A stretch of 64,000 bases of DNA. Origin: Psychrilyobacter piezotolerans (GTDB lineage: Bacteria > Fusobacteriota > Fusobacteriia > Fusobacteriales > Fusobacteriaceae). The position numbers were made by a program, and so were the translations under genes. Where the stretch lies: assembly GCF_003391055.1 (NCBI RefSeq), contig NZ_QUAJ01000002.1, forward strand, positions 1 through 64,000, read 5' to 3'. The notes below the pieces were generated by a model that had not been told where the DNA came from, did not search any database, and saw nothing but the letters and a program-made list of their open reading frames with translations. The first letter of the stretch is position 1, and the number at the start of each line of letters is the position of its first letter. Shown here piece after piece: positions 1-64,000 of this stretch.

Positions 1-2762
1 TCATTTAATTCTAAATTTTTTATTTTAACGTTTTCAAAATTTATATAACCGCAATTACAATTAAAAAAACTTATGTTAATTAAATTTGAATTTTCAAAAT
101 TAGAGTTATATAAATTGCAATTTCTAAATGAAATATTTTTAAATATACTATTTGAAAAATCTACCTCCCCTAAATCTAAATAATTAATTGCATTCCATCT
201 TTTAAAAAAAACATCATTGTCTTGATGATTAAAATAATTATCATTATCTTTATGATTAAAATCTAAACCATTGAATAATTGATTTCCCCATTCAGGTGAA
301 CTTGATCCATGAGTATAATTTCTATCTTTCCACAAAGAAATTATATTTTCCATTTTTAATTTTTTGTTAAAAAACTTCTCTTTGTTTTTATCATTATATA
401 AAGTATTTCCAACTAGTAGTGCAATCCATTTATCAATTTTTAAATTGGAATTAACCATATAATTGTTTATTGAATAAATTTCTTCATTAAACAATGATGA
501 ATTTTGTTTCCCCTTAACAAATAAATTTGTATTATCTGATTCAAATAATTCATACATTGTATCTATAATCTTTTGAATTGTTTTACCTTTTATTGGCCAA
601 TCCCGTAACATTTCTTCATTAATGTGTGATAAATATTCATCACACATGTATTTTTCATTCCATGTATAGTCTATGTGCGATGAATATAAATTGTTGTTTT
701 GATCAATTCCTAAAGATGCAATTATTGGGAGGAGAAGCTTTCTTTTTTCTAAGATTTCTTCATTAGCCTCTTCAACTGAAGATTCTCTTAACATAATCAT
801 TAAATTTGTGAGAAATTCCATTGTCTGATCAGTTGGTTCTCCGAGCGTTAACTTCATCCCTAATTCTTCAGCATTTGACTGTTTGTCTAATGAGTACTTA
901 ATTATAGCTTTTAAATAATATTCGGCTAATAATATTTCAGCAAATGATTGATGATGAAAGTGAAGTGTATTTCCATCTTCACCAAAATAAGAATGAGATA
1001 AAAATTGAATATCTTTAATCTTTTTAAATTTTTCAAGGACAACATTATCATTATCATCAATTTTATTACCTTTAATGGTTCTGCAAATATCAGATTTTTT
1101 CAAAATTCCTTGATTTCCAGTATGTCTTTCTACCATCCATAAAGCTGAAATTGCATGTAAAATATTTCTGAATTCAAATTCTTCTTTTAAGCTAACGTTA
1201 TAATTAATGTCCTTAACGTGCTTAGCATCTTTTGTCAATAAATTTAAAAATGTCATATAAATACCTATTTTTCCATACTTATTAAAATCAATATTTTTTA
1301 TTATCAATTGAAACATCATATATGAAAAAATAGGACGTCTTAGTTCATCAGCTGAAATCACTTGATCTTCTATTAACATTTTAGCAATGTTAATTTTTTG
1401 ATCTTCTAAGCTATCGATTATTTTTTTTGAAAAATTAGTATATTTAGATTTATCCTGAACTATTTTCTTTAAATTTTTATAAATATAATTATTTACCTGT
1501 TCATTTTTAAATCCTAGAATAGATAAATAATTTGGTATAGGACAACAACCCTCTTTTATTGTTTCTTTTGGCTTATATTTACATAAATGACTCTTTAATC
1601 CTTCATTAATTGGTCTAGAAGTAATAATTATTCTATTTTTTCGACAGATTGACATATCAAGCCGTTGAATCCTACGAATACTTTCAATAACCTTATCAAT
1701 ATTTTCTGCCCTTAATTCTCCGCTTTCATCTAACCCGTCAAATAAAAATACATATTCTCTTTTTTTATAGTGTTCTTCTGATATGTCTATTTGATATTTT
1801 TTTATCAAAAAATTGGAAACTAAGCCTAATTTACTGTCATCTGAATACTGGCTAAATTCTCTTAAATTAATATAAATTGGGAATTTTCCTTCCATACATT
1901 CAAGATATTCTTTTGCCAATTGAGAAGCAAGATATTTCATAAATACTGATTTTCCTTTCCCAAAATCAGCTATAATAAATAATATCTTATCTAAATTATC
2001 TTCATCATTTTTAAAATATTCTTCAATTAACTCGTTAATTTCAGAATATTCATTTTCATCAATTTCATTATGAGGTGATTTATAATTAGTTACCTCTACC
2101 CATTTGGCATATGTTGTTTCATATTCTAAATTTTCATCTTCTTGAAAACCAATTTTTTCAAGCTTTTTAATATCTTCTAATAAATCTAATTCTTTTTCTT
2201 TTAACCAAAAATTTTCAATTGAAATTTGATGATTATTAAAACTATCCCCAAATTTAGTTTTTATCTGTTCTTCAATATTAGTATTAAAATGCAGTATAAA
2301 TTTACTCATTACTTCATCTGACTCACCCAATTCATTAAATATATTTTTATAAATAGATTTAATTTTTAAAATGATTGGATGTTTTGTATAATCAAATCTT
2401 AATGTATTTAATAATTCTGTTGATTTATCAGTATCATTTTTAAAAGCGGTTTTAATTTTTTTTAACACTTCACCATTTAAAACCTTAAACCGAATATCAT
2501 CATTAACGTACTCAAAAGATTCTTTTCCTTGTGTTAATGCAGCCATTAAATATGTATTCCGTCCAAACTCTTCCAATTTATTTTTTTCAACTGCTTTAGT
2601 ACATTCATTAATTAAGGGTTTTGTAAAAACCTTTAAAATCAATCCAGTGATTCCATTAACATCCTTAAGTAACGTATCACCCTCTTCTCCAATATAATTA
2701 ATTACCCCATTTAATAAATCAGGTATTTTTTCCAAATAATGTGTCACCATTTCTTTCTTCAA
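1..2762 (-). CDS. NACHT-domain STAND NTPase with C-terminal pentapeptide-like repeats (partial, 3' end outside window)
   Basis: An open frame of about 920 codons runs from a TTG at 2762 to the left edge with no stop, so the C terminus is missing. The TTG has a GGGGG Shine-Dalgarno tract 8 nt upstream; the next in-frame start is the ATG at 2750, which is too far from it. The first ~255 residues look all-helical and match no domain I recognise. The NTPase core follows: Walker A-like ADFGKGKS near residues 264-271, Walker B-like FLFDGLDE near 337-346, and a FHHQSFAEILLAEYY motif of the kind that ends NACHT modules near residue 600. The last ~60 visible residues (865-920) repeat every five residues in an N-x-x-F/L pattern (for example NCNLYNSNFENSNL), as in pentapeptide-repeat solenoids. 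Bacterial NACHT proteins of this layout include antiphage proteins (bNACHT). Defence here is inferred; no partner gene is visible. The gene is visibly more A+T-rich than its neighbours. Confidence 0.85.
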   Translation of the reverse strand, partial: MKKEMVTHYLEKIPDLLNGVINYIGEEGDTLLKDVNGITGLILKVFTKPLINECTKAVEKNKLEEFGRNTYLMAALTQGKESFEYVNDDIRFKVLNGEVLKKIKTAFKNDTDKSTELLNTLRFDYTKHPIILKIKSIYKNIFNELGESDEVMSKFILHFNTNIEEQIKTKFGDSFNNHQISIENFWLKEKELDLLEDIKKLEKIGFQEDENLEYETTYAKWVEVTNYKSPHNEIDENEYSEINELIEEYFKNDEDNLDKILFIIADFGKGKSVFMKYLASQLAKEYLECMEGKFPIYINLREFSQYSDDSKLGLVSNFLIKKYQIDISEEHYKKREYVFLFDGLDESGELRAENIDKVIESIRRIQRLDMSICRKNRIIITSRPINEGLKSHLCKYKPKETIKEGCCPIPNYLSILGFKNEQVNNYIYKNLKKIVQDKSKYTNFSKKIIDSLEDQKINIAKMLIEDQVISADELRRPIFSYMMFQLIIKNIDFNKYGKIGIYMTFLNLLTKDAKHVKDINYNVSLKEEFEFRNILHAISALWMVERHTGNQGILKKSDICRTIKGNKIDDNDNVVLEKFKKIKDIQFLSHSYFGEDGNTLHFHHQSFAEILLAEYYLKAIIKYSLDKQSNAEELGMKLTLGEPTDQTMEFLTNLMIMLRESSVEEANEEILEKRKLLLPIIASLGIDQNNNLYSSHIDYTWNEKYMCDEYLSHINEEMLRDWPIKGKTIQKIIDTMYELFESDNTNLFVKGKQNSSLFNEEIYSINNYMVNSNLKIDKWIALLVGNTLYNDKNKEKFFNKKLKMENIISLWKDRNYTHGSSSPEWGNQLFNGLDFNHKDNDNYFNHQDNDVFFKRWNAINYLDLGEVDFSNSIFKNISFRNCNLYNSNFENSNLINISFFNCNCGYINFENVKIKNLELN

Positions 2763-3114
2763 ACGTTCTTCCCCCTTATAATTAACATTTATAACATAAT
2801 CTTGAAATTTTCTAAAGTTTTTATTTTTTTCGACTTATTAATTAATACAATACTTTATTTTCTTCACTTAGGTTGAGACTTTACAGTAGCCTAATATTCT
2901 TTTACAATTCCCTTAATAAGTAATAGGTTAATCATAAACATATTAACTCTTTTTTAGGTTTTCTGCAATATTTTTAATTATTTTTTATGGTAGGGTGCAT
3001 TATTTATAGACATAGCTTCCTCAATCTTTTATTTGAATCATTCTTATATATAGCACTCCTAAAAATACTCATGACATTGGTGGAGTAGCTTTTTAGCCTT
3101 CTTCCGAGACCTAC

Positions 3115-3187
3115 TTCCCCCACTTATCCACATTTTAAAATTTTACTCAATTGAGTAAATTTTAAATACTCGTGGATCAAGGGGGAA
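3115..3187. repeat. 73-bp imperfect inverted repeat with an exact DnaA-box sequence
   Basis: The arms start TTCCCCC and end GGGGGAA and meet at CTCAA|TTGAG (3150/3151). The inner part (TTTAAAATTTTACTCAA and its complement) is nearly perfect, with a one-base bulge. TTATCCACA at 3124-3132 is an exact match to the DnaA-box consensus and lies in the left arm. Only one such box is seen, so this is not evidence of an origin. Confidence 0.6.
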
Positions 3188-3230
3188 CAAAAGAGGGCGT
3201 TACTCTTTCGAAAATTTTCCTCCTCCCTCC

Positions 3231-3272
3231 ACTTTAGTTTCTTTAACGAAGAGAAACTATAGAAAGGAAGAG
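3231..3272. repeat. Dispersed palindromic element, family A, copy 1
   Basis: An inverted repeat AGTTTCTTT...AAGAGAAACT is followed by ATAGAAAGGAAGAG. The same layout recurs at 5968-6007, 13718-13760, 30416-30458 (reverse) and 62808-62845, with a worn copy at 19051-19074. All copies are intergenic. Confidence 0.6.
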
Positions 3273-3344
3273 TGGTTAAAGTCCTCCTCTCCTAATTTAG
3301 GAGAGGAGTTAGAGGTGAGGTCTGAGAGAAATCCACCAAAAAAA

Positions 3345-3378
3345 AAGCGACTAAATCCTCATTGGAATTTAGCCGCTT
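3345..3378 (-). terminator. Intrinsic terminator after the short trhP-like gene
   Basis: Read on the minus strand, AAGCGGCTAAATTC pairs with GATTTAGTCGCTT across a short loop and runs into a long T tract (complement of the A run at 3338-3346). It begins about a dozen bases after the stop codon of the gene ending at 3390. Confidence 0.85.
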
Positions 3379-3389
3379 TTTATTATTTT

Positions 3390-4313
3390 CTATATTGATC
3401 TCTTACCTTCTATCCCAAAGTAGAAACCCCTTGTAAATTCCCTTGGTGAAGCTTTTTCCAGGTCTTCCAACCACTCTTCTTTCACATCAAAGTTTCCACT
3501 ATAGAAATCATTGATCCCCTCATTATAAACTCTAACCGATGCAGTTAAGTAGTAGTTATCCATCATTCTTCCTTCAATTCTTATGGCATCTACGCCTAAT
3601 TCTAAAATTTTATCTAAATTTTCAATGGAGCATAAATCCTTTGAATGAAAGATGTGGGTCCCATGCTCATCTTCAAATACCGGCATATATTCACCGGGTC
3701 TTGTTTGCTCTTCTACCGAATATTTCCACTGTGCATTGTTGGAATCCAGGTTTTCTTCCTTAGAAGACATATAGCTGGTCAGCAGACTCCTGCCAGAGGT
3801 AGACATATGCATGGCTCCGTGAACATAGATCTCCAACTCTATTTCAGGTACTTTTTCCCTAATATCTTTTACATTTTCAATGGATATCTCTCTGGCTAAG
3901 ATAACTCTCGAAGCTCCTAACTTCTGCCACATCCTCACAGCTCTAAAGTTGGTGTTGCTTACCTGAGTTAATACACTTATCTTTAAGTTAGAAAACTCTC
4001 TCACAACCTGAAAAACCCCTAAATCTCCTACCATAACACCATGAACACCGATGGTCTCCAAATATTTAACATATTCATCTAAACCTTCTAATTCATGGTT
4101 ATGGGGGATAATATCCAGTGTTACCCATATTTTTTTACTGTTTTTTTTTGCATAACTTACAGCTTCTTCCAGTTCTTCATCTGTAAAATTATGACTCCCT
4201 GTTCTCAGGTTATATTTTTTCCCGCCTAATAATACACTGTCAGCTCCACTTTCAAAAGCTAACTTTAATTTTTTCATATTCCCTGCTGGGGCTACTAATT
4301 CTGTTTTTCTCAT
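3390..4313 (-). CDS. U32-family TrhP1/YrrN-like protein lacking the conserved cysteines
   Basis: A 307-residue protein clearly homologous to the 414-residue neighbour at 4453-5697 over its whole length (shared LVAPAGN, HNF, IIPHN, LGASRVILAREIS and IEGRM motifs). It stops where the neighbour begins its C-terminal beta domain. The four cysteines of the neighbour (174, 181, 197, 201) are replaced here: the first by His169, the second by Ser176, the third about Asn193, the fourth absent. U32 proteins of the TrhP/RlhA type use these cysteines for an Fe-S cluster in prephenate-dependent hydroxylation of tRNA U34 or rRNA. From memory, Bacillus subtilis has a similar short/long pair, YrrN (309 aa) and YrrO (422 aa), both needed for 5-hydroxyuridine in tRNA. 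The short form may therefore be a non-catalytic partner; this is inference. The frame is intact, with no sign of decay. Confidence 0.8.
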   Translation of the reverse strand: MRKTELVAPAGNMKKLKLAFESGADSVLLGGKKYNLRTGSHNFTDEELEEAVSYAKKNSKKIWVTLDIIPHNHELEGLDEYVKYLETIGVHGVMVGDLGVFQVVREFSNLKISVLTQVSNTNFRAVRMWQKLGASRVILAREISIENVKDIREKVPEIELEIYVHGAMHMSTSGRSLLTSYMSSKEENLDSNNAQWKYSVEEQTRPGEYMPVFEDEHGTHIFHSKDLCSIENLDKILELGVDAIRIEGRMMDNYYLTASVRVYNEGINDFYSGNFDVKEEWLEDLEKASPREFTRGFYFGIEGKRSI

Positions 4314-4378
4314 CTTTTACTCCTTAAAAATCTCATGAATTTCTTGCACCTTCATTTCATAATATTTTCATAAACCAA

Positions 4379-4409
4379 AACCACAGATTATTTTAATTTA
4401 TCTGTGGTT
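4379..4409. repeat. Hairpin between the two trhP-like genes
   Basis: AACCACAGAT and ATCTGTGGTT form perfect 10-bp arms around an 11-nt A+T loop. Only a weak T run follows on either strand, so it may be a poor terminator, an attenuator between the paired genes, or a copy of the CACAGAT-type intergenic repeat seen elsewhere in the window. Confidence 0.5.
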
Positions 4410-4452
4410 TCTTTAGTTTCTAGGACAGTGGAACGTCTCGTTCTTTTTGCCT

Positions 4453-5697
4453 CTATTCTGCTTCTGGTAAAACTCTTCTTATCATATCAAGTCTGTTGAT
4501 ATCTGCATCTATCTTTACCCTTACAACAGAGTTAGGATTAGCATCAGTTACCATACTTGTTATTCTCTTCTTTGTAATCTCCATCTCCGGCAGCACAATG
4601 ATCTTCGGCTGGCCGTTATTACTTGCTACTTCCAGCTCTTCCCCAGTAAATATTTTATTTCTTACTTCTAAGATATATTCATTTTCACTTAGTTTCTCCG
4701 CTACTTTTGCAACTAATTTATGACTCTGACTGTATGAATTTCTATTGTTATAATTTTGTGAATCTGAATTTGGTTTATTAAAATAGAACCCAGATGTATA
4801 TTTCCTATGGGACATTGTTTCAAGTTCTTTTAACCACTTTTCACTATATTTAAAGTTTCCTTCATAGTATCTATTGACTGCTTCCCTGTAAACTTTTACA
4901 GCTGTGGCAACATAATAAATACCCTTCATTCTTCCTTCAATTTTTAGTGAATCCACACCTGCATCTAATATCTGATCTATAAATTCAATTGTGCATAGAT
5001 CTTTTGAGTTAAATATATGTGTAGGATCATCTTCAGAATAAACAGGTTGCTTATCCCCGTTATTATCCTCTTCCATGACATTATACTGCCATCTGCAGGA
5101 CTGGGCACAGTCTCCACGGTTTGCATCTCTTCCTATCATATAGTTACTGAGTAAGCATCTACCTGATACAGACATACATAGTGCTCCATGGATAAATACT
5201 TCTATTTCAATATCCGGTACATGAGCTCTGATTTCTTTGATGTTTTCCAGGGAAACTTCACGAGCCAAAACAACTCTCGAAGCACCCATCTCCTGCCACA
5301 TCTTAACCGATCTCCAGTTAGTGTTACTTGCCTGAGTACTTGCACTTATGTGTAAGTTTGAGTTTTCCTTAACTATCTCCAAAATCCCTAAATCTGCTAC
5401 TATTACACCATCTACTCCAGCTGTTTTTTCTAAAAACTGTACATACTCCGGCAGTGCATCCATCTCATCGTTATGCGGGATTATATTTAGCGCTACCCAT
5501 ACTTTTTTATCCCTTGCATGAGCATATTTAACAGCTTCCACTAACTCTTCTCTGTCAAAGTTGTGTCCCCCTGCTCTTAAACTAAATTCTTTCCCGCCTA
5601 AAAATACTGCATCAGCACCATAATGAAAAGCCATCTCTAACTTCTCAAAATTCCCTGCTGGAGCTAACAGTTCTACTCTTTTTTTCATTCCTTTCAT
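4453..5697 (-). CDS. trhP: U32-family tRNA hydroxylation protein (TrhP2/YrrO-like)
   Basis: A 414-residue U32 peptidase-family protein, close to the usual ~420. It starts at the second half of an ATGAAAGGAATG pair behind a GGAG-type site. The signature region IHGALCMSVSGRCLLSNY is complete, with Cys174, Cys181, Cys197 and Cys201 placed to bind an Fe-S cluster. The N-terminal half is the TIM-barrel-like part (LLAPAGN, residues 10-16); residues from ~330 form a small C-terminal beta domain. Related enzymes (TrhP, formerly YegQ) hydroxylate uridine 34 of tRNA with prephenate, and RlhA acts on 23S rRNA; older annotation as a collagenase or protease is doubtful. It lies upstream of its cysteine-free paralogue in the same direction, which fits a two-component TrhP1/TrhP2 arrangement. 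Which RNA it modifies cannot be told from the sequence. Confidence 0.85.
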   Translation of the reverse strand: MKGMKKRVELLAPAGNFEKLEMAFHYGADAVFLGGKEFSLRAGGHNFDREELVEAVKYAHARDKKVWVALNIIPHNDEMDALPEYVQFLEKTAGVDGVIVADLGILEIVKENSNLHISASTQASNTNWRSVKMWQEMGASRVVLAREVSLENIKEIRAHVPDIEIEVFIHGALCMSVSGRCLLSNYMIGRDANRGDCAQSCRWQYNVMEEDNNGDKQPVYSEDDPTHIFNSKDLCTIEFIDQILDAGVDSLKIEGRMKGIYYVATAVKVYREAVNRYYEGNFKYSEKWLKELETMSHRKYTSGFYFNKPNSDSQNYNNRNSYSQSHKLVAKVAEKLSENEYILEVRNKIFTGEELEVASNNGQPKIIVLPEMEITKKRITSMVTDANPNSVVRVKIDADINRLDMIRRVLPEAE

Positions 5698-5967
5698 CTC
5701 CTTTTATATATGTTTATAAAAAGCAGACTTGCACCCTAACTTTTATTGCTATTTTTATTTTTATGACTAATCTATATTCGTCGATATATAAAACATTTTT
5801 TTTGACGCAGACTAAGATCTGACTTTATCACCGACTAATAATTCTTTTTTGTCACGAATTACACTAAATATCACGAATAAATTTTCAAAATTCTTTGTAA
5901 TCTGTGACTGTTTTTTATTAGTGAAGATTAGTGTTCATTGGTGGCTAAGTTTTTTCTTTCACCTCAC

Positions 5968-6007
5968 CTTTGGTTTCCTTGATCTGAGGGAAACCTAGGA
6001 GGAAGAG
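5968..6007. repeat. Dispersed palindromic element, family A, copy 2
   Basis: CTTTGGTTTCCTT is followed by an imperfect complement (GAGGGAAACC) and then TAGGAGGAAGAG. It has the same layout and trailing purine-rich tail as the copies at 3231, 13718 and 62808. Confidence 0.6.
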
Positions 6008-6013
6008 TTTATC

Positions 6014-6035
6014 GGGTAAGCACAAGGCGTTACCC
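6014..6035. repeat. GGGTAAG...GTTACCC palindromic element, copy 1
   Basis: Six-base arms GGGTAA/TTACCC enclose GCACAAGGCG. A close copy lies at 27406-27431. It sits just past the dnaB stop codon, where it could serve as a weak stem for transcript ends. Confidence 0.5.
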
Positions 6036-6042
6036 TAACGAA

Positions 6043-7383
6043 CTAGTTTATACTTGTAGTGTAATCTCCAAATTGTGTATATTCATGGAAGAACCGCAGT
6101 TTTACCGTTCCTACAGGACCGTTTCTCTGCTTACCTATGATAACTTCGGCAATTCCCTTATCTTCACTCTCTTCGTTATAGTAGTCGTCTCTATAGAGGA
6201 AAACTACCATATCGGCATCCTGCTCGATGGCACCTGAATCTCTCAGGTCTGATAACATTGGTCTCCTGTCAGCTCTTTGTTCGGGACCACGTGAAAGCTG
6301 CGACAGTGCTATTACCGGTACTTCTAATTCTCTGGCTATTATTTTAAGTGATCTGGATATATCCGAGATCTCCTGTTGACGGGATTCACCATTTTTATCC
6401 CTACCCTTTATAAGCTGCAGATAGTCTATGATTATCATATCTAATTTTCCTGCTGCCTTGGCTCTCCTTGCCATGGCTCTTATCTCCATAACATTTATAT
6501 TGGGCATATCAGCTATCTGGATACTGGATTCAGCTAATTTTGAACTGGCTGATCCCAGCTTTACCCAATGATCTTGTTCTAAAAAACCGTTTCTCAGGTT
6601 TGAAAGGGGAATCCTGGCCTTTGCAGCTAAGAATCTCTGGAGTAACTGGGAGTTGGACATCTCCAGACTGAATATCATGACACTTTTTTTCTCTTCTACA
6701 GCAGCCTGCAGTGCCAGGTTCAGAACAAATGCTGTCTTACCCATGGCTGGTCTGGCCGCTAAGATCACGAGATCCGAAGGATGAAAACCATTGGTCATCT
6801 CATCAAAATGTTTAAATCCTGAGGAGATCCCGGTGGTCATTCCCTTGTTGTCCATTAATTTTTCCAATCTTTCATATTCCTGGGATATAATATCTTTTAC
6901 CTCTATTACATCCTTACTCTCTTTATTTTCAGCTATTTTAAAGATCATCCCTTCAGCTTTATCCAATATATCATCTATATCTTCATAACCTTCATGGGTC
7001 ATCTCCACTATTTGAGTACCTATATCTCCTAATTTACGCAGGGTAGCTTTTTCCTTTACTATTCTGGCGTAAGTTAAGATATTTGCAGCAGTAGGAACCT
7101 GTTCTATAATCTCATACAGGATGGCTTCCCCGCCGCTTTCTTCAAATTTATTTTGTTTTTTTAACGTATTTATTAAAACTACAGGGTCTATTACTTCCCC
7201 TTTAGAATAAGCCACTAACATGGCTTCATAAATATTTCTATGTGCTCCTTTGTAGAAGTCACTGGCTTTTACTATCTCTACGATATCTTCCAGGGAATCC
7301 GGCTTCAACAACACCCCGCCTAATACCGACCTTTCAGCTTCTAAACTAGTTGGAACCATCTTTAATTTATCTATACCTTGCAT
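6043..7383 (-). CDS. dnaB: Replicative DNA helicase DnaB
   Basis: A 446-residue DnaB-family hexameric helicase, the usual length, which unwinds DNA ahead of the replication fork and recruits primase. Residues ~10-110 are the N-terminal helical collar domain (SLEAERSVLGGVL). The RecA-like motor follows, with Walker A ARPAMGKTAF at ~209-218, Walker B IIIDYLQLI, and the QLSRGPEQR and SDLRDSGAIEQDAD motifs. The ATG at 7383 has a TAGGAGAA site. It starts 8 bp downstream of rplI, in the rplI-dnaB order common in bacteria, and is probably cotranscribed with rplI and the YybS-like gene. No intein or insertion is seen. Confidence 0.97.
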   Translation of the reverse strand: MQGIDKLKMVPTSLEAERSVLGGVLLKPDSLEDIVEIVKASDFYKGAHRNIYEAMLVAYSKGEVIDPVVLINTLKKQNKFEESGGEAILYEIIEQVPTAANILTYARIVKEKATLRKLGDIGTQIVEMTHEGYEDIDDILDKAEGMIFKIAENKESKDVIEVKDIISQEYERLEKLMDNKGMTTGISSGFKHFDEMTNGFHPSDLVILAARPAMGKTAFVLNLALQAAVEEKKSVMIFSLEMSNSQLLQRFLAAKARIPLSNLRNGFLEQDHWVKLGSASSKLAESSIQIADMPNINVMEIRAMARRAKAAGKLDMIIIDYLQLIKGRDKNGESRQQEISDISRSLKIIARELEVPVIALSQLSRGPEQRADRRPMLSDLRDSGAIEQDADMVVFLYRDDYYNEESEDKGIAEVIIGKQRNGPVGTVKLRFFHEYTQFGDYTTSIN

Positions 7384-7391
7384 ATTTTCTC

Positions 7392-7841
7392 CTACATTCT
7401 TTCTGCTATTACTTTTAAGCTAGCCTTTACACCTTTGTGTAATTTTAAATTTACTTTGTGTTCACCTATTTTTTTTATACTTCCATCTATTTTTTTCTTG
7501 TCTATTACCATATCAAATTGAGCTTTTATTGCCTCAGATATCTCTTTATTGGTTATAGAACCAAATACCTTTCCATTTTCCCCGGCCTTTACCTTCATGA
7601 ATAAAGTTTTTTCTCCTAATACCTTAGCTTGTTCCTCTGCTACAGCAGTTTCAGCCTGATCTTTTGCCGCAGCTTTATTTTTTTTAGCTTCTAATTTTTT
7701 CATCTCTTCATCAGTAGCTATAATCCCTTTATTCCCTTTTAATAAGAAGTTTTTAGCATATCCTTCCGATACACTTACTATGTCACCTTTTCTTCCTTGT
7801 CCTGCTACATCTGTATTAAGTATTACTTTTATTTTTGACAT
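7392..7841 (-). CDS. rplI: 50S ribosomal protein L9
   Basis: A 149-residue protein with the L9 N-terminal signature VILNTDVAGQGRKGDIVSV and GYAKNFLLKG, an Ala/Lys-rich central helix (about residues 45-80) and a C-terminal RNA-binding domain. L9 binds 23S rRNA domain V at the base of the L1 stalk and helps keep reading frame. A strong AGGAGG site for the ATG at 7841 overlaps the stop of the upstream YybS-like gene, so the two are translationally close. Length and motifs are ordinary. Confidence 0.97.
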   Translation of the reverse strand: MSKIKVILNTDVAGQGRKGDIVSVSEGYAKNFLLKGNKGIIATDEEMKKLEAKKNKAAAKDQAETAVAEEQAKVLGEKTLFMKVKAGENGKVFGSITNKEISEAIKAQFDMVIDKKKIDGSIKKIGEHKVNLKLHKGVKASLKVIAERM

Positions 7842-8636
7842 TTATTTCCTCCTTTTGTTTATTCTTATTATTCCAAAACTATTCATTGCTCCTAAAATAA
7901 AAATTCCTATTGGAAAAAAACAAGCAGTTACTATTGCTAATGATTTTCCATAAACTCTCCATTTTATCTTTTCTCTAAACATACTATATAATACTTTAAT
8001 TCCATAAATTACATAGATCAAAGTAGTTATTGAATATAAATTCTTAACATAAAAATTATCAATTTTCAGAGTCTTATCTATAAAAAATGTAACTATATAT
8101 ACCAGTATCCATAAATAAGAAATATTCCATTTTCTATAGGTTTTCCCTTTCAATATAAAATATGTAAAATAATTTATCACCAATGAATATGTAAACATTA
8201 TAAATAATAGATGCTCTTTAACATAACCCATCATGGTAGTTATGACACTTTGGTCTAAAATTAGATATTCCCTGTACATAGTATCCATGATTGTCATCAG
8301 ATTATCCGGTGTTCCGATAAATGCTTTCATAAGCAGGTATCCTGCTGCTGTAGTTATTGTAGTTGAAATAAAGATCCTGTCAAATATTTCTATAGAAGTC
8401 ATTTCAAATATATAATAGGCTCCTTCTAGTAAGAGGAAAAAGCCTACATAGACAAAGAACAATTTATCATCTATAAAATATATTACCCCGCCAGAAATTA
8501 AATTTGCCAAGAGTCTGTCCTTAGAATTTAATTTAGGCATTTTTTTTATCTTATATGCCGGCAAGATAAATGACCCCAATGGTATCAATGATGACGCTAA
8601 AAATAATAAGATGATATTTATCGTTACTTTAATCAT
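7842..8636 (-). CDS. DUF2232/YybS-like multi-pass membrane protein
   Basis: A 264-residue, very hydrophobic protein with about seven predicted membrane segments (from residues 6-26 to 240-258) and a basic C-terminal end (INKRRK). I recognise no catalytic motif. In Firmicutes a DUF2232 protein, YybS, lies beside rplI and dnaB, and size, topology and position match, so the family call is mainly contextual. The stop codon abuts the rplI ribosome-binding site. Its function is unknown; a membrane transporter component is one guess made for the family. Confidence 0.6.
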   Translation of the reverse strand: MIKVTINIILLFLASSLIPLGSFILPAYKIKKMPKLNSKDRLLANLISGGVIYFIDDKLFFVYVGFFLLLEGAYYIFEMTSIEIFDRIFISTTITTAAGYLLMKAFIGTPDNLMTIMDTMYREYLILDQSVITTMMGYVKEHLLFIMFTYSLVINYFTYFILKGKTYRKWNISYLWILVYIVTFFIDKTLKIDNFYVKNLYSITTLIYVIYGIKVLYSMFREKIKWRVYGKSLAIVTACFFPIGIFILGAMNSFGIIRINKRRK

Positions 8637-8707
8637 GATTTGTGCCTCCCTTTTTCATTTACTTCCACAGTCCTTATTGTATCATAATTCCCATAATTAG
8701 TTAAGAA

Positions 8708-10198
8708 TTAGATAAGTTCACCATCAAAAAAGTCCACTACTCTTTCTACAAAATCACTTTTATCTTCTACAACTTTATTCTTTTCATTTAAAAGATCATA
8801 TTTTACAACTACTCTCCCTCCGAATTTATCCTTGAGTACTCCTAAGAATATATCGTTGTAATATGGTTTTTCCATACTTTCCTTGTGGAATCTATTTTCT
8901 GCGTAGAATCCAATATGCAGAATCCCGTCTTCTATCTTAGTAGGTGTGGCAGTAGATAAAAATGAGATCAGCGGCATCTTTCTTCTCTTGGCCTCATTTA
9001 CAAGGTCATTCCAATTTGTCCTGACATCCTCTATACTTATATCCACTGTTTTTTCCTGTACGGGCAATTCATGAATTGTCCCTGTCTCCTCGGATTTAGC
9101 AGAGACCTCTTTTTCAACATACACTATTTTTTCCACTATCTTTTCTTGTACGGGTGATTCATGTAAGGGCAATTCATGAATTGCCCCTATTTTATGCAGG
9201 ATTACATAACCTAAGATCCTCTTATCCTCTTCATATCTGAATTTACCCATGACCTCAAATATATCTTCTATGACTGCTATAGATTTCATTATATTAAATG
9301 GTGATTTTTTTTCAATCATCAGTTCCTTCAGATAGTAGGCAAAACTTTTCAAAAATTCCTCTACATTTATAGAGTCATTCCATAAGTCATCTAAAAAATT
9401 GATCCCATTAACCAGGTCATTCTCTCTGATGATCTCCAAAAATTCTGCCAGTTTTTTTTCTGGGATAACTCCCAATATTTTTTCTGTTTTTTCTAAAGTG
9501 ATCCCCTCTCCATAACATGAAGATATTAATTTTTCAAAGATAGAGATAGCATCTCTCATACTTCCGCCGGATTTTTCATAGATCAATTTTAGACTGGGAT
9601 CATCTATTTCTACCCCTTCGGACTTGGCTATCATAAGGAGGTGATCCATGGATTCCTTTAAATTTACAGGTTTAAAGTCATACCTCTGGCACCTTGAGAT
9701 AATAGTCTCTAATATCTTATCCGGTTCGGTAGTTGCCAGGATAAAGATAACATGAGCCGGGGGTTCTTCCAATGTCTTTAGGAGAGCATTAAACGCTTCT
9801 TTAGTAAGCATATGGACCTCATCTATTATATATACTTTTTTCCTGCCCTTGGCAGGCTGATAATTTATCTTATCTTTTAATGATCTGATCTCATCGATTC
9901 CACGATTTGATGCAGCATCAATTTCTATCAGATCTATAAACTTATTTTTACTGATTTCTATACAGTTTTCACATCTGTTACAGGGTGTATCGGTAACACC
10001 ATTTTCCATACAATTTAATCCCTTGGCTATCAGTCTTGCAGTAGTTGTCTTCCCTACTCCTCTTGGCCCTGTAAATAAATATGCATGGGCCATCTTATTT
10101 TCCTTTAAAGAATTTTTTATAGTTTTTATTATATCGGTTTCTCCAGCTACCTCTTCAAAGGTACTGGGTCTATACTTTCTATAAAGCGTTATATGCAT
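8708..10198 (-). CDS. dnaX: DNA polymerase III subunit gamma/tau, with in-frame palindromic repeat
   Basis: A 496-residue clamp-loader ATPase. Walker A GPRGVGKTTTA is near residue 44, the four-cysteine zinc site spans CMENGVTDTPCNRCENC (~67-83), Walker B/DEVH motif IIDEVHML is near 126, and the sensor region ISRCQRYDF near 167. It loads the beta clamp (dnaN, 7.6 kb away) onto primed DNA. The C-terminal part is short for a tau form. Residues ~336-351 and ~372-381 (GAIHELPLHESPVQE and TIHELPVQEK) are encoded by copies of the GGGCAATTCATGAATTGCCC palindrome, placed in the linker between the collar domain and the C-terminal domain where an insert would be tolerated. Two runs of eight A occur in the gene, but programmed frameshifting cannot be judged from them. 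A GGAG site precedes the ATG. Confidence 0.95.
   Translation of the reverse strand: MHITLYRKYRPSTFEEVAGETDIIKTIKNSLKENKMAHAYLFTGPRGVGKTTTARLIAKGLNCMENGVTDTPCNRCENCIEISKNKFIDLIEIDAASNRGIDEIRSLKDKINYQPAKGRKKVYIIDEVHMLTKEAFNALLKTLEEPPAHVIFILATTEPDKILETIISRCQRYDFKPVNLKESMDHLLMIAKSEGVEIDDPSLKLIYEKSGGSMRDAISIFEKLISSCYGEGITLEKTEKILGVIPEKKLAEFLEIIRENDLVNGINFLDDLWNDSINVEEFLKSFAYYLKELMIEKKSPFNIMKSIAVIEDIFEVMGKFRYEEDKRILGYVILHKIGAIHELPLHESPVQEKIVEKIVYVEKEVSAKSEETGTIHELPVQEKTVDISIEDVRTNWNDLVNEAKRRKMPLISFLSTATPTKIEDGILHIGFYAENRFHKESMEKPYYNDIFLGVLKDKFGGRVVVKYDLLNEKNKVVEDKSDFVERVVDFFDGELI
9058..9084. repeat. Palindromic element, family B, copy 1 (inside dnaX)
   Basis: GTACGGGCAATTCATGAATT continues into GTCCCTGT, a near-perfect palindrome centred on TTCATGAA. 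Read in the dnaX frame it gives TIHELPVQ. Other copies lie at 9148-9190, 21649-21676 and 24468-24515. Confidence 0.8.
9148..9190. repeat. Palindromic element, family B, copies 2a and 2b (inside dnaX)
   Basis: A half copy (GTACGGGTGATTCAT) is joined to a full copy (GGGCAATTCATGAATTGCCC, 9167-9186). Together they encode GAIHELPLHESPVQE of DnaX without breaking the frame. Confidence 0.8.
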
Positions 10199-10214
10199 CT
10201 TATCTCCTCAAACT

Positions 10215-11609
10215 CTAATCTAAATTATAGTTATTCATCTTTGTTCTTAATGTATTTCTTGTAATTCCCAGTGTTTCTGCTGCTTCTACTTTTTTTCCAT
10301 TGGCCACTTCCAGTACCTGTCTGATCAATTCCCTCTCAACTCTGGAGATTATATTACCGTAGTAATCTTTTTGATTAGATCCCTGGAGCATTTGGATCTC
10401 TCCCTCTACCCAGTCGGATAATATCCAGTCTTGGACATCTCCCCTTCTTTTAGTAGTTTTATTCCCAATAATATTTGACGGCAGGTCCTCTACTAAGATA
10501 CTCCTACCTCTAGATAATACCATGGCTGATTTTACAGCTGATTTTAATTCCCTTACATTTCCCGGCCAGTCATACCTCATTATTTTCTTCATGGCTGGAG
10601 TAGATACTCCCTTGACCGCCTTAGAAAATTCCTCATTGAATCTTTTAATAAAATGATGGATCATAAGGGGGATATCATCTTTTCTTTCTCTCAGCGGCGG
10701 TATCTCTATCTCCAATATTCGGAGTCTATGATACAGCTCTTCAATGAAGTTTCCATTCATTATCAGTTCTTCTAAGTTTACACTGGTAGTAGCTATGATC
10801 CTGATATCGGTTTTAATAAGCTTTGACCCGCCTACTCTAAAGAATGCTCCCTCTTGAAGTACTCCCAGTAATTTTGCCTGGAGAGTCAGATCCAGTGACT
10901 CTATATTTCCTAAATGAATCGACCCGCCATAACCCTTTTCCAATATACCGATTTGTTCTACCTGTGATTCAAATATATTTCCCTTTTCATATCCAAATAA
11001 CTTTCTGTCTAAGAACTCTTTTTGATATGCTGTACAGTTTACACTGACAAATGGTTTCTCCTTCAGACAGCTGAATCTATGGATAGATTTTGCCACTGCC
11101 TTCTTACCATTTCCCTTTTCCCCGCTTATCAATACCGGTATTTTATTTGTGGCTACCTTACCTATTTTTTTATACACTTCCACCATTTTAGGACTGTTTC
11201 CAATTACCGTTCCCTTAGGTGTCTCTTTTTTCTTTAACTTTTCAGCCTTTAACTTCTGGTCTTTTAATGCTTTTTCGATTATCTTTATTACCTCGTCCTC
11301 TTCAATTGGTTTAAGAAGGTAATCATATACTCCCAGCTGGATTGCCCAGGCTATCAGGTCTAAGGTTGCTCTTTCTCCCAGTGCCACAATTATAGCTTTA
11401 CTCTGGTTTTCATAGATCTCTTTTATCACTGTTTTAGTTTTATCCAACTCTTCCAACCCATCTATATCCATGACTATCAGATTGTATTTGGTATTCTCTA
11501 TATAATCTCCTACATTAGTATAACTACTTTCAAAAGAAAAATCTCCATCTAAATTCTCCAACAGTGATTCCTTTATTTTTTCCGTTAAATTTATTCCCAA
11601 TATGTTCAT
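10215..11609 (-). CDS. Degenerate NtrC-family regulator (pseudo-receiver, AAA+ without GAFTGA, Fis HTH)
   Basis: 464 residues with the three-part NtrC layout: a receiver-like domain (~1-115), an AAA+ domain (~130-370) and a Fis-type helix-turn-helix (~425-464, ending GITRNTLRTKMNNYNLD). Every functional hallmark is altered. The paired acids after strand 1 are missing (MNILGINLT), although Asp48/Asp50 and Lys100 (LLKP) remain. Walker A reads GEKGNGKK (163-170). The GAFTGA loop that touches sigma-54 is GNIFES (210-215). Walker B LFLDEI is IHLGNI (231-236), lacking both acids. The sensor, DWPGNVREL and HTH motifs are kept. It therefore probably binds DNA but is unlikely to activate sigma-54 promoters or hydrolyse ATP normally. 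It lies between tonB and dnaX, 3 bp from tonB, and is the obvious candidate to regulate that operon; this is inference. Confidence 0.85.
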   Translation of the reverse strand: MNILGINLTEKIKESLLENLDGDFSFESSYTNVGDYIENTKYNLIVMDIDGLEELDKTKTVIKEIYENQSKAIIVALGERATLDLIAWAIQLGVYDYLLKPIEEDEVIKIIEKALKDQKLKAEKLKKKETPKGTVIGNSPKMVEVYKKIGKVATNKIPVLISGEKGNGKKAVAKSIHRFSCLKEKPFVSVNCTAYQKEFLDRKLFGYEKGNIFESQVEQIGILEKGYGGSIHLGNIESLDLTLQAKLLGVLQEGAFFRVGGSKLIKTDIRIIATTSVNLEELIMNGNFIEELYHRLRILEIEIPPLRERKDDIPLMIHHFIKRFNEEFSKAVKGVSTPAMKKIMRYDWPGNVRELKSAVKSAMVLSRGRSILVEDLPSNIIGNKTTKRRGDVQDWILSDWVEGEIQMLQGSNQKDYYGNIISRVERELIRQVLEVANGKKVEAAETLGITRNTLRTKMNNYNLD

Positions 11610-11612
11610 CTA

Positions 11613-12554
11613 TTACCTGCCTTTTAACTTAAATTTATATTCTACCATGACACTTCCACTTACAGCCATTCCGCTGTTTATAAGTTTTATATTCCAGTCA
11701 CGGGCTATGCTTTCTACAGCTCTGTCTATTACATCTACTCCTGTTTTAACCAACCTTACTCTGAGAACTTTTCCATCGGCATCTACATCCAAAATTATTT
11801 TTACATCAGCAGTTTGAGCATTTTTTTCTGCTTCCAATGGATATTTTGGATCCTTATTGGATGGATCCCAGATCACTTTGGATTTCCCATCTACAGACCC
11901 TACTTTTAATCCTGATTTAGGCCCTACTATATTTGGATTTTCTTCACTCATGAGGTTATCCCATCTTATATCCTTTACCCCATCTGTTGGATCATTTTTT
12001 ACCACGATTTTTTCCGATCCATTGTCAGATATTACAGCTTCCACTGAATCTAAATTTTCCTCGATTCTATCTTCAGGATTATCATTGATTTCATTTAATT
12101 TTCTGTCTTCCATTTCAGTTATTTTATTTTTATCTTCCATATCTGAAACCTTTATTATCTTAGGCTTAAGATCTTCCCCACTCTTACTTACTTCTCTGGG
12201 GGAGTCTAAACTTGCCAAGATATCCAGATCATCAAATGACTGGGTCATCTGTAAAATCTTCTTTTTCTCCACTTTTTTCTCTATCTTCTCAGGAATTTCT
12301 TTTTTTAATTCCTCTTTTTTTTCTGCAACTTTAACTTCTTTTTGCTCTATAACTTCAGCGGCTTTCTTCTTTTCAATAATTTTTTTAGGAGCACTGTCAA
12401 CGGAATAATTATTTATCCCAATGGTGATCTTACTTACTTCCGGCTCCTTTATTACTATCTTTTTTAAGCCCGGCATTATATAGAGGAAAATTATATGAAG
12501 GATAAGGACTCCTACAAATATTTTATTAAAATAATCATTTCTATCTGTCTTCAC
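11613..12554 (-). CDS. tonB: TonB-like energy transducer
   Basis: 313 residues starting at a GTG with AGGAGG 7 nt upstream. A single N-terminal membrane anchor (about residues 13-32) is followed by a long Lys/Glu-rich periplasmic stretch (about 60-180) in place of the usual Pro-rich spacer, and a C-terminal TonB domain (about 225-313) with the PKYPLEAEKN start and DVDADGKVLRVRLVKTG strand. TonB carries energy from the ExbB/ExbD motor to outer-membrane receptors. It lies directly after exbD in the order exbB-exbD-tonB. No receptor gene is in the window, so the substrate is unknown. Confidence 0.85.
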   Translation of the reverse strand: MKTDRNDYFNKIFVGVLILHIIFLYIMPGLKKIVIKEPEVSKITIGINNYSVDSAPKKIIEKKKAAEVIEQKEVKVAEKKEELKKEIPEKIEKKVEKKKILQMTQSFDDLDILASLDSPREVSKSGEDLKPKIIKVSDMEDKNKITEMEDRKLNEINDNPEDRIEENLDSVEAVISDNGSEKIVVKNDPTDGVKDIRWDNLMSEENPNIVGPKSGLKVGSVDGKSKVIWDPSNKDPKYPLEAEKNAQTADVKIILDVDADGKVLRVRLVKTGVDVIDRAVESIARDWNIKLINSGMAVSGSVMVEYKFKLKGR

Positions 12555-12565
12555 CTTATCACCTC

Positions 12566-13006
12566 CTAATTCAAACTTTTAGTATTGAGGTCTAATGAAC
12601 CTGCTCCCGCTTCTTTAGCTATATCTAACACCTCTATGAGAGATTGGTAATTCACACTTTTATCAGCACTTACAATTACATTTTTATCCTTTGTAAGTTC
12701 TAATTTCTGCCCTAATTTTTCTTTAAGATTTCCTTGTTCTACTTTCATCATTTCATTTTTGCCGTTTAGATCTTTCACTATTAAATAAATCTCCAGGTCT
12801 TTATTTATCTTCACCTCTAAAGTTTTAATAGTTATCTTATGTTCTGAACTGGATTTTGGCAGTTCTATGTTTACACTGGAATCCACATCTTGAAATGTTG
12901 TAGCCACCATGAAAAATATCAGGAGTAGAAATACTACATCTATCAATGGAGTCATATCCAAGATCAAATTTCTACTATTTTTCCTTTTCAGTCTTTGTAT
13001 TTTCAT
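12566..13006 (-). CDS. exbD: ExbD/TolR-family biopolymer transport protein
   Basis: 146 residues when started at the ATG at 13006, which has an AGGGGG site 5 nt upstream. A longer reading from 13045 would overlap exbB and lacks such a site. One membrane helix (~20-40) carries the conserved acid in MTPLIDVVFLLLIFFM, the proton-path Asp of ExbD. A periplasmic domain follows. With ExbB it forms the inner-membrane motor for TonB. It starts 10 bp after the exbB stop. Confidence 0.92.
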   Translation of the reverse strand: MKIQRLKRKNSRNLILDMTPLIDVVFLLLIFFMVATTFQDVDSSVNIELPKSSSEHKITIKTLEVKINKDLEIYLIVKDLNGKNEMMKVEQGNLKEKLGQKLELTKDKNVIVSADKSVNYQSLIEVLDIAKEAGAGSLDLNTKSLN

Positions 13007-13016
13007 ATAGTCCCCC

Positions 13017-13631
13017 TTATTTTCTAAGAGAGTTGATAAACTCAACGGTAGTTTTTTCTATTTCATTTACTATATGATCGATCTTTTTATTATAATAATT
13101 ATATAATATAAGTGCTGGTATAGCTACTGTAAGTCCTGCAGCTGTAGTGATTAAAGCCTGGGATATCCCGTCTGCCAGCATCTCCGGCTTTCCTGACCCT
13201 ACTACTGCGATAACTCTAAATGCTGCGATCATCCCTGATACTGTCCCTAATAATCCTACCAATGGAGTTACATGAGCCACTACTCCCAATAACCACATAT
13301 GATTCTCTAATTTAGGTATCTCTATCAAGGCTCTTTCTCTGGCTTTTTCTTCCAGATATTCGATATCTACCTTTCCATCAAAATCATGCTCTAATATGAG
13401 TTCTTTTAATACCTTTAAACTGGATGAATTCTCACTCTCACACAAACTCAAAGCTAACTCCTTGTCTTTAGAGGTAATCGCTTCCTCTAACTGTGCTTTC
13501 AGCTCATCTTTTATTCCTTTTTCATTCTTTAAAAAATATACAAATCTCTCTATTATTACTGTTGTTCCCAATATGGATAATAGCAGAATTCCATACATCA
13601 ACATCCCGCCGCTCTTAAATATTTCTATCAT
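13017..13631 (-). CDS. exbB: ExbB/MotA/TolQ-family proton channel protein
   Basis: 204 residues with three membrane segments in the family pattern: ~8-30, ~112-140 (HVTPLVGLLGTVSGMIAAF, the conserved channel motif) and ~155-185 (ISQALITTAAGLTVAIPAL), with a cytoplasmic loop between the first two. It forms the pentameric stator around ExbD. It is the first of the exbB-exbD-tonB trio; a palindromic repeat region (13651-13760) separates it from the small membrane protein upstream. Confidence 0.93.
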   Translation of the reverse strand: MIEIFKSGGMLMYGILLLSILGTTVIIERFVYFLKNEKGIKDELKAQLEEAITSKDKELALSLCESENSSSLKVLKELILEHDFDGKVDIEYLEEKARERALIEIPKLENHMWLLGVVAHVTPLVGLLGTVSGMIAAFRVIAVVGSGKPEMLADGISQALITTAAGLTVAIPALILYNYYNKKIDHIVNEIEKTTVEFINSLRK

Positions 13632-13650
13632 GATTAAGTCTCCTTATAAC

Positions 13651-13760
13651 TCTTTCTTTGTTATCGTTTTCCCTTCGCTAAGGAAAACTATCGTAAATAA
13701 ATTCTGCACACTTTTTTACTTTGGTTCCTTTAGCGAAGAGGAACCATAGAAAGGAGGAGT
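13651..13760. repeat. Two facing family A-like palindromes between the small membrane protein and exbB
   Basis: Copy 3a (13651-13693) contains CGTTTTCCCTTCGCTAAGG with its complement; copy 3b (13718-13760) contains CTTTGGTTCCTTT...AGAGGAACCATAGAAAGGAG. Copy 3b ends one base from the stop codon of the gene at 13762. Inside an operon such stems could partly end transcripts or protect mRNA ends. Confidence 0.65.
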
Positions 13761-13761
13761 C

Positions 13762-14118
13762 TTATTTTGAGCTCAAGGCCAATCCTGCTACCAATACTCC
13801 TAATATAGTCAATCCCCACACCACATAGTTAGGTTGTGTTTTTGTCTCACTTATATCTGCTAAAAGATCATCTGTCTGCTCGGTTTGATTGTAGTCTATA
13901 TCAGTAGTTTCTAACTTTTGATCTGAATTATTTACTAAGTTTAGGTCCACTGCCTGTAATGTAGGGTCCTTTTCCTGCCCTTCCAACAATATTCTACCCT
14001 CTGTTGCAGTACTTTTATTGATCCCGCTGACTTCTTTCTGGATCTCTGCTTCACTTCCCTCTGCAAAAATACTCATCGACATCATTATTAATAGTAATCC
14101 ACTTATAAATCTTCTCAT
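13762..14118 (-). CDS. Small exported protein with C-terminal membrane anchor, unknown function
   Basis: 118 residues. An N-terminal signal peptide (MRRFISGLLLIMMSMSIFA, probable cleavage after residue 19) is followed by an acidic, Gln/Asp-rich segment and a C-terminal hydrophobic helix (about 96-115, VVWGLTILGVLVAGLAL). The mature protein would be tethered to the inner membrane with its body in the periplasm. It lies between the TPR protein (9 bp) and exbB, so a role with the TonB motor or the TPR protein is plausible. I recognise no family. Confidence 0.75.
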   Translation of the reverse strand: MRRFISGLLLIMMSMSIFAEGSEAEIQKEVSGINKSTATEGRILLEGQEKDPTLQAVDLNLVNNSDQKLETTDIDYNQTEQTDDLLADISETKTQPNYVVWGLTILGVLVAGLALSSK

Positions 14119-14127
14119 CTTGTCCCC

Positions 14128-17088
14128 CTAATTATTGTTTGTTGTTTTTTCCTCTTTTTCTTGGGTTTTTTCAGTATTTACCTGTGATACTTCCTCTTTT
14201 TCATCTTCTTTTTTATCTTCTTTTTTTTCAAAGTATGAAGTGTATCTTTCTGCCACATCTTTATTTGCTGCCAATAGTTCATCGTAATATTTCTTAGCTT
14301 TCTCTGGCTTATCTTCATTTAGGTTTATCACCAATAATTTTTCCAAGATCAAGCCCCTGTATTTACTCTGAGGATAGGTTTCATAAAACTCTTCATAGGT
14401 TCTTTTAGCCTTCTCATCTTCTTTTTGAATCTCATAGGTCGTTGCAATCTTTAATTTTGCCGCTTCCCTCAGACTGCTCTCTTCATATAAAAGCTCTATC
14501 CTCATAAAGTTTCTAAGTGCCTTACTGTAATCCTTTGAGTTAAAATATATCTGCCCTATACGATATGTAGCTGTATCCTTATATGGACCATCTTCTACCT
14601 TCAATATATTTTCATAATATTTTTTTGCCTCATCATAGTTTTTTTCCTTATAATAGTTAGCTGCTAAATTGAAGTTTACCCTACTTCCATACTCTGCATT
14701 GTCTGTCAGTTTTTTATATTCCACTACAGCCAGATCCATCTTCCCTTGTTTTTCATAGATAAGTGCCGACAAATATATCTTTTCATTGGGATCACTTATT
14801 TTTTCCTTCCATAGGTTGGCATTTTCATAGTCATCCACATTGTAATATAAAGTTGTAAGCTCCTTGGCTGTTTTATTTTTCAGCTTTTCATCGGTTGTCT
14901 CCTGGTATATCTTGGCATAAGTTTTAGCTGCACTCTTTATATCGTTTAATTTAAAATATGCATCAGCCCTGTAAAAATTAACATCTGCTATATAATCACT
15001 CTCAGGATACTCCAAATTGAATTCCCCGCTTTTTTTAATTACATCTTCGTATTTTCCCTGGGTATAGAGGATATTTATCCCCCAGTACAATGATTTTCGG
15101 GCATACACACCTTTTTTATCTTCTTCATAGAGATCGTTATATCCACTAAAAGACAGATCAAATTTTCCCTCATTATAATATGTTTCAGCTATCTGGAACT
15201 GGCTGTATTCCTTATATTTTGGATCTTTTCCCAATTCACCAAATATTTCCCTGGCATCTGAATATTTCCCCAGTCTAAAGTTGGACAGGGCTTCTAAATC
15301 CATAACTTCATTTTTATATTTTTTGTACTCCTTCACTGTAAAATATTGTTCGGCAGATCCTATGGCATCACCATAATTTTTAGCAGCAAAATGAGTCTTT
15401 ATCAGATTATAGCTGGCTTTTTCTTTTTGATCCAAACTCGCATCTTTTCCTGTCATTACACCTTGAAATTTTGTTGCTGCTTTCTCATATTGTGTCAGTC
15501 CCAGATATGCAACTCCTAAAAGATACCTGTTTTCTGCTGTTTTAGGCTGGGGAGTCAGGTATGTTATCAGATCCCTATAACTTCCATCTGCTACCAGGAT
15601 AGTTATCAAATTTTCTGAAATTTTAGTGTCGTTATAGGATCTTAAATACTCTTTATAAGTATCTTTAGCTGCCTTTATATTCCCGCCCTTATAATATGTA
15701 TTCCCTACTATAAGATAGATCTTTTGTCTGTATTCTATATCTGTAGAAAACTTAGTTTTATATTCCTCGAACCTCAACCTTGTATTTTCCAGATCCTTTA
15801 ATTTACCGTTAACCAGGATCAGTTGGTAAAGACCTTCCTTACTCTGTGTTCTATTATATACATCTGTATAATAAATTCTGGCTTTTTTATAGTTTTTTGT
15901 CTCAAAATACGATTTCCCTAAGAATAGATCTATATTATTTCTATACTCCCTCTTCATCTTAGATTCATCATAAGATTTTAAGTCTTTTATCACTTCACTA
16001 TATTTTTCAGCTCTAAAATCTATCAGTGCCATATAGTAGATCCCTTCGGAATTTAGATTCGTTCCCAGAAGATTTTCAAATCCTTTTTTCGATCTTTCAA
16101 CCAGCTTGTCACCCTCTATACCACCTTTTGATTCTCCTACCTCAAGCATACTAAAGGCTGACCCGTATATAACTTTAGGATCACTGGAATTTTTTACTAA
16201 TTCATAGTATTTCAATGAATTCTCATAATTTTTTTTTGCAAAATAATAATTGGCTAAAAGTATATTGGCTTTCTCCTCATTACTACCGCCCATTGATTTT
16301 TTATAGTATTCCCCTGCTTTTTCCATATCTTCGGTGGATAGATAGATATCCAAAAGACCATATCTCACATCCGCTATATATTTACTCTGAGGATAATTTG
16401 TTTCCACCTCTGTTAATTTTTTTATAGACAGATCATTATTTCCCAACTTATACTGGTTCATCCCATACATATAGCTGGCTAACTCTATGTTCTTCCCCAA
16501 AGCGTCACCCTTTAAATATTCATCTAAATAGATGGTGCTGTTCACATACTCCTCGTTATTATAAGATGACAGGGATATATACAGGAGGGCATCTTTTGAT
16601 CTTGCAGGTTTAGTAATGAGATATTTAAAAGTTTTTTTAGCCTCTTCATATCTGCCGTTTTCATAGTAGGATATTCCCAGATAATAGACAGCATCTATTT
16701 TTTCAGGAGAATCTTTATCAATTAAGTTGATCTCTTTTTTGGCTCCATTATAATCCTTTAGATAAGTTAAATTTCTGGCTAAATAATAATGTGCTTCATT
16801 TTTCTCATCTTTTTTTAATCTTTCCAATTTTAAATATTGATTAAAATAAGTTGCAGAACTCTTATACTCTTTATTCAAATAGAGAGTTTTAGAAAGTCTC
16901 TCCAGTGCTACTTTTTGATACCTGCTGTCGGGATATTTCCCTACAAAAGTTTTCAATTCATCTGCAGCCATGGAATATTCTTTAGCTTCATATAATTTAT
17001 CAATGTATTTCATATCATCTCTATCTGTAGCAAAAATTTGACTCCCCACTACAATCAAAAGGGATAAAATAAATAATTTTTTCTTCAT
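14128..17088 (-). CDS. Large exported tetratricopeptide-repeat protein
   Basis: 986 residues. A signal peptide (about 1-20, KKLFILSLLIVVGSQIFA) is followed by roughly two dozen TPR units, recognisable by repeated YYLAxNLxYLKDYxxA, AxYYxGxxxY-type helices with a YPxSxY link (for example residues 53-57, 228-234, 891-895), then a Lys/Glu/Thr-rich tail. Such proteins act as periplasmic scaffolds; the YPxSxY links resemble those of YbgF/BamD proteins. It is followed at 9 bp by the small anchored protein and then by exbB-exbD-tonB, suggesting a scaffold for TonB-dependent import or envelope assembly. The ATG at 17088 has a TAGGAGGA site. Confidence 0.85.
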   Translation of the reverse strand: MKKKLFILSLLIVVGSQIFATDRDDMKYIDKLYEAKEYSMAADELKTFVGKYPDSRYQKVALERLSKTLYLNKEYKSSATYFNQYLKLERLKKDEKNEAHYYLARNLTYLKDYNGAKKEINLIDKDSPEKIDAVYYLGISYYENGRYEEAKKTFKYLITKPARSKDALLYISLSSYNNEEYVNSTIYLDEYLKGDALGKNIELASYMYGMNQYKLGNNDLSIKKLTEVETNYPQSKYIADVRYGLLDIYLSTEDMEKAGEYYKKSMGGSNEEKANILLANYYFAKKNYENSLKYYELVKNSSDPKVIYGSAFSMLEVGESKGGIEGDKLVERSKKGFENLLGTNLNSEGIYYMALIDFRAEKYSEVIKDLKSYDESKMKREYRNNIDLFLGKSYFETKNYKKARIYYTDVYNRTQSKEGLYQLILVNGKLKDLENTRLRFEEYKTKFSTDIEYRQKIYLIVGNTYYKGGNIKAAKDTYKEYLRSYNDTKISENLITILVADGSYRDLITYLTPQPKTAENRYLLGVAYLGLTQYEKAATKFQGVMTGKDASLDQKEKASYNLIKTHFAAKNYGDAIGSAEQYFTVKEYKKYKNEVMDLEALSNFRLGKYSDAREIFGELGKDPKYKEYSQFQIAETYYNEGKFDLSFSGYNDLYEEDKKGVYARKSLYWGINILYTQGKYEDVIKKSGEFNLEYPESDYIADVNFYRADAYFKLNDIKSAAKTYAKIYQETTDEKLKNKTAKELTTLYYNVDDYENANLWKEKISDPNEKIYLSALIYEKQGKMDLAVVEYKKLTDNAEYGSRVNFNLAANYYKEKNYDEAKKYYENILKVEDGPYKDTATYRIGQIYFNSKDYSKALRNFMRIELLYEESSLREAAKLKIATTYEIQKEDEKAKRTYEEFYETYPQSKYRGLILEKLLVINLNEDKPEKAKKYYDELLAANKDVAERYTSYFEKKEDKKEDEKEEVSQVNTEKTQEKEEKTTNNN

Positions 17089-17097
17089 GAGTTCCTC

Positions 17098-17628
17098 CTA
17101 CCTTAATTTTTCTAGTACACTCTCAACCTCTTGAATTGAAAGATCGGTATTAAAACATGGCCCATTTATTTTTTTATTGAATACACCGTATACAGACATT
17201 GGAAAAGCATCATAGATTCCTGCTACTAAATCTCTTTCACAGGCTACAGCTATTACAAGTTTTGGTTTTGTTTCTTTCAAAAACTTACGAGCCAGTGTTC
17301 CGCCGGTAGCGATCTTAGCTTTCACGCCATATTTTCTTTGTAATTTCAGGATATCTCCTACTTTGCACTTCCCGCATTCCTTACAATTTTCTACCCTGGA
17401 TGTCACCTTTAACGGGCATTCATAATTTTGAATACAATGGGGGAGTAAGATAGATACCCTGTTTGCAGGTATATTCTTACATCGTTTTAACACGACACCA
17501 TTATTAAAACGGATAAATATCTTAGAGATCCTGCTATTCTCAATCTCTTCTTTGGAAAATTTTCTAGCTATGATCACTAGAAGGTAAAATATGAGATATA
17601 TCCACCTTAAAATAACTAATTTCAACAT
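17098..17628 (-). CDS. DUF116 family protein
   Basis: 176 residues. An N-terminal membrane segment (~4-22) is followed by the DUF116 cysteine pattern: PHCIQNYECP, then ENCKECGKCKVGD, then VACERD and GPCFNT. The close cysteines suggest a metal or Fe-S site. DUF116 proteins have no established function. It is the first gene after a strong promoter (17713-17741) and lies 9 bp before the TPR gene, so it heads the operon leading to tonB and dnaX. Confidence 0.85.
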   Translation of the reverse strand: MLKLVILRWIYLIFYLLVIIARKFSKEEIENSRISKIFIRFNNGVVLKRCKNIPANRVSILLPHCIQNYECPLKVTSRVENCKECGKCKVGDILKLQRKYGVKAKIATGGTLARKFLKETKPKLVIAVACERDLVAGIYDAFPMSVYGVFNKKINGPCFNTDLSIQEVESVLEKLR

Positions 17629-17712
17629 ATTATCTTCTCCATCAGGCCTATAGATAAAAACCTTTATAAACCTTATTTAATCAAGGGATTCTTACATATG
17701 GTACTCTTAGTT

Positions 17713-17741
17713 AGTATATCATATTAAAATTACACCGTCAA
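17713..17741 (-). promoter_or_regulatory. Sigma-70 promoter of the DUF116-TPR-exb-tonB-dnaX operon
   Basis: On the minus strand TTGACG (17741-17736) and TATACT (17718-17713) are 17 bp apart. The -35 box follows immediately on the T tract of the dnaN terminator, so termination and re-initiation overlap within a few bases. Confidence 0.75.
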
Positions 17742-17775
17742 AAAAAGCTCAAGTTTTAACCAAAACTTGAACTTC
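17739..17775 (-). terminator. Intrinsic terminator of dnaN
   Basis: On the minus strand GTTCAAGTTTT pairs with AAAACTTGAGC around GGTT, followed by seven T. It starts about 8 nt after the dnaN stop codon. Confidence 0.9.
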
Positions 17776-17783
17776 CTTATATT

Positions 17784-18896
17784 TTAATCTTTTAATGCTA
17801 AAGGCATCACTAGATATTTAAAATTCTTTTCATTTTCTATCGTCAATTCCACAGCACCACTAGAAGTGGAAAGATTCAAAAATACATTTTTTCCCTTTTC
17901 TATAAAAGCAAGATAATCCAATAAAAACTTTACATTGAGAGATATTTTCAGATCTTCTCCATCTTTTTTTATCCCTATAGTTTCATTGATCTTAGCTATT
18001 TCAGATATCCCGCTTACTTCCAAGAGATCATCTTTAAATTCAAATATCCCGCTATTTTTAGATTCTGTATTATTTCTAACAAATATCTGTACCCTTTTAA
18101 GTACATTTTTAAATTCAGCCGAATCTATTAAAACTTCTTTGTTGTATCCTGTTGCATTTAATATCCCATCATAGTCCGGGAATGGCAGATCAATTACCCT
18201 GGTCAATATCTCGGTAGCTCCCACTATGAATTTAACCTGGTTTCCTTCATATGTAAAGATAATATCATCGACTTTTTTTGAAACTAAAATTTTTATCATA
18301 GCTTCTACACTTTTTAGGGGGATACTGACTTTTAATTCCCCATCCAGGTCTACTTCCTCGGTTATATAGACCAGTCTGTATGTATCTGTTGAGATTAATT
18401 TCAACATCCCGCCTTCCAATTCCATCCTCAAACAATTTATAGATATATTATCTGTAGTTTGAGAAGCCGCAAACTTTGATTTTTCCAATAAGTTCACAAA
18501 AAGTTCTATGGGCAATTTATATTCTTTCCCGCCTTTAAATCCTCTGATTTTTGGATATTCATCAGCATCAAAAACAGAAAATTCCGAAGATGAATCTTCA
18601 GTTTCTATCAAAAGAGTTTTTCCATCTATACTAAGAGTTATCTCGGTGTCACTGATCTCTTTCAGGTATTCTTCCACCAATTGATGGGAAAATACCAGAT
18701 TTCCGCCCTCTATTACCTCTCCTTCCATCTTGGATGTAACCGTTAATTCTAAGTTTGTTCCCTTTAAAATTATCGTGGAATCATTGGCCTCCATATATAC
18801 ACCTGAAATAATAGGTCTTATTTTATTTTCAGTGATAGCCTTACTGACTATCCTTAAAGTTTTTAAAAATTCTTGTTTATTTACTTTTATTTTCAA
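17784..18896 (-). CDS. dnaN: DNA polymerase III sliding clamp (beta subunit)
   Basis: 370 residues, the normal clamp length, made of three similar domains of ~120 residues. Typical motifs are KIRPIISGVYME near residue 26 and the C-terminal YLVMPLALKD, close to the usual MPMR[LI] ending. The clamp rings DNA and tethers the polymerase. The ATG has a GGGAGG site about 11 nt upstream. Its own terminator follows and a ~250-bp spacer precedes it, so it is probably a single-gene unit. In many bacteria dnaN follows dnaA at the origin; dnaA is not in this window. Confidence 0.97.
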   Translation of the reverse strand: MKIKVNKQEFLKTLRIVSKAITENKIRPIISGVYMEANDSTIILKGTNLELTVTSKMEGEVIEGGNLVFSHQLVEEYLKEISDTEITLSIDGKTLLIETEDSSSEFSVFDADEYPKIRGFKGGKEYKLPIELFVNLLEKSKFAASQTTDNISINCLRMELEGGMLKLISTDTYRLVYITEEVDLDGELKVSIPLKSVEAMIKILVSKKVDDIIFTYEGNQVKFIVGATEILTRVIDLPFPDYDGILNATGYNKEVLIDSAEFKNVLKRVQIFVRNNTESKNSGIFEFKDDLLEVSGISEIAKINETIGIKKDGEDLKISLNVKFLLDYLAFIEKGKNVFLNLSTSSGAVELTIENEKNFKYLVMPLALKD

Positions 18897-18991
18897 TTTT
18901 TACCTCCCATGTGCTAATTCCTTTATTACTACCTTTCCCTCGATTCACCAGTACTCAAAATTCTTTTTAACTACACGCTTTTCTACGATTA

Positions 18992-19023
18992 TCAAAATCA
19001 AGTATAGTTAAAACTTGATTTTG
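18992..19023. repeat. Hairpin upstream of dnaN
   Basis: TCAAAATCAAG and CTTGATTTTGA form perfect 11-bp arms around ten A+T-rich bases. It lies between the sigma-factor gene and dnaN, in the probable dnaN promoter region. Either a regulatory stem or another intergenic palindrome is possible. Confidence 0.5.
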
Positions 19024-19050
19024 AATGTCGATTCTAACAGTTGTAATCTC

Positions 19051-19074
19051 GAGAAACCATAAAAAAGAAGAGTC
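19051..19074. repeat. Worn copy of palindromic element, family A
   Basis: GAGAAACCATAAAAAAGAAG matches the right half and tail of family A copies. The left arm is not clearly kept. Confidence 0.4.
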
Positions 19075-19120
19075 TGTTTCAATTCACTTATTCTACCACA
19101 TCTATCATTAAAATTAAAGA

Positions 19121-19145
19121 TTCCCCACCGGAAAAAGGCGGGGAA
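19121..19145 (-). terminator. Intrinsic terminator of the sigma-factor gene
   Basis: TTCCCC and GGGGAA arms with extra CC/GG pairs lie a few bases past the stop codon at 19152; on the minus strand TCTTTAATTTT follows. Confidence 0.8.
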
Positions 19146-19151
19146 CTTATA

Positions 19152-19979
19152 TTATTTAAATAAATAGGGCTTCAATTCCTCACTAAATCTTGTTTTAAGC
19201 TTTAATAAGGTCTTTTTCTCAATCTGCCTCACTCTTTCTCTGGTAATATTAAATGTCTTACCAATTTCTTCTAAAGTATGGATATCGTATCCATCTATTC
19301 CATATCTTAATTTCACTATCTCTTTTTCACGAGGTTTTAGAGCATCTAACATCTTAGTGATCTCTTCCCTGCCTATTCCTCTCAAAACCTGGTTTTCGAG
19401 GGACTGTTCTTCAGGCTGGCTTATGGTGTCTTCTAAGAAGATGTCCTCTCCTATGGAAGCATTCAAAGACATCAGATCTTGAAATTCTAACATTACTTTT
19501 TGAATCTTGTCTTCTGGTATACCTAAGCCCTTTGATATTTCATTAAAATCAGGATATTTACTGGTTTCCATCACATGATTCATAATATATTTATTTACTT
19601 TATTCAACATATCATATTTATAAGATGGTATCCTTATTTCCCTTCCCTTACTTATTATAGACTTAGTTATAGATTGTTTAATCCACCAAACTGCATAGGT
19701 TGAAAATCTAAACCCTTTATCCACATCAAATTTCTTAATAGCATGAATAAGCCCAAAATTACCTTCACTGATAAGGTCCATTAAACCCAGTCCTTTTCTA
19801 GTATATTTTTTAGCTACATTCACTACTAACCGTAAGTTGGACAGAATTAATTTTTCCTTAGATTCCTCACAGCCATTTTTAGCTGCTATAAGTAATTTTA
19901 ATTCCTCTTCCTTTGTCAAAATTTCATACTGCCTAATATCTTTTAAATATAAAGATACTAAATCTTTTGTTCTCTCCAT
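19152..19979 (-). CDS. Sigma-70 family RNA polymerase sigma factor (no region 1.1)
   Basis: 275 residues: region 1.2 (LVSLYLKDIRQYEILT), region 2 with the core-binding and -10-reading helix (GNFGLIHAIKKFDVDKGFRF and YAVWWIKQSI, about 75-112), region 3, and region 4 with the helix-turn-helix (TLEEIGKTFNITRERVRQIE, about 236-255). It lacks the long acidic region 1.1 and the large non-conserved region of a main RpoD, so it is probably a group 2 (RpoS-like) factor rather than the housekeeping one; if no other rpoD exists in the genome it could still be the main factor. Only a weak ribosome-binding site precedes the ATG. It is followed by its own terminator. Confidence 0.88.
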   Translation of the reverse strand: MERTKDLVSLYLKDIRQYEILTKEEELKLLIAAKNGCEESKEKLILSNLRLVVNVAKKYTRKGLGLMDLISEGNFGLIHAIKKFDVDKGFRFSTYAVWWIKQSITKSIISKGREIRIPSYKYDMLNKVNKYIMNHVMETSKYPDFNEISKGLGIPEDKIQKVMLEFQDLMSLNASIGEDIFLEDTISQPEEQSLENQVLRGIGREEITKMLDALKPREKEIVKLRYGIDGYDIHTLEEIGKTFNITRERVRQIEKKTLLKLKTRFSEELKPYLFK

Positions 19980-19998
19980 AGTCTCATCATCCTTAGTT

Positions 19999-20997
19999 TT
20001 AAAATTCTCTCTTTAAGTCTCTAGTCATCAATTCTTTTACCATTTCAGTTGCTAATTTATCTTCATATAATACCTTGTAGACACCTTCTAATATTGGCAT
20101 TGACACTTTCTTCTTTTGAGCTAATTCGTAGACAGCTTTCACAGTCGGTACTCCTTCAGCTACCATCTCCATCTCATCTAAGATCTCTTGTAATTTCCTT
20201 CCTTCACCTAATTTTTGTCCCACATATCTATTTCTACTGTGGGTACTAGCACATGTTACTATCAGATCTCCCATTCCAGAAAGTCCCGAAAAAGTCTCAG
20301 CTTTAGCTCCTAAAGCTTCTCCAAACCTTATCATCTCTGCTAATCCTCTAGTTATAAGAGCTGCCTTTGTGTTGTCTCCAAGCCCTATTCCATCAGCTGC
20401 ACCTGCAGCTATTGCAATACCATTTTTCACAGCCCCGCCTAGTTCTACCCCGATAATATCATTACTTTCATACACCCTGAAATTTTCTGTATTAAAGAGT
20501 TCCTGGATTTTTTTAGCACACTCAGATTCCCCGGCAGCCACTATTGTAGACGGAAGATTTTTAGCCACTTCCTCTGCATGGGTAGGACCAGAAAGAATCA
20601 CAATATTCTTGTGGAATTTCCCCAATATTTCATCCTTAATCACCTGGGATAATCTCATCCCTGTAGAAATCTCTATCCCCTTGGCAGTGTTAACTATTAT
20701 TGTTTTTTCTGTCAGCTGACAACTGATCTTTTCCATAACAGATCTCAATACTTGGGATGGTACAGCCATGATCAGGTATTCTACCCCATCTAACAAACCT
20801 TCGATCTTAGATGTTACCTGTAAAGTTTCTGGAAATTCAGCATTGGGTAAAAACTTTTTATTTACCCTGCTTTTTTGCAATAATTCTGCCCTCTCTTCGT
20901 TGTAATCCCATAAAGTTACATTGTTTCCTTTAGACGCTATAATCCTAGCAAGTGCTGTTCCCCAAGAACCTGCTCCCATCACTACAATTTTCCCCAT
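19999..20997 (-). CDS. gpsA: NAD(P)-dependent glycerol-3-phosphate dehydrogenase
   Basis: 332 residues. N-terminal Rossmann motif GAGSWGTALA (residues 8-17), the GPTHAEEVA motif near 141 and the catalytic region VELGGAVKNGIAIAAGAADG near 190 identify GpsA. It reduces dihydroxyacetone phosphate to glycerol-3-phosphate, the backbone for phospholipids. It lies 29 bp downstream of plsY, whose product acylates the glycerol-3-phosphate it makes, so the pair forms a short pathway unit. GGAG precedes the ATG. Confidence 0.97.
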   Translation of the reverse strand: MGKIVVMGAGSWGTALARIIASKGNNVTLWDYNEERAELLQKSRVNKKFLPNAEFPETLQVTSKIEGLLDGVEYLIMAVPSQVLRSVMEKISCQLTEKTIIVNTAKGIEISTGMRLSQVIKDEILGKFHKNIVILSGPTHAEEVAKNLPSTIVAAGESECAKKIQELFNTENFRVYESNDIIGVELGGAVKNGIAIAAGAADGIGLGDNTKAALITRGLAEMIRFGEALGAKAETFSGLSGMGDLIVTCASTHSRNRYVGQKLGEGRKLQEILDEMEMVAEGVPTVKAVYELAQKKKVSMPILEGVYKVLYEDKLATEMVKELMTRDLKREF

Positions 20998-21026
20998 AAT
21001 TTACTCCTTTTTTAAAATCGTTTAAA

Positions 21027-21638
21027 TTATTTTTTAGCTCCAAATTTGTTTTCATTTCCATGAAGAAGTCTTTGTATATTACTTCTATGTTTGAATATTA
21101 CAAATAAAGCTATTATAAGGGCAAATCCAAACATATTCCATTTTCCCAGCTCCGGCTTCACAGGCATAAACAGTACCAATATCGGAAATAATCCTGCTGC
21201 TGATACAGAAGCCAGGGATACGTATTTAGTTGAAAATGCAATCAGTATAAATACAGCCACTAAGATTAAAACTATATTTGGAACTAAGTATAAAAATACT
21301 CCTAAACTAGTAGCTACACCTTTTCCGCCTTTAAATTTTAAAAACATGGACAGGGTATGACCAACTATCGTCACTAACCCTACCAAGATAAGCTGCCACC
21401 CATTTATTCCAGCTAAATGTGCTAGAAAAACCGGCAGATATCCCTTTAAGGCATCTGCCAAAAGAACAATTATCCCGTATTGTTTTCCAAGTACCCTGTA
21501 TGCATTGGTTGCACCGGTATTTTTACTGCCGTGTTCTCTGATATCTATACCTTTAAACTTTTTTCCTATAACTACACCTGTTGGAATAGATCCCATGAAA
21601 TAAGCTATTATTAAAAAAATTATCAATTTAACTTCCAT
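21027..21638 (-). CDS. plsY: Acyl-phosphate:glycerol-3-phosphate acyltransferase
   Basis: 203 residues, five or more membrane helices. The PlsY motifs GSIPTGVVIGK (16-26), GSKNTGATNAYRVLG (37-51) and FKGGKGVATSLG (103-114) are all present. It transfers the acyl group of acyl-phosphate to glycerol-3-phosphate, the first step of phospholipid synthesis in bacteria with PlsX/PlsY; plsX is not in this window. The AGGAGGG site of its ATG sits beside a family B palindrome that spans the gap to rlmD. Confidence 0.96.
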   Translation of the reverse strand: MEVKLIIFLIIAYFMGSIPTGVVIGKKFKGIDIREHGSKNTGATNAYRVLGKQYGIIVLLADALKGYLPVFLAHLAGINGWQLILVGLVTIVGHTLSMFLKFKGGKGVATSLGVFLYLVPNIVLILVAVFILIAFSTKYVSLASVSAAGLFPILVLFMPVKPELGKWNMFGFALIIALFVIFKHRSNIQRLLHGNENKFGAKK

Positions 21639-21648
21639 CTTCCCTCCT

Positions 21649-21676
21649 GTACGGATAATTCATGAATTATCCCTTC
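21649..21676. repeat. Palindromic element, family B, copy 3 (supplies the rlmD stop codon)
   Basis: GTACGGATAATTCATGAATT continues into ATCCCTTC, a palindrome centred on TTCATGAA. The rlmD stop (complement of 21667-21669) lies within it, and the element fills almost the whole gap to the plsY ribosome-binding site. Confidence 0.8.
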
Positions 21677-23025
21677 TTTAAAAATTTCCCCACTACCTCA
21701 ATATGACTGGTATTAGGAAACATGTCTAACGGACAAACTTTGGTTAACTTATATCCCAATCCTTCTAATATCTGCGTATCCCTGGCAAATGTTGACGGAT
21801 TACATGATATATATACCACTTCTTTTATCTTTGTTTCAGATAACTTTTCCAGTATATTCTGTGCTATTCCCTTTCTAGGGGGGTCAAATATTATTGAATC
21901 TATTTGATTTCCTGTTTCGATTAGTTCAATTAATTTTTCCTCAGCTTTACCATTTATAAATTCTATATTCTCTATCTTATTTTCTGCACTTGTTTTTAGT
22001 GCAGCTCTTGTTGCTGATTCCACTATCTCTATAGCGTAGACCTTATTGGCGTCCTTTGACAGGATCATAGCGATAGTTCCTGTACCTGAATAAGCATCCA
22101 CTATATTTTTATTTTTTATGTCGTCAAAGTAAGAGATCGCCTTCTCATATAACTTTTTAGTCTGTTCTATGTTAATCTGGAAAAACGATGTAGGAGATAT
22201 GTTAAACTCAATTCCATACAGTTCTTCCTTTATATATTTTTCCCCCAACAGATGGATATTTTGCTCACCTAAAGCAAAATTTGTCCTCTTGTTGTTGATA
22301 GAAACGTATACAGACTTAATCTTGTCGTTTTCATTATACAGGGTATTTAAAACCTCTTCTATTTTTGAATCTACCTTACCTTTAATGATAAGTACAACCA
22401 TAGCCTCATTGAATGACGTGGTTCTGACCATTATATGTCTCAATATTCCCTTATGAGCTTTTTCATTGTATACACTTAGTTTAGCTTCATTTAGGAGTTC
22501 TTTGATCCTGGATATAATTTCATTTGAAAGCTGGGATTGAAGGATATTTTCCTCTACTTCAAAAACTTCATGGGATCTTTTTTTAAAGAATCCTGATATA
22601 ATCTTTCCGTTTTTACGTGCAAAGGGTTCGATCACTTTATTTCTATAGTTAAATTGATTTTCTGCTCCTACGGTGTCCGATATTTCTACCTTATCTAAAT
22701 CTACCTTCCCTACTCTGGAAAGCACATCTTCTACCATGAGTTTTTTATACTTTAACTGCTCATTGTATTTAAGCATGGCAAAGTCGCAGCCATGATGTTC
22801 TTCAAAACTTATTTTGTCTCCTGCTGCTCTATCTATTCCAGGTGTTATTATCTTTTTTATAAGAGCTCTTCCATATGTTTTTTTTAGTGAAATTATTTCT
22901 ACTTCTAAGACATCCCCAGGTACAGACATAGGTACAAAAATAGCTAGATCGCCATAATATCCTAATCCTTCACCACCAAAAATTATCTTATCTATTTTAA
23001 TCTCTACTATATTTCCTTTTTTCAA
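21667..23025 (-). CDS. rlmD: 23S rRNA (uracil-5-)-methyltransferase, RlmD/RumA family, without Fe-S cysteines
   Basis: 452 residues starting at a TTG with an AGAGGT site. An N-terminal TRAM domain (about 1-58) is followed by a central domain and a SAM-dependent methyltransferase domain with DAYSGTGTIAM, FDPPRKGI and the catalytic-cysteine motif YISCNPSTFARD near residue 405. Family members methylate U1939 and/or U747 of 23S rRNA. The usual C-x(n)-CGGC cluster motif before QLxYK is replaced by HHGCDFAMLKYNEQLKYK with only Cys80, so the [4Fe-4S] cluster is probably absent. The final codons and stop lie in a family B palindrome. Target position cannot be assigned from sequence. Confidence 0.88.
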   Translation of the reverse strand: MKKGNIVEIKIDKIIFGGEGLGYYGDLAIFVPMSVPGDVLEVEIISLKKTYGRALIKKIITPGIDRAAGDKISFEEHHGCDFAMLKYNEQLKYKKLMVEDVLSRVGKVDLDKVEISDTVGAENQFNYRNKVIEPFARKNGKIISGFFKKRSHEVFEVEENILQSQLSNEIISRIKELLNEAKLSVYNEKAHKGILRHIMVRTTSFNEAMVVLIIKGKVDSKIEEVLNTLYNENDKIKSVYVSINNKRTNFALGEQNIHLLGEKYIKEELYGIEFNISPTSFFQINIEQTKKLYEKAISYFDDIKNKNIVDAYSGTGTIAMILSKDANKVYAIEIVESATRAALKTSAENKIENIEFINGKAEEKLIELIETGNQIDSIIFDPPRKGIAQNILEKLSETKIKEVVYISCNPSTFARDTQILEGLGYKLTKVCPLDMFPNTSHIEVVGKFLKKG

Positions 23026-23119
23026 CTTCTACCTCTTTTCATAACAATTTATAATCAAACTAGCACTTACTCATCATACAACCTAAATCGACCAAAGTCA
23101 AGTTTCAAAGCTTTTTATT

Positions 23120-23407
23120 TCATTTTGAAACACTTTTTCCCATCTTGACATAGTTTATAGACTCGGAAACTTCCATCCCCAACTCTTTTTCAGCACGTTT
23201 TTTAATTGTATTTAAGTCCATTTTTTCTGTCAATTTTATTTTTTCCCTGGATATATCCTTTTGAAGGTTCTGATTATAGGTTTTCTGTGCCTTAATCTCC
23301 TTACTCACTCTGACTGCCTCTATAGTATAATGCAGACGTAACCCTTCCATAAAAATTAAAAAAATTATCGGTAATAAAATCATTAATATTTTACGTCTTT
23401 TTTTCAT
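23120..23407 (-). CDS. ftsL: FtsL-like cell division protein
   Basis: 95 residues: a basic N terminus (MKKRRK), one membrane helix (about 7-25), then a coiled coil (KEIKAQKTYNQNLQKDISRE) and a short C-terminal part with RAEKELGM, the pattern of FtsL/septum-formation initiator proteins. Its ATG overlaps the rsmH stop by 4 nt, the standard rsmH-ftsL arrangement. FtsL bridges FtsQ/FtsB and the FtsWI synthase at the septum. Sequence is weakly conserved in this family, so the call rests on topology and context. Confidence 0.75.
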   Translation of the reverse strand: MKKRRKILMILLPIIFLIFMEGLRLHYTIEAVRVSKEIKAQKTYNQNLQKDISREKIKLTEKMDLNTIKKRAEKELGMEVSESINYVKMGKSVSK

Positions 23408-24345
23408 AACTTTTCTACTACTCTCAATTTGGACGAATGTGCTCTATTGTTAAATTCCAGCTCATCTGTATTAGGAATAACAGGTTTTCTTGTTATACGT
23501 TTCACTGTTGCTTTATGGTTGCATTGACAAACCAATAGATGGGATGGGCAGAGACAATCTGTAGACAGCTCTTTAAATTTTTGCTTCACTATCCTATCCT
23601 CTAACGAATGGAAGGTAATTATAGCCAGTCTTCCCCCTGGCTTCAACAGGTTAACCGCCTTATCAATTACGTTTTCAAGTACATCCAATTCCTTATTAAC
23701 TTCTATCCTTATAGCTTGGAAGGTTTTTTTAGCCGGATGTTTCTTAGGATGTCCTTTGATAGCTTTTTTGATTACCGCTACCAAATCTCCAGTAGTTTCT
23801 ATAGCTTTTTCCTCTCTGTTGTGTACTATATATTTAGCTATCTTTCTGGCATATCTTTCCTCACCATACTCATATATGATTCTCGAGATCTCCTCTTCCT
23901 CATAGTTGTTTATTACTTCGTAGGCTGAAATAGGCATATTTTTATCCATTCTCATGTCTAAACGAGTATTATATTTATACGAAAACCCTCTTTCAGGATC
24001 ATCCAGCTGTTTAGAAGAAACTCCTATGTCCATCATTATTCCATCCACTTTATCGTATCCTGCCATATATACTACACTATCCATCTCCTGGAAATTAGAT
24101 TTAAATATTTTTACTTTATCCCCGTACTTTTCCAACCTTTTCCCTGCAAAGTCAATGGCATTCTGATCCTGGTCTATAGAGATCAACACACCTTTTTCCG
24201 AAAGTCTTTTCACGATTCCTTCTGAATGACCTCCTCCACCTAGGGTCCCATCTACATACACCCCGTCTGCATTAGTAACCAATCTGTCTAAGGTCTCCTC
24301 ATACAGCACCGGTATATGGTATTCACACTCTATCTCTTTATGCAT
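23404..24345 (-). CDS. rsmH: 16S rRNA (cytosine-1402-N4)-methyltransferase
   Basis: 313 residues, the usual length for RsmH (MraW). N-terminal HIPVLYEETLDRL (10-22), the SAM site DGTLGGGGHSEGI (32-44), MDIGVSSKQLDDPERGFSY (~105-123) and TFHSLEDRIVKQKFK are diagnostic. It N4-methylates C1402 in the decoding centre. It is translationally coupled to ftsL, but mraZ and the rest of the division/cell wall cluster are absent; the transpeptidase gene lies 9 kb away. AGGAGG precedes the ATG. Confidence 0.97.
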   Translation of the reverse strand: MHKEIECEYHIPVLYEETLDRLVTNADGVYVDGTLGGGGHSEGIVKRLSEKGVLISIDQDQNAIDFAGKRLEKYGDKVKIFKSNFQEMDSVVYMAGYDKVDGIMMDIGVSSKQLDDPERGFSYKYNTRLDMRMDKNMPISAYEVINNYEEEEISRIIYEYGEERYARKIAKYIVHNREEKAIETTGDLVAVIKKAIKGHPKKHPAKKTFQAIRIEVNKELDVLENVIDKAVNLLKPGGRLAIITFHSLEDRIVKQKFKELSTDCLCPSHLLVCQCNHKATVKRITRKPVIPNTDELEFNNRAHSSKLRVVEKL

Positions 24346-24420
24346 TTTTCCTCCTACTTAAAACTGTTAATTTTCTTTTTCCCCTTTAACTTTTACGTCA
24401 TTACACGCCTTTAAAGATAA

Positions 24421-24453
24421 TGGAGTCTGCCCGCCTTTGGCGGGCAGACTCCA
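24421..24453. terminator. Strong bidirectional-type terminator between rsmH and yggT
   Basis: GGAGTCTGCCCGCC and GGCGGGCAGACTCC form perfect 14-bp arms around TTT, by far the most G+C-rich stem in the area, with an A-rich left side and T-rich right side (TTAATTTTT). It can end the minus-strand yggT transcript. Confidence 0.85.
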
Positions 24454-24467
24454 TTAATTTTTCATTT

Positions 24468-24515
24468 CGTAAGGGTAATTCATGAATTACCCTTACGAAG
24501 AATTACCCCTACGAA
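24468..24515. repeat. Palindromic element, family B, copy 4 (supplies the yggT stop codon)
   Basis: A full palindrome (GGGTAATTCATGAATTACCC, 24473-24492) is followed by a partial copy (GAATTACCCCTACGAA). The yggT stop (complement of 24509-24511) is within the partial copy. Confidence 0.8.
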
Positions 24516-24775
24516 ATCATACTTAATATTCTAAAAATTAAATACTTTGCAAGACCCAGTACATAATATGCCAGGATTGGTGACAGATCTAACCTGGCAC
24601 CACCTAAAGGAATCAATATTCTAAATGGTCTTAAGATTGGTTCTGTAACCGTATAAATCAAATCAATAAATTCATTCCTGCTTCTTGGAGCAATCCATGA
24701 TAATATTATTCTCAATAAAATTAAAATTTTCAATATTTCTACTGCATAACTCACTACTCTATATATCAAAAACAT
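24509..24775 (-). CDS. YggT family membrane protein
   Basis: 88 residues with two membrane segments (about 8-27 and 65-85) separated by the YggT signature LSWIAPRSRNEFIDLIYTVTEPILRPFR... region (25-55). YggT proteins are small inner-membrane proteins near division or envelope genes in many bacteria; the role is not firmly known. It lies 12 bp after pgsA with a GGAGG site, so it is likely cotranscribed with rimO-pgsA. Its last codon and stop come from a palindromic repeat. Confidence 0.88.
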   Translation of the reverse strand: MFLIYRVVSYAVEILKILILLRIILSWIAPRSRNEFIDLIYTVTEPILRPFRILIPLGGARLDLSPILAYYVLGLAKYLIFRILSMIS

Positions 24776-24787
24776 CTATTCCTCCAC

Positions 24788-25363
24788 TTATTCCATATTC
24801 ATAAAATAATGTTTTGCTTTCACTGAATAATCCCATCCTGACCATATAGTCAAAATTACAGAAGGTAACATTATCCAAATATTTAAATTAATACCCAATA
24901 CTTCGATCTGTGTTACTCCCAATATCATTATTATCACTATCCCTACCATCTGAGCAGTCGTCTTATATTTCCCCAGGTTCCCAGCAGGAATAACCTCTCC
25001 ATTGGCGGCTGCCAATGACCTGATACCACTGATCAGGAATTCACGAGCCAGGACAACTATAGATATCCATGATGGTAAAAAGCCAACTTCTACAAATACC
25101 ACCAATGCTGATATAACTAATATCTTATCTGCCAAGGGATCCATCAGCTTTCCAAAATCTGTAATCATATTATTTTTTCTAGCTATATATCCATCTAAAA
25201 AATCTGTAATAGATGCTATCGTAAACAACCCTAAAGCTATCATTCTGTATATAAATCCATTATCTCCATCAGATATTCCTAGAAAATAAATAAATGGAAC
25301 TGCTAAAACCATCCTTGCCATGGTTAATTTATTAGGCATATTCATACGCATCTTCATCTTCAT
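24788..25363 (-). CDS. pgsA: CDP-diacylglycerol--glycerol-3-phosphate 3-phosphatidyltransferase
   Basis: 191 residues, about five membrane helices. The CDP-alcohol phosphotransferase motif is intact as DFLDGYIAR followed by GKLMDPLADK (D-x2-DG-x2-AR-x8-G-x3-D-x3-D, about residues 63-85). It makes phosphatidylglycerol phosphate. The frame opens with several Met codons (MKMKMRMNM); the AGGAGG site is only 1 nt from the first ATG but 7 nt from the second (25357), which is the likelier start. It follows rimO by 12 bp. Confidence 0.95.
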   Translation of the reverse strand: MKMKMRMNMPNKLTMARMVLAVPFIYFLGISDGDNGFIYRMIALGLFTIASITDFLDGYIARKNNMITDFGKLMDPLADKILVISALVVFVEVGFLPSWISIVVLAREFLISGIRSLAAANGEVIPAGNLGKYKTTAQMVGIVIIMILGVTQIEVLGINLNIWIMLPSVILTIWSGWDYSVKAKHYFMNME

Positions 25364-25375
25364 TCCTCCTAAAGC

Positions 25376-26716
25376 TTAGTTAACTTCATTTGCTACTATG
25401 GGCCCTAACAGGTCATAATTGAAGTTCTGTTCTACTTTCACTTTCACTATCTCCCCTGGTTTAGCAGTCCCGTCATTGGTTAAAACTTTACCATCTATCT
25501 CCAGAGCCTGTCCTCTTGTTCTTCCTTCCAGCATATATTCGGATTCTTCCGATACACCGTCTATCATCACTTCTATCTCTTTTCCCAAGAATGATCTGTT
25601 CTTCGCTTCTGCAATCTCAGCTTGTAAATTGGTAAGTTCTACCCATCTTCTATGTTTTGTATCTTCATCCACTTGGTTTTCCATATCATAGGCTACTGTA
25701 TCTTCTTCTCTTGAATATTTAAAGGCACCAATATAATCAAATTTAAATTCTTCTACAAAATCCTTTAATTCCTGGAAATCATCTTCTGTTTCACCTGGGA
25801 ATCCCACTATTAGAGAAGTTCTAAATGTAGCATCTGGAATCTCTCTTCTGATCTTACGTAACAACTCTTTAGAAGCATCTCCAGATATGGCTCTTTTCAT
25901 CCCTTGCAGCATAGAATCAGATACATGCTGAATGGGGATATCAAAGTAATTACACACTTTTTCTTCCGTCTTCATAACTTCTATAAGTTCATCAGTTACT
26001 GAATTAGGGAACATATAGTATGTCCTGATCCATTTTAAGTCCTCTATCTTAGCTAACTCTTTCATTAGGTCAGGCAAGGCTTTTTTCTTGTATAGATCCA
26101 GTCCATATTCAGTAGTTTCCTGAGCTAATAAGTTTATCTCCCTAACACCATTTGCCACTAACCTCTCAGCTTCTACTACGATATCTTCAATAGTCCTGCT
26201 ACGAAGATTTCCACGTAAACTAGGGATGATACAGTAAGTACATCTTCTATTACACCCTTCTGCTATCTTCAGGTACGCAGTATGCGGGAAAGTTGTGATT
26301 ATTCTTTCCGTTTGAGCATTGGCCAAGAAATCTAAAGATTCACTTCTAATAACCCTTTTATCTGCTAATATCTCGTCGATTACTTCCTCTATCTTATCTA
26401 CGTCACCAGTCCCTATTATCGCATCTACTTCCGGCATCTCTGCCAACAGTTCATCGGCATATCTTTCCGCCAGGCAGCCAGCTACAATTATCTTCTTTAA
26501 TTTCCCACTTCTTTTATGCTCTGCTACTTCTAATATACTTTGAATAGATTCCTCTTTGGCATCACCAATGAATCCACAAGTATTTATGATACAAAGATCT
26601 GCGTCCTCCACCTCTGTAGTGATCTCAAATCCTTTTTTATTTACTAATATTCCTAAATAATGTTCTGTGTCTACTAGGTTTTTACTACAACCTAAAGTTA
26701 TAACGGCTAATTTCAT
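25376..26716 (-). CDS. rimO: Ribosomal protein S12 methylthiotransferase
   Basis: 446 residues in the three-part methylthiotransferase layout: N-terminal MTTase domain (LGCSKNLVDTEHYLG near 8, with Cys10, and further cysteines in INTCGF and VAGCLAERY), a radical-SAM domain with CNRRCTYCIIP (~155-165), and a C-terminal TRAM domain. The start LGCSKNLVD separates RimO from MiaB. It methylthiolates an Asp of ribosomal protein S12. It heads a run with pgsA and yggT. Confidence 0.96.
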   Translation of the reverse strand: MKLAVITLGCSKNLVDTEHYLGILVNKKGFEITTEVEDADLCIINTCGFIGDAKEESIQSILEVAEHKRSGKLKKIIVAGCLAERYADELLAEMPEVDAIIGTGDVDKIEEVIDEILADKRVIRSESLDFLANAQTERIITTFPHTAYLKIAEGCNRRCTYCIIPSLRGNLRSRTIEDIVVEAERLVANGVREINLLAQETTEYGLDLYKKKALPDLMKELAKIEDLKWIRTYYMFPNSVTDELIEVMKTEEKVCNYFDIPIQHVSDSMLQGMKRAISGDASKELLRKIRREIPDATFRTSLIVGFPGETEDDFQELKDFVEEFKFDYIGAFKYSREEDTVAYDMENQVDEDTKHRRWVELTNLQAEIAEAKNRSFLGKEIEVMIDGVSEESEYMLEGRTRGQALEIDGKVLTNDGTAKPGEIVKVKVEQNFNYDLLGPIVANEVN

Positions 26717-26883
26717 CTTCTACTCCTACCTTTTTTTTTGTTTAAAAACATTTTTTCACTCTTCTTTTTTTACATTTTCCATCTTTAAATTATAGCATAT
26801 TTAACTAGGAATTGCTAGAATTTCGACCTCAAGATTCCACAGATTCATCATGTGTTTTATAAGGTTTTTCAATTTTATTCTAC

Positions 26884-26927
26884 CATATGAAAAGATGAAA
26901 GGCAGCTGCCTTTCATCTTTTCATATG
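26884..26927. terminator. Perfect 44-bp palindrome after accB
   Basis: Two 22-nt arms, beginning CATATGAAAAGATGAAAGGC and meeting at GGCAG|CTGCC (26905/26906), pair without any mismatch or loop. It lies 8 bp beyond the accB stop codon, where it can act as the transcript end; no long T tract follows on the minus strand, but T-rich sequence does. Confidence 0.75.
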
Positions 26928-26934
26928 ATTCTCT

Positions 26935-27387
26935 TTATACTTCTTCTATTAAGAACAGATCGGCTCCCTTAGTTACAGGTGCTCCGTCAGTTAACACTGC
27001 TTTTACTATTCTACATCTTTTTTCTGCTTTTACTTCATTCATAAGCTTCATAGCTTCTACGATACATAGAATATCTCCAACTTCTACAATTTGTCCTTCT
27101 TTTACAAATTTGTCTGCGTCTGGAGATGGTGCACCATAAAATGTTCCTACCATAGGTGATTTTATAGAGTCATAGTTTTTCGTCTCTACCTCAGTTTTAG
27201 CTTTCTTTGCTTTTCTAGGGGCTGCCGCTACAACTCTTGGCTCTGCCACTACTTGAGTTACAGTTGCTTTTTCTATCTCTCTTTTAAGAGAAACTTTAGT
27301 TCCTTCACTCTCTAAAGTTATCTCCTCTAACCCGTATTTTTCTATATTTTCAGATAATTCCTTTATAGCTTTTACATCTATTTTCAT
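26935..27387 (-). CDS. accB: Biotin carboxyl carrier protein of acetyl-CoA carboxylase
   Basis: 150 residues when started at the ATG at 27387, which has GGAGGA 6 nt upstream; a longer frame to 27417 adds only ten residues from repeat sequence. The N-terminal part begins MKIDVKAIKELSENIEKYGL, typical of AccB; a charged Ala/Lys linker is followed by the biotinyl domain (about 75-150) with the biotin-acceptor lysine in EAMKLMN. It carries CO2 for malonyl-CoA synthesis. No accC, accA or accD gene is adjacent, unlike the common accB-accC order. It could also serve another biotin-dependent carboxylase, but the N-terminal part favours AccB. Confidence 0.9.
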   Translation of the reverse strand: MKIDVKAIKELSENIEKYGLEEITLESEGTKVSLKREIEKATVTQVVAEPRVVAAAPRKAKKAKTEVETKNYDSIKSPMVGTFYGAPSPDADKFVKEGQIVEVGDILCIVEAMKLMNEVKAEKRCRIVKAVLTDGAPVTKGADLFLIEEV

Positions 27388-27405
27388 ATTTCCTCCTGCT
27401 AATAT

Positions 27406-27431
27406 GGATAAGCACAAGGCATTACCCCTAT
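27406..27431. repeat. GGGTAAG...GTTACCC-type palindromic element, copy 2
   Basis: GGATAAGCACAAGGCATTAC with CCCTAT following matches the element at 6014-6035 with two changes. It lies between the ACT-protein gene and accB. Confidence 0.5.
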
Positions 27432-27471
27432 ATTTTTATTTGTTAATATTGCGTCATTGGCGGTTAAGCTC

Positions 27472-27918
27472 TTAATTATTCCCTATTATCCTGATCTCAC
27501 TTACACCTGGCTGTTCAGTTATTTTTTCCAACATAGTTTCTATATTTCTTAGTGAATCAGCATTAGTTCTAAGTGCCAAAGTAACCCTTGCAATTCCGTC
27601 GATAGGTATATTTTGAGTTATTGTAAGGATATTTACTCCTGAAGCTGCTATTACATTGAATATTTTAGATAACATCCCCGGCTCATCATGGAGTGCCATA
27701 TTTATATTAAATACAGTATCTTTTCCACTTTCAAAAAATGGTTTGATAAAATCTTTATATTTATAATATGTACTTCTACTTATTCCCACTCTTTTTATTG
27801 CCTCATACTTTGATATTCCCTCTTTTTGAACTATTTCATTTACCTTAATTACATTTTGAATTGAATTAGGTAAGATCCTTTTATCTACTATAAAAAATTC
27901 TCTTGATTCAGTTACCAT
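27472..27918 (-). CDS. UPF0735/PheB-like ACT domain protein
   Basis: 148 residues: an N-terminal segment with a helix-turn-helix look (KYEAIKRVGISRSTYYKYKD, about 37-56), then an ACT domain (FNINMALHDEPGMLSKIFNVIA, about 70-145). This pairing is found in the UPF0735 family (PheB in Bacillus). ACT domains bind amino acids, so an amino-acid-responsive regulator is likely, but the target is unknown; no aromatic amino acid gene is adjacent. It follows folD by 17 bp. Confidence 0.85.
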   Translation of the reverse strand: MVTESREFFIVDKRILPNSIQNVIKVNEIVQKEGISKYEAIKRVGISRSTYYKYKDFIKPFFESGKDTVFNINMALHDEPGMLSKIFNVIAASGVNILTITQNIPIDGIARVTLALRTNADSLRNIETMLEKITEQPGVSEIRIIGNN

Positions 27919-27935
27919 GTCCCCACCCCGTTAAT

Positions 27936-28784
27936 TTATATTTTTTCCATTCTTGATTTTACTGTGTTTTTCATAAGCATTGCTATTGTCATAGGGCCTA
28001 CTCCCCCTGGTACAGGTGTTATTAATGATGTTTTTTTAGATACATTTTCAAAATCTACATCTCCGCATAGTTTCCCTAAACTATTTCTATTTATGCCTAC
28101 ATCTATTACTATACTTCCCTCTTTTACCATATCTTCAGTCAAAAACTTTTCCCTTCCTATAGCCACTATCACTATATCTGCGTTTAAAGTTTTTTCCGAT
28201 AGATTTTTTGTCTTACTGTGGCATAGAGTTACAGTTGCATTTTCATTGGTCAGCATAACTGCCAATGGTTTTCCAACTATATTACTTCTGCCTACTATCA
28301 CTACGTCTTTACCATTCAGATCCAGCTCATACCTTTTTAACAATTCCATAATACCATATGGAGTGCAAGATTTAAACCCATTCTTTCCTATAACTAATTT
28401 ACCTAAATTTATTGGATGAAATCCATCTACATCTTTATTTGGTTTTATAGCTTCTATTATTTTATCTTCATCTATATGTTTTGGCAGCGGCAACTGCACT
28501 AGTATACCATCTATTTCCTCTTTATTATTTAATTCTTCGATTAATTTTAAAAGTTCCGCCTCTGTAATTTCAGAATCCAAATTATATTTTTCAGAATATA
28601 TACCCAAAGCACTGCATGTTTTTACTTTTGAATTGACATATACCTTAGATGCAGGATTTTCTCCCACAATAATTACTGCCAGACCTGGTGCTCGTTTACC
28701 ACCTTTAGTCAATTCCTCTATCTCTATCTTCATTTCTTCTTTTATCTCTGCTGATATCTTTTTACCATCTATAATTTTAATCAT
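27936..28784 (-). CDS. folD: Methylenetetrahydrofolate dehydrogenase/cyclohydrolase
   Basis: 282 residues, standard for FolD. VGENPASKVYVNSK (about 42-55, with the catalytic Lys), DGILVQLPLPKH (~95-106), GRSNIVGKPLAVML (~163-176) and PVPGGVGPMTIAMLM (~258-272) are all present. It interconverts methylene-, methenyl- and formyl-tetrahydrofolate. It overlaps the rex stop by 8 nt, and the formyl donor it makes is used by Fmt two genes upstream, so the rex-folD-fmt grouping is functionally sensible. Confidence 0.97.
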   Translation of the reverse strand: MIKIIDGKKISAEIKEEMKIEIEELTKGGKRAPGLAVIIVGENPASKVYVNSKVKTCSALGIYSEKYNLDSEITEAELLKLIEELNNKEEIDGILVQLPLPKHIDEDKIIEAIKPNKDVDGFHPINLGKLVIGKNGFKSCTPYGIMELLKRYELDLNGKDVVIVGRSNIVGKPLAVMLTNENATVTLCHSKTKNLSEKTLNADIVIVAIGREKFLTEDMVKEGSIVIDVGINRNSLGKLCGDVDFENVSKKTSLITPVPGGVGPMTIAMLMKNTVKSRMEKI

Positions 28785-29424
28785 TGTTTATTACCTGCTC
28801 CTTCCAGTAATTTAATTCCTGTAACTTAGCATATAGATCTATATTTTGTACTGCAATATGATCAGGTACCTCTAAATTTATTGGTGCAAAATTTAAAATC
28901 GATTTAACTCCTGCTTCCACCAATAGTGTAGCCATTTGCTGGGCTACTTTTTTAGGTACTGTTAAGATTGCTACATCTACCTTGTCTTTAGACTGTAAAA
29001 AGTATGGAATCTCCTTTACATCTCTGATCTTGATCCCTTTCATCTCAGTTCCAATCTTGGTGTCAGAATTATCAAAAACCCCTATTATATTGAAGCTTTC
29101 CTTGGTAAATTCAGGTTCTGAAACCAAAGCTCCTCCAAGTCTTCCTGCTCCTATAACTATTATATTATTCGTTTTGTGCACTCCTAATATTCTTTCGATA
29201 TCGCTATAAAGAGTTCTGATTTGGTAACCCTTTCCTCTTATGCCAAATTCACCAAAATTAGACAGATCTTTTCTAATCTGAGCTGCTGTGAATCCCATTT
29301 TAAGCGCTAACTCCTCTGACGATATATAATCTTCAGGTGATAAATTTTCTAAACATCTCAAATATTTAGTCAATCTCTCTATCACCCTTGAGGATATCCC
29401 ATTTCTTTTTTCTTTTATAATCAC
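28777..29424 (-). CDS. rex: Redox-sensing transcriptional repressor Rex
   Basis: 215 residues starting at a GTG with an AGGGGG site. An N-terminal winged helix (ERLTKYLRCLENL ... MGFTAAQIRKDLSNFGEFGIRGKGY, about 17-70) is followed by a Rossmann domain binding NADH (VIGAGRLGGALV, about 92-103) and a C-terminal swapped helix. Rex represses fermentative and respiratory genes until NADH rises. Candidate targets such as the NADH oxidase at 63450 lie in the window, but I could not identify a Rex operator with confidence. Confidence 0.96.
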   Translation of the reverse strand: MIIKEKRNGISSRVIERLTKYLRCLENLSPEDYISSEELALKMGFTAAQIRKDLSNFGEFGIRGKGYQIRTLYSDIERILGVHKTNNIIVIGAGRLGGALVSEPEFTKESFNIIGVFDNSDTKIGTEMKGIKIRDVKEIPYFLQSKDKVDVAILTVPKKVAQQMATLLVEAGVKSILNFAPINLEVPDHIAVQNIDLYAKLQELNYWKEQVINND

Positions 29425-29434
29425 TCGTTTCCCC

Positions 29435-30388
29435 CTATAATTGAATTACTTTACTGCCTATACTAAATTTTTCCCCCACTTTAATATAGTTTCCATTCAC
29501 TAAATCCGCTCCAGTCATTACCCTTTTATTTTCAGGCTTTATACTGGTTATTATTAAACTTCCATCCAATACCTTTATAATCGGGCCTTTTCCTTTAACC
29601 AGGTCCACCACTTCTCCAAATTCACCATCATAGACCCTGTCGTATTTTTCTACAAAATATATTTTGTATAATTTTTCATTACAGAATGAATATGCAGATG
29701 GAAACGGATTTAATCCCCTTACAAAATTATATACCCTTTCCATGGAATGATCCCAGTGTATCTCACATTCCTCTTTTTTGATAGGTTTAACAAAAGTTAC
29801 CTTGGTCTCATCTTGGGGAGTTCTAGTGGCAACTCCGCTTTCTATCATATTTACAGCTTTTAACAGGGCTTCGCTTCCTATTACAGCCAGTCTATCGTGC
29901 AGATCCTCCAGTGTATCCATTTCATCTATCGGTGTTTTAGCCTGTAAGATTATATCCCCGGCATCCAATTCCTTCACTATATCCATTATAGTGACCCCAC
30001 TTTCCTTCTCACCATTTATTATGGCAGCATGGATTGGAGCAGCCCCTCTATATTTAGGCAGGAGTGATGAATGTACATTGATTATCCCCTTTTCAGGAAT
30101 ATCTATCAATTCCTGGGGTAATATCTTACCATAGGCCACTACTACGATAAGGTCAGGATTTAATTCTTTTACCAATTTTATCGTTTCCTCTTTCTTTACT
30201 GAATTAGGCTGGTATACAGGGATATCATTATCTAATCCGTATTGTTTAATCGGGTTAAACTTTATTTTTTTCCCCCTGCTGTTAGGTTTATCTATCTTGG
30301 TAAAAATCCCAATAACATCATGATTTTCATCCAGTGTTTTAAGTGAATTTAATGCAAATTCAGGTGTTCCCATAAATAATATTCTCAA
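29435..30388 (-). CDS. fmt: Methionyl-tRNA formyltransferase
   Basis: 317 residues beginning at a TTG (LRILFMGTPEFA) with GGAG 7 nt upstream. The N-terminal domain carries the formyltetrahydrofolate site with SSLLPKYRGAAPIHAAII (~108-125) and ELDAGDI; the C-terminal beta-barrel domain begins about residue 205. It formylates initiator tRNA. Def, whose product removes the formyl group, is the next gene upstream, separated by a repeat-bearing 134-bp gap. Confidence 0.96.
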   Translation of the reverse strand: MRILFMGTPEFALNSLKTLDENHDVIGIFTKIDKPNSRGKKIKFNPIKQYGLDNDIPVYQPNSVKKEETIKLVKELNPDLIVVVAYGKILPQELIDIPEKGIINVHSSLLPKYRGAAPIHAAIINGEKESGVTIMDIVKELDAGDIILQAKTPIDEMDTLEDLHDRLAVIGSEALLKAVNMIESGVATRTPQDETKVTFVKPIKKEECEIHWDHSMERVYNFVRGLNPFPSAYSFCNEKLYKIYFVEKYDRVYDGEFGEVVDLVKGKGPIIKVLDGSLIITSIKPENKRVMTGADLVNGNYIKVGEKFSIGSKVIQL

Positions 30389-30415
30389 ATTATTTCTCCT
30401 TTATTACTTTTCTTT

Positions 30416-30458
30416 ACTCTTCTTTTCTATGGTTTCTCTTCTCAAACGAAACCAAAGC
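30416..30458. repeat. Dispersed palindromic element, family A, copy 5 (reverse orientation)
   Basis: Read on the minus strand: CTTTGGTTTCGTTTGAGAAG then AGAAACCATAGAAAAGAAG. It lies in the def-fmt gap, and a further partial stem (CGATAGTTTTC...GAAAACGACAA) follows to about 30505. Confidence 0.6.
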
Positions 30459-30522
30459 TAAGTATTCTAGCGATAGTTTTCTTTGTATTTAAGAGAAAAC
30501 GACAACAAGGAAAGAGTTATTT

Positions 30523-31035
30523 TTATTTTCCTAATTTTTTCAATGTTTCTTTTTTCATATTCACTAATTTTTTACTTACTAATCTTTTAGCCACAGGTGC
30601 TATCTTATCTACAAATAGAATTCCTTCTAGATGATCGTTTTCATGCTGGAACGCACGAGCCCAGAGGTCTTCTAACTCCTCTTCCACACTTTCACCGTTT
30701 TCATTTAAATATCTCACTTTTAAACTTTCAGGTCTCTTTACTTTCTTATGTATCCCGGGAACACTCAGACATCCTTCCTCATGGTCTACACAATGTTTGG
30801 AATATTCGATAAATTCAGGGTTGATTACCTTTTTAACTACCCCTTCCTCTGCTTCTACTACAAACATCCTCAAATTAATTCCTACCTGGGGAGCAGCTAA
30901 TCCTATCCCGCTTATATCCCTCATAGTTTCTACCATTCCATCCAATATTTCCCTGATATCATCATCAATTTTTTCCACTTCTTTGTTTTTATCCCTAAGT
31001 ACCGGGTCTCCATATGTTCTTATCTCAAAAATCAT
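30523..31035 (-). CDS. def: Peptide deformylase
   Basis: 170 residues with all three deformylase motifs: GIGLAAPQVG (~43-52), EEGCLSVPG (~88-96, metal Cys) and QHENDHLEGILF (~130-141, HExxH metal site). It removes the formyl group from nascent proteins. It lies 11 bp downstream of priA and precedes fmt, the reverse of the more usual def-fmt adjacency without a gap. Confidence 0.97.
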   Translation of the reverse strand: MIFEIRTYGDPVLRDKNKEVEKIDDDIREILDGMVETMRDISGIGLAAPQVGINLRMFVVEAEEGVVKKVINPEFIEYSKHCVDHEEGCLSVPGIHKKVKRPESLKVRYLNENGESVEEELEDLWARAFQHENDHLEGILFVDKIAPVAKRLVSKKLVNMKKETLKKLGK

Positions 31036-31046
31036 TTTTTCACCTC

Positions 31047-33176
31047 TTACATTAAATTTATAGGATCTACATCCACTATTATTCTATATTTATTGTTTTT
31101 AAATTTTAGCACAGTTTCTGCTATCTTTCCCTTTAATCTGTTTATCTCATGACGGCTTCCCTTTATAAATATCTGACACCTGTAGTTCCCGCCCATCTTA
31201 TAGATTGGGGGAGCCATAGGCCCATACATCTCCAAAGTATCTTTTTTTATCTCTTTATAAAACTCACCGGTATATTCTTCTAATCCTTTTTCTTCCTTAG
31301 AGGATATGATAATATTTATTATCCGAGAAAATGGGGGATAGCTCAAGATCCTTCTGTTTTCTATTTCCTCTTCATAGAACCCTTCATAATCATTACTTAT
31401 AATCTTTTGGATTACATAGTTATCAGGCTGGTATGTCTGGACTATTACTTCTCCTTTTTTTTCAGCCCGGCCTGCCCGGCCTGCCGCCTGACTCACCAGC
31501 TGGAAAGTTTTTTCCCCGGCTCTAAAATCCGGAAAATTTAATATACTGTCGGAATTTATTATTCCTACAAGGGTCACTTCGGGAAAATGAAATCCTTTGG
31601 ATATCATCTGCGTTCCGACCATTATCTTATATTTTTTATTTAAAAAATCAGAATATATCCTGTTGTGGGAATCTCTGGTTTTTGTAGTTTCCGAGTCTAC
31701 ACGCAAAATAGGCAGATCAAAGAGTTCATTTAACTCCGATTCCACCCTCTCTGTACCCTTCCCTGAAAACTTCAATGACTTTTCCTTACAGTTGCTGCAG
31801 GTATTGGAATATCTTTTGGTATACTCACAATAATTACACTTATAAAGACCATCTTTTTTATAATAACTGAGAGATATGGAGCAATGGGGGCAGGTCTCTA
31901 TATGCCCGCATTCATGGCATTGGACAAAGGTTGAATACCCCTTTCTGTTGAGGAGGAGCATTATCTGCTCGTCTTTTCTCAGCCTTCCAGCCATATGATC
32001 TATCAGGTCTTCACTGAAAAAATCATTTTTTTCGCCCTTCATATCCACTAATTTCATATCTGGTTCAATTGCCTTCCCATACCTTTTTTTCAATTCCAAC
32101 AATTGAAATACTCCCTGGGCAGCATGATAATAGGATTCTATAGATGGTGTGGCTGACCCTAGGAGTACCTTAGCTCCCTCTATCTCTGCTCTTTTTATGG
32201 CTACATATTTTGCATTGTATCTGGGATTACTATCCTGCTTATAGGTGCCCTCATGCTCCTCATCAATTATGATATATTTAAGATCTTTTACAGGGGCAAA
32301 GATTGCAGACCGCACTCCTAACACAACCCTTTTTTTACCAGAATAGATGTCTTTCCACTCGCCAGCCCTTTCTTTTGCTGTTAGTCTGCTGTGTAAAATT
32401 GCAATTTCATCAAACTCACGTTTAAATCTATCTACCATTTGAGGAGTAAGGGAGATCTCAGGAACTAAAAATATAGCTCCTCCCTCCCTTTCCAATGCAT
32501 CTTTTACAAGCTCAATATATACCTCTGTTTTTCCGGAACCAGTTATCCCTTTTAAAAGATAGTATCTTTTGGTTCCTTCTAATATTTTATTTTTTACCTC
32601 TGCCTGCTCCGCAGTCAGGTGTGATTTTTTTCTAGTGTATCTATATTTTATACTATTTTCTTCATTTTTTAAATACTTATTTTCTTTAATTGTATTATTT
32701 TCTAATACAACTTGAGATTTTATGAACTTATCCAGTAGTTTTTTACCAAATTTTTGTACCATTGTAGTTTTAGCAGCTGTCTGTTTTTTAGTAATATAGT
32801 CTATAAATTCCCTTTCATTTTCATCCATGGGTATAATTGATTTATTGAAAATAATTCTTTTGCTATAGGAAATTTTTATGTCTTTAGGCCTTGACACTCC
32901 TATAATATCTCCAAAATTACAGAGATAATAATTTTTTATCCATAGAAAAAGGTCTATTAATTCCACAGAATAAGATACCTGCTCATCTACCTGACCGAGA
33001 ATTTCACTTATTTTAAACTCATGGCCGATAGATTTATCCTCATATAGGATTACCCCGACTTTCTTAGTCCTCCTGAAATTTATCCAGACATGATCTCCTA
33101 CCTTATATTTTTTGTCTCTATCCCAATAGGTGTAAAAACCATTTTCTACTCCCTCTACATATAATACATAGTTCAT
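31047..33176 (-). CDS. priA: Primosomal protein N' (replication restart helicase)
   Basis: 709 residues, near the usual 730. An N-terminal DNA-binding domain (~1-180) is followed by a superfamily 2 helicase core with Walker A GITGSGKTEVY (~213-223), DEEHEGTYKQ, and GSATPS, a zinc-binding insertion with eight cysteines (CHECGHIETCPHC ... CNYCEY ... CSNC, ~420-465), and QAAGRAGRAEK. PriA reloads DnaB at stalled forks. It is 7 bp after the penicillin-binding protein gene. Confidence 0.97.
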   Translation of the reverse strand: MNYVLYVEGVENGFYTYWDRDKKYKVGDHVWINFRRTKKVGVILYEDKSIGHEFKISEILGQVDEQVSYSVELIDLFLWIKNYYLCNFGDIIGVSRPKDIKISYSKRIIFNKSIIPMDENEREFIDYITKKQTAAKTTMVQKFGKKLLDKFIKSQVVLENNTIKENKYLKNEENSIKYRYTRKKSHLTAEQAEVKNKILEGTKRYYLLKGITGSGKTEVYIELVKDALEREGGAIFLVPEISLTPQMVDRFKREFDEIAILHSRLTAKERAGEWKDIYSGKKRVVLGVRSAIFAPVKDLKYIIIDEEHEGTYKQDSNPRYNAKYVAIKRAEIEGAKVLLGSATPSIESYYHAAQGVFQLLELKKRYGKAIEPDMKLVDMKGEKNDFFSEDLIDHMAGRLRKDEQIMLLLNRKGYSTFVQCHECGHIETCPHCSISLSYYKKDGLYKCNYCEYTKRYSNTCSNCKEKSLKFSGKGTERVESELNELFDLPILRVDSETTKTRDSHNRIYSDFLNKKYKIMVGTQMISKGFHFPEVTLVGIINSDSILNFPDFRAGEKTFQLVSQAAGRAGRAEKKGEVIVQTYQPDNYVIQKIISNDYEGFYEEEIENRRILSYPPFSRIINIIISSKEEKGLEEYTGEFYKEIKKDTLEMYGPMAPPIYKMGGNYRCQIFIKGSRHEINRLKGKIAETVLKFKNNKYRIIVDVDPINLM

Positions 33177-33183
33177 AATATCA

Positions 33184-35298
33184 CTACCTTAATTTTATCT
33201 TTATTTTTTTTATATCCTCGATCTTTGTTCCCGGTTTGGGAGACTGTTCCACTACCCGGCCCTTACCATCAATTGCTATCTCAATCTTATATTTATTGGC
33301 TATCATCAGAGCTAACCTCACACCATTCCCCTTAAAATCCGGCAGTAGATCCAAATCTACATTTTCAGACAGGGTATTTATGTAGTCTCCCCCCTCTAAA
33401 ACATCTACATTTTCCGGGGTGATCCCCTTGTATTTCAATATCCTGTCCAAGGTGTTTCTAAATACCGGAGCGGCTACCCAGGCACCAAATTTTCTCCAAT
33501 AATTTTCTGCAACAGGTTTTTCAAACATGATCAACATTATATATTTCGGATTCTCTGCTGGAAATATTCCCATAAATGAAGACATATACTCCTGCTTGAG
33601 ATATCCGCCGCGGCCACTTATCTGTGCTGTACCCGTTTTTCCTCCAATGGAGTATCCTAAGATAGCACCATTTTTCCCTGTCCCATTTTCCACCGTCTCC
33701 TTGAGCATCTCCCTTATTTTTTTAGAAGTCTCTTTGGATATAACCCGTCTTTCAGGATTGGGTATATTTTTTTTAATAGTTACTCCCTCCGGACTCTTTA
33801 TATTGTCTACCAAATAAGGCTCATAATATATCCCGCCATTTACGGTAGCGGCTAAGGCAGATATCATTTGAAGGGGTGTTATAGCTATCCCCTGGCCATA
33901 GGACATGGTGTATTTTTTCATACCATCCCATTTTTTATAGGGAAGTTGTCTTGGAGCTAATTCTCCAAATGTATCTATCCCTGTTTTGTCATATAGGTTA
34001 AATTTCTTTAAATATCTTTCAAATGTCAATGAGTCCAGTTTTTCTGAAATCAATGACATCCCTACATTACTGGATACTCTCATGATTGTTTGAGGACTTA
34101 TCTGTCCTATCCCGTGGGAATCACTGTCTCTTATTTTATGACCATACCTCATGATATATCCATCTGGATTGTCAAATCTCGTACTGTCGTTTATTACCCC
34201 TTCCTCATATGCTGCTGCCATGATTATCGGTTTAAATATCGATCCCATCTCATACTGTGATCTTATAGCCCTGTTATTTAAATATGCTATATTCGTGGCC
34301 CTTGGATAACTGGACATAGCCAATATTTTTCCACTGCTGGGATCCATCATTATTCCAACAGCTGATTTAGGAGTCACTTTTTCAAATTGTTTCTGCATCT
34401 CATCGTCCAGGATATATTGAATATAATAATCTATGGTCAACTGTACATTATTTCCGTCTTTTTCTAAAAAATCATTATTTTTTCTATCAGATGGCAGGAG
34501 TAAATTTCTAAAATTAGTATAATATCCATTTTTTTCTATTTTGTTTCTTTTTAAGTACTTATCATAGTATCTTTCTATCCCGTAAGTCCCTAATCTTCTT
34601 TTCTCTTCCCCTGAAAAAGCTCCCATAAATCCTATTATCGGTGCCAACTCATGGTAGGAAAAATATTTCCTTTGGGTTGAATGCTCAAAATATATTTCAT
34701 TGGATTTGATCTTATACCTAGACAGTATCTCATCAATCTTATTTTTTTCAACCTCATCGACCTTATTTATTACCTTTATATACCTTTTATTCTTACTGTA
34801 ATTATCTCTCAGTTTAGTTTTAAAATTTTTCACAGTAAAAGGTTTTACTTTTTTTAACTCCTCTACTATTTTATCTTTTTCCTCCAGCACATAAAATCTT
34901 TTTGGGTCTATTATAACTTTATAGATATCTACATCATAGGCTAACTCCCTTCCTGTAGAATCTAATATTTTTCCCCTCTTACCATTGAGGTAATATTTAC
35001 CATAACTCTGCTGCTTTGCCAAGGCTGTAAATTTTTCATATTTCATCAGTTGAACCTGGGCTAACCTCAAACCTAAAATACCAAAAAAAAGTATCATAAC
35101 AAAGGAAAATAAATATGTTCTCTGATTAAATAACTCCATACCACTAGATTTTTTTAATATTAATCTAACTGTATTCCCAAATAAAAAAATTATAAGTAGG
35201 GCAGCTGCGACACTAACTTTATTGAGTAAAAAGAATAATATTATCAGAAAAATTATAAGTAAGTTCATAATCCTTATTATCTTTCTTTTATTTTCCAC
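33184..35298 (-). CDS. Class B penicillin-binding protein (transpeptidase) with C-terminal PASTA domain
   Basis: 704 residues starting at a GTG. Two or three N-terminal membrane segments (about 8-48 and 62-85) precede a dimerisation/pedestal region and a transpeptidase domain with the active-site serine in GSIFKPI (SxxK), SSNVG (SxN) and GGKTGTAQ (KTG). Residues ~645-704 form one PASTA domain (LPDFKGNGVRLALMIANKY). It cross-links peptidoglycan and resembles FtsI/SpoVD-type enzymes, so septal synthesis is likely. It is not beside rsmH-ftsL but 9 kb away. The extra N-terminal membrane segment is unusual for FtsI. Confidence 0.88.
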   Translation of the reverse strand: MENKRKIIRIMNLLIIFLIILFFLLNKVSVAAALLIIFLFGNTVRLILKKSSGMELFNQRTYLFSFVMILFFGILGLRLAQVQLMKYEKFTALAKQQSYGKYYLNGKRGKILDSTGRELAYDVDIYKVIIDPKRFYVLEEKDKIVEELKKVKPFTVKNFKTKLRDNYSKNKRYIKVINKVDEVEKNKIDEILSRYKIKSNEIYFEHSTQRKYFSYHELAPIIGFMGAFSGEEKRRLGTYGIERYYDKYLKRNKIEKNGYYTNFRNLLLPSDRKNNDFLEKDGNNVQLTIDYYIQYILDDEMQKQFEKVTPKSAVGIMMDPSSGKILAMSSYPRATNIAYLNNRAIRSQYEMGSIFKPIIMAAAYEEGVINDSTRFDNPDGYIMRYGHKIRDSDSHGIGQISPQTIMRVSSNVGMSLISEKLDSLTFERYLKKFNLYDKTGIDTFGELAPRQLPYKKWDGMKKYTMSYGQGIAITPLQMISALAATVNGGIYYEPYLVDNIKSPEGVTIKKNIPNPERRVISKETSKKIREMLKETVENGTGKNGAILGYSIGGKTGTAQISGRGGYLKQEYMSSFMGIFPAENPKYIMLIMFEKPVAENYWRKFGAWVAAPVFRNTLDRILKYKGITPENVDVLEGGDYINTLSENVDLDLLPDFKGNGVRLALMIANKYKIEIAIDGKGRVVEQSPKPGTKIEDIKKIKIKLR

Positions 35299-35325
35299 AT
35301 CTACACTCCTTTTGTTTATATGATA

Positions 35326-35349
35326 AAAAGAGCGGAATACCGCTCTTTT
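35326..35349 (-). terminator. Intrinsic terminator between gatB and the penicillin-binding protein gene
   Basis: On the minus strand AAAAGAGCGG and CCGCTCTTTT form perfect arms around TATT and end in a T run. It lies 26-50 bp past the gatB stop and just before the next gene's start region. Confidence 0.88.
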
Positions 35350-35374
35350 ATTTTTTCTCTAGGAAATATTGCCA

Positions 35375-36820
35375 CTATGATAATTTTTCTATTAATATAT
35401 CCATAACCATCTGAGGATTTGCCTTCCCTTTAGATGCTTTCATCACTTGTCCCATAAGTCCCTTTACAACCCTTGGCTTTCTTCCTTCGTCAGCTACCTT
35501 ATAATCTTCTACTAATTTAGGATTATTTGCCACTACTTCTACTACCATTTTTTCAATCTCAGAGGTATCGGCCACCTGTGCCATCTTTTCCTCTTCTACA
35601 ATTGCCTTAGGAGATCTTTCATCATTTAATTTAATCTCAAATAATTTTTTTGCTATCTTACTTGATATAGCTCCCTTATCTATTAACTTTATTATCTCTC
35701 CTAATTCCTCTGAATTGATAGAAAAATCTTCAATAGTTTTATTATTATCTTTTAATATTCTAAGTACCTCTGTCAAGATCCAGTTACAGCTAAGTTTAGG
35801 ATTATCAGAAGATATCACTACCTTTTCAAAGTAATCAGCTAATTCAATACTATTAGATAATGTCTCAGCGTCATTTTCACTGATCTTATAATCATCCACA
35901 AATCTTGCCATCTTAGCTACCTTAGATTCCGGCATCTCATCCTGTAATCTTTCTAACTGTTCATCTGTGATTACTATTCTTACCAGGTCTGGTTCAGGGA
36001 AAAATCTATAGTCCATAGCTTCTTCCTTACTTCTCATCACTCTGGTTACCTGGGCTTCCTCATCCCAAAGTCTGGTTTCCTGGTTGATTTCCCCGCCATT
36101 TTCTATCTCCTCTATCTGTCTGCCGATCTCATAGTCGATGGCACGAGCTACACCCTTAAATGAATTCAGATTTTTCACCTCTACCCTTGTACCAAATGCT
36201 TTTGCTCCTTTATGCATTACAGATATATTGGCATCACATCTAAGAGACCCTAATTCCATGGAAACATCTGAAATCTTTGTGTATTTCAATGCATCCTTTA
36301 CTAAATTCAGATATTGGTACGCCTCTTCTGAACTTCTCATATCCGGTTCAGATACGATCTCGATAAGGGGCATAGATGCTCTGTTGAAGTTTATAAAAGA
36401 TTCTTCTCCTGCATGGATAGATTTTCCTGCATCTTCCTCTATATGAATTCTAGTAACTCCTATCCTCTTGTCAGATCCATTGGATAGTTTAATATCTATA
36501 TGCCCGCCTTCAGCATATGGATGATCAAATTGAGTTATTTGATAGTTTTTAGGGGTATCTGGATAGAAATAATTTTTTCTATCAAACTTACTCTCCTTGT
36601 TTATGTCGCAATTTAATGCAAATCCTGCTTTGATTGCATAGTCTAATACTTTTTTGTTAAGTTTTGGTAACGCTCCAGGATGTCCTAAACATATTGGACA
36701 TGTATGTGTATTTTCTGGTGAGTTATCATAGTCACTGCTGCATCCACACCATACTTTTGTTTTTGTATCTAATTGGCAGTGTATCTCTAGCCCAATTACT
36801 GATTCCCATTCTATAGCCAT
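35375..36820 (-). CDS. gatB: Asp-tRNA(Asn)/Glu-tRNA(Gln) amidotransferase subunit B
   Basis: 481 residues. The N-terminal cradle domain shows IGLEIHCQL (~9-17), zinc-site cysteines (WCGCSSDY and CPICLGHPG, ~24-48), YFYPDTPKNYQITQF and IHIEEDAGKS; the C-terminal YqeY-like tail domain (~330-481) ends with MGQVMKASKGKANP. GatB holds the misacylated tRNA and activates it with ATP. It is followed by a terminator and preceded by a 337-bp repeat region that splits it from gatA, so it may have its own promoter. Confidence 0.97.
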   Translation of the reverse strand: MAIEWESVIGLEIHCQLDTKTKVWCGCSSDYDNSPENTHTCPICLGHPGALPKLNKKVLDYAIKAGFALNCDINKESKFDRKNYFYPDTPKNYQITQFDHPYAEGGHIDIKLSNGSDKRIGVTRIHIEEDAGKSIHAGEESFINFNRASMPLIEIVSEPDMRSSEEAYQYLNLVKDALKYTKISDVSMELGSLRCDANISVMHKGAKAFGTRVEVKNLNSFKGVARAIDYEIGRQIEEIENGGEINQETRLWDEEAQVTRVMRSKEEAMDYRFFPEPDLVRIVITDEQLERLQDEMPESKVAKMARFVDDYKISENDAETLSNSIELADYFEKVVISSDNPKLSCNWILTEVLRILKDNNKTIEDFSINSEELGEIIKLIDKGAISSKIAKKLFEIKLNDERSPKAIVEEEKMAQVADTSEIEKMVVEVVANNPKLVEDYKVADEGRKPRVVKGLMGQVMKASKGKANPQMVMDILIEKLS

Positions 36821-37157
36821 ATATATTCTCCTTCTTTATTATTTTTTATTCTTACCCTCTCTATCAGCATTCATTGCTATTAAAATTAAAAACTTTTGCC
36901 ACCAATCTACACCAATTTTATAAAAATTTTGACGCAGACTAAAATCTGACACTTGAATACAGACTTAACCCTTCAGCACTAAGTAACCGCTGAGGTCATC
37001 ACCAAAGAACTATTAGTTTATTACATAAACATAGAGCTTTGAGAAAACGAGATAAAGAGGCTCACAAAGTTTTTCTTGGTTTTAAACCTAAAAATTAATT
37101 TCCGTGTGCTTTGCATTTTATTTTTTAATTTGTGATAATTGGTGGCTGATTTTTGGA
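36821..37157. other. Intergenic region of dispersed repeat fragments, 337 bp
   Basis: No gene is seen between gatA and gatB. It holds TTGACGCAGACTAAAATCTG (36929), nearly identical to 5802-5821; a CGAGATAAAGAG...CACAAAG stretch (about 37046-37070) that matches, in reverse complement, about 61900-61930; and ATTGGTGGCTGATTTTT at its end, like 5936-5955 and 54667-54680. Confidence 0.65.
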
Positions 37158-38651
37158 TTATTTTACTGACTTTTTAATATCTCTAACCTTATTTACAGAA
37201 GCTTCAAACTCTGGTATCTCCATCTTTGTATATGCTTTCTCATAAGCATCTCCAGCTTTTAATATAGTCGCCTCATCAAAGGCTTTCCCTAATAGTTGTA
37301 TCCCCACTGGAAGGTTATCTACCTTTCCTGCTGGGATTACAAGCCCTGGGATTCCAGAAAGATTTGCCGGAATTGTGAATATATCCTCTAAATATAGTTC
37401 TACAGGAGTTTTCTTATCTGTCAATTTAAAAGAAGTTCCAGGGGTAGCCGGAGTTAAGATCACATCTACCTCATTAAATGCCTTTTCAAAATCATTTTTA
37501 ATAAGCCTTCTTACTTTTTGAGCTTTTTTATAATAAGCATCATAATATCCAGCACTAAGTACATAGGTTCCTATCATAATTCTTCTCTTTACTTCAGGAC
37601 CAAATCCTTCACTTCTGGTTTTAATATACATATCCTCTATGCCATTATAGCTGCCGGCTCTGTATCCGTATCTTACCCCGTCAAAACGAGCTAAGTTTGA
37701 ACTAGCCTCTGCTGGGGCAATTATATAATAAGTTGCCGGGGCAAATTCTGTATTAGGTAAGCTGATGGGCACAATCTCTGCTCCTAACTTTTTAAAATTT
37801 TCAATGGCATCTTCAGTTACCTTCTTTATTTTAGGGTTTAATCCATCGATAAAGTATTCCTTGGGAATTCCTATCTTCATACCTTTAATATTTCCATCTA
37901 AGTTAGCTGTAAAATCAGGCATTTCTAATTCCATAGATGTAGCATCCATTTCGTCATACCCGCCGATTACATTAAATAAAGCGGCTACATCCTCTACACT
38001 TCTACCCATTGGTCCTATTTGATCCAGTGATGAGGCAAAAGCCATCAATCCATATCTGGAAACTCTTCCATAGGTAGGTTTCAGTCCAACTATCCCACAA
38101 AATGCAGCCGGTTGTCTTATACTTCCACCTGTGTCCGATCCCAGTGATAACGTTACTTGGTATCCTCCAACCGATGAGGCAGCTCCACCTGATGACCCCC
38201 CTGGAGTTCTCTCTAAATCCCAGGGGTTTTTACTCTCCTGTATATAAGATGATTTTGTCGTAGATCCCATGGCAAATTCATCCATATTAGTTTTCGCTAT
38301 TATTATTGCTCCTGCTTCCTTTAATCTCTTTACCACAGTGGCATCATAGATTCCTTCATAGTTTGCAAGGATCTTAGACGCTGATGTAGTCAGATCTCCC
38401 TTGGATACCATATTGTCTTTTATGGCAACTGGGATTCCCTCCAGGGGCAGCAATTCTTCCCCTCTGGCTATTTTTTCATCGACTTTTTTTGCCTCTTCCA
38501 GAGCACTTTCTTTTTTTAACAGGGTAAAACTTCCAAGTTTTGATTCAGTCTTTTCAATCCTATCGAATATATCGTTTATTAATTCTACTGCTGTTATTTT
38601 TTTTGCCTTTAACATGGTAGATAGTTCTGTTGCTGTATGCTTATATAACAT
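37158..38651 (-). CDS. gatA: Asp-tRNA(Asn)/Glu-tRNA(Gln) amidotransferase subunit A
   Basis: 497 residues from the ATG at 38651 (MLYKHTATELS), which has AAGGAGG 6 nt upstream; a longer frame to 38672 lacks such a site. The amidase Ser-cisSer-Lys triad is visible: Lys in AIKDNM (~78-83), cis-Ser and nucleophile Ser in GGSSGGAASSVG and GSDTGGSIRQPA (~150-185). It releases ammonia from glutamine for GatB. Its start overlaps the PAP2 gene by 11 nt (ATGTTATATAA), suggesting coupled translation. Confidence 0.97.
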   Translation of the reverse strand: MLYKHTATELSTMLKAKKITAVELINDIFDRIEKTESKLGSFTLLKKESALEEAKKVDEKIARGEELLPLEGIPVAIKDNMVSKGDLTTSASKILANYEGIYDATVVKRLKEAGAIIIAKTNMDEFAMGSTTKSSYIQESKNPWDLERTPGGSSGGAASSVGGYQVTLSLGSDTGGSIRQPAAFCGIVGLKPTYGRVSRYGLMAFASSLDQIGPMGRSVEDVAALFNVIGGYDEMDATSMELEMPDFTANLDGNIKGMKIGIPKEYFIDGLNPKIKKVTEDAIENFKKLGAEIVPISLPNTEFAPATYYIIAPAEASSNLARFDGVRYGYRAGSYNGIEDMYIKTRSEGFGPEVKRRIMIGTYVLSAGYYDAYYKKAQKVRRLIKNDFEKAFNEVDVILTPATPGTSFKLTDKKTPVELYLEDIFTIPANLSGIPGLVIPAGKVDNLPVGIQLLGKAFDEATILKAGDAYEKAYTKMEIPEFEASVNKVRDIKKSVK

Positions 38652-39495
38652 CTTTTCCTCCTTGATTTTCACTATTTTTTTCTTTATTTATCTCATATAT
38701 CGTCTTAGCTACCAGCACTCCCAGGAATGCTGCCGAGATGATATCACTTAACCAATGTCTTGTCCCATATACTCTAGAGCAGCTTAACACCACAGCATAA
38801 ATTACAGCCATTGCTCTAATAAATTTATTTTTATATCCATAATAAAATGAAAAAGCTACTGCCACCGATACGATTGTATGTCCCGAGGGCAGACTGGCAC
38901 TTGAACTTTTAAATGGATTTATACTCTGATTCCCATTCATCCAGGATGCCCAGTTAAAAAACTGATAGGGCAGCATATTTACATCCGGCCTCAACCTGGA
39001 TATTATATATTTTAATATATTTACCAGTAACCCTGATGCAATTATTGCCATAAGGGCTTCTTTAGAAACTTTTCTTAATTTTTTATTTTTAAACAAAGTT
39101 CCCAAAAGGAGTAGTACCACTACAGTTCCTGCTGTTGTATCTCCATCTCCCTGGTTGGCAAAAAATCTTTCGTATTTTGAATATTTATCCTTACTTATTT
39201 TTTCTATCTCAGCTTTTTTCTGTAAGATCACTATCTCTTCAGGTGTAGCTGTTCTGGCTTTATTTTCTATTCCCTGTAAAGTCTTGTCATAATATTTATT
39301 GGAAAACTGCTCAGCTACAGGAAGATCCAAATAAACTATGGTAAATATAGTTATAACTATACCCGATAAAGCTGTTTTTTTATACTTCATAAGGTTTTTT
39401 AAAAAAGCTCCTGCAAACCCCTTTAAATAACCCTCTCTCAATACATCTATAGCTATCAAGATAACTATTATTATCATCAACGTCTCTTTATTCAC
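38641..39495 (-). CDS. PAP2-family membrane phosphatase
   Basis: 284 residues starting at GTG, sharing one base with the stop of the GT39 gene. The phosphatase motif is complete: KYIISRLRP (K-x6-RP), LPSGHT, and SRVYGTRHWLSD (SR-x5-H-x3-D), in a protein with about six membrane helices. PAP2 enzymes remove phosphate from polyprenyl or diacylglycerol pyrophosphates and lipid A. Next to GT39, GT2 and GtrA genes, recycling of polyprenyl phosphate or dephosphorylation of a lipid is likely. N-terminal residues ~1-100 form an additional membrane region before the catalytic part. Confidence 0.9.
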   Translation of the reverse strand: MNKETLMIIIVILIAIDVLREGYLKGFAGAFLKNLMKYKKTALSGIVITIFTIVYLDLPVAEQFSNKYYDKTLQGIENKARTATPEEIVILQKKAEIEKISKDKYSKYERFFANQGDGDTTAGTVVVLLLLGTLFKNKKLRKVSKEALMAIIASGLLVNILKYIISRLRPDVNMLPYQFFNWASWMNGNQSINPFKSSSASLPSGHTIVSVAVAFSFYYGYKNKFIRAMAVIYAVVLSCSRVYGTRHWLSDIISAAFLGVLVAKTIYEINKEKNSENQGGKDVI

Positions 39496-40940
39496 TATTT
39501 TCTCCCTCTAAAATTATACACCTTATATATATAATATTCCCTTTGAATCCTTCCCCATCTTTTGAACACAACTGTGTCTACCAGTTCTGCCCTGTCAAAC
39601 AGGAATTTATCCTCTGGTTTTCTATTGTAAAATGAATGAGCTACAAAGATTCCATTTTTTCCGATTACTCCGTCTCTATCTCTCCAATAATCAAATTGAC
39701 TGGTCCCGCCGCTGAGATTATATACATATTCTTTTTTCGGCAGATAGGCAGCCAGTTGGGAGGATGTCTGATATCTATCCCCAAATAAAAACCATTCTTC
39801 TCCGTCTTTGGTAGATTCATCGTATATCTGCTGCACTCTGGCCCCGGCCATATCCCAGCCCTGCATATCAGCCAAAGCATTTTCCTTAGGCTTTAACGGA
39901 ACTACGAGAGTTGCGGCTGCAAAGTATAAGATTAAAGATAAACCTGCACCGAGGCCAATTCCTATCCGCCACAACTTATTAAACTCTGTATACCTTACAA
40001 AAACTATTATCATAGGTATATAAGCACAGGCTAACCAATGAACTTTAGAGCTGTTAGACAGGGAGCTAAAGGTAAATACTCCTATCAGTGGCAGGGCAAA
40101 CCAAAATAATATATTTACATCTGGTTTTTTAAAGTTTTTTATAGAAGCTGTAAATATACCAAAGAATAAAATAGGAGATACTACACCTATCTGTCCTCCT
40201 ATAAATTGAAAAAACTTTGTAGGCCTGAATCTAAAGGTTTTACTCTGGCGACCCTCTAAGTGAAACTGAAACGATCCCCAGTTATGGGAATAGTTCCAAT
40301 AGATAACAGGTGAAAACATAAGTATCGACACAATGAATGCTATATACGGCTCTTTTTTCAGAAGCCAGAATCTATTTTCCTTACTGAGTAACAGGTAGAA
40401 AAATATACTTGGATACACCATAAACATATTGTATTTACTGAGTAGTCCCAAGCCTGTCAATATAGCTATAATATACCAGGATCTGCAGTCTTTTTCATAG
40501 ATTACCTTTAAGAAATAGTAAAGAACCATTGTATACAGTAAGATTAGTGGTGAATCAGGCAGTGCCATTATAGACAGGAATGAATATAGTGGCAATATAT
40601 TAAATATCAGCCCTGAAATACCGGCTATCCTTTCACTTTTATACAGATAGTAGGAGATTTTGTAGATATAGATACTGGTTGCAGATATCGTTCCTGCTGA
40701 GACAAGTCTCATGGAAAAATTATTTTCACCAAAGATCGATGTACTTAATCTTATTAGATAAGCAATCAGCGGCGGATGGTCATAATAACTCATCCCTAAA
40801 TTTTTCGACCATAACAGATAATATGCCTCATCATCGGATAAGTTCAGATAACTGCCTATAATCAACCTAAAAATAGTAATCCCTGCTAAAAATAGTATGA
40901 ATTTTTTCTTGTTAAAATTATCTAATATATCTTTTATCAC
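39495..40940 (-). CDS. Glycosyltransferase family 39 (ArnT-like) membrane protein
   Basis: 481 residues starting at a GTG behind GGAG. About ten membrane helices; the first periplasmic loop carries the GT-C acidic motif LSDDEAYYLLW (~33-43) and YYDHPPLIAYLIRL (~52-65), both standard for GT39/ArnT/PMT-2 enzymes. These move a sugar from a polyprenyl phosphate donor to lipid A or protein on the outer face of the inner membrane. It sits between gatC and the PAP2 gene, in one operon with a likely donor synthase (41266) and GtrA flippase (42004). Sugar and acceptor are unknown. Confidence 0.88.
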   Translation of the reverse strand: MIKDILDNFNKKKFILFLAGITIFRLIIGSYLNLSDDEAYYLLWSKNLGMSYYDHPPLIAYLIRLSTSIFGENNFSMRLVSAGTISATSIYIYKISYYLYKSERIAGISGLIFNILPLYSFLSIMALPDSPLILLYTMVLYYFLKVIYEKDCRSWYIIAILTGLGLLSKYNMFMVYPSIFFYLLLSKENRFWLLKKEPYIAFIVSILMFSPVIYWNYSHNWGSFQFHLEGRQSKTFRFRPTKFFQFIGGQIGVVSPILFFGIFTASIKNFKKPDVNILFWFALPLIGVFTFSSLSNSSKVHWLACAYIPMIIVFVRYTEFNKLWRIGIGLGAGLSLILYFAAATLVVPLKPKENALADMQGWDMAGARVQQIYDESTKDGEEWFLFGDRYQTSSQLAAYLPKKEYVYNLSGGTSQFDYWRDRDGVIGKNGIFVAHSFYNRKPEDKFLFDRAELVDTVVFKRWGRIQREYYIYKVYNFRGRK

Positions 40941-40951
40941 TAAATTTCTCC

Positions 40952-41245
40952 TTAATTTTCACCAACAGTTCTAGGGACTGCAAATGTTCCCTCTATCTCT
41001 TCAGGAGCATTTTTTACTGCTTCTTCCCTAGTTAAAGATTCCGTAATTACATCTTCTCTAAATGAATTATATATGTCATTTACCTGGGTCATAGGTTCTA
41101 TCCCTTCTACATCTGCTTCATCTAATTTAGATACAAATTCTAAAATATCATTTAATTCATTCTGCAAAACCACAACTTCCGATTCCTTAAATTCCAACAT
41201 AGATAATTTTGCTACTTTCAATACTTCTTCTCTAGTTAATGCCAT
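40952..41245 (-). CDS. gatC: Asp-tRNA(Asn)/Glu-tRNA(Gln) amidotransferase subunit C
   Basis: 97 residues, the usual GatC size, with MALTREEVLKVAKLSML at the start, the ELNDILEFVSKLDEADVEGIEPM core and the end motif GTFAVPRTVGE. It stabilises the GatA-GatB complex. AGGAAG precedes the ATG. It is cut off from gatA by two membrane-enzyme genes, an unusual order. Confidence 0.95.
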   Translation of the reverse strand: MALTREEVLKVAKLSMLEFKESEVVVLQNELNDILEFVSKLDEADVEGIEPMTQVNDIYNSFREDVITESLTREEAVKNAPEEIEGTFAVPRTVGEN

Positions 41246-41265
41246 CTTCTTCCTCCATATATTTT

Positions 41266-41991
41266 TTAATTTTCTTTTAAATATTTCTTATTCAGCCTCA
41301 TCCATAACACCTTTAATATAGCTTCTAAAAATATTTTTTTGCTCATCTTAGACTGCCCCAGGGTTCTGTCTTCAAATATAATTGGTGTTTCCTTGATTTT
41401 CATCCCTTTCAGCCACACTTTATAGTTTAATTCCACCTGGAAAGAATAACCATTGGATACTATCCTATCTAAATTTAAATTTTCCAGGGTTTTTCTTCTA
41501 AAACATTTAAATCCGCCGGTAAAATCTTTTATGGGAGCTCCTAAAATTATCCTGGAATACAGACTCCCACCACGGCTAATAAATTTTCTTATGATTCCCC
41601 AGTTTACAACTCCTCCACCAGGTACATACCTGCTTCCGATTACCAGATCGTGAGTTTCTATCTCCTTTAAAAATTCAGGGATATACTTTGGGTTGTGGGA
41701 AAAATCGGCGTCCATCTCAAATATATAGTCATAGTCCCTTGCCAAGGCCCATTTAAATCCAGCAATATAGGCTGTTCCTAATCCTAATTTTCCGCTTCTT
41801 TTATGGATAAACAACTTATCTTTATATTTTTCCACCATGAGCTTCTCTATGACCTCATAGGTCTTATCTGGAGAATTATCATCCACTATCAATATATTCA
41901 GGTCGTTTTTAACCCGGTATATCGTCTCCAATAATTTTTCAACATTTTCACTTTCATTATACGTTGGTATAATTATCAGCGTTTTTTTCAT
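41266..41991 (-). CDS. Polyprenol monophosphomannose synthase-like glycosyltransferase (GT2)
   Basis: 241 residues, a soluble GT-A fold: IIPTYNESENVEKLL (7-21), the nucleotide-binding VDDNSPDKT (~36-44), the metal DxD motif EMDADFSHNP (~93-102) and FTGGFKCFRR. This is the dolichol-phosphate mannose synthase family without C-terminal membrane helices. It makes the polyprenyl-phosphate-sugar donor used by GT39 enzymes. It lies 12 bp from the GtrA gene and 20 bp from gatC. Confidence 0.92.
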   Translation of the reverse strand: MKKTLIIIPTYNESENVEKLLETIYRVKNDLNILIVDDNSPDKTYEVIEKLMVEKYKDKLFIHKRSGKLGLGTAYIAGFKWALARDYDYIFEMDADFSHNPKYIPEFLKEIETHDLVIGSRYVPGGGVVNWGIIRKFISRGGSLYSRIILGAPIKDFTGGFKCFRRKTLENLNLDRIVSNGYSFQVELNYKVWLKGMKIKETPIIFEDRTLGQSKMSKKIFLEAILKVLWMRLNKKYLKEN

Positions 41992-42003
41992 CTGCTTCTC
42001 CTT

Positions 42004-42444
42004 CTATTCTCGAAATGTTATAAAGTAATTCCCAAAAAAATTAAAAAATGTAGCTACCCCTATTCCGGTAATTTGAGCTATTATTTTAATAATTTTATCA
42101 GTATTAGATCCTGCATATTTTTTTATTATATCATAGGTCAATTCATTTCCCGATAAAAATTCTACCGCTATCTTAAGAATAAATAAATTGATTACAAAAT
42201 TTAATAAACTTATTATAAAAAAATGCAGATATTTTTTCTTTACACTCTTGCCTTTCCCCTTACCTCTGAATGTCCAAATGAAATTTAAATAGAAATTACT
42301 GCTCACTGCAAATAAAAATGCCACTGTGGCAGCTATAAGATAGTTTACATCCAAAGTTATCAGGGCGGTGTAGATCAAAAGGTTTACTATTACCCCGCTG
42401 GCACCTACTAAACCAAACTTCATAAAAATTTTAATTATTTCCAA
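42004..42444 (-). CDS. GtrA family membrane protein
   Basis: 146 residues starting at a TTG. Four membrane helices in the GtrA pattern, with FMKFGLVGASGVIVNLLIY at the first (7-25) and FYLNFIWTFRG after the second. GtrA proteins are thought to flip polyprenyl-phosphate-linked sugars across the inner membrane. It immediately precedes the donor-synthase gene, matching the gtrA-gtrB order known in O-antigen modification sets. Confidence 0.9.
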   Translation of the reverse strand: MEIIKIFMKFGLVGASGVIVNLLIYTALITLDVNYLIAATVAFLFAVSSNFYLNFIWTFRGKGKGKSVKKKYLHFFIISLLNFVINLFILKIAVEFLSGNELTYDIIKKYAGSNTDKIIKIIAQITGIGVATFFNFFGNYFITFRE

Positions 42445-42461
42445 GCTTTTCGACTCTCCCT

Positions 42462-43172
42462 CTAAACATTTTTTAAATACTTTACTTCCTCTTTTGTAAG
42501 GGCTCTATATTTTCCTACTTCTAAATCTCCCATAGTAATAGTCCCGATTTTTACCCTGGTTAAACTTATAACTCTATGTCCGATAGCATCCATCATCCTT
42601 CTAACCTGACGATTTCTTCCCTCTCGAATAGAAACTGTTAACCAGGTAGTGCTTCCCTCTTCCCTCAAGAACCTTACCTTAGCCGGCAGTGTTAATCCAT
42701 CTTCTAATTTTATCCCAGCTTTTAACTGTCCCAAATCTATTTTTTTTATAATTCCTGCAGCCTGGATTAAATATTTTTTATACACTTCCCCTTTAGGATG
42801 GATTACTTTATTATAAAGGTCTCCATCATTGGTTAATATGATCATTCCTTCAGTATCGTAGTCCAATCTTCCTATTGGATAGATCCTTTCCTTTGTTTTT
42901 ATAAAGTCTATTACAGTTCTTCTGCCTCTGTCATCCTTCACTGCACTTATTACTTTTTTAGGCTTATTCAAAAGATAATATACTTTTTTTTCCTTTGTCT
43001 GTCCTATTAATCTTCCGTTTACTGATATCTTATCTTTGATATTTACCTTTATCCCCGGGCTCGGATATTCGCCGTTGACCATTATTTTTTTTTCTTCTAC
43101 CATCTTATCTATCTCACGCCTTGACCCTATTCCTATAGATGCAAGGTATTTATTTAATCTTACTTTTTCCAT
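42462..43172 (-). CDS. rluB: Ribosomal large subunit pseudouridine synthase, RluB/RsuA family
   Basis: 236 residues from the ATG at 43172 (MEKVRLNKYLASIG), with GGAGGA 5-6 nt upstream; a longer frame adds 14 residues with no site. An S4 RNA-binding domain (1-60) is followed by the RsuA-type catalytic domain with the active Asp in GRLDYDTEGMIILTNDG (~104-120) and the REGRNRQVRRM motif. B-type enzymes modify U2605 of 23S rRNA, but the RluB/RluE/RluF/RsuA distinction is not certain here. Confidence 0.9.
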   Translation of the reverse strand: MEKVRLNKYLASIGIGSRREIDKMVEEKKIMVNGEYPSPGIKVNIKDKISVNGRLIGQTKEKKVYYLLNKPKKVISAVKDDRGRRTVIDFIKTKERIYPIGRLDYDTEGMIILTNDGDLYNKVIHPKGEVYKKYLIQAAGIIKKIDLGQLKAGIKLEDGLTLPAKVRFLREEGSTTWLTVSIREGRNRQVRRMMDAIGHRVISLTRVKIGTITMGDLEVGKYRALTKEEVKYLKNV

Positions 43173-43338
43173 TTTTTCCTCCAGTTTTTTACCATAAATG
43201 ATGCAAATATTCACAAAATTAATTATTTTTCATGTCAATCAGTATAATTCTCGGTTTATTTATTTTATTTATTTTTTTATTTTTTATTTTTGACACAAAT
43301 TAAAAACCTTCAATTTTTCAGCACTAAATTTTTATTTT

Positions 43339-43893
43339 TTAGTTACTACTATCTAGTTGAGCTGTATCCAGTTCTTTCCTTATCTCTGTGTAATTGGGCA
43401 GCATTGTTAAACTGTCTATATTTAAATAATTTAAGAAATTATCCGTTGTACTATATAAATTAGGTCTTCCAATTGTTTCTAATTTCCCGCTGGAGTATAC
43501 CAAGCCTTTCTCTTCTAAATTATGGATAACTCTTTCTACACTTACCCCTCTTATAGATTCAATATGACTTTTCGTTACCGGCTGTTTATACGCTATTATA
43601 GACAGGGTCTCCATAGCTGCCCTGGATAATTTTTTAGGTTTACTCTCTTGATTAAAGAAGTTGTGAACAGCTTCTCCGTATTTAGGATTGGTTTCAAAAT
43701 ATACCATCCCCTTTTCAATTTTTAAATTTATTCCAGAATCTTTTTTTTCTTCTCCCAGTTCATCCAGGCATTCTACCATCTTCTCCATATTTATATTGTA
43801 AAATTTAGCCAATTCTTTTATTTCTAATTCTGAGGCTAAATATAACATCGCTTCTATTTCTTTTATTATATCCTGTATATTTTCCCTATTCAT
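43339..43893 (-). CDS. scpB: Segregation and condensation protein B
   Basis: 184 residues with two winged-helix domains; IEAMLYLASELEIKELAKF (~13-31), LSRAAMETLSIIAYKQPVTKSHIESIRGV (~93-120) and GRPNLYSTTDNFLNYL are typical. ScpB binds the ScpA kleisin and SMC (encoded at 54708) for chromosome condensation. scpA is not in the window. Its ATG overlaps the stop of the upstream exported protein by 4 nt. Confidence 0.93.
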   Translation of the reverse strand: MNRENIQDIIKEIEAMLYLASELEIKELAKFYNINMEKMVECLDELGEEKKDSGINLKIEKGMVYFETNPKYGEAVHNFFNQESKPKKLSRAAMETLSIIAYKQPVTKSHIESIRGVSVERVIHNLEEKGLVYSSGKLETIGRPNLYSTTDNFLNYLNIDSLTMLPNYTEIRKELDTAQLDSSN

Positions 43894-45545
43894 TCTTCAC
43901 TCCTATCATATACGGTATTCAAGTATTTAGATGACAGGTATATATCAATACCATTAACTTCATACCTCTTTCCACCTTTCAAATAAATTTTATCGGGTAT
44001 TTTCATAGAATTTCCCTCTATATCTTCGTTGAGCTGCAATAAGTTAATATCTCCAAATCTCGACAAGTCATTGAGATAAAGTCCTCCTAGCAGGCTTAAA
44101 TTCACTTCAACGTCTACACTTTTTTCACTGCTAAAATAAGGGTATCTCTTAAAAATACTGTCACTATAAAGTTTATCTATCAATCTTTTTGTTTCTACAT
44201 TATCATAAAGCAGCAGATACTCCCACTTAGAATAAGTATTTTTTTTATCCAATGCATATTTTTTTATACCATCACCTGATATAAAATTTTTAAATAGATA
44301 GTTTTTTAACATTTCTTCCATAGGAGCATATTTTCTATCACCGTCTATCTCTCTATATAATTTTAAAAGATTATAGGTATAATAATAGATCTTAAATTCA
44401 TAACCTTTTTCCAGGATATTTTTTTTATTGAGATCTTGTTTTACCCCTTCCACTATCTTATGAATTTTCTTTTGAATTTTTTCTATATATTCAGTATAAA
44501 ATTTAGTATCATCCGATTCTTTTAGATAACTCAGATATACATACGCCTCCTGAACCTCTTCAATGGTCAGTTTTGTTCTACTGAGATAGAAAAATTCTTC
44601 CTCCTCCTTCTCCACTAGTCTAGTCAAAATCTGCTCAGCATCATCAAGGTATCCATATTTTATAAATGTCATAGCTGTGTAAAGAACATCTTTTGTTTTA
44701 GATGTTTCCCTCAAACCTATATTTGTATAGTAATCAAATCCATCGGTAGATGTTTTCAGGTAGATCAAGAACCTCTCCACGATCTTCCGGGTTCTGGTGT
44801 CAACTTTGAAAGGTATCGGTTTCAGCCACTCCATCCAATATGTTTTTTCTAAGAACAGCAGCCTTTCAGAACTTTCAAAAGATAAAAAATCCGGAGTTTT
44901 TCCATATCTGATTTGAACTATATCTGATTTTTCCCCATCCGACAACCTTACTTTACTGGACATTACCATCCTTTGATCCCTGTACTTTATAGAGGAATCC
45001 TCTATTTTCTTTAATTTAACCACCTCTAATTCACTGGCTGGAACTATATATCCTGCCATTGAATTTTTTAAATTTTTTATATAAATATTTTCATTGTATT
45101 TATAATAATCCTTTGTTTTTTTGTATTCGATTATTCCATTTCTGTCCGACATATTAAAAAGGTATAAAAATTCCAAAGTTTCACCTTTTTTTATCTCATA
45201 GTTATTTATAATATAGAATGAATTTTTATCTACCATGGATGGGATATAGGTAGTTTTAATTTTCCCGTATGGAAGTTTTGCAACAGTCTCAAAAATATTC
45301 GTTTGAGGAATAAATCTTTTAGAAATTATATAATCCGATAAAAGATAATGTTCTCCCTTGTAATATATTCCAACTTCGAGACTGTCTATATCGGTTTTAT
45401 AAGTTTCCATATTCCCATTGAATCTTGTTATTTTATTGTATTTCTCATTGTATTTAAAACTTAGCTCTCCATTGGAAGTTATGAAATCACTGCTCGAAAA
45501 AAGGAGGGTTTTTAGAATGAAAAAAAGTAGTATTTTTTTTTTCAT
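43890..45545 (-). CDS. Exported protein of unknown function (possible glucoamylase-like fold)
   Basis: 551 residues. A signal peptide (KKKILLFFILKTLLFSSS, cleavage about residue 19) is followed by a beta-rich half (~20-240: NGELSFKYNEKYNKITRF, strands spaced by charged turns) and a helix-rich half (~245-480) with paired helices such as EAYVYLSYLKES and KIYYYTYNLLKLYRE. A beta sandwich followed by a helical barrel is the layout of GH15-type and related six-hairpin glycosidases, and the opening resembles their N-terminal domain, but I cannot identify catalytic acids. The mreB-side neighbour and the scpB overlap give no clear hint. A GGAGGGGG site precedes the ATG. Confidence 0.6.
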   Translation of the reverse strand: MKKKILLFFILKTLLFSSSDFITSNGELSFKYNEKYNKITRFNGNMETYKTDIDSLEVGIYYKGEHYLLSDYIISKRFIPQTNIFETVAKLPYGKIKTTYIPSMVDKNSFYIINNYEIKKGETLEFLYLFNMSDRNGIIEYKKTKDYYKYNENIYIKNLKNSMAGYIVPASELEVVKLKKIEDSSIKYRDQRMVMSSKVRLSDGEKSDIVQIRYGKTPDFLSFESSERLLFLEKTYWMEWLKPIPFKVDTRTRKIVERFLIYLKTSTDGFDYYTNIGLRETSKTKDVLYTAMTFIKYGYLDDAEQILTRLVEKEEEEFFYLSRTKLTIEEVQEAYVYLSYLKESDDTKFYTEYIEKIQKKIHKIVEGVKQDLNKKNILEKGYEFKIYYYTYNLLKLYREIDGDRKYAPMEEMLKNYLFKNFISGDGIKKYALDKKNTYSKWEYLLLYDNVETKRLIDKLYSDSIFKRYPYFSSEKSVDVEVNLSLLGGLYLNDLSRFGDINLLQLNEDIEGNSMKIPDKIYLKGGKRYEVNGIDIYLSSKYLNTVYDRSEE

Positions 45546-45564
45546 CTGCCCCCTCCCCTTTTAT

Positions 45565-46620
45565 TTAATAATCTTTCTCTGGAGATATCAAAACACTCTT
45601 ATATTCATCAAAATTTTGTAGTAATACCTCTATCCCGTTCACTACACAATTTAATGGATTCTCAGAGGGTCTAACCTCTAGTTGGATACTTTCTGCGATC
45701 TTTTGATCTAAGCCTCTAATTCCAGCTCCTCCACCAGTTAATATTATTCCCTTCCTCTTAATATCTGCTGACAGCTCAGGTGGTGTTTTTTCTAAGACTA
45801 ATTTTATCTCTTCAACTATCTTCTTTATTAGAGGCATTATTGCTTCCTGTACTTCCAATGAAGATATAATAACATTTTTAGGTAACCCGTTTAAGATATT
45901 TCTTCCACTTATTTCATAAGTTACCTCTTCATCTCCTGCCAATGCAGTAGCTATATTTATCTTGATATCTTCTGCCGTTTTTTCTCCTATAAGCAGATCA
46001 TGTCTCTGTCTTACATATTCCCCTATAGCCACGTCAAATTTATCTCCTGCAACCTTCAGTGAAGATGTTCTTACTATCCCCCCCAATGAAATTACTGCTA
46101 TCTCTGTGGTTCCTCCACCTATGTCTACTATTAAATTCCCTTCAGGATCAAAGATATTTACTCCTACCCCAATAGCTGCTGCCATAGGTTCTTCCACTAA
46201 GTACGCCTCTCTGGCTCCTGCCTCTAATGTTACATCTATTACAGCTCTTCTTTCTACCTGGGAAACACCTGCAGGAACACATATTACTACCCTAGGACTG
46301 CTCAAGAAATTTCTCTTATGAACTCTTTTATAAAATTCACGGAGCATCTTTTCCGTTATTTCATAATCTGCTATTACACCATTTTTTAAGGGTCTTATAG
46401 CCTCGCAGCTATCCGGAGTTCTTCCTATCATTTTTTTTGCTTTTTCCCCTACAGCAATTATATCTTTTGATCTTGTATTTATAGAAACTACCGATGGTTC
46501 ATTTAATACTACACCTTTATTTTTTACACATACCAATGTATTTGCCGTCCCTAAATCTATCCCCAGGTCTTCTGAAAAAATCCCAAACATATTTTTAGCT
46601 AACTTTAATATTTTTAACAT
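45565..46620 (-). CDS. mreB: Rod shape-determining actin homologue MreB
   Basis: 351 residues. The actin-fold phosphate-1 loop IDLGTANTLV (~21-30), NEPSVVSIN, the IGVGVNIFDPEGNLIVDIGGG phosphate-2 region (~150-170) and ILTGGGAGIRGLD adenosine motif (~285-297) identify MreB. It guides lateral wall synthesis. The first ATG has an AGGAGGA site. mreC and mreD, which usually follow, are absent; maf lies upstream by 9 bp. A cryptic ten-residue N-terminal helix (LKILKLAKNMFG) may bind the membrane. Confidence 0.95.
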   Translation of the reverse strand: MLKILKLAKNMFGIFSEDLGIDLGTANTLVCVKNKGVVLNEPSVVSINTRSKDIIAVGEKAKKMIGRTPDSCEAIRPLKNGVIADYEITEKMLREFYKRVHKRNFLSSPRVVICVPAGVSQVERRAVIDVTLEAGAREAYLVEEPMAAAIGVGVNIFDPEGNLIVDIGGGTTEIAVISLGGIVRTSSLKVAGDKFDVAIGEYVRQRHDLLIGEKTAEDIKINIATALAGDEEVTYEISGRNILNGLPKNVIISSLEVQEAIMPLIKKIVEEIKLVLEKTPPELSADIKRKGIILTGGGAGIRGLDQKIAESIQLEVRPSENPLNCVVNGIEVLLQNFDEYKSVLISPEKDY

Positions 46621-46629
46621 TTGATCCTC

Positions 46630-47214
46630 CTACAACTCTATTATGTTCTGTATTTTTATTCCGTGTTTTTTCAGGTCATCTACAAATTTTGAAATTGGAA
46701 ATCCCATGACATTATAAAATTCACCCTCGATCCTGTCAATCAATATTCCTGCCCCTACACCTTGTATCCCGTAAGACCCCGCTTTATCCATTGGTTCTCC
46801 TGTTTCTATATACCAATTTATCTCCGATTCCGATAATTTTTTAAATTTTACAACAGTTTTATCATAGCTGGAAACAAATATTCCCCTGCTCTTATTTATC
46901 AGGGAGTAAGCTGTTATCACTTCATGAGTTCTTCCAGAAAGGCTGGTAAGTGTTGCAAAGGCTTCATGGCAATCCTTTGGTTTCCCCAATATCTCATCAT
47001 CTAAAATAACCACAGTATCTGCCGATAATACAAATTCATCTGGGTAAGACTTTGCTACTTCCACTCCTTTTTTTACAGCTATATCTACCACCTGTTCAAT
47101 AAGATCTTCTTTATCACTTATTTCCTCTATTTCAGCAGCAACTACCTTTATTTTTTTAATCCCAAAGTTACTCAAAATTTCAAATCTCCTGGGAGATTTA
47201 GAAGCCAATATCAT
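46630..47214 (-). CDS. maf: Maf-like nucleoside triphosphate pyrophosphatase
   Basis: 194 residues beginning ILASKSPRRFEILSNFG, the Maf signature (SxRR), with LSADTVVILDDEILGKP (~63-79) and the GSYGIQGVGA motif near 150. Maf proteins hydrolyse dTTP/UTP or modified nucleotides. The maf-mre association is common in bacteria. It is preceded at 2 bp by the 287-residue membrane protein gene. Confidence 0.94.
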   Translation of the reverse strand: MILASKSPRRFEILSNFGIKKIKVVAAEIEEISDKEDLIEQVVDIAVKKGVEVAKSYPDEFVLSADTVVILDDEILGKPKDCHEAFATLTSLSGRTHEVITAYSLINKSRGIFVSSYDKTVVKFKKLSESEINWYIETGEPMDKAGSYGIQGVGAGILIDRIEGEFYNVMGFPISKFVDDLKKHGIKIQNIIEL

Positions 47215-47216
47215 CT

Positions 47217-48080
47217 TTACACCTCTTCTGTTTTAAATTTAAAGCGCAACTGTCCCTCAGTCGCCTCTTCTATTCCATCTGCCGCATCTTCTTTCTTTAT
47301 TTTTTCTTCTTTTAATTTTTCATCATCTATCTCTATACCGCTGATCTTCAGCTGTTTTCCCATGGATGTTTTTTTATTTTTTTCCATCTTATTTTTTAAT
47401 TCTAAAATTCTTTCTTTTCTTTGTTTTTCCCTTGTTTTTTCAATTATGGTTTGTTTTTCCCTCTCTACTCTTTCCCGCTTTTCTTTTTCCAAAATTTGTT
47501 TTTTTATTTTTTTTTCCTCTTTTATCAAATTTCTTATTTTTTTTCGTTTTTCACGATTCTCCTTGAGGTAATATTTAAGTATTTTTCTGACCATATTTCC
47601 TATTATCTTTCCAAATAATATAAATGATGAGAAAAATAATATTGTCCCTGTAACTGCAATATTAATATTAACAGGCACTAAAAAATAAAATTTATAGAGA
47701 AACATAGTGATTAACATCCCTAAGTTTTTATGCACATAGAGATAGACAAATATTTTTTTCTCCAGATCATCTTTTTCTAAATTATCCAGATAAAATAATA
47801 ACTGAAGGTTACTCAGGCATATCAACAAAATAAAGAAAAAATTAAGCCTCATTAGAAAGACCGTCTTTTTATTTAAATCTGATATGAAAGCAGAAAAAAT
47901 ACTCAATATCAAGTATGGAATCAAAACACTTCTAAAGCCTCCCAATACCTCTTCTAAACATTCATAGGCTCCGCTTAAATATATTTTTTTTCCATCTGCA
48001 GCATAAATATATATCAAGAATACTATTAAAATAATTTTTAATAAAATAAAAAATTTCCTTTTCTTATTCAAATCGACCAT
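47217..48080 (-). CDS. Membrane protein with long charged coiled-coil tail, unknown function
   Basis: 287 residues. Four membrane helices (about 9-27, 48-66, 74-96, 112-160) are followed by a highly charged Lys/Glu/Arg coiled coil (~165-245) and an acidic end. Four N-terminal helices followed by a linker recall the N-terminal part of FtsK, but the motor domain is absent and similarity is not clear. Position next to maf-mreB suggests an envelope or shape role. The start codon has only a weak site; TTG three codons in is an alternative. Confidence 0.55.
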   Translation of the reverse strand: MVDLNKKRKFFILLKIILIVFLIYIYAADGKKIYLSGAYECLEEVLGGFRSVLIPYLILSIFSAFISDLNKKTVFLMRLNFFFILLICLSNLQLLFYLDNLEKDDLEKKIFVYLYVHKNLGMLITMFLYKFYFLVPVNINIAVTGTILFFSSFILFGKIIGNMVRKILKYYLKENREKRKKIRNLIKEEKKIKKQILEKEKRERVEREKQTIIEKTREKQRKERILELKNKMEKNKKTSMGKQLKISGIEIDDEKLKEEKIKKEDAADGIEEATEGQLRFKFKTEEV

Positions 48081-48214
48081 CCTATCTATCCAAAAATCGA
48101 ACTTTTATTGTAATTTTATCATATGAGGTAGCAAAATACAAGTTTAGAACATGCAAATATCCAGTAAATACAACAATAATATATATAATTGTTCCATCCA
48201 GGTTTATTTAGAAT

Positions 48215-49597
48215 TTAATAAGTTGAAAATCCACTTATATTTTGAATTTCGTATAAAATTTTATTACTTATATACCCATTTTCTAATTTTTCTTTTTCTA
48301 TAGTATAGGTATTCTCATCATTGTTCCATAACATATCAAAATATTGGTCTATCTCCATAGCCAATTTAGAATTTAAAGGAGCTGCCACCCTTATATTGGT
48401 ATCCAGAGTATAATCCCTGATATTTCTCTTGGTTAAATTAGCCGACCCTCCGTTTATCACCATCTTATCAGAAGTTTTTATGACCATTAACTTAGTGTGA
48501 TACTGTTCTCCTGAGGACCTGTACCACTTTATCTCTATCCTGCCTTTACTTTTATCTATTAATTTTTTACCTGTTACCTTATTTGGCAGCCCTGTTTTCT
48601 TCATCCCGAATGCCTCATTATTTTCATCCAGTATAAGTCTTACTTTGACACCTCTTTTGGATGCGGCAACCAGTTTTTTCACAATCACTTTATCTCCCAG
48701 GTAAAACATTCCTATATAAATCTTGTCCCCGCTTTGGCTGTTATCTATATCCCTATCCAAAGCTTCCCCTATTTTTCCCTCGGTAAGCAACTGTACCTTA
48801 TACCCGCCCTCATTATGGAATTTAACTATAGGCAGCTTCATTTCAACCCCTGATAATTCTCCTACAGCTTTCTCTGAATCTACCACTGAATTTATTATCC
48901 CGCCATCAAATTTAAAGCCTATATTGGAATGATATCCGCTGGCACTATGGGGATTAGCCGAAGTTATCAGGGCTTCTTTTTCTGTAACCAATACCTTTCT
49001 ATGATTTCCCTTTAAATTAATCAATTTCAAATAGGATCTTATGGTTACTTTAGGAGCTTCCGGGCTAAATGGATTTTCCAGCCATCCATATTGTCCTGTT
49101 CCAAACCAACTGAAAAAATATCTCCAAAATGTGGAATAAAAATGGTTTGCCCCATTGGTTTTTGTAAGGTCTGTTAAAATAACTGTAATTCCATTCTCTT
49201 CCAGCTCATCCAGCTCATCCGAACTATAAACACCATAAAAAGTATTTATCTCATCGGTTATAAAATATATCTGAATATCTTTATCTTCCCTCTTTTTTTT
49301 TATCAAAGCCTTTGTTATTCCGGAAGATACTTTGGGAAAATTGAATTCACTGGCATTATATAAATCATTAAACAAAAATACATCCATAACTATAAATTCT
49401 TCCGCATCCTCTATTATTTTTTCCATCTGATTAAAAATTCTATGCTCTGTATAGATAACATCGTCTTTTTTATAGGTTAAATCATAATAAAATTCCACAT
49501 TATCCGTCTGGTATATCGGACTCTCCATAGATATATTGGGTGGAAGGTGGCTGCATCCACAGAGAATTAAAAAAAATAAAATTGCAATTCTTTTCAT
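48215..49597 (-). CDS. Phospholipase D-like lipoprotein
   Basis: 460 residues from the ATG at 49597 (MKRIAILFFLILCGCS), which has GGAGGG upstream; a longer frame overlapping the next gene is less likely. Residues 1-16 are a lipoprotein signal with lipobox LCGC, so the mature protein is lipid-anchored. Two PLD repeats are visible: NHRKVLVTEKEALITSAN (~205-222) and YHTKLMVIKTSDKMVINGGS (~375-395). The HxK is intact in both, but the Asp five residues on is Glu and Lys. Domain order is that of the cardiolipin synthase/PLD superfamily, and a lipid-cleaving role is plausible. It overlaps the lysophospholipase-like gene by 4 nt. Confidence 0.85.
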   Translation of the reverse strand: MKRIAILFFLILCGCSHLPPNISMESPIYQTDNVEFYYDLTYKKDDVIYTEHRIFNQMEKIIEDAEEFIVMDVFLFNDLYNASEFNFPKVSSGITKALIKKKREDKDIQIYFITDEINTFYGVYSSDELDELEENGITVILTDLTKTNGANHFYSTFWRYFFSWFGTGQYGWLENPFSPEAPKVTIRSYLKLINLKGNHRKVLVTEKEALITSANPHSASGYHSNIGFKFDGGIINSVVDSEKAVGELSGVEMKLPIVKFHNEGGYKVQLLTEGKIGEALDRDIDNSQSGDKIYIGMFYLGDKVIVKKLVAASKRGVKVRLILDENNEAFGMKKTGLPNKVTGKKLIDKSKGRIEIKWYRSSGEQYHTKLMVIKTSDKMVINGGSANLTKRNIRDYTLDTNIRVAAPLNSKLAMEIDQYFDMLWNNDENTYTIEKEKLENGYISNKILYEIQNISGFSTY

Positions 49598-50466
49598 CTT
49601 TCTGCCCTCCTGTCTAACCATGTTAAAAGGTCATCACAGACCTCCCGTCTATTTACCTCATTGAGCATCTCATGACGTCCTTTTGTGTATAATTTCAATG
49701 TAATGTCCCTGTATCCGATTTTTTTATAAAATTCATATAGTTTTTCAACACCAGACCCATAGACCCCCACAGGATCATCCGAGCCGGAAAATATGTAAAC
49801 AGGGGTTTTTATATAATTTCTCTTGTTCCCTATTTTTAATGATTCTCTTAGAAGATAAAATAAGCCTTTAAAATAACTTGTATAGGGGATAAATCCGCAA
49901 AGGGGATCGGCCTCATATTCTTCTACCATCTTTTCATCTCTTGACAACCATCTGAATTTTTTATCTCCTGTAAACTTTAAATTGTTTCTGCCAAATAAGA
50001 GTTTATTTAATATAAGATCTCTTTTATTTCTAAATATCAAAAGAAACCCCGATAAAAAATACCCAAATTTTATCGAAACCTTAGACGGTCTTGTAGATCC
50101 TGATAGGATAAACCCATCACTCCCTACCCCTCTTTCCAGTAAAATTTGAGCCATAAAAGAACCCATACTATGCCCTAATATAAACAGAGGCCTGTCATCT
50201 CTAATTTTTTCAATGGAATCCACAATCTCCTCCAAAGAACTTTTGAACTCATCTTTTACCAATCCCAATTCATCCAACCTTTTTATATTATTTCCATGCC
50301 CCGCATGGTCTATCATGGCCACCCTGTATCCATTATCGTTTAAATAACCAGCTGTTCCTTCATACCTTTTCGAATATTCTCCCATACCATGAATTATAAA
50401 TACCGTCCCCTTTATACCCATAGCTGCAGGAGGCTCCCATAATTTGATTTTTTTCTCCATCTCCAT
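49594..50466 (-). CDS. Alpha/beta hydrolase, lysophospholipase (PldB/monoacylglycerol lipase) family
   Basis: 290 residues from the ATG at 50466; a GTG four codons upstream is possible but lies inside the ribosome-binding site GGGAGGG. It has the serine-aminopeptidase-type alpha/beta hydrolase features: FIIHGMGEYSKRY (~23-35), the nucleophile elbow GHSMGS (~95-100), an Asp in GSDDPVGVYG (~230) and the C-terminal His in GRHEML (~268). Members hydrolyse monoacylglycerol or lysophospholipids. It is translationally coupled to the PLD-like lipoprotein, suggesting a phospholipid-breakdown pair. No signal peptide is seen. Confidence 0.88.
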   Translation of the reverse strand: MEMEKKIKLWEPPAAMGIKGTVFIIHGMGEYSKRYEGTAGYLNDNGYRVAMIDHAGHGNNIKRLDELGLVKDEFKSSLEEIVDSIEKIRDDRPLFILGHSMGSFMAQILLERGVGSDGFILSGSTRPSKVSIKFGYFLSGFLLIFRNKRDLILNKLLFGRNNLKFTGDKKFRWLSRDEKMVEEYEADPLCGFIPYTSYFKGLFYLLRESLKIGNKRNYIKTPVYIFSGSDDPVGVYGSGVEKLYEFYKKIGYRDITLKLYTKGRHEMLNEVNRREVCDDLLTWLDRRAER

Positions 50467-50821
50467 TATCCCTCCCACCTTCTATTATTAATTTAATTAT
50501 ATTGTAATTCTAAGTTTTTTCCTAATTTGTATCATATTTTATCGGTTTCTTTACAACATTTACATTTTATAACCCCTGGATGAGAAAAAAATATTAATAA
50601 ATAACAAAAATAATATAAGTATTAAGAAATTAACAGAAAAAGTGAAATTATTAACTTAATTTCATTGACATCTAAAAAATTTAAGGGTATATTTGTATTG
50701 CTCAAAAGGAACTTTTCTTAAAAAGTAACTTTTTTTTAGTACTGTTGTATTAACTAAGATATGAAATGTCTGATTAAGAAAAGTATATCACAATTCAAGT
50801 GTAATATTTAAAGGGGGAAAA
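50467..50821. other. Divergent intergenic region, 355 bp, with promoter and leader of the permease gene
   Basis: The region separates the minus-strand block from the plus-strand block. It contains the promoter at 50665-50693 and a transcribed leader of about 120 nt with a small stem (ACTTTT/AAAAGT, about 50712-50728) followed by a run of eight T (50733-50740). I see no open reading frame. Confidence 0.6.
50665..50693 (+). promoter_or_regulatory. Sigma-70 promoter of the APC permease gene
   Basis: Consensus TTGACA (50665-50670) and TATATT (50688-50693) are separated by exactly 17 bp. The start would be near 50700, leaving a leader of about 120 nt before the ATG. Confidence 0.8.
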
Positions 50822-52255
50822 ATGAACAAGAAAAAACATTTATCAGTAACAGCAATGGTTATGATCATCTTCGTAGCAGTTTTTGGATTTGGAAATATAG
50901 CCAACAATTTTAAGGCTAGCGGAACCGAATCAACATCAATGTTTGTTTTAGGAGCAATTATCTATTTTTTACCTATGTGTCTTATCATGTCTGAATTCGC
51001 ATCCTATGCAAAGGACAGAACTGGTGGGATCTATTCATGGATCGATATTGGTCTTGGAAAAAACGTAGCTTACTATGCTCTATGGTCTTATTTTGTAGCC
51101 AATATTTTCTATCTGCCTACTCTAGCATCAAGAGTACCTACTTATCTATCTTTTGCCTTTACCGGAGACGCAAATATAGGAAATTTTTCTATGGCTGTTA
51201 TGTCAGCAGGCTCCCTTATTGTGGCACTTCTCATAGGAATAAAATATGAGAATGGATTCAGTAAGATCTCTACACTTACGGGATATATATCTTTAATCGT
51301 AGCTGGTATATTTTTAGTAGGAGGTATAGGTACATATATGGGATTCTTTGGAACTCCTGCAACAGAATTGACTGTAAAATCCCTTATGATGCCTATAAAC
51401 ACCAAGGAAAGCTTAGGAAGTTTTCTTAGTACATTTGCATGGATAATATTTGCTTATGCTGGTTCTGAGCTGGTGGGGACCTATGTCGATAAAGTCGAGA
51501 AACCAGAAAGAGATTTTTCAAAAGGGTTACTCCTTTCAGCTTTACTAATCGGAATCTTATATGTGCTTGGTGTCATATCAATAGCTGCTTTTGGTACACC
51601 AGAAGATTACAGCAAGATCTCTCTTGTGAATTCTGTAATAAGTGGTTACGCATTTATGGGAACCGCCTTTGGACTAGGAGTATGGTTTGTTAAAATAATT
51701 GGACTTACTTATACAATAATTACTTTTGTAGCATTGGTACTATGGTCATTGGCCCTGTCTAAAGCAGTATTCAGTGAAGCTCCCAACGGAACTTTTCCTG
51801 CATGGATGACGAGAAAAACAAAAAATGGAGTTTTAAGAAACGCTCTTATATTTCAAACTGCACTATCATTTTTATTTATATTAATAACTACATTTGGTGG
51901 TAAGTCAGCAGGAGATCTTTATTATAAAATCTATGACATGTCTACCATGGCATTTACTTTACCCTACTTATTTTTAAGTGTCGCGTATATAAAATTTAGA
52001 AAAGATGGTCATAAATCACCATTCCAACTATGCAAAAATAACACACTGGCATGTATTGTAGGTGGTACAGTTGTGCTGCTTAATATAGCAGCTATTGTAT
52101 TCGCCGGATATGACCTGAGTATCCCTTTGGCAGAACAAATGGATGTTATTAAATTGTATTACGGTGGATTAGCAGTATTCCTGGCCATAGGTGCAGTTAT
52201 TAAGATGATCAAGTTTAAGGAAGAGGAGGCAGTGGCAGAAACCACAAATGCTTAA
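50822..52255 (+). CDS. APC-family amino acid permease (glutamate/GABA, YjeM-like)
   Basis: 477 residues with about twelve membrane helices. The first helix region MIIFVAVFGFGNIANNF and GGIYSWIDIGLGKN (~67-80) match the APC superfamily, with closest recalled likeness to YjeM/glutamate-GABA antiporters. It moves amino acids across the inner membrane; the substrate is a family-level guess. It has its own strong promoter and long leader and ends with a clear terminator (52330-52358), so it is a single-gene unit. A GGGGG site precedes the ATG. Confidence 0.9.
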   Translation: MNKKKHLSVTAMVMIIFVAVFGFGNIANNFKASGTESTSMFVLGAIIYFLPMCLIMSEFASYAKDRTGGIYSWIDIGLGKNVAYYALWSYFVANIFYLPTLASRVPTYLSFAFTGDANIGNFSMAVMSAGSLIVALLIGIKYENGFSKISTLTGYISLIVAGIFLVGGIGTYMGFFGTPATELTVKSLMMPINTKESLGSFLSTFAWIIFAYAGSELVGTYVDKVEKPERDFSKGLLLSALLIGILYVLGVISIAAFGTPEDYSKISLVNSVISGYAFMGTAFGLGVWFVKIIGLTYTIITFVALVLWSLALSKAVFSEAPNGTFPAWMTRKTKNGVLRNALIFQTALSFLFILITTFGGKSAGDLYYKIYDMSTMAFTLPYLFLSVAYIKFRKDGHKSPFQLCKNNTLACIVGGTVVLLNIAAIVFAGYDLSIPLAEQMDVIKLYYGGLAVFLAIGAVIKMIKFKEEEAVAETTNA

Positions 52256-52329
52256 TCAGTTTATTCTTTAGATTCATAATTATGTCTAACCTTTGATAGA
52301 TTATTATTTTGTCATAAATAAAATATTAA

Positions 52330-52358
52330 ATCCCCAATTTAATTGGGGATTTTTTTAT
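52330..52358 (+). terminator. Intrinsic terminator of the permease gene
   Basis: AAATCCCCAATT and AATTGGGGATTT arms are joined by T and followed by T7 and more T-rich sequence, about 75 bp after the stop. The symmetrical A and T tracts could also end folE transcripts on the minus strand. Confidence 0.92.
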
Positions 52359-52430
52359 TTTTATAAATTTATACCACGAATAAAAAAAATGAAACCTATT
52401 TCTAGATCTCATTTTTTAATTAATTTTGTC

Positions 52431-52991
52431 CTACATATGCTTTATCAGCGATAATCCTTCTTCCCTGGTTGCAAGGTTAGTTCTAAATATTCCCCTTACC
52501 CCAGATGTGATTGTCTTTGATCCTGTTTTTTGTATTCCCCTCATAGTCATACACATATGCTCTGCTTCTATTACAACCAACACTCCCTTTGCACTGAGTT
52601 TGCTCATTAAGGCTTCTACTATCTCACTGTTTAATCTCTCTTGAAGCTGGGGTTTTTTAGATGCCACATCCACTACTCTGGCTAATTTACTCAGTCCTGT
52701 TACTTTTCCGTCTTCTGGGATATAGGCTATGTGCACCTTTCCATAAAAGGGCAATAGGTGGTGTTCACACAATGAATAAAATTGAATATCCTTAACTAAC
52801 ACCATATCATTATGTTCCACATGGAAAAATACAGAGATTTCATCTGCCGGGTCCTTGTGTAATCCACCGCAAATTTCACCAAACATCCTGGCCACTCTAT
52901 CTGGAGTATCAATCAATCCCTCTCTATTTATATCTTCTCCCATACCTTCTAGGATTAATTTTACCCCGTCCATTATCTTCTTTTTATCCAT
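52431..52991 (-). CDS. folE: GTP cyclohydrolase I
   Basis: 186 residues from the ATG at 52991 ([10 protein letters not shown]), behind GAGGAGG; a longer frame from 53009 is less likely. The zinc-binding and catalytic residues are in [20 protein letters not shown] (~72-91) and [14 protein letters not shown] (~140-153). It converts GTP to dihydroneopterin triphosphate for folate (or queuosine) synthesis. It is the only minus-strand gene in the last 13 kb, divergent from hslU, and stands alone. Confidence 0.96.
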
Positions 52992-53221
52992 AAAAATCTG
53001 CCTCCTCACTTTCTAACTATTCTTTACAATGCTCATAAGGTATCCATAAATACACTTATATAGTTTTTTTATATTTTATCATATTTTTAGTTTAAAATCA
53101 CCAAAAATAACTCCCAGGCAGATTATACTCCCCTTAAAAAAAATTAAAATACCCGGCAAATTAAAAGTTTTTTTTCAGAGAAAAAAACACTTACATTTCC
53201 CCTTATATTATGACCCCTTTC

Positions 53222-53250
53222 TTGTAATAGCCAGATAAATAGTATATAAT
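53222..53250 (+). promoter_or_regulatory. Sigma-70 promoter of hslU
   Basis: TTGTAA (53222-53227) and a perfect TATAAT (53245-53250) are 17 bp apart, about 25 bp upstream of a GAGGAGG ribosome-binding site. The leader is therefore short. Confidence 0.75.
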
Positions 53251-53282
53251 ATGTCGTTAGACACTGTTATGAGGAGGAAAAA

Positions 53283-54602
53283 ATGAAGGAAAAATTAATC
53301 CCAAAAAAAATTGTAGAAGAATTAAATAAATATATAATTTCTCAAGAAGATGCAAAAAAAAATGTAGCTATTTCACTCAGAAATAGATACAGGAGGAAAC
53401 AGATTTCAGATATGAAGTTAAAAAATGAAATTACTCCTAAAAACATAATCTTAATAGGACCTACAGGTGTTGGTAAAACTGAGATTGCCAGAAGATTAGC
53501 AACTATTACAGATTCCCCATTTATCAAAGTGGAAGCTACTAAATACACCGAAGTAGGATATGTAGGAAAAGATGTGGAATCCATGATAAAGGATCTTGTT
53601 TCCATTACCTTTAATAAATTAAAGGTAAAAAAGATAGAAACATTGAAAGAAAAATATCAGGAAGTTACCTTCCTTAAGGTAGCTAAACTTATAAAACCTT
53701 ATGGTACGATCAACCCTGATGAAAAAAACATCTTATTGGATGAAGTGAAATCCGGGAAATATGACGATCAGGAAATTGAGGTTGAAAAACACCAAAATTC
53801 CGATGCTCCAATGGTTGAAGTTTTTGCCACTGGAAATGAACCCGATGAAGATGGTGTAAAGGGTATTATCGATAATATTATGAGTTCTTTTCCCGGCGGA
53901 AAGAAAAAAATAGTTAAGATGAGTGTCAAAAATGCCATCGAATATTTTTTACGAACTGAAATCGAACAAAATATAGACCTGGAAGAATTAAAACCCTTAG
54001 CCATCGAAAAAGTCGAGGAGGATGGAATAGTCTTTATAGATGAGATCGATAAGATTGCAGAAAGGGAAGGCAGTAACAGTGAGGTCTCGCGTCAAGGTGT
54101 TCAAAGGGACATCCTGCCAATAATCGAAGGTACCACTGTTATGACAAAATACGGTTCTGTCCGGACAGAACATATTTTATTTATTGCGGCGGGAGCTTTT
54201 ACCCAGGCCAGTCCCAGTGATTTAATGCCTGAATTACAGGGAAGATTCCCTATAAAAGTAAGGTTAAATACTTTAAATAAGGATGATTTTGTAAAAATTT
54301 TGACCGAGATAGACTTTAACTTATTGACTCAATATAGGGAGTTATTAAAGACCGATAAGGTTAACTTGAGTTTTACCAAGGGTGCTATAGAGGAAATAGC
54401 AGAGATAGCTATCGATCTCAATGAGGAAATAGAAAACATAGGTGCCAGAAGGTTAGCTGGTGTTATTGAAAAAATCTTAAACGATATAATGTTTGAAGCA
54501 CCATATGAAAAACAAACCACTATAAAGATAGGAAAGAAAGATGTTGTTAAAATATTTAATTATGATTTTGTAGAGGAAAACTTGGATAATTATATTCTCT
54601 AA
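53283..54602 (+). CDS. hslU: ATP-dependent protease ATPase subunit HslU
   Basis: 439 residues (E. coli 443). Walker A GPTGVGKTE (~61-69), the substrate-gripping pore motif GYVG (~94-97), an I-domain (~110-230), Walker B IVFIDEIDKIA (~250-260) and the sensor-2 NIGARRL. The C-terminal tail ends DNYIL, like the HslU tails that insert into HslV. HslU unfolds proteins and feeds them to the HslV peptidase. No hslV is adjacent, although hslV-hslU pairs are typical; it has its own promoter and a strong hairpin after it. Confidence 0.94.
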   Translation: MKEKLIPKKIVEELNKYIISQEDAKKNVAISLRNRYRRKQISDMKLKNEITPKNIILIGPTGVGKTEIARRLATITDSPFIKVEATKYTEVGYVGKDVESMIKDLVSITFNKLKVKKIETLKEKYQEVTFLKVAKLIKPYGTINPDEKNILLDEVKSGKYDDQEIEVEKHQNSDAPMVEVFATGNEPDEDGVKGIIDNIMSSFPGGKKKIVKMSVKNAIEYFLRTEIEQNIDLEELKPLAIEKVEEDGIVFIDEIDKIAEREGSNSEVSRQGVQRDILPIIEGTTVMTKYGSVRTEHILFIAAGAFTQASPSDLMPELQGRFPIKVRLNTLNKDDFVKILTEIDFNLLTQYRELLKTDKVNLSFTKGAIEEIAEIAIDLNEEIENIGARRLAGVIEKILNDIMFEAPYEKQTTIKIGKKDVVKIFNYDFVEENLDNYIL

Positions 54603-54612
54603 GATAAAACAC

Positions 54613-54655
54613 TTTGACACAGATATCACAGATTAATAGTGATATCTGTGTCAAA
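54613..54655. terminator. Hairpin terminator after hslU (CACAGAT-type repeat)
   Basis: TTTGACACAGATATCAC and GTGATATCTGTGTCAAA form perfect 17-bp arms around AGATTAATA. The sequence matches the CACAGAT/TGTCAAA repeat fragments near 61930-61965, so a dispersed repeat may have become the terminator. Confidence 0.75.
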
Positions 54656-54707
54656 ATATATAGTGTAAATTGGTGGCAAAAAAGTAAAAAGTAAAAGTGA
54701 GGAAAAT

Positions 54708-57700
54708 ATGTATTTAAAATGTATAGAAATAGATGGATTTAAATCCTTTGCAGATAAGATAAAACTTGATTTTGATATGGGAATAACCTCTATCGTAGGA
54801 CCCAATGGAAGTGGGAAATCTAATATACTAGATGCTATCCTGTGGGTATTAGGAGAACAATCCTATAAAAATATAAGAGCTAAAGAAAGCAGCGACGTAA
54901 TATTTTCCGGAGGAAAAAATAAAAAACCTAGAAATACTGCTACTGTATCCCTTTATATAGATAACGAAGACAAAACTTTAGAGATAGATGATGAAGTTGT
55001 TAAAGTAACAAGAAAGATCAATAAAAAAAGTGAAAATGAATACTATATAAACGATCAGAGATGCAGATTGAAAGATATCAATGAATTATTTCTAGATACA
55101 GGTGTAGGGAAAAGTGCCTATTCTGTAATTGGGCAGGGAAAGGTTGAAAAGATAATCAGTGCCTCCAATAAAGAGATCAAAAGTATTATTGAGGAAGCTG
55201 CCGGGATAAAAAAAATTAAGCTTCGTAAGGATGAAGCTATAAAAAAACTTTCTAAGGTGGAATTAGAAACCGACAAAATAAACCTTATTGTCAATGAATT
55301 GGAGGAGAATAAGGATAAAATTGGAAAACAAGCTGAAAAAGCTATTAAATATAAAAAATTAGATGAGGAAGTAAATACTTTAAAAAAATCCATCTACTTA
55401 GAAGAACATCGAGTCAATCAAAAAATTGTAGATGAACTCTCTAAACAAAAACACAATTCCAGCCTTATCTTAAAGGAACTTGAAAAAAGTTTTACAGAAA
55501 AGGAAGCTGCTCTGGAAGAGGTCAATAATAAAAGAAACCTCCTCAGCGATGAGATCAATACACTGACCGATAAAAACATCGACTTAAAGAAAGATGTGGA
55601 TAAATTAGTCAACGATAAAGTTTTATATGGGGAAAGGATCAAGGGATTCAACCGTGAGATCTCCAGTAAAAAAGAAAATTTAGAAATTTTAGAGGGGAAA
55701 CTAAAGGATCAAATCAATGAACTGGATAGATTGAACTCTAAAAAAGATGTTGTTTTGGAGCAGTTAAAAGATCTGGAAGGGGACAACTTAAAGTATGAAA
55801 AACAAATAGGTGAATTTGAAGTCCTCCAAAGGGATCTGGAGATCGAGATCGGAGTACAAAAAGAACACGTTATGGATTCTGAAGTAGGCAGATTAAAATT
55901 AATCGCTGAAATAGAAAACTCTGAAAAAAGAACCAAGAGCAGTGCCAATAAGATCCGTGGATTAGACGAAGAAACCCTGGAATACAGCAAAAAAATTGAA
56001 AAATTAACTGCTGAATTAAACCAATTGGAAACCAAACAAAAAAATATCCAGATAGAGATAAAAAAAATAGACGATACCATAGAAGATGCTGAAAAACAAA
56101 TAGACATCCTCAGTCAAAAGATGAATGAAATCTACGATGAAAGGAAAGAGGTGGCTTATAACTTAAGCCGGCAGGGTGCAAAATTAGAAAATCTAAAAAA
56201 ATTAGAAGCTAACAACGAAGGTTTTTTTAAAGGGGTAAAAGCTGTTTTAAATGCCGATATTCCTGGGGTAGATGGAGCTTTTATCAGTCTTATCGATATC
56301 CCGGAACATCTGGAAGCTGCTATAGAGTCAGCTGTCAGCGGATCGCTGCAGGATATTGTTGTAAAAGACAGCGGGGTAGCTAAAAAATGTATCTCCTACC
56401 TGAAACAATCAAAGGTCGGCAGAGCTTCATTTTTAGCCTTTGACAGTATAAAGTTAAACAATTCTAAAAAGGCAATCTCACAAGATGGTGTCTTGGGATA
56501 TGCCAGCGATCTGGTAGGCTATGATTCCATCTACAATAAACCTGTAGAATTTGTATTGGGAAATCTCCTGGTAGTTAAATCTACAGATGTTGCCCTGAAG
56601 ATATCTAAAGATAACCTCCATCGTGGAAATATCGTTACCCTGGGCGGAGAGCTTATCTCCGGCAGGGGGCGTATCACTGGTGGACAGCATATAAAATCTG
56701 CCAGTTCAATTATTTTTGAAAGAAAAAAAGATATAAAGAAACTGGAAAAGGTAGTAAGTGAATTGGATAAAAAACATAAAGAATTAGACGATTCATATAA
56801 TGGGTACTCCAAAAAGATGGATGAGTATGAGAAAAAATTAGAAAACATAGATGACCTCAAGGTTGCCAAAGAAGACTCCTCCCGGGAAATTTCAAGAAAT
56901 CATGCAGATCTCACAGACAGACATAGAAAAGAAGTAAAAAAATTAAAGATTATAGAGATGGAAAAAATTGAAGAAACAAATTATATAAATGAATATAATA
57001 AACAACTGGAAAATGCCACTACCCAAAGGTTTGACATTGAGGAGTTTTTAAAAAAATCTAAAGACCGATTGGCAGAAAACAATAAAAAATTAATCACTCT
57101 CAAGATGGAGATAGAATCAATTAATAAATCCTATTCCAATATAAAGATAAATTATTTAAATAAGAAGGAACAGATTAAGCAGCTTGAAAGGGAGATCCAA
57201 AGAAATACAGGATTCTTTGAGGAGTTCAAAACTGAAAATAAAAAAACTGTGCTGGAAATCGATAAACTTAACCAGGATATAATCAAGTTAGGTGATAGAT
57301 TAAATAATATACAGAAGGAATTTCACAATGAAAATGTAAGGTATGAGAAAGAATTTTTGGAGATTAAAGAGAAGAAAAAACTCCAGGAAGAACTGGAAGC
57401 ATTGGAAAAAAAGGAAATTTTAGCTGTTAAAAATATTGAAAAAGATCTTATCTTAGGGGAGAACAAAATAAAAATTCTCATTGAAAAATTAGAAAAAACT
57501 ATAGGCTGGGTTGCTCAAATAGAGGAAAAACTAGCTGTTTTAGTAGATATAAAAGAGACTCCTCTGGATTCAACTATTGCAGAATCTAAGGATATCCTCT
57601 TCCGTTTAGAAGCAAGACTCAAGGGATTAGGCCTGGTCAACCTATTGGCCATCGAAGAATTTACCGAACTCACAAAAAAATATGAGTTTATAACATCCCA

Positions 57701-58220
57701 GAGGGATGATCTTATTGTCAGCAAAAAATCTCTTTTAAAGTTAGTTGAAGATATCGAAAAAATCATCGAGACTAAGTTTTATAGTGCATATAAGGAGATC
57801 GATAAAAACTTCGAATATATGTGTAAGGAGGTCTTAAATAATTCCATGGGTAGATTGCAGCTGGTTGATAATGAAAATATCCTTGAAAGTGGTATCGACT
57901 TAATGGTAAAATTTAAGAATAAAAAATCTCAATCTATCACTTTACTCTCTGGCGGGGAAAAATCAATGGTAGCCATTGCATTTATTATGGCTCTATTTAT
58001 GTACAAACCCAGCCCATTTACTTTCTTTGATGAGATTGAAGCAGCACTGGATGAGACCAACATAAAAAAACTTATCAGTAAATTAAAGGAATTTACCGAT
58101 AGATCACAGTTTATTTTGATTACGCATAACAAAGAAACTATGAGACGATCCGATACCCTGTATGGTGTTACTATGAATAAGGAATTAGGAGAATCTAAAT
58201 TAATATCGGTAAGTGTATAA
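54708..58220 (+). CDS. smc: Chromosome segregation protein SMC
   Basis: 1170 residues, full-length. Head N-part with FKSFADKIKLDF and Walker A GPNGSGKSNILDAILWVLGEQ (~32-52), a long coiled coil (~170-500), hinge (~510-650, around DIPGVDGAFISLIDIPEH and GNIVTLGGELISGRGRITGG), the returning coil (~670-1020), then signature LLSGGEKSMVAIAF (~1070-1084) and Walker B FTFFDEIEAALDETN. It condenses and organises the chromosome with ScpA and ScpB (scpB at 43339). It begins the smc-ATPase-lpxK-unknown run. Confidence 0.97.
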   Translation: MYLKCIEIDGFKSFADKIKLDFDMGITSIVGPNGSGKSNILDAILWVLGEQSYKNIRAKESSDVIFSGGKNKKPRNTATVSLYIDNEDKTLEIDDEVVKVTRKINKKSENEYYINDQRCRLKDINELFLDTGVGKSAYSVIGQGKVEKIISASNKEIKSIIEEAAGIKKIKLRKDEAIKKLSKVELETDKINLIVNELEENKDKIGKQAEKAIKYKKLDEEVNTLKKSIYLEEHRVNQKIVDELSKQKHNSSLILKELEKSFTEKEAALEEVNNKRNLLSDEINTLTDKNIDLKKDVDKLVNDKVLYGERIKGFNREISSKKENLEILEGKLKDQINELDRLNSKKDVVLEQLKDLEGDNLKYEKQIGEFEVLQRDLEIEIGVQKEHVMDSEVGRLKLIAEIENSEKRTKSSANKIRGLDEETLEYSKKIEKLTAELNQLETKQKNIQIEIKKIDDTIEDAEKQIDILSQKMNEIYDERKEVAYNLSRQGAKLENLKKLEANNEGFFKGVKAVLNADIPGVDGAFISLIDIPEHLEAAIESAVSGSLQDIVVKDSGVAKKCISYLKQSKVGRASFLAFDSIKLNNSKKAISQDGVLGYASDLVGYDSIYNKPVEFVLGNLLVVKSTDVALKISKDNLHRGNIVTLGGELISGRGRITGGQHIKSASSIIFERKKDIKKLEKVVSELDKKHKELDDSYNGYSKKMDEYEKKLENIDDLKVAKEDSSREISRNHADLTDRHRKEVKKLKIIEMEKIEETNYINEYNKQLENATTQRFDIEEFLKKSKDRLAENNKKLITLKMEIESINKSYSNIKINYLNKKEQIKQLEREIQRNTGFFEEFKTENKKTVLEIDKLNQDIIKLGDRLNNIQKEFHNENVRYEKEFLEIKEKKKLQEELEALEKKEILAVKNIEKDLILGENKIKILIEKLEKTIGWVAQIEEKLAVLVDIKETPLDSTIAESKDILFRLEARLKGLGLVNLLAIEEFTELTKKYEFITSQRDDLIVSKKSLLKLVEDIEKIIETKFYSAYKEIDKNFEYMCKEVLNNSMGRLQLVDNENILESGIDLMVKFKNKKSQSITLLSGGEKSMVAIAFIMALFMYKPSPFTFFDEIEAALDETNIKKLISKLKEFTDRSQFILITHNKETMRRSDTLYGVTMNKELGESKLISVSV

Positions 58221-58232
58221 AAGAGAGGTAGA

Positions 58233-59912
58233 ATGAAAAAATTAAAAGAGGCATTAAATAAATTGGATGGAAAGAGTTATGGCGGTTATAAGGAGATCAG
58301 GGGGAGGTATAATTTTATAGATTATACCTTTGAAATCCTGAGAGTTCAGGGAGACCCCTTTGCCTCTCCATCACTTTTTTCTGTAGAGATAGAACTGTTA
58401 AAATACGGTTATTCAAAGGATTATTATGATAACCCCAGTAAAAAAGTTGCCTTTGAGGACTATATCTTAAGAAAATTAAATAAGTTGATCTTAAAATTAG
58501 GAAAAAGATCCGGTTCGGGAAAAAGCGGGCAGCTAAATATCCTTTCTCCTAAACAGGAAATTTTAAAGAGATCGGCTGTTGAGATCATCGGTGATACCCT
58601 GGTCGTAAAATTTTACGGGGGGCTCCCTGCCAACGGCAGAAGGATTGCCAGCAGGGGAGCTGTTATGATGATCTTTAATGAGATACCTAAAATCTCTAAA
58701 GAACTGGAAATTAATAATGTAGGTTTAGAAAAATTGCAACAGCATATAAAAACTAATTTGAAATCCGACTCCATAAGACGTGCCATAAAAAAAGAAAATT
58801 TAATAGTTTTCATAGAGAATAATTCAAACTTAGCCAGAATGAGCTCCATCGATGACAGGGTTTTAAAGGATGGAATACCATTTAATGCCCCTAAATCTCT
58901 GCAGGTTACCCTCCACCTTGACAATGGTGACGTTGTCACTGGAATGGGGATACAGAAGGGAATTACCGTAATTACCGGTGGCGGTTTCCACGGAAAGTCT
59001 ACCTTACTGACTGCCATTGAAAAAGGTGTGTACAACCACATCTTAGGAGATGGTCGTGAAGGTGTCATCACCCACAGGGATACCGTAAAAATCCGGGCTG
59101 AAGACGGCAGGTGGATAAGCGGGCTGGATATCAGTAACTTTATAAATAACCTCCCCCATAAAAAAGATACCCGTAATTTTACTACTGCAAATGCCAGTGG
59201 TTCCACATCTCAGGCTGCCAATATAATGGAAGCTTTGGAATTAGGAGCGACTACCCTCCTCATCGATGAGGATACCACTGCTACAAACTTTATGGTGAGA
59301 GATCGAAAGATCCAGGAATTAATCTCCCATAAAAAGGAACCTATCACCCCATTTATCGAAAGAATCGAGTCTATGAAGGCTCGTGATATTTCTGTTATAA
59401 TTGTTGTGGGAGGGTTAGGAGATTATTTTTCCATGGCAGACAGAGTTATTATGTTAGATGAATATAACCTTATAGATGTCACTGAAAAAGCAAAAATCAT
59501 CGATAAAAAATTTGAAAATTTAAATGTCAGAGGTGTTACTGAAAAATTTAATATCCCTTTTAGGAGAGTAGATTCCCGGAAAACAAAAAAATTATTCACC
59601 TCAGACCGTTGTAAGGTAAAGACCAGGGAATTAGATGAACTCCTCATAGACAGGGAGAGCATCGATATCCGTTATTTAGAACAATATGTTGAAAATGCTC
59701 AGGTAACATTCACCGGGGAGATCATCAGAAAGATATTTTCTCAGGATAAATATGAAACTTTTAAAGAAAAATTAGAAAATTTACAGGCAGAGATCGATAA
59801 AAATAATTTAAGTAAACTACTAAAAAGTAATAGCGGCAGTCTGGTTGAAGCCAGGAAATATGAGATTGCAGGTGCTGTTACCAGGTTACGTAAAGATATA
59901 TTTGAAAAATAG
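58233..59912 (+). CDS. Predicted ATPase of the ABC class (COG3044)
   Basis: 559 residues. Walker A-like GGGFHGKSTLLTAIEKG (~250-266), the unusual signature ASGSTSQAANIMEALELGATTLLIDEDTTATNFM (~325-358, with the Walker B acids in LLIDED), and FYGGLPANGRRI near 130 are typical of this poorly studied family. No membrane segment or transporter partner is present, so it is not an ordinary ABC transporter. The role is unknown. It lies 12 bp after smc and its end overlaps the possible long reading of lpxK but not the preferred start. Confidence 0.88.
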   Translation: MKKLKEALNKLDGKSYGGYKEIRGRYNFIDYTFEILRVQGDPFASPSLFSVEIELLKYGYSKDYYDNPSKKVAFEDYILRKLNKLILKLGKRSGSGKSGQLNILSPKQEILKRSAVEIIGDTLVVKFYGGLPANGRRIASRGAVMMIFNEIPKISKELEINNVGLEKLQQHIKTNLKSDSIRRAIKKENLIVFIENNSNLARMSSIDDRVLKDGIPFNAPKSLQVTLHLDNGDVVTGMGIQKGITVITGGGFHGKSTLLTAIEKGVYNHILGDGREGVITHRDTVKIRAEDGRWISGLDISNFINNLPHKKDTRNFTTANASGSTSQAANIMEALELGATTLLIDEDTTATNFMVRDRKIQELISHKKEPITPFIERIESMKARDISVIIVVGGLGDYFSMADRVIMLDEYNLIDVTEKAKIIDKKFENLNVRGVTEKFNIPFRRVDSRKTKKLFTSDRCKVKTRELDELLIDRESIDIRYLEQYVENAQVTFTGEIIRKIFSQDKYETFKEKLENLQAEIDKNNLSKLLKSNSGSLVEARKYEIAGAVTRLRKDIFEK

Positions 59913-59952
59913 TTATTATGAACAAAAAAAAATAGTCGAAAAGAGGAATGAC

Positions 59953-60942
59953 ATGGAACTTTTAGCGTACCTATATCATTTAATAACAAATTTCAGAAAT
60001 AGATTATATGACAAAAAGATCTTTAAGTCTAAAAAAATAGACGATATAGAGATTTTTTGTGTTGGAAACATTACAGTAGGAGGGACAGGAAAAACCCCTA
60101 CCGTACAATATCTAGTTCAAAAATTTTTAGATGAGGGAAAAAAAGTCGCCATAGTATCTAGAGGGTATAAGGGAAAAAGAAAAATTGACCCCATGATCGT
60201 TAGTGATGGAAAAAATATTTTTGCAACAACAAAAGAAAGCGGCGATGAGCCTCTTTTGCATGCTATAAATACAAAGGTTCCAATAATTGTAGGCCGGGAT
60301 AGATATTCCGCCTGTATGTTAGCCAAAGAAAACTTTGATATAGATACAATTGTATTAGATGACGGCTATCAGCATAGGAAACTAGAAAGAGACTGCAATA
60401 TTGTTTTAATAGATGCTACCAACCCATTTGGCGGCGGGAGACTTCTGCCACTTGGAACACTCAGGGAAGATTTAAGACAACTTAAAAGAGCAGATGAATT
60501 TATCATTACTAAAGCTGATCTTGTAGATGATAGAGAGATAAAAAAGATCAAGAAATATCTGTCTAAATACAAGAAAAATATCTCAGTGGCCAAATATGGT
60601 GTAGTTTCTTTAAAGGATCTCAAGGGAGATAGAAAACCTCTTTTTTGGGTAAATAAAAAAAAGGTCTTATTATTTAGCGGGTTAGCTAATCCCCTGAATT
60701 TTGAAAAAACCGTGATTTCTCTTATGCCTTCTGCAACTGACAGGATGGACTTTTTGGATCACCATAATTTTAAAGAAAGAGATTTCAAAAAAATAATGAA
60801 AAGAGCAGATGAAATGGGTGCAGACTTTATAATAACTACAGAAAAAGATATTGTAAAACTCCCGCAGAATTTTCATATGCCGAGAACGTATGTACTGAAA
60901 GTAGAATTAACTATGTTAGAAGATAACCTGTTTCAACAGTAG
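59953..60942 (+). CDS. lpxK: Tetraacyldisaccharide 4'-kinase
   Basis: 329 residues from the ATG at 59953 (MELLAYLYHLI), with AGAGGA 7 nt upstream; a longer frame overlapping the ATPase gene is not needed. Walker A VGNITVGGTGKTP (~38-50), SRGYKG (~70-75), the acidic VLDDGYQHRKLERD (~137-150) and FGGGRLLPLGTLRE (~158-171) are LpxK hallmarks. It phosphorylates the lipid A precursor at the 4' position, so the organism makes lipopolysaccharide or lipooligosaccharide. The N-terminal helix anchors it to the inner membrane. Confidence 0.95.
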   Translation: MELLAYLYHLITNFRNRLYDKKIFKSKKIDDIEIFCVGNITVGGTGKTPTVQYLVQKFLDEGKKVAIVSRGYKGKRKIDPMIVSDGKNIFATTKESGDEPLLHAINTKVPIIVGRDRYSACMLAKENFDIDTIVLDDGYQHRKLERDCNIVLIDATNPFGGGRLLPLGTLREDLRQLKRADEFIITKADLVDDREIKKIKKYLSKYKKNISVAKYGVVSLKDLKGDRKPLFWVNKKKVLLFSGLANPLNFEKTVISLMPSATDRMDFLDHHNFKERDFKKIMKRADEMGADFIITTEKDIVKLPQNFHMPRTYVLKVELTMLEDNLFQQ

Positions 60943-60950
60943 GAGGAATA

Positions 60951-61688
60951 ATGTTTCAAATAGACGATATAAGAGAAAAAAATATAGATAAATTTTATGA
61001 AATTTATCTTACAGGCGGAAAATTAAAATTAATCGAAGCTGTCGCAGAAGGGTTAGGAAAAAGATCATATTTTACTATCGATTGTGATGGAACTATTAAA
61101 AGAAAGCCAATGAATCATGCTCTCCCACTGATAACAACTATAAATAGCGATAACTATAAAGAGATCATAGAGACCCTTTTAGAACAAATGGTCGACCTGA
61201 CTCAGAGGGAAAAGATAAAAAAAATAGAGAGGTTATCTAAGTATTCTATGGATACTTTAACTAATAATTTCAATAAAATCATGGCCAGCGGGGATAAAGT
61301 TTTTGGTCTTAAGTATGGAAAGGAACTATTTTTAAGAGATAGACAATTATTCTTTAAGATGCTCTTTGATTATGTTTTATTGGAGGATATAGACAGTGAA
61401 AAGTCAGCTATGGCCTGGAGCTTATACCTACTCATGAAAGACAATGATTTTTCAGATGAAGTATTTTATGTGGGGATGTCATATCTCCTGCAAAGAAGAT
61501 CTGAATTCAATGATTTTGAGAGGGTAAGCAGCACTAATTTCACTCCTACACCTAAGATGGAAGTAATCGCAGTATCTAAAACTATAGATTCTTCAGCAGT
61601 CTCTAGTTATGGAAAGATCTTAAATGAATTTACATATAAAAAAGAAGCGATCTATACAGAGATCCTGAAAGAAAAAATTAAATACTAA
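60951..61688 (+). CDS. Conserved-looking protein of unknown function after lpxK
   Basis: 245 residues, soluble, mostly helical, with no signal peptide or membrane segment. An N-terminal part (GGKLKLIEAVAEGLGKRSYFTIDCDGTI...) and a helix-rich middle (LLEQMVDLTQREKIKKIERL) are followed by a Ser/Thr-rich part. I recognise no domain. It lies 8 bp after lpxK with an AGGAGGA site, so it is cotranscribed with the smc-lpxK run. Confidence 0.75.
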   Translation: MFQIDDIREKNIDKFYEIYLTGGKLKLIEAVAEGLGKRSYFTIDCDGTIKRKPMNHALPLITTINSDNYKEIIETLLEQMVDLTQREKIKKIERLSKYSMDTLTNNFNKIMASGDKVFGLKYGKELFLRDRQLFFKMLFDYVLLEDIDSEKSAMAWSLYLLMKDNDFSDEVFYVGMSYLLQRRSEFNDFERVSSTNFTPTPKMEVIAVSKTIDSSAVSSYGKILNEFTYKKEAIYTEILKEKIKY

Positions 61689-62122
61689 AAATTAGCTACC
61701 AATATTCACTAATAAAAAGATTAAAAGGCACAGTCACGAATTACACGAATGACGCGAATTAATATAAGAAAATAGAACGCGGATGACACAGATCTCAAGT
61801 TGATAATCACAGGTTGATGCAGATTTAAAAGATTGAATACAGAGGAAAAGAAAGATTTAGCCACTAATTAACACCGATCATAATTAAAGTTGAAGGATTT
61901 TCTTTGTGAAACTCTTTATCTCGGTATCTTTGTGCTGAGGAATCTGTGTCATCTGTGTCAAAAAGCTTCTGTGATATAACAGTAAAATTTTATAAATTAG
62001 TGATACATTTTAATTTCTTTATTAAAGTAATAGAGAAATTAAATATTCGTATAAACTTGATGGCAAAGAAAGGTATATTCGTGATACACAAGTATTAACT
62101 AGATAAAAAAGGATGTTAATAT
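61689..62122. other. Intergenic region made of dispersed repeat fragments, 434 bp
   Basis: No gene is seen. It is a patchwork of TCACGAATTACACGAATGAC, GACACAGATCTCAAG, CACAGGTTGATGCAGATT, GAATACAGAGG, TAGCCACTAATTAACACCG and GTGTCATCTGTGTCAAAAAG pieces, several of which recur at 5790-5950, 36929-37155 and 54607-54680. A 15-bp stem with one mismatch (TTTAATTTCTTTATT, 62009-62023, against 62029-62043) precedes the nadD leader. Confidence 0.65.
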
Positions 62123-62710
62123 ATGGATAATAATAATAATAATAATATAAAAAAAATAGGAATTTTCGGTGGAAGTTTTAATCCTGTCCATAGGGGACAT
62201 ATGGAGATGGCGAATCTGGCCATAGAAAAACTTGATTTAGATCGATTATATCTTGTTCCTGTGGGAACTCCCTGTCATAGATGTGATAATGACTTCGTTA
62301 GCGGTCAGGATAGAATGGCTATGATAAAACTAGTCTGTTTAAACAACAAAAAGCTTTTCCCCTGCGATTATGAGATAATTTCTGAAAAGGTATCCTATAC
62401 CTATGATACCCTCCTGAAAATCGCGGAGATCCACCCTGACAGCCTTATATACGAAATTATCGGAGAAGATTCCGCAGAGTATCTAACCAGTTGGAAAAAT
62501 TATGAAAAGATGGTTGATCTCTGTAAATTTGTTTTTTTCAAAAGAAAGGGCTATCAGTCCACTATCCATGGCCTTCTGACTATTGAAGCACCACTATTTA
62601 ATATCAGCTCTACCCTGATCAGGGAAAAAATAAAAAACAACGAACCATTGGAAGATTATATAACTCCAGAAGTAGAAGAATATATAAGAGAGCATAACTT
62701 GTATAGATAA
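62123..62710 (+). CDS. nadD: Nicotinate-nucleotide adenylyltransferase
   Basis: 195 residues. After an odd MDNNNNNN start, IGIFGGSFNPVHRGHM (~12-27) carries the nucleotidyltransferase HxGH motif (H24-R-G-H), and the end region SSTLIREKIKNNEPLEDYI is the ISSTxIR motif. It makes deamido-NAD in NAD synthesis. It is usually beside obg or rsfS; here it is alone. The six Asn codons come from an AAT repeat; length changes would be in frame. Confidence 0.94.
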   Translation: MDNNNNNNIKKIGIFGGSFNPVHRGHMEMANLAIEKLDLDRLYLVPVGTPCHRCDNDFVSGQDRMAMIKLVCLNNKKLFPCDYEIISEKVSYTYDTLLKIAEIHPDSLIYEIIGEDSAEYLTSWKNYEKMVDLCKFVFFKRKGYQSTIHGLLTIEAPLFNISSTLIREKIKNNEPLEDYITPEVEEYIREHNLYR

Positions 62711-62767
62711 CCTGTCACGAATTACGTGAAGAAAAATTTTAATTTAAGGGTTTAAAACCTCAAAAGT

Positions 62768-62800
62768 TAAGAGAAAGATAGCTATGCTATCTTTCTCTTA
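62768..62800 (+). terminator. Hairpin terminator after nadD
   Basis: TAAGAGAAAGATAGC and GCTATCTTTCTCTTA form perfect 15-bp arms around TAT, about 55 bp past the nadD stop. The T tract is weak. Confidence 0.7.
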
Positions 62801-62807
62801 TATCCAA

Positions 62808-62845
62808 ACTTTGGTTCCCCTAGGGGGAACCATAAAAGGAAGGGG
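62808..62845. repeat. Dispersed palindromic element, family A, copy 6
   Basis: CTTTGGTTCCCC then TAGGGGGAACC form a tight stem with tail ATAAAAGGAAGGGG, matching the family A layout. It lies between the nadD terminator and the cupin gene. Confidence 0.6.
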
Positions 62846-62892
62846 AATTCGTGACAACAAATAAAATTTTTATATAAAGGGGGCAATAAATT

Positions 62893-63240
62893 ATGATAAT
62901 CAGAGAATGTGACACGAAAAAAGTAACCAGTGAAAAACCTCGTGGGGGGCATGGTCTTATCCATGGAATGCAATATCTTGTAGGTGATCAAATTACCAAT
63001 AAGATAAAAATCGTCATGGCAAACGACCTTGAGATAGGAGCTATGATAGGAGAACACTCCCATATAGATGATGAGGAGTTTTACTACATTATCGCAGGGC
63101 AGGGCAGGGTTATCGATGATGGTGTGGTAAAAGAAGTCAGTGCCGGAGATTTAGTTTATACAGGTTCCGGGCACTCCCATTCATTGGAAAATATAGGCGA
63201 TACAAAATTAAAATTTTTGGCTTTCATAGTTGAAAAGTAG
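62893..63240 (+). CDS. Cupin domain protein
   Basis: 115 residues, a single small beta barrel. Motif 1 is GEHSHIDDEEFYYIIAGQG (~54-72, two His and a Glu as metal ligands) and motif 2 is GDLVYTGSGHSHSLENIG (~87-104, third His). Metal binding is therefore likely; the reaction or ligand cannot be read from sequence, and similar proteins include sugar isomerases, oxygenases and regulators. GGGGG upstream gives a normal site. It ends with a terminator. Confidence 0.88.
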   Translation: MIIRECDTKKVTSEKPRGGHGLIHGMQYLVGDQITNKIKIVMANDLEIGAMIGEHSHIDDEEFYYIIAGQGRVIDDGVVKEVSAGDLVYTGSGHSHSLENIGDTKLKFLAFIVEK

Positions 63241-63263
63241 GGACATGACGGGTAATATAGGGT

Positions 63264-63305
63264 GACTCATAAGTAGAAAATCTACTTGTGAGTTGCTCTT
63301 TTTTT
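63264..63305 (+). terminator. Intrinsic terminator of the cupin gene
   Basis: GACTCATAAGTAGA pairs with TCTACTTGTGAGTT (12 of 14, others wobble) around AAA, followed by a run of T. Confidence 0.88.
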
Positions 63306-63360
63306 ATACTTCTATTTCAGACGTTGAATTGAGTTTTTTAGAAAAAACAAAAGAAATAAT

Positions 63361-63389
63361 TTGACATGAAGTACATTCAATGATATATT
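63361..63389 (+). promoter_or_regulatory. Sigma-70 promoter of the NADH oxidase gene
   Basis: Exact TTGACA (63361-63366) and TATATT (63384-63389) lie 17 bp apart, about 60 bp before the ATG. No Rex-type operator is obvious between promoter and start. Confidence 0.8.
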
Positions 63390-63449
63390 AATCACATAAG
63401 TATTGTAATAATTATAAAATTATAATTAAACCAAAAGGAGTGTATAAAT

Positions 63450-64000
63450 ATGAAAAAAGAAAAGGTAGTAGTAATTGGAACAAACCATGCAGGAACTCAT
63501 TCCATCCTTGAGATAGCTAATAAATATAAAGATACCCATGAGGTAGTTACATATGATAAAAATGATAACATCTCATTTTTAGGGTGCGGAATGGCACTGT
63601 GGATCGGCGGAGTAATTGATTCTGGAGACGGGTTATTCTACGCTACCCCTGAATCACTCCGTGAAGCTGGAGCAGAGGTTCATATGAAGCATGATTTTAA
63701 AAATGTAGATTTTGATAAAAAAACTATAGAAGTTGAAGATATAGACACTGGAGAAATGAAGACTGAAACTTATGACAAGCTTATCTTTGCAATTGGATCA
63801 TGGCCTATCTTACCTCCTTTACCGGGACATGATTTAGAAAACATTATGTATGCTAAGATCTTCCAAAATGCACAGTCTGCAATTGAAAAGATAAAGGACC
63901 CATCTATTAAGAAGGTTACTGTGGTAGGAGCCGGATATATAGGAATCGAATTAGTAGAAGCTTTCAAAGAAAATGGAAAGGAAGTTACTTTAATCAACGA
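63450..64000 (+). CDS. nox: NADH oxidase / CoA-disulfide reductase family flavoprotein (partial, 3' end outside window)
   Basis: The first ~183 residues of a pyridine nucleotide-disulfide oxidoreductase begin at an ATG with AAAGGAG. The FAD-binding motif is VVVIGTNHAGTHSI (~6-19), and FLGCGMALWIGG carries the redox cysteine (near residue 44) of the Nox/CoA-disulfide reductase group. Motif IFAIGSWPILPPLPG precedes the NAD-binding loop VTVVGAGYIGIELVEAF (~160-176). Such enzymes reduce O2 to water with NADH or reduce CoA-disulfide; in an anaerobe this fits oxygen protection. The symbol nox is tentative because the C-terminal half is missing. Confidence 0.88.
   Translation, partial: MKKEKVVVIGTNHAGTHSILEIANKYKDTHEVVTYDKNDNISFLGCGMALWIGGVIDSGDGLFYATPESLREAGAEVHMKHDFKNVDFDKKTIEVEDIDTGEMKTETYDKLIFAIGSWPILPPLPGHDLENIMYAKIFQNAQSAIEKIKDPSIKKVTVVGAGYIGIELVEAFKENGKEVTLIN

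Follow-up and report, generated by a model that had tools for sequence, protein, structure and literature searches.

A NACHT-type STAND gene of Psychrilyobacter piezotolerans with a family-specific N-terminal domain and a short, capped pentapeptide tail

The left edge of a 64,000-nucleotide stretch of Psychrilyobacter piezotolerans DNA (the window; G000:C2:1–64000) holds one long reading frame that had been proposed, from the sequence alone, to be an immune gene encoding a NACHT-type STAND NTPase. This raises the questions of what kind of protein the gene encodes, how it is distributed, and whether it might protect the cell against phage.

The gene and its NACHT core

The long frame at the left edge proved to be a 920-residue open reading frame at 3–2762 on the minus strand, beginning with TTG at 2762, with no in-frame stop and with its left end open. 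That boundary is the end of the contig, not a cut made by the window. The start is supported by the four relatives described below, because they begin MKKE, MKKK, MRKD and MSKN in the alignment column of the TTG. The sequence AAGGGGG lies 8 nt upstream of it, at 2771–2777. A pseudogene reading was rejected, since internal stops are absent and the relatives are intact. The features are as follows.

3 to 2762, minus strand: NACHT STAND NTPase gene, residues 1–920; the 3' end is lost at the contig end
2771 to 2777, minus strand: ribosome-binding-like site AAGGGGG, read from sequence
1998 to 2762, minus strand: N-terminal domain, residues 1–255, family-specific, predicted mostly helical, without Pfam match
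1467 to 1967, minus strand: NACHT domain, residues 266–432 (Pfam PF05729, 2.4e-11; Foldseek NOD2, NLRC4, NLRP3)
1947 to 1970, minus strand: Walker A ADFGKGKS, residues 265–272
1725 to 1748, minus strand: Walker B FLFDGLDE, residues 339–346
915 to 959, minus strand: conserved post-NACHT H-x-S-F-x-E motif FHHQSFAEILLAEYY, residues 602–616
180 to 809, minus strand: helical segment leading from the NACHT module to the repeats, residues ~652–861; conservation is lowest just before the repeats
3 to 176, minus strand: about 11 pentapeptide repeats, residues 863–920 (Pfam PF00805/PF13599)
2763 to 3373, no strand: a run of short interspersed repeats that separates the NACHT gene from trhP, with many copies across the genus
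3390 to 4313, minus strand: U32 peptidase (TrhP-like), the conserved flank, a little downstream of which synteny with four congeners breaks off

The Pfam NACHT model matches residues 266–432 with E = 2.4e-11 (44.2 bits, cut-off 26.7), and it matches all five members of the family, with E values of up to 1. ADFGKGKS conforms to the Walker A pattern GxGK[S/T] and FLFDGLDE to the Walker B pattern DxxDE. In alignments with unrelated bacterial NACHT proteins there is little or no variation at G268, G270, K271, D342, D345, E346, H604 and E609, and the same goes for the columns of the FHHQSFAEILLAEYY motif and of the intact arginine R383. The Walker A-like ADFGKGKS, the Walker B-like LFDGLDE and the NACHT-end motif first picked out by eye thus all lie in columns conserved among unrelated NACHT proteins.

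An AlphaFold2 (AF2) model built with 21 related NACHT proteins is of modest confidence, with a mean pLDDT of 51.9 and most of the core at 60–80. Comparison of this model with the PDB using Foldseek placed NOD2, NLRC4 and NLRP3 in the lead, with E values down to 6.2e-11, and the predicted fold is that of an NLR-like NACHT domain. The assignment to the NACHT/STAND class is upheld by the Pfam match above cut-off and by these fold matches; placement in a non-STAND family, named by the sequence-only reading as the result that would count against it, is not what the structure search gave. We infer that the protein binds ATP and oligomerizes in response to a ligand.

Genomic site and the missing C-terminus

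The gene is poorer in G+C than its surroundings, with GC = 0.243 and GC3 = 0.164 against 0.352 ± 0.026 and 0.333 ± 0.029 for 12 neighbors, in keeping with the A+T-richness originally remarked upon. Its own genome gave no second NACHT match. NACHT scored above cut-off in 3 of 98 genomes of the phylum and in none of seven congeners, and the only one of the 98 with a close member of the family was the query's own. Universal syntenic conservation across the phylum, the other outcome named as fatal to an immune reading, was accordingly not seen.

The trhP pair beside the gene is 84–92% conserved in four congeners, and the similarity ends just past the second gene. What follows trhP varies (names read from translations). 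In G006 and G007 an ArsB-like transporter comes directly, with a macro-domain gene and groEL after it; G005 has an aminotransferase and then the ArsB-like transporter, and G004 a peroxiredoxin. The variable site 3' of 3390–4313 in these congeners is represented by loci L145, L146, L147 and L148. The check that had been suggested, whether close genomes lack the gene at this site, is answered by G004–G007, which carry other genes there. With absence from all seven congeners and a variable trhP-flanking site, the gene has the accessory status claimed for it. Judged from its sequence and surroundings, it is a horizontally acquired gene that has remained intact.

The interval from the gene to trhP (2763–3373) contains short repeat blocks of roughly 40–100 bp that recur dozens of times across this genome and its congeners. 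They look like REP- or MITE-like families of the genus.

It had been advised to obtain the sequence left of the window. The contig ends there, and the C-terminus was located on another contig, C45. The transporter directly after trhP in G006 and G007 is the one that flanks the far side of the NACHT gene in the query genome, and a search of that genome with the sequence from G007 led to the transporter–macro–groEL block on C45. At the start of this contig is an open frame of 93 residues (2–283) that stops at TAA, followed by a PLP-enzyme/acetyltransferase fusion gene (447–1796) and then by the transporter. A profile built from the C-termini of three relatives matched the 93-residue frame (E = 8e-4) and no other of the 356 frames. 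Since synteny and homology agree, we place the 3' end of the NACHT gene on C45, with the last 93 residues of the protein probably encoded at G000:C45:2–283. The pieces on C2 and C45 do not overlap when aligned to the relatives, and any gap between them seems to span from a few to a few tens of residues. The complete protein, pieced together in this way, would be about 1,015 residues long. The gene adjoining its 3' end (L157 447-1796 (-), G000:C45), in which a PLP-dependent enzyme is fused to a GNAT acetyltransferase, is missing at the matching place in G006 and G007.

The whole protein runs from the N-terminal domain through NACHT and its downstream module to the helical segment, and then to about 11 pentapeptide repeats and the C-terminal domain. 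Pfam Pentapeptide matches residues 863–899 above cut-off (E = 2.4e-6), and PF00805 scores 27.5 bits against a cut-off of 20.2, so that the five-residue periodicity noticed earlier is that of pentapeptide (Rfr) repeats. An NCBIfam scan returned pentapeptide matches only, all below cut-off. The domain of ~90 residues after the repeats is common to the full-length relatives and has no Pfam match. A pentapeptide tail is indeed present, and its presumed role as the sensor needs qualifying: because there are only about 11 of them, followed by a further ~90-residue domain, the repeats need not do the sensing alone. The stack being short and capped, the helical segment and the C-terminal cap may contribute to the sensing surface. 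A separate 188-residue pentapeptide-repeat protein occurs in the same genome (L004, G000:C15:77694-77861) and in several congeners (L007, L008, L010); it is unrelated to the NACHT gene beyond the repeat.

Relatives of the protein and the N-terminal domain

A full-length relative was first found in a Campylobacteraceae genome (L102), on searching the complete genomes from which some of the 56 NACHT loci described below come, and then three in 397 genomes of the class; the four close relatives (L102, L105, L106 and L107) correspond to 4/397 Campylobacteria genomes sampled. They are 40–45% identical to the query over residues 1–817, N-terminus included, and share its architecture over the whole length. 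Three are complete and L105 is cut by a contig end. Their genomic sites differ from that of the query, and in two of the four GC is higher. Each stands alone amid unrelated genes, in four differing contexts: beside an MFS transporter and a LUD-domain gene, a formate-dehydrogenase-like operon and a RelB-like gene, a UbiA gene, or an RlpA-like gene and a Y1-transposase gene. The last of these, a Y1-type IS200-like transposase gene of REP-associated appearance (L110 979-1452 (-)), is directly beside the L102 homolog; together with the repeat cluster beside the window gene it may hint at how the gene moves. The genome of L102 also encodes a second, unrelated NACHT protein on another contig (L063 4094-6568).

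In every pair within the family pN (0.25–0.41) is lower than pS (0.62–0.77). On this sequence comparison the family is under purifying selection, whose strength is approximate because synonymous sites are near saturation. Conservation, expressed as the share of the commonest residue, is 0.72–0.84 in NACHT and the module that follows and 0.42–0.54 near the tail, with the lowest values at residues 841–880. Such a gradient fits a switch with a diverging sensor.

Scans with the single protein of genome contigs, viral contigs, plasmids and phages gave no relative, a relaxed plasmid search gave remote NACHT matches only, and the family profile found nothing in viral contigs. Four other large groups were sampled, where absence in the sample is not absence from the group. 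With a loose first look, homologs numbered 0/369 in the class of a Gammaproteobacterium and 0/341 in that of a Lachnospiraceae genome; in the class of a Bacteroidia genome (1/345) and the phylum of a Desulfococcaceae genome (3/297) there were NACHT-level matches only, and no full-length relative. One Bacteroidia protein, L160 4192-7200 (-), has NACHT followed by a leucine-rich-repeat-looking stretch, an NLR-like layout in a bacterium.

When 85,000 species genomes were scanned with an alignment of three proteins that left out the tail, 56 NACHT loci were obtained, among which there was no close relative of the query. Pfam NACHT matched 53 of these proteins, Pentapeptide_4 13 (E ≤ 1e-4), NCH2 twelve, and NNH3 and Mrr_cat seven each. 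The layout of N-terminal domain, NACHT and pentapeptide repeats is common in cyanobacteria, and occurs also in an alphaproteobacterium, a Lachnospiraceae genome, Acidobacteria and a Desulfococcaceae genome. The sequence-only reading had regarded the combination of NACHT with pentapeptides as uncommon. This does not hold, since 13 of 56 bacterial NACHT proteins from several phyla have it in a set whose collection made no use of the tail. The cyanobacterial NACHT–pentapeptide proteins are likely the ones behind the seven NNH3 matches; the NNH3 (PF22735) N-terminus was found in neither the query nor its homologs.

The N-terminal domain is another matter. It had been described as an unrecognized domain of ~255 residues, and so it remains. 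In all five members Pfam gave nothing beyond noise over residues 1–~255, NNH models included, and matches to IZUMO and E1B_19K (E = 0.08–0.3) were set aside as noise. A sequence search of solved structures with the domain gave no match; weak hits to ribonucleotide reductase in the PDB (E = 0.02) were put down to chance. Comparison by hhalign with 54 other NACHT N-termini found none related, the best probability being 2.0% where a leave-one-out positive control gave 99.9%. The AF2 model of the N-terminus alone had a pLDDT of 38.7, too poor to use, and the domain is predicted from such poor modeling to be mainly helical. There is no obvious transmembrane segment (best 19-residue hydropathy 0.7–1.2), and no catalytic motif was recognized. 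Among everything searched the domain was found solely in the query genome and the four Campylobacteria genomes. The protein belongs to a small NACHT family that spans two phyla and is represented by complete members in three Campylobacteria genomes; its N-terminal domain and C-terminal cap are both unassigned. Residues 1–255 are presumed to be an effector or signaling domain.

Proposed function and comparison with known systems

The protein has a three-part build, with the family-specific domain in front, the intact NACHT NTPase and its downstream module in the middle, and the helical segment, short pentapeptide stack and cap at the end; it is under purifying selection, and occurs patchily and in solitary form. 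We consider it fairly likely that the gene, acquired horizontally, encodes by itself a STAND switch like those of other bacterial NACHT proteins. Its most likely role, by analogy, would be that of a self-contained, ligand-gated abortive-infection switch. In an uninfected cell the protein would be closed, with ADP bound. Its variable C-terminal half, made up of the helices, the pentapeptide stack and the cap, would bind a component of the invader, or else a host factor that infection has altered. Exchange of the nucleotide would then lead to oligomerization through NACHT and so to clustering of the N-terminal domains, which would perform or recruit an activity that stops growth. As no catalytic motif is recognized, an enzyme is no more likely than non-enzymatic action, whether by disrupting membranes or by homotypic recruitment. 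It is a more tentative suggestion, which we would put below an even chance, that the N-terminal ~255 residues are a new class of NACHT-coupled effector without a recognizable active site, and that the stack and cap form a compact sensor of invaders.

The switch is supported by several lines of evidence. NACHT is identified by both HMM and fold, and Walker A and B, R383 and H-x-S-F-x-E are intact and conserved. Close homologs in another phylum are solitary in four unrelated contexts, GC3 is low and the site is variable. The distribution (1/98 in the phylum, 4/397 in Campylobacteria, solitary, at a variable site) is that of a patchy, horizontally moving gene. The conservation gradient, the excess of synonymous over non-synonymous change in all pairs, and the tripartite logic of bNACHT proteins (PMC12169576) all point the same way. 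Against it we count that no PADLOC defense model matches the query, that its NCBIfam matches are below cut-off, and that no defense genes were identified beside it in the stretches read. The PADLOC model PDC-S60 is matched by 12 of the 56 other NACHT proteins.

There are transcription regulators among STAND proteins, and a solitary gene with no identified defense neighbors could be a regulator of a cellular process, such as a MalT-like signal sensor or a stress regulator, rather than an immune gene. We think this unlikely. No HTH or other DNA-binding domain was found, and absence from congeners, presence in 4/397 Campylobacteria and neighbors that differ each time do not fit a fixed circuit.

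Alternatively the N-terminal domain might be an adaptor rather than an effector, with the protein needing a distant partner gene or host effector. Adaptor-type domains are described in STAND conflict systems (PMC8195603; PMC10907252), and the five N-termini have neither a recognized catalytic motif nor a Pfam match. Yet neither the homolog loci nor that of the query have a conserved neighbor, which leaves no dedicated partner encoded close by, and we regard the adaptor as distinctly improbable. Very improbable is a pentapeptide stack that is itself the active part, a NACHT-gated DNA mimic acting on gyrase or another DNA-binding protein in the manner of MfpA or Qnr: there are weak matches to both (phmmer 0.0011 and 0.5; NCBIfam Qnr 2.5e-4, far below cut-off), but the Qnr model scores 20.9 bits where an equivalog needs 240, and the tail has about 11 repeats only, is followed by a separate C-terminal domain, and is among the least conserved parts.

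Returning to the switch, we compare it with known systems. The animal NLRs NOD2, NLRC4 and NLRP3 have the NACHT/winged-helix fold in common with the query (Foldseek E down to 6e-11), but their LRR sensors and CARD/PYD effectors are not found in it. The cyanobacterial NACHT–pentapeptide proteins (Nostoc WP_159402666.1, L083, L085, L086, L075 and L097) are like the query in the pentapeptide tail, and NACHT and the downstream module (HxSFxE, then an 'LTxEIVxFL' segment) are colinear; over this region hhalign gives 99.3% against the query alone and 92–93% family against family. Their tails are much longer, and their N-termini are unrelated: the colinear alignment had suggested homology there, which was rejected at an hhalign probability of 1.1%.

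By analogy with such systems, the gene is probably an antiphage suicide-type gene of a known kind, with a family-specific working end. Should it prove antiphage, a single gene would make up a system with a new effector, and with so short a tail pentapeptide stacks would become easier to study as STAND sensors; otherwise it joins the many bacterial NACHT genes that lack characterization. The bNACHT proteins are proven antiphage factors, with a C-terminal sensor, a central NACHT switch and an N-terminal effector (PMC12169576). Like the query, bNACHT25 (PMC12169576) is a single gene with NACHT at the center, intact Walker motifs, a presumed effector at the N-terminus and a presumed sensor at the C-terminus. 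The two differ at their ends: bNACHT25 has a PD-(D/E)XK nuclease N-terminus and an NCH1 C-terminus, whereas the query has an N-terminus without a Pfam family and a tail of pentapeptide repeats and cap.
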